From: Nitrospirota bacterium | GTDB taxonomy: Bacteria > Nitrospirota > Thermodesulfovibrionia > Thermodesulfovibrionales > UBA6898 | Reading direction: 5' to 3' | Assembly: GCA_021814475.1 (NCBI GenBank) | Contig: JAKAIE010000029.1 | Location: 1-36,370, forward strand | Length of the DNA: 36,370 bases | Program-made: the position numbers and the translations under genes | Shown: positions 1 to 36,370 of the stretch, piece by piece | Layout of the letters: every line of letters starts with the position of its first letter | Numbering within the stretch: position 1 is the first letter of the stretch | The notes under the pieces: model-generated | Seen by the model: the letters and a program-made list of their open reading frames with translations, nothing else | Database searches by the model: none | What the model was told of the DNA's origin: nothing

Positions 1-77
1 CCGTCCCTGTTCTCGGGTTTCACCACGAAATAGAGAAAATCGTTGACATACTCCTGTTTCGTCACTGTCGCAAGCAT
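1..77 (-). CDS. N-terminus of an unknown protein (partial)
   Basis: Only the first 25 codons are in the window; the gene runs off the left edge. The peptide begins MLATVTKQEYVNDF and continues with LYFVVKPENRDG. I do not recognise the family. The start is well supported: a strong AGGAGG ribosome binding site lies about 8 bases upstream of the ATG, and a good sigma-70 type promoter lies about 35 bases further up. Confidence 0.6.
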   Translation of the reverse strand, partial: MLATVTKQEYVNDFLYFVVKPENRD

Positions 78-113
78 GATGTACCTCCTCCTATTCAGGA
101 CTATTTTAATCTT

Positions 114-142
114 GTTTTATCATAATATAGGAGTTCTGTCAA
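114..142 (-). promoter_or_regulatory. sigma-70 type promoter for the partial gene at 1-77
   Basis: On the minus strand a perfect -35 TTGACA (137-142) is followed after 17 bases by TAAAAC (114-119) as the -10. Transcription would start near 107, giving a leader of about 30 bases that contains the AGGAGG site of the gene at 1-77. The spacing and the perfect -35 are seen directly; activity is inferred. Confidence 0.6.
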
Positions 143-234
143 TGATTAATTGCAGAGGGAGTGTGCGCAGCTGGCACAACTGAAGCGTCGCCAGCGTGAA
201 GAACTGGCGCTATTGCCGCGCGACAGCAGGTGGT

Positions 235-735
235 TCAGGTCTTCTTCACGGCCCTCGTCATAATATAATCGTCCATCACAAAGCCTCCCCCGATAGCCGT
301 GACCACGGAATCGGTGATCAGAAAGCCGTTCTTTTCGTACGCCCTGACCGCCCTTTTATTATGCCTGTTGACGGTGAGGAAGACCGAGGTCATGCCAGTA
401 TCCGCAGCGTACTTCACCACGCGCATGATCGCCTCTCCTGCGATCGACTTCCCGCGGGAATCCTGCTCGATATAGATCTTCGAAAGCTTCACCCGGTGAT
501 TTCCTGCGGGATGGTAGGATATGAATCCGCATGGCCTGCCGCGGTCGAGGATCAGTTCCCAGGCAATGCCGTCTTCGATCTCGCGGCCGATGACCTCGGC
601 AGAATACATCATCTCCAGCATATAATCGATCTGAGGCCAGGACAACATGCGACGGTAGGCCTCGCGCCAGACCCTCCGGGCGAGGTCCTGTATCAGGGGT
701 ATATCGTCGGCTGCAGCCTTCCTGAACATATGCAT
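235..735 (-). CDS. GNAT family N-acetyltransferase
   Basis: A 166-residue protein of the usual single-domain GNAT size, which transfers the acetyl group of acetyl-CoA to an amine; the substrate cannot be told. Motif A, which binds the CoA pyrophosphate, is at about residues 88-101 (QDSRGKSIAG, a variant of the usual Q/RxxGxG/A). The motif B region with NRHNKRAVRAYEKNGF is at about 123-138, typical of RimI-like members. No signal peptide or membrane segment is seen. The start could be M1 or M3; neither has a strong ribosome site. It follows motB on the same strand after about 70 bases, so it may be read through from motAB, but nothing ties it to motility. Confidence 0.8.
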   Translation of the reverse strand: MHMFRKAAADDIPLIQDLARRVWREAYRRMLSWPQIDYMLEMMYSAEVIGREIEDGIAWELILDRGRPCGFISYHPAGNHRVKLSKIYIEQDSRGKSIAGEAIMRVVKYAADTGMTSVFLTVNRHNKRAVRAYEKNGFLITDSVVTAIGGGFVMDDYIMTRAVKKT

Positions 736-805
736 TTTCGGTCACCGTCCCGGGCCGGCAAGGTTCCTGACCGGCAGAAAAATTATAGCACGCCGGAGGC
801 AGCTG

Positions 806-1555
806 TCATGCAGCCCTGTCCCGCAGCCGTATCTCGACCCTTCTGTTCATGGCCCGCTCCTCCGGCGTATCGTTCGAGGCCCGGGGAGCATGATCCGCAT
901 TGCCCCTGACGGACAGCCGTGAAGAGTCGACCTGATGGCGGCTGATGAAGTACTTCAGAACGCTTGTCGCCCTGGCAACCGAGAGCTCCCAGTTCGACGG
1001 ATAGTGCGCGGTGTTTATAGGTATGTTATCCGTGTATCCCTCGATGTCGACCATGAGTTCGGGATGGCGTTGAATGACACCGGCTATGTTGTCGAGCACC
1101 GGCTCCGTACCCTTCAGTATCGCGGCATCCCCGGGGTTAAACGTGACCTTCTCCTTCAGACTGACAACGATCTCTTTACCCGTCTCGCTGACTTCGACAC
1201 CATCCCCCATGTCGAGCCGTCGCAATTCGGCCGCAACCTCGTTCCTGAGATCTGTAACGGGCAACGACAACGGCGCGGCGACGGCAGTCAACGGGACCGG
1301 AGGGACTGCGCCCGCCTTTGGCGCCGCAGGTCTTCCGGTGTTTCTGGCCATCACGAAGAACATCACGAAGACGACCAGCAGCAGGGAGAACATATCACTC
1401 AGTGTGATCAGCCAATTGCTGTCGCTGTCCACTGACGAACGCGATCTTTCAGCTAGTGAGCGGAAGCGTCCCTGTCCGGACCTCCCCGCGCCGGCGTTCC
1501 CGCACGGAACATCTCCCTGACGGCAGGGCCTCTCCTGTACAGTGCTGTCACGCAC
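806..1555 (-). CDS. motB: flagellar stator protein MotB
   Basis: MotB-like stator subunit, anchored in the inner membrane with a periplasmic OmpA-type peptidoglycan-binding domain. One membrane helix lies at about residues 48-70 (WLITLSDMFSLLLVVFVMFF). It contains Asp54 in the position of the proton-accepting aspartate of MotB. A proline/alanine linker follows, then the OmpA domain from about 128 with GYTDNIPI (173-180), NWELSVARA (188-196) and NRRVEIRL at the end. The start shown is a GTG two bases after the motA stop, so translation is probably coupled. It gives an unusually long cytoplasmic N-terminus of about 45 residues, and a GTG nearer the helix (codon 42) is possible. Length 249 fits the family. 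Confidence 0.85.
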   Translation of the reverse strand: MRDSTVQERPCRQGDVPCGNAGAGRSGQGRFRSLAERSRSSVDSDSNWLITLSDMFSLLLVVFVMFFVMARNTGRPAAPKAGAVPPVPLTAVAAPLSLPVTDLRNEVAAELRRLDMGDGVEVSETGKEIVVSLKEKVTFNPGDAAILKGTEPVLDNIAGVIQRHPELMVDIEGYTDNIPINTAHYPSNWELSVARATSVLKYFISRHQVDSSRLSVRGNADHAPRASNDTPEERAMNRRVEIRLRDRAA

Positions 1556-1557
1556 GC

Positions 1558-2358
1558 CTAGGCCCTCACGTCGCCTTTGGCAAGGGCCAGTGCGCCTTCA
1601 CCTTCCGGGAGGTTCGGAACGCCGGTTTCACGGTATCCGTTAATCCTCTCCTCTATCCTCAACGGATGCTCCAGATTATTGACCGCCTCGATGCCCTCGA
1701 TCGACAGCTGCATCAGGGCCTCGGACTCGATCGCCAACTCTTTCAGCTTGGCAGAGAGCGGCAGCATGAACAGGCTCGAGATCACGACGCCGTAAAAGGT
1801 CGACATCATTGCGACCGCCATCACCGGGCCTATAGCGTCCGGCGACTGTATCTCCCGGAACATCCTGATCAGGCTGATGACGGTCCCGGCAAGGCCAAAG
1901 GACGGCGTCAACCGGGCAATGGTCTTCATCACGTTCTGGCTGAAGTTAAAGTGCATCACGCGGAGGTCCAGCTCCCTCTCCATCACATTCCTGATCGATT
2001 CGTTGCTGTGATGGTTTATCAGCAGGTTCACCCCCATCCTGAGGTACTCGTCCGTCATCGTCCCCATCCTCTTTTCAAGACCGCGGATGTCGGTCTTCCT
2101 GTAGAGACGCGCAATCTGATACAGGTCCCTGGAGAGGTCCGCCCTGCTCCGCCGGCGGCGAAAAGATCCGGCGACATCCAGTATGGTGCTCCTGATCCTG
2201 TGAAACGGAAATGCGAGAAATACGGCAACCGCAGTCCCACCGCATACGATAACCAGCGCGTCGGGGTTGAAAAGCATCGAGGGCTCGAGGCCGCGGAACA
2301 GCACAGAGCCGAACAGGGCCATACCCACAGTAAAGATAATGCCAAAAAGAATGTTCAT
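1558..2358 (-). CDS. motA: flagellar stator protein MotA
   Basis: MotA/TolQ/ExbB family ion-channel subunit that forms the stator ring with MotB and turns ion flow into flagellar torque. Four hydrophobic segments are visible: the N-terminus (MNILFGIIFTVGMALFG), the DALVIVCGGTAVAVFLAF region, FGLAGTVISLIRMF, and the VMAVAMMSTFYGVVIS segment. The last two carry the conserved MotA signature residues. I chose the ATG at 2358 because a GGGAGG site stands 5 bases upstream of it; a longer reading from 2394 has no such site. The protein is then 266 residues, close to the usual 250-290. A sigma-54 type promoter lies just upstream and motB follows after two bases. No other flagellar genes are in the window. 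Confidence 0.9.
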   Translation of the reverse strand: MNILFGIIFTVGMALFGSVLFRGLEPSMLFNPDALVIVCGGTAVAVFLAFPFHRIRSTILDVAGSFRRRRSRADLSRDLYQIARLYRKTDIRGLEKRMGTMTDEYLRMGVNLLINHHSNESIRNVMERELDLRVMHFNFSQNVMKTIARLTPSFGLAGTVISLIRMFREIQSPDAIGPVMAVAMMSTFYGVVISSLFMLPLSAKLKELAIESEALMQLSIEGIEAVNNLEHPLRIEERINGYRETGVPNLPEGEGALALAKGDVRA

Positions 2359-2406
2359 CGTATCCTCCCGGATCAGCTGTTTTATAGACACCACGGACTA
2401 TACTAT

Positions 2407-2422
2407 GGCAATGATCATGCCA
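2407..2422 (-). promoter_or_regulatory. sigma-54 (-24/-12) promoter candidate for motAB
   Basis: The minus strand reads TGGCAT, five bases, TTGCC, matching the RpoN consensus TGGCAC-N5-TTGCA/T, with GG and GC in exact register. Transcription would start near 2396, leaving a leader of about 38 bases with the GGGAGG site of motA. A sigma-54 activator is encoded 1.7 kb away. The match is seen directly; use in the cell is inferred. Confidence 0.6.
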
Positions 2423-2439
2423 GCAGACCCGGGAGGTCA

Positions 2440-2455
2440 CCGGGCCCAGGCCCGG
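2440..2455. repeat. GC-rich inverted repeat upstream of the motA promoter
   Basis: CCGGGCCCAGGCCCGG: 7-base arms around CA, or 6-base arms around a 4-base loop. It lies about 45-60 bases upstream of the predicted motA transcription start. No T-run follows on either strand, so it is unlikely to be a terminator. A binding site is possible. Confidence 0.45.
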
Positions 2456-2517
2456 ATAAGTTATTATTGAAATACAAGGAGTTACGTCCGGGCAAGGGGA
2501 CCACAGGAAAGCTCACA

Positions 2518-2538
2518 CCATGGAACAATTTTCCATGG
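2518..2538. repeat. inverted repeat, possible activator site for motAB
   Basis: Perfect 8-base arms CCATGGAA and TTCCATGG around CAATT. It is about 120-140 bases upstream of the predicted motA start, the distance at which sigma-54 activators usually bind. The rest of the 2359-2686 gap holds no gene that I can support. A weak hairpin with a short T-run in minus-strand reading (2611-2640) might end the response regulator transcript. Confidence 0.4.
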
Positions 2539-2686
2539 AGGCAAACTTTTCCGCGAAGACCTTCATGGCATCACACGGGCCTTGCCGCGATTAGCCGGCC
2601 ATGGATCAGATAAAAAGTCTATGCCCGCCCCCGCGGCACGCAAAATATATGCAGGCCTGGCAGATTCAATGCGGCGCCGCGTCTGT

Positions 2687-3055
2687 TCAAGACAATATAC
2701 CGGATATGGATACCATAAGTTCTTCCGTAGTGCCGAGCTTTGAAAAAAAATAGTCGACGCCCGCCCTGCCTTTCATATCCCTGACGTCCTCTTCGTTTAC
2801 CAGGGCCGTGAGGAATGCTATCACTATGTCCTTTGTGTCTTTATCTCCCTTCAAGGCTGCCGCCAAAGACATGCCGTCCATTTCAGGCATCAGGATATCG
2901 AGTAAAATAAGATCCGGTCTGTTTTCCTTTGCGAGCTGCAGTGCGTCATGCGGATTTGTTGTGGTCAACACCTCAAAAGGTCCCCTTTTTTCGAGGTTCA
3001 GCTTCAGGAGCGCGCAAAAGTTTTTTTCGTCATCAACTATCAGTATCTTCTTCAC
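2687..3055 (-). CDS. single-domain response regulator (CheY-like receiver)
   Basis: A 122-residue protein that is only a receiver domain. The acidic pocket is VDDE at residues 7-10, the phospho-acceptor aspartate is in LLDILMPEMDG at about residue 53, and a threonine (FLTALV) and a lysine (FSKLGT) take the remaining conserved positions. There is no output domain, so it must act by protein contact, as CheY or Spo0F do. The GTG start overlaps the stop of the upstream kinase by four bases (GTGA), which implies coupled translation and a functional pair. The aspartate is presumably phosphorylated by that kinase; what it then touches is unknown, though the nearby sigma-54 activator and the motor genes are natural suspects. 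Confidence 0.88.
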   Translation of the reverse strand: MKKILIVDDEKNFCALLKLNLEKRGPFEVLTTTNPHDALQLAKENRPDLILLDILMPEMDGMSLAAALKGDKDTKDIVIAFLTALVNEEDVRDMKGRAGVDYFFSKLGTTEELMVSISGILS

Positions 3056-3945
3056 TCCGTAACCTCCCGTGGTGACTCATCCGTATTACAGGGCAGCTCT
3101 ATAATGACGCGTGTGCCCCCGCAGGCTCCGTTTTCAATTTTTATGTCGCCTCTATGCTTTTCGATGATGCCTTTTACGACCGACAGCCCTAACCCCGTCC
3201 CGCCGGATTTCTTTCTGGTCGTATAGAAAGGATCAAAGACCCTCTGCCTGTCTTCGGCAGAAATACCGTGGCCGGTATCAGTAATTATAATCCGGATAAT
3301 CTTCCTGTTGCGGATATTTTCCGTGCTTTCGGCTGAGAGTGTGATCGTCCCGCCCTCGGGCATCGCCTCCGCGGCGTTCGTCAGCAGGTTGATGAACACC
3401 TGCTTCATCTGGTTTGCGTCGACCTTCACCTTCGGCAGGCCGTGCGGAAAGTTTCTGGCAATCCTTATCTGTTTAAGGCTGAATATATGGTCGACAAAGG
3501 AGAATGTCTCATCGATGACATTGGCCAGATCGATCTCCGCGACCTCAGGAGTGCTTTCTCTGGAAAAGGTCAGCATGTCTTTGGTTATCTTGCTCGCCCT
3601 GAAAACAGCGTCCTTCATCATAGCCAGGACATCGCCAAAATCCTCCCTCCGCAACGAAACCTCCAGCAATTCTATTCCCTGGAGAATGATCGCGAGGGGG
3701 TTTTTTATCTCATGGGCGACCCCGGCCGACAGGACGCCCAGAGAGGCCATCTTCTCGGCCTGAATGAGCCTGGACTCAGCCGACAGCAGCCGCTCATAGC
3801 GTTTTTCTATTTCGAGGAACGCCTGACGGCTCTTTTCTGTTTCGCGGAGGTGCTGAGAGGCAGCCGTTTCAAGTTCGGCGTTCCGCCGGCGCAGCGCCGC
3901 CAATTCAGTAATGAGCTGCTCTATTGTTTTATCCATATCATCCAT
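3052..3945 (-). CDS. soluble sensor histidine kinase
   Basis: A 297-residue kinase without membrane segment or PAS domain. Residues 1-65 look like a coiled coil (IEQLITELAALRRRNAELE and following). The HisKA dimerisation domain carries the phospho-accepting histidine in GVAHEIKNPLA. The ATPase domain has its N box (FINLLTNAAEAMPEGG), G1 box (ITDTGHGI) and G2 box (GGTGLGLSVVKGI). It resembles NtrB-type kinases with a cytosolic input. The gene overlaps the receiver gene that follows by four bases and has its own sigma-54 type promoter candidate. The signal probably comes through the coiled coil or a partner protein. The start at 3945 or at the next ATG (3936) cannot be decided. Confidence 0.88.
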   Translation of the reverse strand: MDDMDKTIEQLITELAALRRRNAELETAASQHLRETEKSRQAFLEIEKRYERLLSAESRLIQAEKMASLGVLSAGVAHEIKNPLAIILQGIELLEVSLRREDFGDVLAMMKDAVFRASKITKDMLTFSRESTPEVAEIDLANVIDETFSFVDHIFSLKQIRIARNFPHGLPKVKVDANQMKQVFINLLTNAAEAMPEGGTITLSAESTENIRNRKIIRIIITDTGHGISAEDRQRVFDPFYTTRKKSGGTGLGLSVVKGIIEKHRGDIKIENGACGGTRVIIELPCNTDESPREVTE

Positions 3946-4010
3946 GCGAACCCACGGACAGTCTCATGCCCGGCGCTTCTGCTACTAGTGTGCAGTGATT
4001 TCGCGGGAAT

Positions 4011-4026
4011 TGCAATGATCATCCCC
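4011..4026 (-). promoter_or_regulatory. sigma-54 (-24/-12) promoter candidate for the kinase-regulator pair
   Basis: The minus strand reads GGGGATGATCATTGCA. It keeps GG at -24 and GC at -12 in exact register and shares the core ATGATCATTGC with the element before motA. Transcription would start near 4000, leaving a leader of about 55 bases. It is weaker than the motA element because two bases of the -24 box differ from the consensus. Confidence 0.45.
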
Positions 4027-4040
4027 GTCCATAAAACCAT

Positions 4041-4056
4041 CCCGGTAATGACCGGG
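4041..4056. repeat. inverted repeat between the kinase and activator genes
   Basis: CCCGGTAATGACCGGG, perfect 6-base arms around AATG. It lies in the divergent intergenic region, upstream of both the kinase promoter candidate and the activator gene. A-residues, not T-residues, follow it on the plus strand, so it is not a terminator in that direction. It may be an operator. Confidence 0.4.
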
Positions 4057-4133
4057 AAAAAACTCCGGTATTACTTTTATGTCCTCATCTGCCATTATAA
4101 AATATGGAGTATACACATTAAAGCGGGAGTTCT

Positions 4134-5255
4134 ATGGACGACGTAGACTTATTGCGCGAAATACAGGAATTGAGGGAACGCCTCAGAAACCTGGAGCTGT
4201 CAGAAGAGAAGAGGTTATCCGCGGCAGAGCAGTTGCGTGTTCCCGAATACAAAATACGGTCGGCGGAGGACAGGAAGCCCTACGGAGAGGAGCCCCTTTC
4301 CCTGGAGTTGACGCTCGGCACGAGCGGCAGGATGAGGGAGGTTATCGACCAGATACGCCGGATTGCAAAGACGGATTTAACCGTCCTGCTCCAGGGAGAA
4401 ACAGGCGTGGGCAAGTCATTTATTGCCGACATTATCCATAGGTTAAGTCCCCGCGCAGATAATCCTTTTATTAAAATCGATATGGGGACTATACCGGAAA
4501 CCCTCATGGAAAGCGAACTTTTCGGCTACGAGAAAGGCGCCTTCACAGGAGCCGACAGAAGAAGGAAAGGCATGTTCGAACTCGCCGCGAACAGAGGGAC
4601 CATATTTATCGATGAACTCGAAAACATGACCGCCTATGCCCAGAGCAGGTTCCTGACAGTCATCGAGGAAAAGAAGTTCCATCCGCTGGGCAGCTCCGAA
4701 ACAAGGGACCTGGATATCCGCATCATCTCCGCGACGAACAGGGAAATGAAAGAGGCGCTGGAAGGGAAAAGTATCAGAAGGGACCTGTTTTACCGCCTGA
4801 GTGAATTCATAATCACGATCCCGCCCCTGAGAGAGAGGGTTGACGATATTCCTCTCCTGGCGCAGAAATTTCTTGCTGAGGCAGAAACCAAGCTCAATGC
4901 ACCTGTCAAGAAATTCAGTGACGCGATATTTGATGTCCTCAAAAAATATCCGTGGCCGGGGAATGTCAGGGAATTAAGAAATATTGTGATGAGAAGGGCC
5001 GTGCTCATGTCCCAGGTCCATTCAATTAAGCCCGGGGATATGGAGCTCTTACTCTCCGATACGCCCCGGAGCACTGAATCTTGCGAGCTTCTGCCCCTTA
5101 AGGAACTTACCGCCATGGCGGTAAGAGATGTTGAAAAGAAGGCGATCCGTAAAGCCCTGGAACTCACAAAGGGCAACAAGTCGAAGGCGGCGACTATTCT
5201 GAAGGTCAATTACAAGACTCTCCTCATAAAGATCAGGGAATACAATCTCTCCTGA
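4134..5255 (+). CDS. sigma-54-dependent transcriptional activator without receiver domain
   Basis: A 373-residue bacterial enhancer-binding protein that uses ATP to open promoters held by RNA polymerase with sigma-54. The first 60 residues are short, charged and probably coiled (LLREIQELRERLRNLELSEE); there is no receiver, GAF or PAS domain. The AAA+ domain has Walker A GETGVGKS (88-95), the sigma-54 contact loop GAFTGA (135-140), Walker B GTIFIDE (155-161), the arginine-finger region RRDLFYRL (215-222) and WPGNVRELRN (274-283). A Fis-type helix-turn-helix closes the protein (about 347-370). The start has a GGGAG site five bases upstream. Three sigma-54 promoter candidates within 2 kb make motAB, the kinase pair and the following gene likely targets. 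Confidence 0.92.
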   Translation: MDDVDLLREIQELRERLRNLELSEEKRLSAAEQLRVPEYKIRSAEDRKPYGEEPLSLELTLGTSGRMREVIDQIRRIAKTDLTVLLQGETGVGKSFIADIIHRLSPRADNPFIKIDMGTIPETLMESELFGYEKGAFTGADRRRKGMFELAANRGTIFIDELENMTAYAQSRFLTVIEEKKFHPLGSSETRDLDIRIISATNREMKEALEGKSIRRDLFYRLSEFIITIPPLRERVDDIPLLAQKFLAEAETKLNAPVKKFSDAIFDVLKKYPWPGNVRELRNIVMRRAVLMSQVHSIKPGDMELLLSDTPRSTESCELLPLKELTAMAVRDVEKKAIRKALELTKGNKSKAATILKVNYKTLLIKIREYNLS

Positions 5256-5359
5256 CAACGCCTGTTTTTATGGTTTCCAGACCACAAGGTAGGGTGCGCA
5301 TCCCATAGCGCATACAGGGACAATCTTACAATATCCTTTAAAATCAGGCGCTGTCCTTA

Positions 5360-5375
5360 TGGCACCTTTCTTGTA
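5360..5375 (+). promoter_or_regulatory. sigma-54 (-24/-12) promoter candidate for the gene at 5391
   Basis: TGGCAC, five bases, TTGTA: a perfect -24 box and a -12 box with one change (GT for GC). Predicted transcription starts near 5386, only about five bases before the ATG, so the mRNA would be almost leaderless. It directly follows the sigma-54 activator gene. Confidence 0.5.
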
Positions 5376-5390
5376 ACTACTATTTCAACC

Positions 5391-5810
5391 ATGAGAATAG
5401 ATAACCTGTCAAACACCATTATCGCCCAATACATCCAGGATGAACGACTGCGCAGAGATAAGCCGCCAGAGCCTGTTATGGCACAGTATATTCAGGACGA
5501 ACAGCTTGAGAGTGATGAGGAGCGGAGCGGCCGGAGTAAATCGCTGCATAATCCGCCCGTCCTGCAGCACAGAACAAATGGATTGCTGACGCAAAGAGAC
5601 CGGTCTTCAGCATACAGGGCTGCTCCTGTTGCCCTGTCGAGCCGTAATCCCGGGAAAAGTCTGCAGCCGGCGGCCGTATTTTATCCCGAGTATGATTCCG
5701 GCGGAAGCACATTTCAGGCCGACGACCAGTTTCTGATAAATGTCAGGACAGCTTATACGGGTCAGGACAGTAGCAACTATAAAGGGGTCTACGTGGATAC
5801 ACGCGTATAG
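5391..5810 (+). CDS. hypothetical protein with duplicated AQYIQDE motif
   Basis: A 139-residue hydrophilic protein that I do not recognise. The N-terminus contains two near-identical stretches 18 residues apart, IIAQYIQDERL (10-20) and VMAQYIQDEQL (29-39), which suggests a short repeated binding helix. The rest is rich in Ser, Arg, Pro and Gln and looks largely disordered. There is no signal peptide, membrane segment or cysteine cluster. There is no ribosome binding site, and a sigma-54 type promoter ends just before the ATG; a start at the second ATG (5478) is possible but would lose the first repeat. A hairpin with a T-run follows the stop. Being placed between a sigma-54 activator and its own promoter, it may be a partner or target of that system; this is inference. 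Confidence 0.55.
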   Translation: MRIDNLSNTIIAQYIQDERLRRDKPPEPVMAQYIQDEQLESDEERSGRSKSLHNPPVLQHRTNGLLTQRDRSSAYRAAPVALSSRNPGKSLQPAAVFYPEYDSGGSTFQADDQFLINVRTAYTGQDSSNYKGVYVDTRV

Positions 5811-5815
5811 GGTAA

Positions 5816-5847
5816 AGCCCCTGGAGGGCTCAGCCCCTCTTTTTTTT
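5816..5847 (+). terminator. rho-independent terminator after the gene at 5391
   Basis: A GC-rich stem (GGAGGG paired with CCCCTC, with one bulged C, around 5824-5839) is followed by eight T residues. A second, mutually exclusive hairpin (AGCCC at 5816-5820 with GGGCT at 5826-5830) overlaps it. The T-run also encodes the lysine-rich C-terminus of the convergent ATPase gene. Confidence 0.65.
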
Positions 5848-6750
5848 CTTTTCCAGGCGCCCTTCCAGGTCGTCTATGAACTGCCGGGCGGCGCGTCCCG
5901 AGAAGCCCCCGTGCTCGATCGACCACTCCATCGCCATACGGTGCAGATCCCTGCCGTCGACCCTTACCTTTCGTATCGAGACATAGTTCGCGATGATGTC
6001 GAGGTAGGTCGCGGAGGAATAATGCTCGAACCCGAGGCGCAGGCCGAACCTGTCGCTCAGGGACATCTTCTCCTCGACCGTTTCGGCAGGCTGCAGCTCG
6101 CCTTCGGAAAAGACCGGTATGTTATCGACGATCTTTTCGGGCATGAGGTGCCTCCGGTTCGAGGTGGCATAGATCAGGGCGTTGTCCGGCCTCTTTTCGA
6201 GCCCTCCTTCGAGGACCGTCTTGACATTGACATAGGTATCGTCGTCTTCATTGAAGGAAAGGTCGTCGCAAAAGAGGATGTACTTTTCCGGCCGCCGCCG
6301 CACCATATCCTGGATCTCGAAGATATGGATCAGCGCGGACCGGGGGATCTCGATCATGCGCAGCCCCTTCCCTCCGTACTGGTTCAGGAGCGCCTTCACC
6401 GCCGAGGACTTGCCTGTGCCCCGCGGCCCGTACAGAAGCACATTGTTGCAGGGAAGTCCATCGAGAAACTGCTCGGTGTTCTCCCTCAGCCTCGCAACAG
6501 GCTGATCGATCCCCCTGAGTTCCCTGAACCTCACGGGATCGGGCGACCCTATCCCCCTGATCATAAGGATGCCATTATCGGCCGAGGCCCTGAAGGCGCG
6601 GCACCGGTCCAGGACCGTCAGATCGGCCACAGGCGCAAGGGCATCGGCTATCCTTCTGATATTCGCGTTAAGCTCCCTGATCTCCATCAATAAATCGTCC
6701 ATATCCATCTTAAGATGATATAATAGCTCCCTATGGAACTCAATATCCAT
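5830..6750 (-). CDS. DUF815-type AAA+ ATPase
   Basis: A protein of up to 306 residues matching the DUF815 family of AAA+ ATPases, whose cellular job is not established. Visible parts are a charged N-terminus, the Walker A loop YGPRGTGKSS (107-116), the Walker B YILFCDDLSF (157-166) typical of this family, and the sensor-1 region IYATSNRRHLMPEK (about 197-210). The C-terminal lid ends in a run of lysines. The start is uncertain: the reading from 6750 overlaps the start of the divergent gene by 18 bases, while ATG codons at 6708 or 6702 would avoid this. It is divergent from the aminotransferase-like gene. Confidence 0.82.
   Translation of the reverse strand: MDIEFHRELLYHLKMDMDDLLMEIRELNANIRRIADALAPVADLTVLDRCRAFRASADNGILMIRGIGSPDPVRFRELRGIDQPVARLRENTEQFLDGLPCNNVLLYGPRGTGKSSAVKALLNQYGGKGLRMIEIPRSALIHIFEIQDMVRRRPEKYILFCDDLSFNEDDDTYVNVKTVLEGGLEKRPDNALIYATSNRRHLMPEKIVDNIPVFSEGELQPAETVEEKMSLSDRFGLRLGFEHYSSATYLDIIANYVSIRKVRVDGRDLHRMAMEWSIEHGGFSGRAARQFIDDLEGRLEKKKKRG
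6716..6724 (+). promoter_or_regulatory. extended -10 promoter for the aminotransferase-like gene
   Basis: TGA followed by a perfect TATAAT (6719-6724), an extended -10 element, with no good -35. Transcription would begin near 6731, two bases before the ATG at 6733, so the message would be leaderless; no ribosome site is present. Confidence 0.5.
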
Positions 6751-7752
6751 ACCTTTTCCGAAGAACAGAAGAAGGGCATGCGCAGGGTGACCGACGTGAG
6801 CGCCGGCATCAGCCCGCTCGGTCCTTCAAAAAAAGTGAAGGCCGCGATACGCAAGGCAGCCAGGGATATCGGTACCTATGCCGACCCTGACTGCGGGAGA
6901 CTCAAGACCTTCTTCGCATCCAGGTCCGGCATTGGAAACAACAGGATATTCTTTGCCAATTCATGCAGGGAGATCATCTTCCTGGCCCGGAACGCCTTCA
7001 GGCCGGAGAGGATCGTCCTGGCGGGGCCGGCGGATATGCCCACTGCTTCCCCGTCAGGAAAGGACGTCGTATTCACGGACGGCGACGGGTTAGATCAGAG
7101 TCAGCTCCGCAGCGGGGACCTTCTGCTGGTTTCGAACCCGAACAGGATCACAGGAAGACTTGCCGACAGGGAGAGACTCCTGACCGTGCTTAAGGCCGCC
7201 TCCGCGTCATGCGAGGCCATCATACTGGATGAGGCATTGATCGAATTCACCTCCGACGACCGGTTTTACGACGGTCAGGATATGCCTGAGAACCTTGTCA
7301 TCATGAGGACCACCGCCAATTTTTACGGTCTCCCGGGCCTGGAGCTTTCCTATGCGGTCTCTTCTCCCCAGACGATCGCGCATCTCGGGGAGGTCTTCCG
7401 CCCGCGCCCCAATCACCTGGCGATGGAAGGGGCACGGGCAGCCTTCAGGGACAGGACGTATATCAGGACAACGCGGAAGTTCATCTCTTATGAACGGGAG
7501 AGGCTGTTTCACGACCTGGGGAAGATCAGGGGCCTGCAGGTCCATCAGTCGGATTCGAATATATTCCTCGCGGAAGTGGCGTCCGGAGGAGAGAAGGTCC
7601 TCCGACGCCTGAACCGCGAGGGGTTCATGATCCGCGACTGTGACGGCATCCAGAATCTCGGAAAACAGTACCTTCGCCTGTCAGTAATGTCTCATGACAG
7701 AAACAGGAAACTCGTGAGGATCCTCAGAGAAGGCCTGGCTCAGGGGGATTGA
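6733..7752 (+). CDS. aminotransferase class I/II-like protein lacking the PLP lysine
   Basis: A 339-residue fold-type I PLP-dependent protein similar to histidinol-phosphate aminotransferase (HisC) and threonine-phosphate decarboxylase (CobD). Seen in order: SAGISPLG (23-30), YADPDCGRL (49-57), NPN (135-137), LDEALIEF (165-172), and FYGLPGLELSY (197-207). In active relatives the last block reads T-K-F-Y-x-L-P-G-L-R-L-G-Y. Here the Schiff-base lysine is Asn196 (codon AAT), the phosphate-binding arginine is Glu204, and the NGSDE block is ANSCRE. The aspartate that holds the pyridine nitrogen (Asp166) and the final carboxylate arginine remain. The frame is intact, so it is probably a catalytically dead or repurposed homologue rather than a broken gene. 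It is divergent from the DUF815 ATPase. Confidence 0.8.
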   Translation: MELNIHTFSEEQKKGMRRVTDVSAGISPLGPSKKVKAAIRKAARDIGTYADPDCGRLKTFFASRSGIGNNRIFFANSCREIIFLARNAFRPERIVLAGPADMPTASPSGKDVVFTDGDGLDQSQLRSGDLLLVSNPNRITGRLADRERLLTVLKAASASCEAIILDEALIEFTSDDRFYDGQDMPENLVIMRTTANFYGLPGLELSYAVSSPQTIAHLGEVFRPRPNHLAMEGARAAFRDRTYIRTTRKFISYERERLFHDLGKIRGLQVHQSDSNIFLAEVASGGEKVLRRLNREGFMIRDCDGIQNLGKQYLRLSVMSHDRNRKLVRILREGLAQGD

Positions 7753-7890
7753 TCGGAAAGGGAGCACAGAGTTCATATTCCGTCACGGGCAAGGCGGGCG
7801 GCACAATCCAAAAAGTCACGGCAAATATGCTACACTAACATACGAAACAGTCAGGTGAGTAAGGCCGGATTCCTGTTATTCACTGTTTTA

Positions 7891-7984
7891 CTGCAGTCTG
7901 CGGGCGGCCCTGCGCAACAGGCGTATGTGAACCTCGTCAGGTCCGGAAGGAAGCAGCGATAAGCATTTCTCCTGTGTGCCGCAG
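7891..7984 (+). ncRNA. ffs: signal recognition particle RNA (4.5S type)
   Basis: The universally conserved SRP RNA apical domain is present: GTCAGGTCCGGAAGG followed by AAGCAGC, at 7936-7957. Flanking sequences can pair (CTGCGCAACAGG before it with CCTGTGTGCCGCAG after it), as in the small bacterial 4.5S RNA that binds Ffh. The ends are approximate. It lies directly upstream of dnaX, a common arrangement. Confidence 0.88.
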
Positions 7985-8034
7985 CAAGTCGTTCGCGGGC
8001 TGCAGCAAGACATACACATCGAATATCCCGATAT

Positions 8035-9798
8035 ATGAGTTACCTTGTATTAGCGAGAAAATGGCGGCCCAAAGGCTTCGACGACCTTGTAGGCCAGGCG
8101 CCGATCATGCGTATCCTCACAAACGCGATCACCCAGGGGAAGATCGCCCATGCCTATATCTTTTCCGGGCCACGAGGCGTCGGCAAGACATCCTCCGCGC
8201 GCATCCTCGCCAAGGCCCTGAACTGCACCGGGGGACCGACCCCGACACCCTGCGGCGCCTGCGCTTCATGCCTGTCCATCGCAGACGGGTCTTCCGTCGA
8301 CGTGATCGAGATAGACGGCGCATCGAACAACAGCGTTGACGACATCCGCGACCTCAGGGAGAGGGTAAAATACGCCCCGTCTTCCGGCAGATACAAGGTC
8401 TACATCATCGACGAGGTCCATATGCTCTCCGGTTCGGCCTTCAACGCCCTGCTGAAGACACTGGAAGAACCCCCTCCGCACGTCATATTTGTCCTCGCAA
8501 CGACCGAGATGAAAAAAATACCGGCAACGGTCCTTTCCCGCTGCCAACACATGCCGTTCAGGCGTATTTCGTCGAATGAGATCAGGCAGCGCCTGAAACA
8601 TATCTCCGATGCCGAAGGAATCATAATATCTCCTCCGGCCCTCGGCCTGGTCGCGCGGGCGGCGGACGGCAGCATGCGCGACTCACTGACGATCCTCGAC
8701 CAGATATCCTCTTTCTCTGCCGAGATCTCCGAACAGGATGTCAAGAACCTTCTCGGCATTACCGACTTCGGCCTGCTCGCCGCAACGGCGCAGGCCCTGA
8801 TCACCGGGGACCGGGCCGCGCTGCTAGATACGGTCAATCACCTGACCGAACAGGGGACCGACATCCGCGCCTTCACCCGGGAACTTGTCCAGTTTTTCAG
8901 GGACCTCCTGGTGGCAAGCGTGGTAAAGAAACCTGAAGAGGTGCTCGACCTCGGAGAGGACGAACTTCGTGCGGTGAAGGATCTCACCGCCCTCGCGGGT
9001 GAAGACCAGCTGACACTGATGCTGTCCGAGATCATGAAGACGGAGGCCGATATCCGCTTTGCGTCATCGCCCAGACTTGCGCTCGAGATGGCACTGATCA
9101 AGGCAAGCTTCCTGAGCGTCATGAAACCGGTCAAGGAGGTTCTCGACAGACTGGCCGGGCTCCAGGGCGACGCTTCTCCGGCGCCCCGCCAGAAGAAGAC
9201 GACGACACACCCCATTGCCGCGCCGGCGCCTGAAGTCGTGACCACTGTACGGCAGGAAAGGCCTGCCCCGGCTGCAGTCGAACAGTGGGAGACGGCCTCG
9301 GCCGGAGTTCAGGAGATGGCGGATGCCGCATCCGCAGGGGTTTCAGATCCTTCGCCTGCAGAAGTGCAGGAAGAGAAGACCTTCCCCCCTGCCGCCGCGC
9401 CCCCGTCGGGAACAGAAGGAAACCTTGCCGCCTCATGGGACCATCTGCTGTCAACGGTCGCCCCGCCGCTCGCCTCAAAGCTGTCCCAGACGCACTACGA
9501 ACTGAAAGGCGATGAACTGTTTCTGACACTAAACGGCGGTCACGCGGTCTTCGAGGATTCCCTCCAGGAGAATGCAAAAGAGATCCAGCATACCCTTGCC
9601 GCAGCATATGGACAGAAGCTGAGGATAAAGATAGGCACGGCCCCGAAGAGGGCTGGAAAAAAGAAAAGCGACCTGAAGGAGACGGTCATGCAGGAGCCCC
9701 TGATCAAGGAGGCGCTTGAGCTGTTTGACGGACGGATCGTCGATGTGACGTCCGTCGAAACCGAGAATATTTCAAACAATGGAGGAGACAATGTCTAA
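8035..9798 (+). CDS. dnaX: DNA polymerase III subunit gamma/tau
   Basis: Clamp-loader ATPase of the replicative polymerase, 587 residues. Walker A is GPRGVGKTS (45-53), and the zinc-binding cysteines are C64, C73, C76 and C79. The Walker B region IIDEVHML is at 124-131 and the SRC motif at 168-170. An Ala/Pro-rich linker at about 370-480 is followed by a tau-type C-terminal region. No ribosome site is obvious before the ATG. The gene overlaps the ybaB start by eight bases, and recR follows, giving the classical dnaX-ybaB-recR operon behind the SRP RNA gene. A slippery A AAA AAG heptamer in the correct phase lies near the 3' end. Confidence 0.95.
   Translation: MSYLVLARKWRPKGFDDLVGQAPIMRILTNAITQGKIAHAYIFSGPRGVGKTSSARILAKALNCTGGPTPTPCGACASCLSIADGSSVDVIEIDGASNNSVDDIRDLRERVKYAPSSGRYKVYIIDEVHMLSGSAFNALLKTLEEPPPHVIFVLATTEMKKIPATVLSRCQHMPFRRISSNEIRQRLKHISDAEGIIISPPALGLVARAADGSMRDSLTILDQISSFSAEISEQDVKNLLGITDFGLLAATAQALITGDRAALLDTVNHLTEQGTDIRAFTRELVQFFRDLLVASVVKKPEEVLDLGEDELRAVKDLTALAGEDQLTLMLSEIMKTEADIRFASSPRLALEMALIKASFLSVMKPVKEVLDRLAGLQGDASPAPRQKKTTTHPIAAPAPEVVTTVRQERPAPAAVEQWETASAGVQEMADAASAGVSDPSPAEVQEEKTFPPAAAPPSGTEGNLAASWDHLLSTVAPPLASKLSQTHYELKGDELFLTLNGGHAVFEDSLQENAKEIQHTLAAAYGQKLRIKIGTAPKRAGKKKSDLKETVMQEPLIKEALELFDGRIVDVTSVETENISNNGGDNV
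9657..9663 (+). other. slippery heptamer A AAA AAG in dnaX (frameshift candidate)
   Basis: The zero-frame codons are GGA AAA AAG, the phase required for a -1 shift and the same heptamer used in E. coli dnaX. A purine-rich AAGAGGG lies a few bases upstream. A -1 shift after codon 543 would add 18 codons and stop at 9719, giving a product of about 561 residues with a different tail rather than a short gamma. Function is inferred. Confidence 0.35.
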
Positions 9799-10132
9799 GA
9801 AGATGCTCGGGGACCTGATGCGTCAGGCCCAGAAACTGCAGGAGGATATGCAGAAGACCCAGGAGGAGGCAAAAAAGAAGACCGCCGAGGCGACGGCAGG
9901 AGGCGGCATGATCACCGTCGTGGCGAGCGGGGCCGGCGAACTCGTCTCGATAAAGATCGAGAAGGATGTGGTGAATCCCGACGACGTCGAGATGCTCCAG
10001 GACCTGATCCTTGCGGCTGCCAACGAGGCGATCCGCCGGGCGCAGGAAATTGTGAACGACGAGATGTCGAAGCTGACCGGTGGCCTGCAGCTTCCGGGCA
10101 TGGGCGGCCTCGGGAATATCTTCGGGAGATAG
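9791..10132 (+). CDS. ybaB: YbaB/EbfC family nucleoid-associated protein
   Basis: A small dimeric DNA-binding protein of 113 residues, found almost always between dnaX and recR. It has the typical N-terminal charged helix (MRQAQKLQEDMQKTQEEAKK), the small beta region with GGGMITVVASGAGELVSIKI, and a C-terminal helix ending in a glycine-rich tail (LPGMGGLGNIFGR). The ATG at 9791 is preferred over the one at 9779 because GGAGG stands five bases before it, inside the longer reading. The start overlaps the dnaX end by eight bases and the stop shares one base with the recR GTG. Confidence 0.92.
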   Translation: MSKKMLGDLMRQAQKLQEDMQKTQEEAKKKTAEATAGGGMITVVASGAGELVSIKIEKDVVNPDDVEMLQDLILAAANEAIRRAQEIVNDEMSKLTGGLQLPGMGGLGNIFGR

Positions 10133-10734
10133 TGTCCCGGGTAATGCACGGCATCATTGAAGACCTGATCAACGAACTGACCCGCCTGCCCGGCATCGGG
10201 CGGAAGACGGCGCAGAGACTGGCTTTCTTTATCCTTTCCATGCCGTCGGACGAGGCCCTCTCGATCGCAGGCGCGATCCAGAGGGTGAAGGAGAAGGCGA
10301 GGTTCTGCAGCCGCTGTTTCAATATTACGGAAGAGGAACTCTGCAATATCTGCAGCGACCCGTCCCGGGACCAGTCCAGGATCTGCGTTGTTGAAGAGCC
10401 GAGCAACATCCTAGTCATCGAGCGGGTGAAGGGCATGAACTGCCTGTACCATGTCCTCCTCGGCGCGCTCTCTCCGATCGACGGCATCACGCCCGACAAA
10501 CTGAAGATCCACGAACTGATCGCACGGGTAAGAGAAGGAGGGATCAGCGAAGTGATCCTGGCCACAAATCCGAACACCAAAGGAGAGATCACGGCTCAGT
10601 ATATCCGGGAGGCCCTCGCCCCCTCAGGTGTAAAGGTGACAAGGATCGCTTACGGGCTGCCTATGGGCAGCGATATAGAATTTGCCGACGAGGTGACCCT
10701 GGGCAGGGCATTGGAAGGCAGACGGGAGCTATAA
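10132..10734 (+). CDS. recR: recombination protein RecR
   Basis: RecR works with RecF/RecO to load RecA at gaps in DNA. The 200-residue protein shows the helix-hairpin-helix (LTRLPGIGRKTAQRLAFF), the four-cysteine zinc finger (CSRC ... CNIC), the Toprim domain beginning ICVVEEPSNILVIE, and the C-terminal motif ATNPNTKGEITAQYI with GLPMGSDIEFADEVTL. The GTG start shares one base with the ybaB stop; an ATG four codons later (10144) would also fit the family. It is the last gene before the CRISPR array, which is transcribed towards it. Confidence 0.95.
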   Translation: MSRVMHGIIEDLINELTRLPGIGRKTAQRLAFFILSMPSDEALSIAGAIQRVKEKARFCSRCFNITEEELCNICSDPSRDQSRICVVEEPSNILVIERVKGMNCLYHVLLGALSPIDGITPDKLKIHELIARVREGGISEVILATNPNTKGEITAQYIREALAPSGVKVTRIAYGLPMGSDIEFADEVTLGRALEGRREL

Positions 10735-10825
10735 AAACCGCCTGTTTCTTCCCCTGCCTCGTGCTGCGTGACCGACTTGCCTGCCAGAAGCATTACAAAA
10801 CCGCGCCCTGGAACATATGATATCG

Positions 10826-12562
10826 CCTTCCTTGACCGCTCCTGCGGGGAACATTGTGGCAAATGGAATCTACCCTGTGGAATGGGCGGTTCATCCCTGC
10901 TCGTGCGGGGAACATATTGCCCTGTTCAGTTTGTCAGATCTCATTTTCGGTTCATCCCCGCTCGTGCGGGGAACATATTGCGGCGCGGCCTGGCGTCGGA
11001 AAGAGCGCCGGTTCATCCCCGCTCGTGCGGGGAACATTGTCCTATTGCGCCCGGCCAGATACATGGACGCGGTTCATCCCCGCTCGTGCGGGGAACATAA
11101 GGGGGCGATGAACAGCAACACGGTTTTCTTCGGTTCATCCCCGCTCGTGCGGGGAACATGCGGGGCGCAACCTGGAGTGTTGCAGGCTGGCCGGTTCATC
11201 CCCGCTCGTGCGGGGAACATTGATGCGGCTGCGCGTTCCGAGCTTTCATCAGCGGTTCATCCCCGCTCGTGCGGGGAACATGCATAGACACAGATGCACT
11301 GTAGCACCCCGGTTGGTTCATCCCCGCTCGTGCGGGGAACATGGGTTCGGTTTCAAAACTGTACTGGGGTTAGCCGGTTCATCCCCGCTCGTGCGGGGAA
11401 CATGCAGGGTTCTACACCCCCGAAGAGGTGCAGGACGGTTCATCCCCGCTCGTGCGGGGAACATGATATCACGAGGCCTTCCACAGTGTCCAAGAGCGGT
11501 TCATCCCCGCTCGTGCGGGGAACATGCCGCAGCCGCCTCGAATCTGTCTATATCGGACGGTTCATCCCCGCTCGTGCGGGGAACATAAGGATATTAAATC
11601 ATCTACGGACAAATCTATCGGTTCATCCCCGCTCGTGCGGGGAACATACCCCGTCATACCAGTTCGATATCTGGACAAGCGGTTCATCCCCGCTCGTGCG
11701 GGGAACATGGGGCGCTGGCGGTTATGCCCAGAGCGGGGAACGGTTCATCCCCGCTCGTGCGGGGAACATCTCGATGGAGGAAGGAAATGGTTTATTGCAG
11801 ACGGTTCATCCCCGCTCGTGCGGGGAACATTGGGTCAGGAAGCAGTCAGGAATATGGAATTGCGGTTCATCCCCGCTCGTGCGGGGAACATGCAAATCCT
11901 CCCACCGTAACCCCTCGGGGTTACGGTTCATCCCCGCTCGTGCGGGGAACATGGCTATCACGTTGGAATCGTACATGCCCCGATCGGTTCATCCCCGCTC
12001 GTGCGGGGAACATATCTTTCAGCCAGCAGAAAATAAACGCTAAGACGGTTCATCCCCGCTCGTGCGGGGAACATCCTCGTGCTGATGCTCTGCCAGTATC
12101 CAGCCGCGGTTCATCCCCGCTCGTGCGGGGAACATCCAGAAGGTCATGTCAGGCTTCAGCTTTTTCACGGTTCATCCCCGCTCGTGCGGGGAACATGGCA
12201 TCACTACGCCCTGTGCCAGTTTCTCGCCCGGTTCATCCCCGCTCGTGCGGGGAACATAGCATCCCAGTGATGGCGACCAGCGGAACCCGCGGTTCATCCC
12301 CGCTCGTGCGGGGAACATATGCCCCTTAACTTTGCAGCCCAGCTCAACGGCGGTTCATCCCCGCTCGTGCGGGGAACATAGGACGTCGGGCAGGGGCTTA
12401 CTGTGTGGGAGCGGTTCATCCCCGCTCGTGCGGGGAACATGCCGAGATAAGTCTCCGAAACCCCTGTTTTTGCGGTTCATCCCCGCTCGTGCGGGGAACA
12501 TGGATTGATGCGATGCTAGACCTCATCAAGATACGGTTCATCCCCGCTCGTGCGGGGAACAT
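10826..12562 (-). CRISPR. type I-E CRISPR array, 29 repeats and 28 spacers
   Basis: Repeat unit 29 bases, spacers 32 bases; every period from 10854 to 12562 is exactly 61. In transcribed (minus) sense the repeat starts ATGTTCCCCGC and ends GGGGATGAACCG, with a CCCCGC/GCGGGG stem and an ACGA loop, typical of I-E repeats cut by Cas6e. The direction is set by the AT-rich leader next to cas2 at the right end and by decay at the left end. The last repeat (10826-10854) keeps only part of the consensus and the second to last (10887-10915) has one change that breaks a stem pair. All others are identical except one, where the terminal base differs (11314). Open reading frames across the array are artefacts of the repeat. 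Confidence 0.98.
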
Positions 12563-12637
12563 ACTTCTTATAACTTACTGATTTATAAGTCCATTTTCAA
12601 AGAACTGAAATTTACCGACACTAACTTACAAATTTCT
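12563..12637 (-). promoter_or_regulatory. CRISPR leader
   Basis: The 75 bases between the cas2 stop and the first repeat are strongly AT-rich, unlike the surroundings. Minus-strand reading gives a possible -10 TATAAA near 12583-12590 without a clear -35. A perfect 7-base inverted repeat (CTTATAA at 12567-12573, TTATAAG at 12583-12589) lies five bases from the first repeat, and AACTTAC occurs twice (12572 and 12623). Leaders of this kind carry the array promoter and direct Cas1-Cas2 integration. Confidence 0.75.
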
Positions 12638-13838
<1,201 letters not shown>

Positions 13839-13839
13839 C

Positions 13840-14103
13840 TCAGTGGCTGTGAGCTTCGACGTATTTGCGCAAGACCGCATTTATAGTCGACTGGTAACCC
13901 CGTCCCTGCTTTTTGAAGAATTCAATCACATCGGGATCGAGCCGAAGAGTTATCTGCTTCTTTGTGCCAGGCCAGAGAACGGCCTTTTTGAAAAAATCGT
14001 CGGTCAATTCCGGAATATCCGACGTGTCAATATCTTCATCTTTCATAGCCTTAAGGCGAGCCCAGTCAGTCTTTGAACGCCGTTTGATATCTTTCCCTTT
14101 CAT
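13840..14103 (-). CDS. brnA: BrnA-type antitoxin
   Basis: An 87-residue protein of the BrnA family, which neutralises BrnT and, as a ribbon-helix-helix protein, represses its own operon. Seen are the charged N-terminus, the family segment DTSDIPELTDDFFKKAVLWPG, and the DNA-binding region ITLRLDPDVIEFFKKQGRGY with STINAVLRKYV at the end. It overlaps the upstream toxin gene by 38 bases (toxin first, as in known brnTA operons). Its TGA is followed after one base by the ATG of cas1. That makes an antitoxin message that must be translated just before cas1. Confidence 0.9.
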   Translation of the reverse strand: MKGKDIKRRSKTDWARLKAMKDEDIDTSDIPELTDDFFKKAVLWPGTKKQITLRLDPDVIEFFKKQGRGYQSTINAVLRKYVEAHSH

Positions 14104-14347
14104 GTTTCTTTGCCTTTCTCATAGATATTACGCGAATTGTATCCGTCCCTCTCTCAACAAATACCATGATGACAACCATCATATCATTCATCATGCCAAT
14201 GCCGATATACCGGTCCTCATCATAATCGAACCGGTCGTCGTGCCAGGTGACCAACGGATGCTCGAAAAGCTGCCACGCATCGGCAAAATCAATTCCGTGC
14301 TTCCTGATATTCGCCTTATTCTTCGCTTCGTCCCATTGCAGTTTCAT
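14066..14347 (-). CDS. brnT: BrnT-type toxin (ribonuclease)
   Basis: A 93-residue BrnT family toxin; characterised members are RelE-fold ribonucleases that stop translation. The family marks are present: WDEAKNKANIRKHGIDFADA near the N-terminus, DEDRYIGIG in the middle and IRVISMRKAKKHERERY at the end, containing the R-x-I-S-x-R segment tied to catalysis. It starts 39 bases after the cas6e stop. A TATAAT lies four bases before the ATG with no clear -35. The pair is intact, so it should be active. Its composition is more AT-rich than cas1 or cas5e, which hints at a separate origin. Confidence 0.9.
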   Translation of the reverse strand: MKLQWDEAKNKANIRKHGIDFADAWQLFEHPLVTWHDDRFDYDEDRYIGIGMMNDMMVVIMVFVERGTDTIRVISMRKAKKHERERYQTAFKD

Positions 14348-14351
14348 CTAT

Positions 14352-14357
14352 ATTATA
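14352..14357 (-). promoter_or_regulatory. -10 box candidate inside the cas operon, before brnT
   Basis: A perfect TATAAT in minus-strand reading, four bases before the brnT ATG, in the only sizeable gap between genes of the operon (14348-14386). No good -35 is present, so an internal promoter for brnTA-cas1-cas2 is possible but weakly supported. If used, the mRNA would be leaderless. Confidence 0.3.
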
Positions 14358-14386
14358 ACTCCATTTGTAGTTACAGCGGAAGTGCA

Positions 14387-15265
14387 TTACAGCCGCCGCA
14401 CAAGCATCAGGCCGCAGCCGAAGGCTTTGGCGGGGCCGATGCCGGCGTTCAACGCTTTGACAAACAACTCTGCGTCAACGACCTCAATTTCTCCTTCAAA
14501 ATCAACGGAGCTAAAACCGGCATCTCTCCCTTTTCTTGGAAGTGAATGCCATTGATATCCTTCCGCCTGAAACTTCAAACGTCCACTTTCGGCATCTCGA
14601 ACCATGGCAAACCCGAGTCTTTCACTTCTCCCGGCTAACCACGTCTCCAGGGCTTTATCCATCCGGGCCTTCAAGGCGAGATCAAGCAGTTCAAGTGGCT
14701 TCAAGGTTTTAGTCCGCCCTTCTGCAAATCGCTCATTCACAGCTACGACTTCACGAAGCTTTTCTTCCAGGCTACGCAAGTCCAAGAGCTGCCTCCATGC
14801 CTCAATAATCTGTTTCTTGATCTTCGATTTGTCCCCAACAGCCGGAATAGACATATCGGCTGCAATATCCCGTAACAGGTGATATTGAGCGTCCATCACA
14901 ACATCATGGCGCGGAGAGCTTTTCTTCCCCTCCTGTTTACGGGCTATTGTCGGGTTGGCGCGAAGTCTGAACGCCAGACGTACCCCATTGGTAAGCTTCG
15001 GCGAATACGGTTTGGAATCAACCGCAAATATGGGATGATCTGATATTGGGCTGGATTCCGAAACTAGATAAAACAGCGGCTCACCCTTCACCCCCTTATG
15101 AAACGGTATCTGCTCTCTGGCTACTTCTTCCCGAAAAATAAATTGTCGATTTTCGTAGCCTGGAAACAGTTTCCACAGCAACTGATGAGCGCCATAGCCA
15201 TTGCCACTCACGAGCATATGAAGATCGCGCACATCCGGCCTGATTCTTACTCTGGAAAAATACAT
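14387..15265 (-). CDS. cas6e: Cas6e crRNA endonuclease (CasE), enlarged
   Basis: Cuts the repeat hairpins and stays bound to the 3' end of the crRNA in Cascade. Family marks are MYFSRVRIRPD at the start, AHQLLWKLFPG (26-36) with His27 in the place of the catalytic histidine of E. coli CasE, FRLRANPT (99-106), and the C-terminal glycine-rich loop GIGPAKAFGCGLM. The ATG at 15265 is chosen because it has AGGAGG seven bases upstream and shares a base with the cas5e stop (TGATG). The protein is 292 residues against 199 in E. coli. The extra length is mostly a charged helical stretch at about residues 125-205. Confidence 0.93.
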   Translation of the reverse strand: MYFSRVRIRPDVRDLHMLVSGNGYGAHQLLWKLFPGYENRQFIFREEVAREQIPFHKGVKGEPLFYLVSESSPISDHPIFAVDSKPYSPKLTNGVRLAFRLRANPTIARKQEGKKSSPRHDVVMDAQYHLLRDIAADMSIPAVGDKSKIKKQIIEAWRQLLDLRSLEEKLREVVAVNERFAEGRTKTLKPLELLDLALKARMDKALETWLAGRSERLGFAMVRDAESGRLKFQAEGYQWHSLPRKGRDAGFSSVDFEGEIEVVDAELFVKALNAGIGPAKAFGCGLMLVRRL

Positions 15266-16080
15266 CAGCATTCCTCCTTTCCGATGCGCAGGCACTCGGT
15301 GCGTTGGGTAAACTGCCATCTGGCGCGGGAAAGCGGCTGATCATGCCGGACAAGCGTTTGTTGCGGAACAAGATCACCTGCATCACCTTCCCAGTAATAG
15401 CGCACCGGCTGATTTCCATAGCAAAAGACCCGTTCGTCCTCATATGACAAAGCGGTAAGCAGCGGACTTTCACCCGCTTTCGCACCTCCAAGAAGTTCTT
15501 TTTCTGCCTTCTTCAGCAGGTATTTTGAAACGAACAGAGCACCGTACGGATAACTGTCTAATGCTTCGCCAAAACCTGAAGCAGTTCTGATAAGAGGATT
15601 GAGCGGCGCTGCCAAGGGGCAGGACTTGCGCCCGAGATAAAGGTGAAAGCGCGGTTTCAGGAGTGCATCCCGCAGTTCGGCCAATGAATACGGTGCGCCC
15701 TCCTCCGCTGCAACCGCCACCAGATTCAATGAATCGCAGCGGTATTCACGGCTGGAGAGAACTGTGCCGAGACGCTCCTTGCCCATAACCAGCTCATCAC
15801 GGCGGGTACGATAGACAAACTTTCCGACCGAATCCGGCGCCTGGGCGGTGTGATAATCGCGCAACGGATGCCCGGCGCTGATGACCTTGACTGCAAAGCG
15901 GTATCCGGCAGCAAGCGCAGCCTGGCGCTGCTCCTCATCTCTGCGGATGCCGAGACCTGCCGCCAGAAGACCCAATAGGGCCGATTTGCCCGGATAGGAT
16001 GCGGAGTGCCGGGATTCACCCACCGCAATCTCGCCCCAGCTGGCCAACGGACCATACAGGCGAAACAGAAGATATTCCAT
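15265..16080 (-). CDS. cas5e: Cas5e (CasD), Cascade subunit
   Basis: Binds the 5' handle of the crRNA at the foot of Cascade. The 271-residue protein begins LLFRLYGPLASWGEIAVGE, has the SRHSASYPGKSALLGLLAAGLGI block, and continues with DYHTAQAP and VLSSREYRCD, all typical of CasD (E. coli 224 residues). The ATG follows the cas7e stop after 10 bases and has AAGGGGG in good position. It overlaps the cas6e start by one base. The GC content is high, like the flanking chromosome and unlike most of cas7e. Confidence 0.94.
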   Translation of the reverse strand: MEYLLFRLYGPLASWGEIAVGESRHSASYPGKSALLGLLAAGLGIRRDEEQRQAALAAGYRFAVKVISAGHPLRDYHTAQAPDSVGKFVYRTRRDELVMGKERLGTVLSSREYRCDSLNLVAVAAEEGAPYSLAELRDALLKPRFHLYLGRKSCPLAAPLNPLIRTASGFGEALDSYPYGALFVSKYLLKKAEKELLGGAKAGESPLLTALSYEDERVFCYGNQPVRYYWEGDAGDLVPQQTLVRHDQPLSRARWQFTQRTECLRIGKEEC

Positions 16081-16090
16081 GATCGCCCCC

Positions 16091-17665
16091 TTATTCGGCT
16101 ACAAATGTCAAAAGCTCTGCCAATGTCCCTTTACCCTCGAAAACATTGAGTTCACAGGATGCATCGGCACAGGTGCCATAGACGGCATCCATGTTCTTGC
16201 GCTGCGTGGTCAGGGCCTCCACCGCTGCAGTGCCAAAGTCAGTGCCTTCGATTCCCTGACTGGTAACCGGCTTGAGAAAGGCCACAGAAAGGGAGCGGGG
16301 CTGCTGATCCCCCTTTTCCGCAAGGACATAGCTTGCATAGGCGCGGCTGCCAAAGCTGTTTTGCTTCCCTTCAGGGGCCACCTTTACTGCCGCCTCAATC
16401 AAGGCTTTGATGGCTTTTTGAGCTAACTCCTCATCCCCGCCAAGATTATCGACCAGCAACGCCCGGTTGATACAGATGTATGAATAGAAGAGCCCTGCGG
16501 CAAAACCGGTTTCGCCGATGTGGGCCGCTCCGGCATCGTTTCGGTACTGGTTCATTTCTTCGACAGCCGTAAAATAATCGTCTTCAATTACAACAGGATG
16601 AACGCTTATGGCATGAGCAACTTGGCAGGCAGCTTCCACGTTATAATCGACTGAAGATGCCAACATTCTCCCAAATAATGAAATATCAGCGTTGGTATTT
16701 TCGTTTGTTAAGATCGCTGACCTAGGAATTGCAGTACGAGAGATAGCAACTGATAGATTTTCTATATTCGCCTCCGAAAGATAATCGTCGTCATCAGATT
16801 TCTTTACCTCATCTATCCAGTTTAAAAGTTGTTCTTCCCAGCCTTTACATAATTCGGCGTGATCTTTGAATTTCAGTTCCCCGTAAGTAATGTCCCTGGC
16901 ATTTTTCCCTGACAATAAGGTGCCGAGAGAAAGCTTCTTGACAATATCCTTAGCAAGCTTCACGTATTCATCTGCAAAGAAAAGCTCAAGCTGATCATCA
17001 CGGATTTCCGTATCTCCAATAACAGCGTCGAGCCATTCAGAGCTGTTATCAATCATCTTAATGAGAAAGTCATATTGGCTCTTGTCCTCTGCATTTTTGT
17101 ATTTCTTTACTATTTCCTTTAAGGCTTTTGCCCAGTCCTCTTTCAGCATCGCTACGGGGTGTCCGCCTTTCAGAATACTTAGGAGTTCATTTACAGAGGA
17201 GGATATGTCTTGCGAAAGAATTTCAAACAATTTGACGCCCAAAGTATTTGATTCTTCAGTAGCACCACCCAATCCTTTTTCAAAACGAGCGATCACATTG
17301 CTGATATTTTGCCGTTCCTTGTCGGACACAAATGCGAGTGTCTCTAACTCCATGGAATTGCCTTTAAGTTTTCCAAATTTACGCGCGATATTTTTCGCAA
17401 TTTCCTCTCGATCGGTCCGGCTTAATGTAGGAAATGCCGACAATTTCTCAAACGCATCAAGCCCAATCATCTTCGTTCTGATGCCTTTTGCAATTGCTGC
17501 TTCAAAGATATCCGAAGACCGCCATGCTCTTTTCAAGCTTTGCGAGGAAATACGCAAACGGTCAAAACCACCCATTTTTGCTGTCTTAGGGCGGCCTTGA
17601 TCGTCACGGTTCAGATTAGCCGGAGGGTAGGATGTCAAGAGATGTATTTGTACGAAACGGTTCAT
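16091..17665 (-). CDS. cas7e: Cas7e (CasC), Cascade backbone subunit with large insertion
   Basis: Six copies of Cas7e normally form the crRNA-binding backbone of Cascade. Typical segments are IHLLTSYPPANLNRDD (7-22), GGFDRLRISSQSLKRAWR (32-49), SLFGRMLAS (329-337), VAHAISVHPV (349-358) and GAAHIGETGFAAGLFY further on. The protein is 524 residues, against 363 in E. coli. The excess lies between SLKRAWR and SLFGRM: about 277 residues here, about 115 in E. coli, which is the helical fingers region. The insert is rich in Lys, Glu and Asp and predicted helical. The frame is intact. The start overlaps the cas11e stop (ATGA). The first two thirds of the gene are AT-rich, the last third is not. Confidence 0.93.
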   Translation of the reverse strand: MNRFVQIHLLTSYPPANLNRDDQGRPKTAKMGGFDRLRISSQSLKRAWRSSDIFEAAIAKGIRTKMIGLDAFEKLSAFPTLSRTDREEIAKNIARKFGKLKGNSMELETLAFVSDKERQNISNVIARFEKGLGGATEESNTLGVKLFEILSQDISSSVNELLSILKGGHPVAMLKEDWAKALKEIVKKYKNAEDKSQYDFLIKMIDNSSEWLDAVIGDTEIRDDQLELFFADEYVKLAKDIVKKLSLGTLLSGKNARDITYGELKFKDHAELCKGWEEQLLNWIDEVKKSDDDDYLSEANIENLSVAISRTAIPRSAILTNENTNADISLFGRMLASSVDYNVEAACQVAHAISVHPVVIEDDYFTAVEEMNQYRNDAGAAHIGETGFAAGLFYSYICINRALLVDNLGGDEELAQKAIKALIEAAVKVAPEGKQNSFGSRAYASYVLAEKGDQQPRSLSVAFLKPVTSQGIEGTDFGTAAVEALTTQRKNMDAVYGTCADASCELNVFEGKGTLAELLTFVAE

Positions 17666-18261
17666 GGTGTGCTTCCTCCTTTGGTGTTTGATTTAGGTTG
17701 TCTTTTTAAAAGGGTGCGGTAGTAATCATTAGCCCAACAGAAGGCAAGCCGCTCTTGCGGATTGCGGTCAACTCCCCTTTGATACTCGTGTATCCAGTGC
17801 AGAACATCATTTACAAGGGATAAAATGTTAACTTTACCTTCCAGCATCTTTACAGCTCGCAGCAGACGTCGGTAAAACTCGCTTGGATCGTGGCTTTTCT
17901 GTAATTGGCGAAAACGAAGTTCGCTCATGAACGGTTTATCGCTACCAGTTTTTGCAGTTGCCAACTGTTCCGCAAAACTCTTGCCGTCATTATGTTCTTT
18001 TACATGCGATACTATTGCAGCTGTCAATGCAGATGCGGGCAACCTCTTAGGTTCTGACCACGCCTCCGGCATGTTCTGCAAAAAATGGTAAAAAGCCTCC
18101 GTTAAAAGAACGTCATCCGGACTATCGACTCTCCTCAAGCGGGCGCGATCACCGCGACCGTGATTCTTTTTAAACCGCGCCTTACTTCCGTCCAGCCAAT
18201 TCCACCATTCCAGTAACTTGTCGCGAGTTTCTGAGTCGTTAAGAAATTGATATTGTTCCAT
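17662..18261 (-). CDS. cas11e: Cas11e (CasB, Cse2), Cascade small subunit
   Basis: Helical small subunit, two copies of which line the belly of Cascade and steady the target DNA. The 199-residue protein (E. coli 160) has the family patterns LLEWWNWLDGSKARF, RARLRRVDSPDDVLLTEAFY and MSELRFRQLQKS. The basic residues that contact DNA are plentiful. The ATG has AAAGGAGG upstream and lies 23 bases inside cas8e. The gene is AT-rich throughout, in line with the neighbouring halves of cas8e and cas7e. Confidence 0.92.
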   Translation of the reverse strand: MEQYQFLNDSETRDKLLEWWNWLDGSKARFKKNHGRGDRARLRRVDSPDDVLLTEAFYHFLQNMPEAWSEPKRLPASALTAAIVSHVKEHNDGKSFAEQLATAKTGSDKPFMSELRFRQLQKSHDPSEFYRRLLRAVKMLEGKVNILSLVNDVLHWIHEYQRGVDRNPQERLAFCWANDYYRTLLKRQPKSNTKGGSTP

Positions 18262-19855
18262 TAGCCCCCTCCTTTACCGGTATAGCTTTTGCGCTTATCA
18301 GTTTCATTGATTTACATTCACGAATCTGTTTTTTCAGCTTGTCGCGTTCTTCAATAACACGTTTCATATCCATATCCTCTATAGAAGACTCCAGAACCCA
18401 GACATCGAAGAGATCCAAGGATAACGAGGCGAGCCTATTTCCCCACTTTGCATAAAGTTCAGGTGGCGGTTCATCCTGCTCACTCGGCAAATTTGATAAT
18501 GTATTCAACAATTCATAAAAAACAGATTCGCTACGCTGCCAGAAATCTATAACTACTGGGATAATCTCTGACTTTATGTCTTTGGCATCCTTCGGACGCC
18601 TGAACCATGCTGCTTTGACCTGTTTACGTAAATTAATACTGACGTCTTTGGCAGCAGTGATCAGCTCATCCGCCCACTGCAACAGTTTTCTCCTCAGCTT
18701 TGGATCAAGGTTGAAAAGCGGAAAGGTGTGATCATACCAGCAACGGGCTTTCATGTTGTCCATGTCAAAACCGAAGCACCAGAGCCGGGCAGTCCGTTGC
18801 ATTCTCAGTTCTGGCGCCCGTTGTTCCGAATACCGCCTGACGATCTTGGCGGCAGAATAGCCGTTATTATTGTCCGCAAGAGTCAAAGACAACCAATCTC
18901 GATATCCTAAACCACCTTCTTGCCCCTTTCCTGAGCGTGGTGGCTTTTCCTTCTTAGGGTCAAAGTAATACGGGGTCAAAGAATGCACCCACTCACCAAC
19001 ATAATTTACGCCATAGTTACGGGTCCGGTAGTCCTCCACGAGTGCCACATTTACGGCTTCGCACAGATCGCAATCACCAATGTTGGTCTTACGGGGAAAG
19101 TCCAGTCTTATCCGGCGAGGCATCCCCCAATAGGCCTGGAGGAGGTGGACGTTTCCCGGTGTGGTTTCCGTGCCGTTCTTTTCCGAAGTGCGCGTCGGTC
19201 CCATCCAGGGGAAGACAGCCGCAACCCGATCCTGGCTGTATTCCGGCATATCCTCATGATCAAGGACATTCAGCCAAAGCGTCTGCCAGAGCGGAAGTTT
19301 TTCCGGCGGCAAGACCAGAGTAGTCAATGGACCGCCACCGCGCAACCCGACCCGGTGACCAACTCCACCCGAGGGCGCATTGGTCTGCAGGGTGAAGAGC
19401 GCCATAGCCGCGCAGCTCTTGCAGACACGCTTGACAGTATACCGCTTGACGAAGTGATCCAGGTTGTCCTTGACTGTCTTGCCACCGGGAGCTTCGATAA
19501 GCAGTGCCGCTACCCCCTTCTTTTCTCCATCTGTCATGCTGTAATCCTGCATGAACGCCGGACCTTCGAGTGTATCGAACTCAAAAGCAGTTGCCATCGC
19601 TTGCAGGCGGGCTTGCAACAACGCCGCCTCCGGTGGTTTGTTCCAGTACTCCAACCATTCATCCAGGTCTTCCGGGGCAAAACCGGTTTGCAGCAGCCCG
19701 ATCAGAAACTGGTACATGGCCCCCTGGAAATCCGGCCTTGGCGCAGCCAGCTCCATTACCGGATCTTCCTGTTCCGCAATCTGCCAGGGTGCAATAACAC
19801 CCCGGCCACTCTTTGCCCGGAAAACCGGTATCCAGGCATCTTTAATCAGATTCAT
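18239..19855 (-). CDS. cas8e: Cas8e (CasA, Cse1), Cascade large subunit
   Basis: Large subunit that recognises the PAM and recruits Cas3. The 538-residue protein (E. coli 502) begins NLIKDAWIPVFRAKSGRG and has DFQGAMYQFLIGLLQT. A Cys pair (CKSC) is followed by the glycine-rich loop GGVGHRVGLRGGGPLTTLV, typical of CasA. A four-helix C-terminal region ends the protein. I place the start at the ATG at 19855, which has AAGGAGG six bases upstream, rather than at the TTG two codons earlier. It overlaps cas3 by 14 bases. The last third is AT-rich compared with the first two thirds. Confidence 0.93.
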   Translation of the reverse strand: MNLIKDAWIPVFRAKSGRGVIAPWQIAEQEDPVMELAAPRPDFQGAMYQFLIGLLQTGFAPEDLDEWLEYWNKPPEAALLQARLQAMATAFEFDTLEGPAFMQDYSMTDGEKKGVAALLIEAPGGKTVKDNLDHFVKRYTVKRVCKSCAAMALFTLQTNAPSGGVGHRVGLRGGGPLTTLVLPPEKLPLWQTLWLNVLDHEDMPEYSQDRVAAVFPWMGPTRTSEKNGTETTPGNVHLLQAYWGMPRRIRLDFPRKTNIGDCDLCEAVNVALVEDYRTRNYGVNYVGEWVHSLTPYYFDPKKEKPPRSGKGQEGGLGYRDWLSLTLADNNNGYSAAKIVRRYSEQRAPELRMQRTARLWCFGFDMDNMKARCWYDHTFPLFNLDPKLRRKLLQWADELITAAKDVSINLRKQVKAAWFRRPKDAKDIKSEIIPVVIDFWQRSESVFYELLNTLSNLPSEQDEPPPELYAKWGNRLASLSLDLFDVWVLESSIEDMDMKRVIEERDKLKKQIRECKSMKLISAKAIPVKEGANGTISIS

Positions 19856-22571
19856 CGGCAACCTCCTTCTGGATTCCCCAGCCCATCAGTTTGTCGTACC
19901 AGCTCGACAGCTCCGCAGTTAGCGGAAACAGTTCGACCCATTTCAATGCTTTCACCTCTTCCTTGAACATCTCCAACGAACTTAGCAGGTCCGCCGGTAT
20001 CGCCTTTCTGGCCTTGAGCCAGCTGTTTTTCGGCACACCAACCATGCTCATGTCCCAGGCAAAGCTATCGACATCCGCATAGGAAAGCCAGCTGTCGCCA
20101 TTAGCACGCACCAGCGCCACCCGTACCGTGTCCTCACCCAAGCGGGTCGGAATTTTCGCTTCTTCTTCCCAACCGCCGGAATCTTCCGCGCTTGTCCGTG
20201 AATATCCCTTAGCAAGTTTCAGGGCATTCATTCGGGCGACTCCTGACTTTGCATAGGCATCGGCAAGAGCCTTGAAGCTCAGTTCTTGAAGTGCGGCTGG
20301 TATTCCGTCCTGTGCTTCTTCGGCATAAACGCCCTCAATCAATCCCCGTGCATCACCCGGCATGCTCAGCTTGCCCGCCGGACCAAGCAACTGCTGCGTC
20401 AACCACAACTGCCCCACATTTTGATAGACTTTCTGTGTGCCCGGCAAGACAGCCTTCAACCAGTTTTCCGCCGGATCTTCGTTTGCCGCTGGCCCAAAGA
20501 TATAAAAAACTGGCGTTTCCCGTTTATCGACTGCGCCTTCATGCGTCAGCCGCGTTCCATCTGCATCGCGGATATGCCGATGTTCACGCCCCATGCGCTG
20601 GATAAGCAGATCAATCGGGGCAAGGTCGGAGATCATCAGGTCAAAGTCCAGATCAAGCGACTGCTCCACTACCTGAGTAGCTATCAGCACCCGTCCCCGT
20701 CGCATCTCAGGGGTTGATCCCTTGCCAAAGAAGTTCAAGGTTTCCGACTCGATCCGCTGCCGGTCGATCATGGCAAAGCGGCTGTGAAAAAGGGAAAGCC
20801 GTTCCTTCTCCAGCCACTCTTGACGTGCCAGCAGACGATAGGTTTTGATGGCGTCGCCAACCGTGTTGCGCACCCAGCAGACGCACCGCCCCTGTTCCAC
20901 CGCCTGCCGGATACGGTCCAACACGTCATCGGAGTTATCAAGAAGCGCCACAGACACGGTGCGCTCCACCTCGCGTCGGGTGGCCAAGGCCGTTTCGAGC
21001 TGTTCCTGAGAGGGGAAATGCGTTGCCAGCGGATACTGTTCCGTCGCTTTCAATGTCGGAGCTTCCGTGCCAGCACCCCTGCAGAAGGCTTGCAGATACT
21101 GGTTGCGCATTTCGAGCGGTAAAGTAGCTGAAAGGAGAATGACACTACCACCCTGGGCGGCATGGTATTCAAGCAGCGTCTGCAACAACTTGTTCATATA
21201 GGGGTCGAAACTATGGACCTCATCGACAATCAGAAGCTTTCGGGCCAACCCCAGACAGCGCAGGGATTGATGTCTTGCGGGCAACACTGCCAACAAAGCT
21301 TGATCCAGTGTGCCGACACCGACCTCGGCCAGAAGCGCCTTCTTGCGGCTGTCAGCCAGCCAGGCGCTGCACACCGCCTCTATAGTTTCTTCGTCGAGAT
21401 CATATTTCCTTGATTCACTCGTATCAGGCAAAGAAAGCGATTTCCGGAACGCCTCAGACAGATGCCGTGCGCCATGCGCCAACACCAGTGAAGGTAGAGC
21501 ATCATCTGCGTACATCCGACGATAGGCCTTGCCCAGACGCTCATACATGGCATTGGAGGTTGCCATGGTCGGGAGTGCCACATACAACCCTTCCGCAAGA
21601 CCGCCTGCCATCAGACGATGCGCCAGGGTCAGCGCTGCCTCAGTCTTGCCGGCGCCGGTGACATCTTCAAGTATGAACAACTGGTTACCGGAAGTCAGTT
21701 CAACGCTTTCGGCCCACTGTTGCAAGGGGGTCAGTTCAGTGATGAACTTGAACAGATGGCGCGTATTCTGGTAAGGAGCTACGAAAGAGGGTTCCAGTCG
21801 TGCATTTGCAACTACCTTTGCGGCAAACGGCAAAGCATGGTTGTGCCAGTAGTCATCAAGAGAAATTTTCTGCTGGCAGAACCCATCAGTTGTACGGCTG
21901 GAGCCGAGCCAATCCGCCAGCACCACAATTCCGGCCAGAATCCAGGATGCATTCTTCAGACGCTTACAAAACTCCTTATCAACCCGAATATCAATCATCT
22001 CTGCAGTGATAAACATTCTGGAAGTTTCAAGAATGTACTGCCAGGCAGCGTCAATGTCTTGTTTATCAAAGTGTTGGGATAGATAAAGACCCGAGATTTT
22101 GGGTGGGATACCATGGTGCCCGGTAACTATCTGCATCCAGACATCAAGCGCTCTGCCAAGCTGCTTCGGGTTAGTGTTCTTTGCGAGCCAGGTATCTTCC
22201 ATTCCAAGCCGCTCACGCAGACCGTCTTCATCGCTCCAGAGGCAGAACCCAAGGGAGTCATGGCGCTCAGTGTAGCGTTTTCGTTCATTGGGTTCAATTA
22301 GATCAGAAGCCATACCAGGAACCAATCCTTGAAAAGCAACCGCGAATTTGCCGATGTCATGAAGACAAAGAAAGAAGGCGAACAGGCGCCGCAGGAGATT
22401 AGGCACGATATTCAATTGCCGTGATAGGCGGTGGCAAAGTGGCTTGTCTGGATCAAGCAGCAGCCAGCCCACCCCCGCCACATCCAAACAATGATAAGGC
22501 AGCAGATGATATCCCGCCCCATCCTTTTCCGCCTTTCCCCAATATCTGAAATACGACGCGGGTTCTTTCAT
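19842..22571 (-). CDS. cas3: Cas3 nuclease-helicase, type I-E
   Basis: Recruited by Cascade to nick, unwind and degrade target DNA. The 909-residue protein has an N-terminal HD nuclease domain with His71-Asp72 (CLHDIGKF), GHHG (151-154) and LADWLG (218-223). A superfamily 2 helicase follows, with Walker A VTGAGKT (304-310), DEVH (450-453), SAT (481-483) and the motif VI segment QRMGREHRH. All catalytic elements look intact; length in E. coli is 888. It is the first gene of the cas operon. The 110 bases upstream hold a REP palindrome and an AT-rich stretch in which I see no convincing promoter. The ribosome site is weak. Confidence 0.96.
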   Translation of the reverse strand: MKEPASYFRYWGKAEKDGAGYHLLPYHCLDVAGVGWLLLDPDKPLCHRLSRQLNIVPNLLRRLFAFFLCLHDIGKFAVAFQGLVPGMASDLIEPNERKRYTERHDSLGFCLWSDEDGLRERLGMEDTWLAKNTNPKQLGRALDVWMQIVTGHHGIPPKISGLYLSQHFDKQDIDAAWQYILETSRMFITAEMIDIRVDKEFCKRLKNASWILAGIVVLADWLGSSRTTDGFCQQKISLDDYWHNHALPFAAKVVANARLEPSFVAPYQNTRHLFKFITELTPLQQWAESVELTSGNQLFILEDVTGAGKTEAALTLAHRLMAGGLAEGLYVALPTMATSNAMYERLGKAYRRMYADDALPSLVLAHGARHLSEAFRKSLSLPDTSESRKYDLDEETIEAVCSAWLADSRKKALLAEVGVGTLDQALLAVLPARHQSLRCLGLARKLLIVDEVHSFDPYMNKLLQTLLEYHAAQGGSVILLSATLPLEMRNQYLQAFCRGAGTEAPTLKATEQYPLATHFPSQEQLETALATRREVERTVSVALLDNSDDVLDRIRQAVEQGRCVCWVRNTVGDAIKTYRLLARQEWLEKERLSLFHSRFAMIDRQRIESETLNFFGKGSTPEMRRGRVLIATQVVEQSLDLDFDLMISDLAPIDLLIQRMGREHRHIRDADGTRLTHEGAVDKRETPVFYIFGPAANEDPAENWLKAVLPGTQKVYQNVGQLWLTQQLLGPAGKLSMPGDARGLIEGVYAEEAQDGIPAALQELSFKALADAYAKSGVARMNALKLAKGYSRTSAEDSGGWEEEAKIPTRLGEDTVRVALVRANGDSWLSYADVDSFAWDMSMVGVPKNSWLKARKAIPADLLSSLEMFKEEVKALKWVELFPLTAELSSWYDKLMGWGIQKEVADESD

Positions 22572-22659
22572 GGTTTTTTCATTTCTCTTTTACATTCTTC
22601 CAAAGCCAATCTCCCACATCCTCGAAATCGATTAAAATACCGCAAAAATACAACAAGCA

Positions 22660-22690
22660 AGGGGCGAGGCACCGCCTCGCCCCTACAACA
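22660..22690. repeat. REP palindrome between cas3 and the RAYT gene
   Basis: Perfect 10-base arms GGGGCGAGGC and GCCTCGCCCC around ACC, followed by TACAACA. On the minus strand the stem is preceded by GTAG, the tetranucleotide typical of REP elements bound by RAYT transposases. The same 31 bases recur exactly at 23019-23049, inside the RAYT gene. It overlaps the last codons of that gene. Confidence 0.8.
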
Positions 22691-23333
22691 ATGACAACGG
22701 GTTATTCGGATGTTCTTTGTCATCTGACCACCTCGACGGGTTATTAATGATGTAATCCCTGATGCGGTCCAATTCTTTCTCGTTGCGTATGATGCGCTCA
22801 TAATAATTGCGCTGCCAGACCGGAACGCCCGATACGTTGCGCAAACGGTTTATGCGTTTGGTGGTTATCGATTTGAATTGCCCGATAATCGATCCGACCG
22901 ATCCCGCCGCCACCGTAGGGGCGACCCGGTGGGTCGCCCTGTTTCCGCCGGTCGCCCGGCCTTCGTTGGTCTCCCCGTCTTCGCCGTTCCCGGAAATCCC
23001 GGGTTCCGTACCACCGAAAGGGGCGAGGCACCGCCTCGCCCCTACAACAGAAATGGGGTGGATATCGTTGATAACCATTATGCCGTGGAAATGATTGGGC
23101 ATGACGACATATGCATCCAGATCGACCGTTGTCCTCACGACAGCTGTGCGCAGCCATTCACCGGCAACAATACGCCCATATTCATTCAACCCCATCTCCC
23201 CATCGGCAATATCGCCCAGAATACATTCCCTGCCCTGTATGCAGATCGTCACAAAATACGCCCCTTCCCGCGTATAATCGAATCCTTTGAGACGAACTGA
23301 ACGACGATGGCGCAGGGCAGCATCGTATATCAT
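22683..23333 (-). CDS. REP-associated tyrosine transposase (RAYT, Y1/IS200-like)
   Basis: Single-strand-specific HUH transposase of the domesticated RAYT type, thought to process REP elements. The 216-residue protein begins MIYDAALRHRRSVRLKGFDY, has the metal-binding MPNHFHGIM (His81 and His83) and the tyrosine region QRNYYERIIRN (Tyr177/178) with IRDYIINNP. I place the start at 23333, where ATGA overlaps the exonuclease stop and the family similarity begins. Residues about 95-140, between the HUH motif and GQFKSITTKRIN, are encoded by a REP pair and are not conserved in the fold. No terminal repeats of an insertion sequence were found, in keeping with a single-copy RAYT. Confidence 0.88.
   Translation of the reverse strand: MIYDAALRHRRSVRLKGFDYTREGAYFVTICIQGRECILGDIADGEMGLNEYGRIVAGEWLRTAVVRTTVDLDAYVVMPNHFHGIMVINDIHPISVVGARRCLAPFGGTEPGISGNGEDGETNEGRATGGNRATHRVAPTVAAGSVGSIIGQFKSITTKRINRLRNVSGVPVWQRNYYERIIRNEKELDRIRDYIINNPSRWSDDKEHPNNPLSLL
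22915..23049. repeat. inverted REP pair (BIME-like) inside the RAYT coding region
   Basis: Two REP palindromes face each other. At 22915-22940, GTAG is followed on the plus strand by 9-base arms GGGCGACCC and GGGTCGCCC around GGT. At 23019-23049 the other copy has its GTAG on the minus strand, with arms GGGGCGAGGC and GCCTCGCCCC. The 78 bases between are GC-rich with further short palindromes. The whole is read in frame as part of the transposase. Confidence 0.75.
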
Positions 23334-23899
23334 CTGCCCATGATCTCCCTCCATATCTCCGCCACCATTTTGGCATCACACAGCGCCCGGTGGGCCTGTC
23401 GAAATTCCTGATAATTCCCGAACAGGGCGCGATAAACTGTCTCCAGTCGGTAGTTGCACAGACGGGGGAGCCGTGTCCTGCTTGCTTCGAGGGTGCAGAT
23501 ATAGCGGTTGGTGAAAGCCAGTCCGAGGCGGGCGAATTCATACCTGAGAAATCCTATGTCAAAAGGGGCATTGTGTGCCAAAAGAATGCTGTTGCCGATG
23601 AATTCTCTGAAGCTTGGCAATACATCCTCTGCCCCGGGCTGATCAGCCAGCATATCACCCGTTATACCGTGAACCAGGCGCGCCTTCGCAGAGATGCGTT
23701 TTCGCACTTTGATCAGACTCTGAAATCCCCGCTCATCTTCCCCGTCGGACAACTTTACCGCCCCGATCTCTATCACCCTGTCTCCCCGATGGGGCATAAG
23801 GCCGGTTGTCTCAACATCGATCGCGATAAATTCGCCGGAGAAGTCATTTAACGTTTCGCCGTTGGCGAACAGATTATGGAAGCCTTTTTGAATCCCCGT
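23330..23899 (-). CDS. DnaQ-like 3'-5' exonuclease (DEDDh), start codon unusual
   Basis: Exonuclease of the DnaQ/epsilon type, perhaps for proofreading or RNA/DNA trimming. The ExoI motif is FIAIDVETTGL, the ExoII region LLAHNAPFDIGFLRYEF, and the ExoIII region HRALCDAKMVAEIW with the DEDDh histidine. The first ATG (23797) lies after the ExoI motif, so it cannot be the real start. The frame is open upstream to a TAG, with no ATG, GTG or TTG. A strong AGGAGG (23908-23913) stands eight bases before an in-frame ACG at 23899, which I take as the likely start. ATT at 23893 and CTG at 23872 are alternatives. The stop overlaps the RAYT start by four bases. Confidence 0.75.
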   Translation of the reverse strand, partial: TGIQKGFHNLFANGETLNDFSGEFIAIDVETTGLMPHRGDRVIEIGAVKLSDGEDERGFQSLIKVRKRISAKARLVHGITGDMLADQPGAEDVLPSFREFIGNSILLAHNAPFDIGFLRYEFARLGLAFTNRYICTLEASRTRLPRLCNYRLETVYRALFGNYQEFRQAHRALCDAKMVAEIWREIMGR

Positions 23900-24024
23900 A
23901 GAAACACCCTCCTGAAAATAACTACACTAATTTACTCTCCCCCGCATCCCCTGTCAACTGCATTTCAGAAAAAGGGGGCGAGAGCTACGGGCAATGAGCA
24001 ATGGGCAGCGGGGAAAAAGGTACC

Positions 24025-24612
24025 CTAATAGTGCTTCTTGAGCTCTATCAGGACCTGTTTTGCGACATTCTTCAGCGTCTCGAAGACGCCGGGGCCGGTG
24101 ACTGCGATCCCCTCGAAATGGGGTACGTTCCGCGGGTTGAGGAGCTTGTTCATGCTGTCGACAGGGGCGACGTTCGGAAGGTCACGTTTATTGTACTGGA
24201 CGGTATAGGGCAGCTTGTCCAGGTCATAGCCCTGCTCACCGAGGTTGATCCTGAGGTCCTCGAGACTCTCGATATTGGCTTCCATCCTCTCGATCTGGCT
24301 GTCCGCCACAAAGACGACGCCGTCGACGCCCTTCAGTATCAGCTTGCGGCTTGCGGCGTAAAAGACCTGGCCCGGGACCGTGTAGAGATGGAACCTCACC
24401 TTGAACCCCTTGATATCGCCCAAGGCCAGGGGCAGAAAGTCGAAGAAGAGCGTCCGTTCCGTCTCTGTCGCCAGGGAGATGAGCTTGCCCTTCTGGTCCG
24501 GGTTCGTCTTTTTGTAGACGTACTGCAGGTTGGTCGTCTTGCCGCAGAGCCCCGGGCCATAATAGACGATCTTGCAGTTAATCTCCCGGGACGAGTAATT
24601 GATGAAGGACAC
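24025..24612 (-). CDS. mglA: MglA-type small Ras-like GTPase
   Basis: Bacterial Ras-like GTPase that sets cell polarity in gliding and twitching bacteria. The 195-residue protein has the P-loop GPGLCGKTTN (19-28), the MglA-typical switch region with TVPGQVFYAASRKLILKGVDG in place of the usual DTAGQ, and the base-specificity motif NKRDLP. Length and sequence agree with MglA of myxobacteria and their relatives. It begins seven bases after the stop of a roadblock-domain gene, its presumed GTPase-activating partner MglB. No pilus or gliding genes are nearby. Confidence 0.92.
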   Translation of the reverse strand: MSFINYSSREINCKIVYYGPGLCGKTTNLQYVYKKTNPDQKGKLISLATETERTLFFDFLPLALGDIKGFKVRFHLYTVPGQVFYAASRKLILKGVDGVVFVADSQIERMEANIESLEDLRINLGEQGYDLDKLPYTVQYNKRDLPNVAPVDSMNKLLNPRNVPHFEGIAVTGPGVFETLKNVAKQVLIELKKHY

Positions 24613-24619
24613 TTAGGCT

Positions 24620-25114
24620 TTACCTGAACAGATTGTCGATATCTTCGTCGCTGATCTCGGCAAACGGGGACTCATCGAAGCTGTCGACACTCTTTTCCTT
24701 CTCGGACTTGGTAGTGATATCGTTGAATATCTTCACAAGCGCCTCTGACGCCTTCTTGACCCGAAGCCGCACCAGACCGAGCGACGACCGTTTGTCGAAA
24801 ATGACGACCAGGATCACCCGCTGGCCGATCAGAGAGATGTGAATATTGTCCTTTTCCCCCTCGTGGAAGAGGATCGTGAATTCCTTCTCCCCCAGAAGGC
24901 GGGCTATGCCGCCGGTCGCCGCGATGTTCCCTGCGGTCAGGGAGGCCAGTGACGTGGTATCGATGTCACGGGTCTCACCGGCGGACGCGATCAGCTGACC
25001 GTTTTTGTCGACCAGGAAGACTACCTTCGCGTTGGTCTGCACATAAAGACGCTGGAGCTCGTCGTCAATGCGACTGAACTCCTCTTCATACATGATCAGG
25101 TCAGAGCCGCTCAT
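24620..25114 (-). CDS. mglB: MglB-like roadblock/LC7 domain protein
   Basis: Roadblock/LC7 protein, the probable GTPase-activating protein of the MglA encoded next. The 164-residue protein has the fold pattern TNAKVVFLVDKNGQLIASAGE, then TSLASLTAGNIAATGGIARLLGE, and ISLIGQRVILVVIFDKRSSLGLVRLRV. The acidic tail (residues about 135-164) is probably disordered. The ATG at 25114 has AAGGGG close by; an ATG seven codons later is possible. It follows porB after 32 bases on the same strand, so read-through from the por operon is likely. Confidence 0.85.
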   Translation of the reverse strand: MSGSDLIMYEEEFSRIDDELQRLYVQTNAKVVFLVDKNGQLIASAGETRDIDTTSLASLTAGNIAATGGIARLLGEKEFTILFHEGEKDNIHISLIGQRVILVVIFDKRSSLGLVRLRVKKASEALVKIFNDITTKSEKEKSVDSFDESPFAEISDEDIDNLFR

Positions 25115-25146
25115 AACCCCTTCAAAATATCACAAACCGTGGTACT

Positions 25147-26082
25147 TTAGCAACCGCATTTTTCAGCGTTCTTCAGTTTCTCCCACTCGGCATCGACTTC
25201 CTCCTGCACTCTCTGGAGCAGAGCCTCGTTGCCAGGTTCGAAGAGGTGCTTGAACCTGCCCTGGGGCTTCATGAAATCCGCAACAGGCGCTTTTTCCCTC
25301 GGCGTGCTCGTTATTTTTGTGACGCCGTTTTCGATCTCATACAGCGGCCAGTAGCAGCTGTTGACCGCGAGTTTGCAGAGCGCGATGGCGTCGTTCGTCT
25401 TTGACCGCCAGCCGCGGTTGCACGGGGCCAGGACGTTCAGGAACTTCGGCCCTTCGTAGGAATGGGCCTTCTGCACCTTTTTCATCAGGTCCATCCAGTG
25501 CGACGGGGACGCCTGGGCCGCATAAGGAATATTGTGGGCGGCCATGATCTTCGTCAGGTTTTTGCGGGCACGGAGTTTCCCGGGGATAACGGAACCGGCC
25601 GGGCATGTGGTCGTGTCAGCGCCGAGCGGGGTCGCGCTCGAACGCTGGATGCCGGTGTTCATATACGCGCCGTTGTCGTAGCAGACATAGATCATGTCGT
25701 GGCCGCGTTCCATCGCTCCGGAGAGGCTCTGGAACCCGATGTCGTAGGTGCCGCCGTCTCCGCCGAAGGCTATGAACTTCACGTCCTTGTCGATCTTGCC
25801 CTGCTTCTTCAGCGAGCGGTACATCGTCTCGACGCCCGACAGCGTCGCAGCCGCATTTTCGAAGGCCGTATGGATCCAGGGAATCTTCCAGGCGGTATAT
25901 TCTGAAATGCACGACGAGACCTCAAGGCAGCCAGTCGCATTCGCCGCAATCACCGGGTAGTCGGTCGCCATAAGCACCATCTTGACCACGATCGGGGCCC
26001 CACAGCCGGAGCACATGCGGTGGCCATGGGTAAACAGGTCCTCTTTCTTCGAAAGCTCTTTTAAAGTAAGTGGCGTCGCCAT
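25147..26082 (-). CDS. porB: pyruvate:ferredoxin oxidoreductase, beta subunit
   Basis: Thiamine-diphosphate-binding subunit of the enzyme that turns pyruvate and CoA into acetyl-CoA, CO2 and reduced ferredoxin, or the reverse. The 311-residue protein has the cluster-binding cysteines in MCSGCGAP and ATGCLE, with a C-terminal CGC. The TPP/Mg motif is GDGGTYDIGFQSLSGAMERG, followed by YDNGAYMNTGIQRS. It starts two bases after the porA stop. The substrate could in principle be another 2-oxoacid, but the set of four subunits and the sequence blocks best fit pyruvate. Confidence 0.92.
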   Translation of the reverse strand: MATPLTLKELSKKEDLFTHGHRMCSGCGAPIVVKMVLMATDYPVIAANATGCLEVSSCISEYTAWKIPWIHTAFENAAATLSGVETMYRSLKKQGKIDKDVKFIAFGGDGGTYDIGFQSLSGAMERGHDMIYVCYDNGAYMNTGIQRSSATPLGADTTTCPAGSVIPGKLRARKNLTKIMAAHNIPYAAQASPSHWMDLMKKVQKAHSYEGPKFLNVLAPCNRGWRSKTNDAIALCKLAVNSCYWPLYEIENGVTKITSTPREKAPVADFMKPQGRFKHLFEPGNEALLQRVQEEVDAEWEKLKNAEKCGC

Positions 26083-26084
26083 AT

Positions 26085-27263
26085 CTATTCCCTCACTCCT
26101 ATGTATTCTTTGATTATATTGATCTTTCCGCCCTGGGCTATGCCGTGGAGCTCGTTCAGCACCAGTTCCGCATGGGAGGGGAGATAGTCCCTTCCGCCGA
26201 GGCCGTAGATCTTATTGATCAGGACAGGCCTTTCCTTCAGCTGGTAGAGCGCGGAGCTGATCTCCATAAACAGGGGACCGTAGCCTCCGAAGGAGTCGGA
26301 CCTGTCGAGGACACAGACCGCCTTCGTATTTTTCAGCGCCTCCGCGACTTCTTCGTACGGGAAAGGCCTGAAGAGCCTCGGCTTCAGGAGCCCGGCCTTG
26401 ATGCCCTTGTTCCTGAACTCGTCGATCACGTCCTTGGACGTCCCGGCGGCCGAGTTCAGGATGACCAGCGCGATATCCGCGTCCTCGAGACGGTAGGTCT
26501 CGAAGAGCCCGTATTTTCTGCCGCTCATCTTCTCGAAATCCTTTGCCACGTCGAGGACGACGTCCTTGACCTTCAGCATCACCTCGTGCTGAGCCCTCTT
26601 GTATTCGTGATACAGGTCGGTCAGGATCAGCGGTCCGTAGCTCTTCGGCTTTTCCAGGTCCAGAAGCGGATAGAGGTTCTTGAACTCACCGACGAAGTTC
26701 TTCACCTCGGCGTCTTCAAGGTACTCCATCCTCTCGATAGAATGACTGATGATGAAGCCGTCCAGGCAGACCATGACAGGGAGCCTGATATCCATATGCT
26801 CGCCGACCCTGAAGGCCTGGATCGTGTTGTCATAGGCCTCCTGGGCGTTTTCGGACCAGATCTGGATCCAGCCGGTGTCCCTGGCGCCCATGGCGTCGGA
26901 ATGATCCCCGTGGATATTCAGCGGCGCGGAGAGCGCACGGTTGACGACCGGCATGATGATCGGCAGCCGGTCCCCCGAGGCGATATGCAGCATCTCCCAC
27001 ATCAGCGCAAGCCCCTGGGAAGAGGTTGCCGTAATGACACGGCCTCCTGCTGCCGAGGCCCCTATACAGGCGGACATTGAGCTGTGTTCGCTTTCGACGA
27101 GAATCGCCTCGGTGTCCACCTTGCCGTCGGAGATGAATGACGCATAGCGCTGCATCATGTCCGTCTGCGGGGTGATGGGATAGATCCCGCATACATCGGG
27201 GTTCACCTGACGGAGTGCATTGGCGCATGCCTCATTTCCGGTAACTGCTACAACCTTTGCCAT
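26085..27263 (-). CDS. porA: pyruvate:ferredoxin oxidoreductase, alpha subunit
   Basis: Subunit carrying the pyrimidine-binding and CoA-side domains. The 392-residue protein starts with MAKVVAVTGNEACANAL and has GIYPITPQTDMM, ESEHSSMSACIGASAAGGR with TATSSQGLALMWE, and the NIHGDHSDAMGARDTGW block of pyruvate-type enzymes. The C-terminal transketolase-like domain has PFPYEEVAEAL and DRSDSFGGYGPLFMEI. Length agrees with archaeal-type four-subunit PorA. The ATG follows the porD stop directly (TAGATG). Confidence 0.93.
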   Translation of the reverse strand: MAKVVAVTGNEACANALRQVNPDVCGIYPITPQTDMMQRYASFISDGKVDTEAILVESEHSSMSACIGASAAGGRVITATSSQGLALMWEMLHIASGDRLPIIMPVVNRALSAPLNIHGDHSDAMGARDTGWIQIWSENAQEAYDNTIQAFRVGEHMDIRLPVMVCLDGFIISHSIERMEYLEDAEVKNFVGEFKNLYPLLDLEKPKSYGPLILTDLYHEYKRAQHEVMLKVKDVVLDVAKDFEKMSGRKYGLFETYRLEDADIALVILNSAAGTSKDVIDEFRNKGIKAGLLKPRLFRPFPYEEVAEALKNTKAVCVLDRSDSFGGYGPLFMEISSALYQLKERPVLINKIYGLGGRDYLPSHAELVLNELHGIAQGGKINIIKEYIGVRE

Positions 27264-27557
27264 CTATTTGCCCTCCTCTTCCATCACGATCGCCTTCTTG
27301 CCCTTTTTGCCGGGGCATTCCAGGGCGCAGATGCCGCAGCCCTTGCAGTAATCATAATCGAACTCGCCCCTCTTGCCGTCCTTCACCTTGATCGCCATGT
27401 CAGGGCAGTAGATCCAGCAGAAAAGGCACTGGATGCAGTTCTCTTCTATCCACACGGGCCTGAAGGCCCTCCATGAACCGGTCTTGAACTTGCAGGCGCT
27501 GCCGCCCTCAAGCACAACGGCCCCGGGAACAAGCTCTTTCCATCCCTTCTGTTTCAT
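27264..27557 (-). CDS. porD: pyruvate:ferredoxin oxidoreductase, delta (ferredoxin) subunit
   Basis: A 97-residue protein with two [4Fe-4S] clusters that passes electrons to external ferredoxin. The two motifs are CIQCLFCWIYCP (residues about 38-49) and CKGCGICALECP (about 69-80), each CxxCxxCxxxCP. The N-terminal part with WRAFRPVWIEENC is typical of PorD. It overlaps porG by four bases (ATGA) and touches porA. Confidence 0.93.
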   Translation of the reverse strand: MKQKGWKELVPGAVVLEGGSACKFKTGSWRAFRPVWIEENCIQCLFCWIYCPDMAIKVKDGKRGEFDYDYCKGCGICALECPGKKGKKAIVMEEEGK

Positions 27558-28129
27558 CCCTCTTTTACCTCCTCATATCCTCTCCTGGTCGCCTCAAGAT
27601 TCCCGTCTATCACCTTCTGGGAGAACTTCTTGCCGAAACTCTTGCGCACATCTTCAAGCAGGTGATCGAGGGTGATCAGTCCGGTCGCCTTGCAGAGCGC
27701 GCCGAGCATCGGAGAGTTCGGCATCGCCCTGCCGAAGCAGTCGATGGCGATCTTCGTGGCGTCGACCGTGATCACCTTCTGGGAGGCGGCCGCACCTAGC
27801 TTTGCCCGTATCTCCTTGGGGTCCTTCGTGGTATTGATAATAAAAATGGTAGCGTCCTTCGCCCCCTCTGTGATGTTGATACTGTCGAGCAGGGTCGCAT
27901 CGACCACGGTCACGACGTCCGGGTTCAGCACCGGACAGTGCATGCGCAACTCGTGCGAACTCACCCTGTTGTATGCGCGAAGCGGCGCGCCGGCCCTTTC
28001 CGGTCCATATTCAGGGAACGCCTGGACATGCCGTCCACCGCTCAGGCAGGCATCTGCAAGAACCTTGGCGGCAGTGACAGTGCCCTGTCCACCCCTGCCG
28101 TGCCATCTAATTTCGGTCGTTTCAGCCAT
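27554..28129 (-). CDS. porG: pyruvate:ferredoxin oxidoreductase, gamma subunit
   Basis: A 191-residue gamma subunit, first gene of the por operon. It has the family pattern RWHGRGGQGTVTAAKVLADA, FPEYGPERAGAPLRAYNRV, the VVDATLLDSINITEG region and NSPMLGALCKATG near the end. A strong GGAGG stands seven bases before the ATG, and a promoter is seen about 30 bases further upstream. Gene order gamma-delta-alpha-beta is the classical four-subunit arrangement. Confidence 0.93.
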   Translation of the reverse strand: MAETTEIRWHGRGGQGTVTAAKVLADACLSGGRHVQAFPEYGPERAGAPLRAYNRVSSHELRMHCPVLNPDVVTVVDATLLDSINITEGAKDATIFIINTTKDPKEIRAKLGAAASQKVITVDATKIAIDCFGRAMPNSPMLGALCKATGLITLDHLLEDVRKSFGKKFSQKVIDGNLEATRRGYEEVKEG

Positions 28130-28159
28130 AGTCTCCTCCGCAATAGTGATTGAATGGAC

Positions 28160-28189
28160 ATTTTAGATGAAAAAAACAGGTTTTTTCAA
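28160..28189 (-). promoter_or_regulatory. promoter candidate for the por operon
   Basis: Minus strand: TTGAAA (28184-28189), 18 bases, TAAAAT (28160-28165). Transcription would start near 28153, 24 bases before porG. The spacer holds an inverted repeat, AAAAAAC and GTTTTTT around AG, which could be an operator. Confidence 0.5.
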
Positions 28190-28223
28190 GAACGATATAT
28201 ATATATTTAAATTATTAATGGAT

Positions 28224-28252
28224 TTGACTAAAGAGTCCAGGTCAATTAATAT
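28224..28252 (+). promoter_or_regulatory. promoter candidate for the yicC operon
   Basis: TTGACT (28224-28229), 17 bases, TAATAT (28247-28252). The predicted transcription start falls on the ATG of yicC at 28259, so the mRNA would be leaderless; no ribosome site is seen. Confidence 0.6.
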
Positions 28253-28258
28253 TTATCC

Positions 28259-29107
28259 ATGGTCCAGAGCATGACAGGATTCGGGAGCGCGGAGCAGGAC
28301 GGCTGCAGGGTGGAGATCCGCTCGCTCAACCAGAAATTTCTGGATATATCGATCAAGGCGCCATCCTCTGTTGCCCCGCTCGATATCCCTTTCAGGAACA
28401 GCATCCGGGAGAACTTCTCCCGCGGGAAATTCGACGTCACCGTCACCCTATCCGGAGAATCGGCGGCCGCCCTGAGAATAAATACTGCGCGCGTCGGAGA
28501 AATGATGGGGACGTTCCGTCAGCTGCAGGAGGATTTTTCGGTCCCCGGCACGATCGATATCAACTCTCTGATCGGTCTGCACGAAATGTTCCTCGAAACC
28601 GGACAACAAGCGGATCCCGAGGCAGTGACAGAGGTCTTCAGAAAGGCGATAGAGAGTCTGCGGCAGATGAGAATGCGGGAGGGCGCGGCCCTTGCCGGGG
28701 CATTGCGTCAGCTGACCGTCTCACTCCTCGGCATGAAGGAGCGGATAAGCGCGCTCAGCTCCCGGGTCACCACCGCGGCGTACGAAAAATTCAATGAGCG
28801 GCTCTGCACGCTCCTGGAGGGAAGGGAAGTCGACAGCAGCAGGATACTTCAGGAGGCTGCGATTATGGCAACCCGGATCGATATTGCGGAGGAGCTCACG
28901 CGGCTGGACAGCCATATCGGACAGTTCAGAGACACCCTCACCCAGGGCGGCACCATCGGCAGGAAGCTCGACTTTATCCTTCAGGAGTGCAACAGGGAGG
29001 CAAATACCATCGCCTCGAAGTCGGTAGATTACGAGATATCCAGTATCACCGTCGATATGAAGACCATCTTAGAACAACTCAGGGAACAGGTGCAGAATAT
29101 CCAGTGA
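28259..29107 (+). CDS. yicC: YicC/YloC family endoribonuclease
   Basis: A 282-residue protein of the YicC family; the E. coli member is an endoribonuclease affecting small-RNA stability. The N-terminus [15 protein letters not shown] and [18 protein letters not shown] are diagnostic. The C-terminal block ends in [18 protein letters not shown] with SKS and a helical tail. The start is certain from the family, although it lacks a ribosome site and sits where transcription is predicted to begin. It is the first gene of a long plus-strand operon, followed by remA (GTGA overlap) and gmk, the same order as in many Deltaproteobacteria. Confidence 0.94.
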
Positions 29108-29397
29108 AAAAAGATCCCCCCGTATCAGTCCTCGTGAATATCGGGTTCGGCAACGTCGTGGCGGTCTCGAAGGTCGTGGCGATCGTCTCGCCAGGGTCCG
29201 CGCCTATGAAGCGGATAAGGGAGGAGGCGAGGGAATCCGGAAGGCTGATCGATGCGACCGAGGGGCGGCGCACGCGGGCGATCATCCTGACCGACAGCAA
29301 CCATGTGATCCTCTCGGCGCTCCAGGTAGAAACGATCACACAGAGGATTCAGGAGGGGAAGCATGGCATCGGTGCGGAAGAAGAAGACCAGGGGTAG
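29104..29397 (+). CDS. RemA-like (DUF370) DNA-binding protein
   Basis: A 97-residue member of the DUF370/RemA family; B. subtilis RemA activates biofilm matrix genes. The conserved core is [19 protein letters not shown], then [41 protein letters not shown] and VETITQRI. The GTG start overlaps the yicC stop (GTGA). The C-terminus overlaps the start of gmk by 35 bases. In bacteria without biofilm regulons of the Bacillus type its role is unknown; the yicC-remA-gmk order is common. Confidence 0.88.
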
Positions 29398-30010
29398 CGT
29401 TTTCATCATCTCCGCGCCCTCTGGCGCCGGCAAGTCTACCCTCTGCACCGGGCTGATGGGATCACTGGAGAACATCCGTCCGTCCGTCTCCTATACGACA
29501 AGGGCGCCGAGACACGGCGAGGTCAATGATGTCCATTACACCTTCATCAGCGAAAAGAAATTCCGGAACATGATCGGAAGGGGTGAATTTGCGGAATGGG
29601 CAGAGGTCCACGGCAACCTCTACGGCACGTCGGCAAAGCGGCTGAAGTCGCTCATCAGGGCCGGGGTGGATATCCTTCTGGACATCGATGTGCAGGGGGC
29701 CGACAAGATCAGGACATCCCTCGAAGACGGTGTATATATTTTTATCATGCCTCCTTCGCTGAAGGTACTGCGCAGCCGGCTCGAAAAGAGGATGGGGCAT
29801 ACCCGGGAGAGGCCGGAGGACGTCGCACGCCGGCTTGCAAAGGCCCGCGAGGAAATGAGGCGCTATAACCGGTACGATTATGTTATCATTAACGACGACT
29901 TACAGACGGCCCGGAGGGAGTTTGAGTCGATCATCATCGCGGAACGGCTCAAAAGCGGGCTTCTTGACAGCCGCTGGGTAAAGAAAACAATATTTCAGCA
30001 GGAGGAATAG
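29363..30010 (+). CDS. gmk: guanylate kinase
   Basis: Phosphorylates GMP to GDP with ATP. The 215-residue protein has the P-loop [11 protein letters not shown] (16-26), the GMP-binding region [21 protein letters not shown], then [17 protein letters not shown] and [11 protein letters not shown], with the lid segment [16 protein letters not shown]. The ATG has AGGAGGGG four bases upstream, which settles the start inside the remA gene. rpoZ follows after three bases. Confidence 0.96.
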
Positions 30011-30013
30011 ATT

Positions 30014-30421
30014 ATGGATGTCATATCTCTGCCGGTGGAATTCGACCACCAGAAGATCGACGGCAAGTTCAGGCTTGTCGCAATAGCCGCCCAGAGGGCG
30101 AAGGAACTTTCCCTTGGAGCGCGTCCGAAGATCCAGGCAAAGACGCGGAAGGTCACGTCAATCGCTATCGAGGAGGCGGCCAGCAACCTGCTGGAGTACC
30201 TGACCGGCGAAGAGGCGGTCGTGGCGCGGGAAGAGGCAGGGAAGTTCGACTACAGGAAGATGCTCGAGGAATCGCGCAGGGCAACTGCCACCGCCGATCT
30301 CTCCGAACTCGAGAAAGACCTGCAGGTCTATCTCCACGAAAGGGAGACCCTGGACAAGAAGGCCTTCGAAGAGCTTTTCACGGAAAAGAAAGAGGATTCG
30401 GCTGAAGATACTGAAGAATAA
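30014..30421 (+). CDS. rpoZ: RNA polymerase omega subunit, with C-terminal extension
   Basis: Helps assemble RNA polymerase and is part of a ppGpp site in some bacteria. The family core lies at about residues 18-60: FRLVAIAAQRAKELSLGA, then KTRKVTSIAIEEAASN. The protein has 135 residues, longer than the usual 70-100, with an acidic helical tail (residues about 75-135). The position directly after gmk is the classical one. The last 20 bases overlap the likely start of coaBC. Confidence 0.85.
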   Translation: MDVISLPVEFDHQKIDGKFRLVAIAAQRAKELSLGARPKIQAKTRKVTSIAIEEAASNLLEYLTGEEAVVAREEAGKFDYRKMLEESRRATATADLSELEKDLQVYLHERETLDKKAFEELFTEKKEDSAEDTEE

Positions 30422-31586
30422 GTCCGTCCTCCTCGGCGTGACCGGGGGTGTGGCTGCTTATAAATCGGTAGAACTGGCGCGGCGGTTACGGGATGCAGAG
30501 GCCTCTGTCACGGTCATCATGACAGAGGCCTCTGCGCGTTTTATCACCCCTCTGTCGCTGGAGACCGCATCGCAGAACAGGGTATACCGTTCACTCTTCG
30601 ACGACCCGATGGCGCATATAGCGCTTCCTTCTGCCGCCGATCTGCTCCTGGTCGCACCCGCAACAGCCAACAGCATCGCCAAATTCGCCAACGGCATCGC
30701 AGACGACCTGCTGAGCACCTGCTTCCTCGCGGCGACCGGCGTCAGGACCCTCATCGCCCCGGCGATGAACCGGCGCATGTACGAAAACCCGGCCTTCCGC
30801 CGGAACCTCGACAGCCTGCGTGAGTCAGGCGTGCTGCAGGTCGGTCCGTCGCAAGGCTTCCTGGCCTGCGGAGAAGAAGGTATCGGCAGGATGGCAGAGG
30901 TCCCCGAGATTATCGAGGCAGCCGCAGCGGCCCTCACCCCGAAGGACCTTGCCGGAGAAAAGGTGCTCATCACGGCCGGTCCGACGCGGGAATACATAGA
31001 CCCAGTCCGCTTCATTTCCAACAGGTCCTCAGGCAAGATGGGCTTTGCCCTCGCACGCGCTGCCCGCAACCGCGGCGCGGAGGTCACCCTTGTCACCGGA
31101 CCGACATGCCTGACACCCCCGCCGGGGGTCCTCTGCGTGAGCGTCGAGACATCGGACGACATGTTATTCGAGGTGCAGAACAGGGCAGGCATTGATGCGA
31201 CGATCCTGGTCATGGCGGCTGCGGTCGCCGACTTCGGTCCCGAATGCCGCGCGGACAGCAAGATCGACAAGACGGACCTTCTCACCCTTACCCTGAAAAA
31301 GACAAAGGATATCGTTGCAACAATCGGAGGGGGCGGCCGCAGGCCGTTCATCGTAGGTTTCGCCGCCGAGACGGGACAGAACCCCGACCGTGCAGAACAA
31401 AAGATGCGTTCGAAGGGAATGGACATGATCGTATTCAACGATGTCACCGAGCCCGGCTCGGGATTCGACACGGATACCAACCGGGTCGTCCTCATTGACC
31501 GCGCCGGCAGACACGCACTTGAACTGATGAGCAAAGACGACGTGGCCGATGCCGTATTCGACAGGCTGCGTGAAATCAAGGCTTGA
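30402..31586 (+). CDS. coaBC: phosphopantothenoylcysteine decarboxylase/synthetase, non-ATG start
   Basis: Bifunctional enzyme of coenzyme A synthesis: CoaB joins cysteine to phosphopantothenate, CoaC decarboxylates the product. CoaC part: SVLLGVTGGVAAYKS, catalytic histidine in MAHIALP, VAPATANSIAKFANGIADD, PAMNRRMYENP and ACGEEGIGRM with the active cysteine. CoaB part: ITAGPTREYIDPVRFISNRS, SGKMGFALA and the AAVADFGP region. The first conventional start (GTG 30438) would cut the first strand LLGVTGG. The frame is open upstream, and a CTG at 30402 has AGAGG six bases before it and gives MKILKNKSVLLGVTGG. I take this as the likely start; CTG 30411 is an alternative. Confidence 0.9.
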   Translation: MKILKNKSVLLGVTGGVAAYKSVELARRLRDAEASVTVIMTEASARFITPLSLETASQNRVYRSLFDDPMAHIALPSAADLLLVAPATANSIAKFANGIADDLLSTCFLAATGVRTLIAPAMNRRMYENPAFRRNLDSLRESGVLQVGPSQGFLACGEEGIGRMAEVPEIIEAAAAALTPKDLAGEKVLITAGPTREYIDPVRFISNRSSGKMGFALARAARNRGAEVTLVTGPTCLTPPPGVLCVSVETSDDMLFEVQNRAGIDATILVMAAAVADFGPECRADSKIDKTDLLTLTLKKTKDIVATIGGGGRRPFIVGFAAETGQNPDRAEQKMRSKGMDMIVFNDVTEPGSGFDTDTNRVVLIDRAGRHALELMSKDDVADAVFDRLREIKA

Positions 31587-31623
31587 CTTTATCTCCCGTA
31601 TCTGATAAAAAAATGGCAAGACA

Positions 31624-32694
31624 ATGTCACTCAAAGATATCGAAAAATTAAAGGAAAAGGTCGACAAGGATCCCAACTCGAAGCTCTTCGTACCGCTCGC
31701 CGAAGAATACAGAAAAGAAGGCATGCTGGATGAGGCGATAAGCGTCCTGTTGAACGGCGTCGAAAAGCAGCCGGGCTATATGAGCGCCAGGGTCTCCCTC
31801 GGAAAGATCTATCTGGAAAAAGAGATGCTTCCGGAGGCGCTTGCGGAGTTCGAGCAGGTGATAAAGTCGATACCGGACAACCTTTACGCGCACAAGAAGC
31901 TCGCAGAGATCTACCGGGCTACAGGCCATACGGATCAGGCCATTCGGGCCTACAAGACAGTCCTGAAGCTCAATACGATGGACGAGGAGGCCCTGATCAG
32001 CCTCAGCGAACTTGAGGGGATGGAGTCCGGCGGGGCTGTCTCTGCCGCCGCCGTGACGCCACAGGCCCCGGAACAGGAAGCAGCGGTTCTCGAGTCCCAT
32101 TCCCATGCGGAAGAGGAGGTCCCGGCGGTCGGGTTTGTCGCCGAAGACGAAAAGGCTGCAGTACCGGTAAAGGAAGAAGATCTCGCCGCATTCCAGAGTG
32201 CGATCTTCGGCAGCGCCGCTGAAGAGGAAGTGGCCTCCCCCGCGGACCTTCTGGCATCGGCAGATATGCCTTTCGGAACAGAGGAGGAGATCCCAGAGGC
32301 GGAGGCGGCAGAGGAAGAGTCTTCAGAGGGCTTCGCACTGGACGAAGCCCTTGAAATCCCGGATATTTCGCCGGAGGTTTCTTTTGAGGAGTCGATCCGC
32401 GAGGATATATCTTCCCGGCAGGAAGAACCGCAGTCAGTTCCCGCTGCTCCGGCAGCCGTCACGATCGCTGACGCGGACAGGCATATCTCTGAAGGCGCGT
32501 ACGGAGATGCCATGAAGATTTTCCGCACGCTCCTGGAGGCTAATCCGGAGGACCGCCAGGTGCTTCAGCGCGTCGAGGAACTCAGGCAATTTCTCAAGAT
32601 GATCGGAAAAGACAAGGAAGCGCTGGTCTCCCAGCTGAACAGCTTTCTGGACGGCATAGAAAAGAGGCGGGATGAATTTCTTAGACACCCTTGA
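31624..32694 (+). CDS. TPR-repeat protein with acidic linker
   Basis: A 356-residue scaffold-like protein. Residues about 1-130 hold three tetratricopeptide repeats (for example YMSARVSLGKIYLEKEMLPE and LYAHKKLAEIYRATGHTDQA). Residues about 135-275 are a long Glu/Ala/Ser-rich, probably disordered linker. A further TPR-like unit (HISEGAYGDAMKIFRTLLEA) and a helical end close the protein. There is no signal peptide. It overlaps the roadblock gene that follows by 23 bases, which suggests the two proteins act together. The same pair before aroQ is found in Deltaproteobacteria. Function unknown. Confidence 0.8.
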   Translation: MSLKDIEKLKEKVDKDPNSKLFVPLAEEYRKEGMLDEAISVLLNGVEKQPGYMSARVSLGKIYLEKEMLPEALAEFEQVIKSIPDNLYAHKKLAEIYRATGHTDQAIRAYKTVLKLNTMDEEALISLSELEGMESGGAVSAAAVTPQAPEQEAAVLESHSHAEEEVPAVGFVAEDEKAAVPVKEEDLAAFQSAIFGSAAEEEVASPADLLASADMPFGTEEEIPEAEAAEEESSEGFALDEALEIPDISPEVSFEESIREDISSRQEEPQSVPAAPAAVTIADADRHISEGAYGDAMKIFRTLLEANPEDRQVLQRVEELRQFLKMIGKDKEALVSQLNSFLDGIEKRRDEFLRHP

Positions 32695-33028
32695 GGAGAT
32701 CGTCGGCAAGGTAGACGGGGCGGTCTCGGCGATGATCATCGCCTCCGACGGAATCCCGGTGCAGGAGTATGTCTCGGAGAGGCTGGTCGATCTGACCGGC
32801 CTGGGGGCCGAGGCGTCGGCCATGATCCGTGACGTCGCCCTTGCGGCCGAAAACCTGGGACTCGGCGAGGCGCGCGAGTTTTCGATCATCTCGGACATGT
32901 GCGGTATTATCATGAGAAAGATCAACGATGAGTATTACATAGCCCTTATCATAAGGCCGGACGGAAATTACGGCAAGGGCAGATTCGTCCTCAAGACCAC
33001 CGTCCCGAAGATCGAGAGCGAATTCTGA
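32672..33028 (+). CDS. roadblock/LC7 domain protein
   Basis: A 118-residue single roadblock domain, a small dimerising fold that regulates Ras-like GTPases such as MglA. Seen: VDGAVSAMIIASDGIPVQEY, LGAEASAMIRDVALAAENLG, then FSIISDMCGIIMRKINDEYY and ALIIRPDGNYGKGRFVL. GAGGCGGG stands just before the ATG. It overlaps the TPR gene. With the mglB/mglA pair at 24-25 kb it is the second roadblock gene of the window, so it may bind the same GTPase; this is inference. Confidence 0.85.
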   Translation: MNFLDTLEEIVGKVDGAVSAMIIASDGIPVQEYVSERLVDLTGLGAEASAMIRDVALAAENLGLGEAREFSIISDMCGIIMRKINDEYYIALIIRPDGNYGKGRFVLKTTVPKIESEF

Positions 33029-33077
33029 CGGCGGTCGGCCGCAGCCGGCGCGCAGCGATTGACGGAATATCCACTGC

Positions 33078-33506
33078 ATGAAAATCCTGGTCATACATGG
33101 TCCGAACCTCAACCTTCTCGGCGCCCGCGAGCCCGGGGTGTACGGGGCCGACACGCTCGAGACGATCAACGGGCGGATCAGCGGGCTCTGCACCGAACTC
33201 GGCCTTGAAGTCGAAACCTTCCAATCAAACTCGGAAGGGACTATCGTCGACGCCATCCAGCAAAAATCCTTTGACCTGCTGGTGATAAATCCCGCGGCCT
33301 ATACGCATACCAGCGTGGCGATCAGGGATGCCATCGCCGCAGTGGGGAGGCCGGCGATCGAGGTGCACATCTCTAATATCCACAAAAGGGAAGAGTTCAG
33401 GCAACATTCCTTTATCGCGGGCGTCGCCGTCGGCCAGATAAGCGGATTCGGAGCGGAAAGCTACCTCCTGGCCATTCGGGCCGCAAAAGAACTCCTTTCG
33501 AGGTGA
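33078..33506 (+). CDS. aroQ: 3-dehydroquinate dehydratase, type II
   Basis: Third step of the shikimate pathway, removing water from 3-dehydroquinate. The 142-residue protein has [16 protein letters not shown] (8-23) with the lid arginine and the active tyrosine, [16 protein letters not shown] with the catalytic loop, and [16 protein letters not shown]. Length is typical for the dodecameric type II enzyme. Its stop overlaps the GTG of the peptidase gene (GTGA). Confidence 0.96.
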
Positions 33507-34576
33507 CCCGCCTCAAGGCCATAACTGAGGCGCTCCGGATAAAGGGTGTCGACGGAGCGCTCATCTCGAATATCACCAACGTCAGGTACCTTTCGGGATT
33601 CACCGGCTCTTCCGCATATCTGCTGATCGGCCGGAAGACCCGGCTTTTCATCACCGACTTCAGGTACCAGGATCAGGCCGCCCACGAGGTTTCCGGCTTC
33701 CGCATCGAGATCGTCAATGACAACCCCCAGGGGTTTATCCTCGAGAAGGCCCGCGCAGAAGGCCTGCAGGTCCTCGGCTTCGAGTCTACGGTCTCCTACG
33801 GCTTTTACCGGGGCCTCCTCAGAAAGGGCGTCAGGACGAAGGCCCTCACCGGGATCGTCGAGGAGATACGGAGGATCAAGGACCGTACGGAACTCGGCCT
33901 GATCGGCCAGGCGGTCAGGCGCGCGGAGAAATCGTTCCTCGAGATACACCCCCAGATCAGGCCGGGCGTCACGGAGTTGCAGATAGCCCTGATGCTAGAG
34001 GAAAGATTGAAAAAAAACGGATGCCGGAGGGTCCCGTTTGATATAATAGTCGCTGCGGGAAAGAACTCGGCGATGCCTCATGCGCATCCCACGGGCTACA
34101 GGATCAGGCCGGGAGACCTTGTCGTCGTCGACTGGGGAGGAGAGGCTGGCGGCTATTTCTCCGATATGACCAGGACGCTTCTGATGCCGGGGGACAGGGG
34201 CGGGACCAATCTGTCCAGGAAAAGAGAGATTTACGCGACGGTGCTTTCAGCGAATCAGGAGGCGACTGCGGCCGTCGCCAGCGGCGTCCATGCCGGGACG
34301 GTTGACAGGACCGCGCGGGATGTTATACAAAAAGCGGGCTACGGCGAATTCTTCGGCCACGGGACCGGCCACGGCGTCGGGCTCGAGGTCCATGAACTGC
34401 CCCGTATATCGAGGGTGGGCAGGGAGACGCTCAGGCCGGGAATGGTCTTCACAATAGAGCCCGGCATTTATATCCCGGACATCGGCGGCGTCAGGATCGA
34501 AGACATGGTCGTGGCGAAAGACGAGGGGCGGACGGTCATGACATCGTTAAGCCGGGAGCCCTCAATACAACATTAG
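33503..34576 (+). CDS. pepP: Xaa-Pro aminopeptidase (M24 family)
   Basis: Metallopeptidase removing N-terminal residues before proline. The 357-residue protein has the creatinase-type N-terminal domain ([21 protein letters not shown]). The pita-bread catalytic domain has [24 protein letters not shown] with the first two metal aspartates, [16 protein letters not shown] with the metal histidine, [20 protein letters not shown] with the two glutamates. All five metal ligands appear present. It may equally be called PepQ or YpdF. The GTG start overlaps aroQ. efp follows after 18 bases. Confidence 0.92.
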
Positions 34577-34594
34577 GACCAGGAGGACGTTTAT

Positions 34595-35158
34595 ATGTTT
34601 TCAACATCAGACTTCAGAAAAGGACTCAAGCTAGAATATAAGTCGGACCCATATGAGATAATCGATTTCCAGCATGTGAAGATGGGCAGGGGCGGCGCGG
34701 TCATCAAGACAAAGATGAAGAACATGCGGACAGGATCGGTCATAGAAGAGACGATCCGTTCGGGCGAGAAATTCCCCCCCGCGGGCCTCGAGGAAAAGAA
34801 GATGCAGTTCCTGTACGTCCAGGACGATTTTTATTACTTCATGGACCAGGAGAACTACGAACAGATACCGTTGTCTGCTGAACAGCTTGGGGATGCGAAG
34901 CTCTGGCTGAAGGACAACACCGAGGTGAAGGTCCTGTACTATAAAGGGACCCCTCTCAATGTCGAACCGCCGACATTTGTCGAGCTGACGATCACAAAGA
35001 CCGACCCGGCGGGATTCAAGGGGGACACGGCTTCAGGCGGAGGCAAGCCTGCGACCCTCGAAACAGGGGCGGTCGTCAGGGTTCCTTTCCATCTCAACGA
35101 AGGGGATATGATCAAGGTGGACACGCGAACGTCTGAATATATAGAAAGGGTCAAGTAA
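34595..35158 (+). CDS. efp: translation elongation factor P, Arg-tip type
   Basis: Relieves ribosomes stalled at proline runs. The 187-residue protein has the usual three-domain layout, with the start MFSTSDFRKGLKLEYKSDPY and the tip loop VKMGRGGAVIKTKMKNMRTG. The tip residue that enters the ribosome is Arg32 rather than the lysine of E. coli EF-P (KPGKGQAF). Arg32 is the residue rhamnosylated by EarP in some bacteria; no earP is in the window. AGGAGG stands eight bases before the ATG. The stop overlaps accB by one base. Confidence 0.95.
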   Translation: MFSTSDFRKGLKLEYKSDPYEIIDFQHVKMGRGGAVIKTKMKNMRTGSVIEETIRSGEKFPPAGLEEKKMQFLYVQDDFYYFMDQENYEQIPLSAEQLGDAKLWLKDNTEVKVLYYKGTPLNVEPPTFVELTITKTDPAGFKGDTASGGGKPATLETGAVVRVPFHLNEGDMIKVDTRTSEYIERVK

Positions 35159-35595
35159 TGGAACTCGAGGATCTGAAAAGTCTGATCGAGCTTCTCAAGG
35201 AGACCGATATTACCGAACTCCAGGTCGAAAAGGAGGGAACCAAGGTCAAGATAAAGAGGGAAAAGCTCTTCGGTTCGATCGAGATCCCTGCCCACCGGCC
35301 TGTCTCACCGATACAGGAGTCAGCGGTCAAAGACCTTGCCGACGAGGCGCAGATACTGATCACGGTCACCTCGCCCATCGTCGGTACCTTTTACAGGTCG
35401 CCGTCGCCCGAGGCCCCCTCTTTTGCAGAAGTCGGCACAAGGGTCAAAAAAGGCCAGGTGCTCTGCATTATAGAGGCGATGAAGCTGATGAATGAGATAG
35501 AAAGCGAAGCCGACGGCGTCGTGGTGAAGGCGCTCGTCGAAAACGGGCAGCCGGTCGAGTACGGCGAACCGCTCTTTCTCATCGACCCAGTATGA
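35158..35595 (+). CDS. accB: acetyl-CoA carboxylase biotin carboxyl carrier protein
   Basis: Carries the biotin on which carboxylate is made and moved in the first step of fatty acid synthesis. The 145-residue protein has a helical N-terminus, an acidic/proline linker and the biotinyl domain from about residue 68, with [19 protein letters not shown] and the biotinylated lysine in [10 protein letters not shown]. The thumb present in AccB of acetyl-CoA carboxylase (SPSPEAP) is visible. The gene overlaps accC by four bases (ATGA). Confidence 0.95.
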
Positions 35596-36370
35596 AACTC
35601 TTCAAGAAAATCCTGATAGCAAACCGCGGCGAGATAGCGGTCAGGATCATCCGCGCCTGCAGGGAGCTCGGTATCCGGACAGTCGCGATCTATTCCGATA
35701 TAGACCGCGAATCGCTCCACGCAAGACTCGCGGACGAGTCGGTCTGCATCGGTCCGGCAAGTGCTGCCCAGAGCTATAACAATATCCCCAGTATCCTGAC
35801 CGCCGCCGAGATCACCGACTCCGAGGCAATCCATCCGGGGTACGGCTTCCTCTCGGAAAACCCGCATTTCGCGGAGGCATGCACCACGTCCGGAATCGTC
35901 TTCATCGGTCCTTCCGCGGAGAGCATCCGGATGGGGGGCGACAAGGCAAAGGCCCGGCAGGTGATGAAGCGCAGGGGCGTGCCGGTGGTGCCGGGAAGCG
36001 ACGGCCCGGTGGCCTCGGAGGAGACCGCGCTGAAGATCGCAAAGAAGATCGGGTTCCCGGTCATCGTGAAGGCCTCGGCCGGAGGCGGCGGCAAGGGAAT
36101 GCGGGTGGTCAAGACTGAAGAGGAACTCGAAAAACTCTATTTCATGGCCCAGAGAGAGGCGCTGACCGCCTTCGGCAATGGCGAACTCTATGTCGAAAAG
36201 TTCATCCCGGAGATGCGTCATATCGAGGTGCAGATCCTTGCCGACGGCAAGGGCAACACGCTGCATATCGGAGAGCGCGACTGTTCCGTCCAGAGGCGGC
36301 ATCAGAAACTGATCGAGGAGTCGCCCTCCCCCTTCGCCACCGAGAAGTTCAGGAAGAAGATAGGCGAGTA
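35592..36370 (+). CDS. accC: biotin carboxylase subunit of acetyl-CoA carboxylase (partial)
   Basis: ATP-dependent carboxylation of biotin. The first 259 residues are in the window and the gene runs off the right edge. Seen: [20 protein letters not shown] at the start, [20 protein letters not shown], the ATP-grasp glycine-rich loop [14 protein letters not shown] (residues about 159-172), [18 protein letters not shown] and [20 protein letters not shown], all typical of AccC. The ATG overlaps the accB stop by four bases. Confidence 0.96.

Follow-up and report, generated by a model that had tools for sequence, protein, structure and literature searches.

A BrnT/BrnA toxin-antitoxin pair occupies an exchangeable slot between cas6e and cas1 in a Nitrospirota type I-E CRISPR-Cas operon

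The type I-E cas operon of this Nitrospirota bacterium carries an intact brnT-brnA toxin-antitoxin pair at an exact position, from the stop codon of cas6e to the start of cas1, where most of its relatives carry some other guest gene and where these guests are exchanged rapidly. On balance, and with modest confidence, we read brnTA as the current occupant of this exchangeable slot, in which it would control its own expression and act, coupled to cas1-cas2, as a module for addiction or backup. The original prediction had treated the pair as a special feature of this I-E locus, which is too narrow a reading.

The window, by which we mean the whole 36,370-nucleotide stretch analysed, contains a complete type I-E locus (cas3-cse1-cse2-cas7-cas5-cas6e-cas1e-cas2e plus array) as judged by Pfam and NCBIfam, and the NCBIfam models for Cas1e, Cas2e, Cse3, Cse4 and Cse1 type the operon as I-E (Table 1). 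The gene order on the minus strand is cas3, cas8e, cse2, cas7, cas5, cas6e, brnT, brnA, cas1 and cas2, followed by the CRISPR array. As predicted, brnTA is intact and shares its strand with the core genes of the defence operon that flank it, which is the arrangement that defines an embedded gene. BrnT and BrnA both match their Pfam families over their full lengths and above the cut-offs, and BrnT matched two solved structures, PDB 7vd7 (E=7e-16) and the BrnT structure 3u97 (E=5e-12). The two reading frames overlap by 38 nt, and the genes of an annotated brnTA on a Chroococcidiopsis plasmid overlap likewise. The brnA stop codon (13840-13842) is separated by 1 nt from the cas1 ATG (13836-13838), in agreement with the predicted spacing, and this cas1 start at 13838 (MTEPILPP) is the one common to homologues.

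Table 1. Coordinates of the type I-E locus and of the brnTA pair in the window.
Feature	Coordinates	Strand	Evidence or description
cas3	19842..22571	-	TIGR01587/TIGR01596
cas8e/cse1	18239..19861	-	TIGR02547
cse2/cas11	17662..18261	-	PF09485
cas7e, unusually long, 524 aa	16091..17665	-	PF09344, TIGR01869
cas5e	15265..16080	-	PF09704
cas6e	14387..15319	-	PF08798/TIGR01907
cas6e stop to brnT start gap, 39 nt, left slot edge	14348..14386	-	sequence
brnTA leader TGTAACTACAAATGGAGTTATAAT, putative promoter/operator	14352..14375	-	TAACT-N8-AGTTA inverted repeat overlapping TATAAT box
brnT, toxin, BECR-fold ribonuclease family, 93 aa	14066..14347	-	PF04365 E=2.5e-26
brnA, antitoxin, C-terminal ribbon-helix-helix domain, 87 aa	13840..14103	-	PF14384 E=1e-18
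cas1e, right slot edge	12915..13838	-	TIGR03638 E=6e-116
cas2e	12638..12934	-	TIGR01873 E=4e-34
CRISPR array, ~29 repeats of 29 nt, CGGTTCATCCCCGCTCGTGCGGGGAACAT, period 61 bp	10824..12564	strand not assigned	

We gathered relatives of this locus by their Cas1 from whole genomes and from 84,980 species genomes, the survey outside Nitrospirota being the best 80 loci of a longer candidate list. After duplicates were removed, there were 82 loci with Cas1 at least 77% identical, and the 79 scorable ones came from Nitrospirota, Desulfobacterota, Geobacterales and other taxa. A recognised guest was present between the last effector gene and cas1 in 58 of the 79: BRO (21 loci), DUF1016/YhcG (12), RhuM (6), Fic (6), four-helix-bundle (5), REP-associated transposase (RAYT; 3), BrnTA (2), ParE-RHH (2) and MNT-HEPN (1, sitting behind an orphan brnA). 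Four loci were scored as unidentified and 17 as having no guest; with so many loci lacking a recognisable one, no guest is needed. Families were assigned with Pfam on representatives, except that the transposase label was given by eye and the Fic label is based on Fic_N plus the SoFic model; some twelve ambiguous loci were assigned manually. Full-length genes make up most of the guests, and the few fragments were scored under their own family. For most slot guests there was also a PADLOC match (BRO, PDC-S13; DUF1016, PDC-S02; RhuM, PDC-S05; SoFic/S04; also PDC-S09), whereas neither BrnT nor BrnA was matched by PADLOC, which is without a BrnTA model. Some slots hold several guests, namely BRO with RhuM (L051), Fic with RhuM (L106), and a Fic fragment with BRO and a four-helix bundle (L094).

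The interruption is confined to this one joint. Gaps of more than 250 bp separate the last effector gene from cas1 in 56 of 74 loci and occur at none of the 148 other effector joints (cas7-cas5, 0/74; cas5-cas6e, 0/53; cas6e-cas7, 0/21), and in those close relatives that were checked, cas1 overlaps cas2. E. coli-type operons had been predicted to be empty here, and in E. coli K-12 casE and cas1 are indeed 15 nt apart with nothing between them. In Cas1 lineages further away (74-76% and ~45% identity), the last effector gene mostly adjoins cas1, with gaps of about 21 bp in a Nitrospira-like group; one locus with 74% Cas1 identity (L118) has a Phd-PIN pair in the joint. As anticipated, brnTA is not a standard part of I-E loci: it was found in 2 of the 79 scorable loci, with an orphan brnA in one more. 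A conserved brnTA linkage, which the prediction had also raised, was not seen among these loci, and it is the position that is conserved instead. Nor is the pair confined to this strain with relatives joined directly, the outcome named beforehand as refuting the idea, since most relatives hold something at the joint and BrnTA is present independently in a second locus, L046.

The same joint is occupied in other CRISPR subtypes. BRO, the commonest guest, is also found in I-C and I-B loci where effector and adaptation genes meet. In one I-C locus (L178), BRO lies directly before cas1c with cas7c upstream, the BRO stop and the cas1c start sharing 4 nt; in two others (L177 and L197), BRO precedes cas1c behind a four-helix-bundle gene and cas4, and a further I-C locus (L190) has BRO/PDC-S13 at this joint. 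The I-B locus of Arcobacter cloacae (L131, NZ_CP053834.1) has BRO between cas4 and cas1b. Beyond CRISPR, RhuM (PDC-S05) is found between hsdM and hsdS in type I restriction-modification (R-M) systems. In L179, L181 and L183, other cas operons begin with BRO, immediately followed by cas3.

Guests are exchanged rapidly. A tree of 92 loci built from Cas1 DNA needs at least 46 changes of guest label (11 would be the minimum and 55 is the shuffled mean), two of them for the two BrnTA loci, so that BrnTA entered at least twice. Three loci with 97% Cas1 identity hold BrnTA (L046), BRO (L049) and DUF1016 (L054), and Fic (L048) and RhuM (L051) are found in loci whose Cas1 is 97% and cas6e 92% identical. 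The borders are sharp in the comparison of L046 with L049: Cas1 is 97%, cas5 88% and cas6e 79% identical, DNA homology stops at the cas6e stop and restarts at the cas1 ATG, and the DNA between is unrelated. Effector cassettes are also swapped, as Cas1 can be 97% identical while cas5/cas6e are near 30%. The last ~57 nt of cas6e (14387-14444, the GIGPAKAFGCGL region) are common to loci whose remaining cas6e is only ~30% identical as protein, and such cas6e tails persist as relics in some loci with a different effector cassette or gene order. In L048, the Fic gene is flanked by N- and C-terminal BRO scraps. Guest identity agreed with that of the nearest cas6e neighbour in 8 of 43 cases, compared with 8.0 after shuffling; linkage of guest to lineage was not above shuffles for cas5 or cas6e and was weak for cas1. 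The slot of L061 contains a relic of the cas1 N terminus (at about -821..-426 relative to cas1), which is likely to be a trace of unequal recombination.

We compared the window pair with other BrnTA pairs by identity, because a BrnA tree was too short for slot versus free copies. The window pair is 85% (BrnA) and 69% (BrnT) identical to a free-standing brnTA (G020), and 78% and ~50% identical, respectively, to the slot pair of L046. The window pair being closer to the free-standing pair than to the other slot pair points to separate arrivals. The slot copies of BrnA differ by a dN of about 0.10-0.16 with dS above 1.3 or saturated, a pattern that, at the level of sequence, indicates purifying selection. 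In L082 (about 4940-5255, G061:C7), an intact brnA stands behind the leader and a brnT relic of ~10 codons, and the MNT-HEPN pair follows; as the toxin gene is deleted here and the antitoxin gene retained, the toxin is dispensable. Among the best 30 BrnA loci of the phylum, 3 adjoin these cas genes and 27 are not near them, from which we take BrnTA to be ordinarily independent of CRISPR and not tied to it specifically. Two further distant BrnT-like proteins (28-34% identity) are encoded elsewhere in the same genome. A C-terminal brnA fragment (G003:C76:35199-35369; L173 4203-4367) lies ~1.7 kb upstream of the cas3 of a related I-E locus whose slot is now occupied by DUF1016.

The pair brings its own upstream DNA with it. 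A 24-bp leader before brnT, TGTARCTACAAWTGGAGTTATMAT, is kept in the window and L046, in the relic of L082 and in the free-standing pair of G020, and more weakly in G104. Its inverted repeat overlapping TATAAT suggests a putative BrnA-controlled promoter/operator travelling with the module. The consensus promoter scan missed this leader, and the sites that it did report were at chance level only. No second copy of a brnTA-type leader was found elsewhere in the window, including at cas3 (0.01 expected), and no terminator-like site was found between cas6e and cas1. As brnTA carries its own conserved leader, BrnA control of cas1-cas2 is plausible; as the leader is equally conserved in brnTA unlinked to cas genes, it serves brnTA.

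The predicted coupling of cas1 translation to brnA held up in part. No AGGA, GGAG or GAGG lies upstream of the window cas1 start, and this lack of a Shine-Dalgarno-type motif makes coupling plausible. Such coupling would not be specific to BrnA, however, because the guest stop codon falls within -5..+12 of the cas1 start for BRO (15/21), DUF1016 (9/11) and RhuM (4/6) alike, and it is absent in the other BrnTA locus, L046, where about 31 nt separate the end of brnA from cas1. The cas1 gene begins ATGAC in 48 of 78 loci, a start that gives a +1-frame TGA stop, and the tight spacing of guest and cas1 may be a simple effect of this start.

Combined with what is known of the two families (PMC11980606), this anatomy suggests how the module could work. 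BrnT would be an mRNA-cutting RNase kept in check by BrnA, and the two together would repress the module's own promoter in the 39-nt leader. Transcripts from the leader, together with read-through from cas6e, would run on into cas1-cas2, and cas1 would be translated by coupling to brnA. If the locus were interrupted, silenced or shut off, labile BrnA would fall before BrnT and the cell would arrest, so that the addiction or backup module would both ride on and stabilise the joint between interference and adaptation. By analogy, BRO, DUF1016, RhuM, Fic, MNT-HEPN and ParE-RHH would be embedded genes with a defence or toxin function. A bolder version, which we put forward tentatively as one we rather doubt, is that type I loci (I-E, and also I-C and I-B, where these guests recur) have at their effector/adaptation joint a dedicated docking site for cas1-coupled toxin or abortive-infection guards or backups, with BrnTA one of about ten cartridges.

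The main rival to brnTA as an addiction or backup module holds that the slot is a neutral or selfish landing site: it would be the only joint at which an insertion spares every cas gene, small modules would collect there by recombination, and BrnTA would persist by its own addiction without serving CRISPR. This is possible, although we lean against it. The very fast turnover of mutually unrelated guests, their independence of the effector cassette (the 8 of 43 matches given above), the relics and the double or triple guests, the RAYT transposases among them and the usually free-standing life of BrnTA are all what such a site would produce. Against it, the guests form a narrow, non-random set of defence- or toxin-like genes; full-length genes prevail among them, the BRO family turns up again at this joint in I-C and I-B loci, and no other joint of these operons is interrupted.

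The remaining explanations fare worse. We consider it improbable that brnTA is a regulatory cassette, in which a BrnA-controlled leader promoter drives cas1-cas2 and stress that removes BrnA raises spacer acquisition. The conserved promoter/operator-like leader directly upstream, the 1-nt spacing to a cas1 that lacks a Shine-Dalgarno motif and the lack of a terminator-like site between cas6e and cas1 in the scan would suit it, but the conservation of the leader away from cas genes, its single copy in the window and the lack of coupling in L046 would not. Very improbable is an RNA guard like CreTA, in which Cascade and a repeat-derived RNA repress a toxin. CreTA modules guard type I loci (PMC9458426, PMC10097628), and so likewise tie a toxin-antitoxin to cas genes; CreTA, however, is an RNA toxin with a crRNA-like antitoxin needing Cascade, whereas toxin and antitoxin here are both proteins and no such elements were found in the window slot. 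The best candidate for a CreTA-like repeat in the slot had 14/29 matches, below the shuffled mean of 15.2, and was rejected. An assembly artefact might be suspected of a metagenome-derived genome in 136 contigs with many relatives that are MAGs, but its probability is close to nil: the joint is also filled in assemblies made independently and in the cultured strains Geobacter argillaceus (L072) and Geotalea toluenoxydans (L074), and L046 has the same pair in the same place.

Payne et al. (bioRxiv 2024) reportedly defined the PDC families of embedded defence genes through 'guilt-by-embedding'. PMC12988326 and PMC12255303 describe these families, as defence candidates found in this way. Like them, the slot guests mostly match PADLOC families and are tightly packed inside another defence operon; unlike them, their host is the type I effector/adaptation joint, with one exact exchange site and rapid swapping, and BrnTA has no PDC model. 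PMC12255303 also describes a type I R-M system with DarTG2 inserted between its hsdS and hsdR genes, on an island whose phage resistance was shown experimentally. DarTG2 resembles brnTA as a toxin-antitoxin pair inside a defence operon, and its site is a suspected recombination hot spot, but its host is an R-M system and its toxin belongs to another family. The PrrC anticodon nuclease is encoded within type Ic hsd loci and guards that defence operon. PrrC is thus likewise a toxin gene inside a defence operon, but a single-gene toxin with an R-M host and a known trigger. The type II BrnT/BrnA system of Brucella abortus, the family as described in PMC11980606, shares with the window pair the toxin-first order, overlapping genes, BrnT/BrnA Pfam domains, an RHH antitoxin and, putatively, an operator-like leader; the window pair differs in lying inside a cas operon, 1 nt before cas1.

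The embedding of defence genes is already known; what is new is a fixed site of exchange where effector and adaptation genes meet. In the titles, abstracts and excerpts of the literature searched, on BrnT and I-E loci, on RhuM and hsd, and on Bro-N and cas1, we found no description of the slot or of an exact, much-recycled site of exchange between interference and adaptation genes. Its position offers a way to find guard or backup modules, and nature supplies closely related loci that differ mainly in their guest (L046 and L049, L052 and L068, L048 and L051), which suit direct tests of addiction, backup defence and the regulation of spacer acquisition.

Three other observations concern the operon and its surroundings. 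The window Cas7e has 524 aa compared with 363 aa in E. coli CasC, and its family matches are split around an insertion, so the protein may carry an extra internal region (16091-17665). The end of the CRISPR array adjoins a dnaX-ybaB-recR housekeeping cluster (window 8035-12564). Just upstream of cas3 (window 22659-23354), REP-like palindromic repeats flank a Y1-transposase-like gene of the RAYT type, and a transposase of the same kind also occupies the slot in some Geobacterales.
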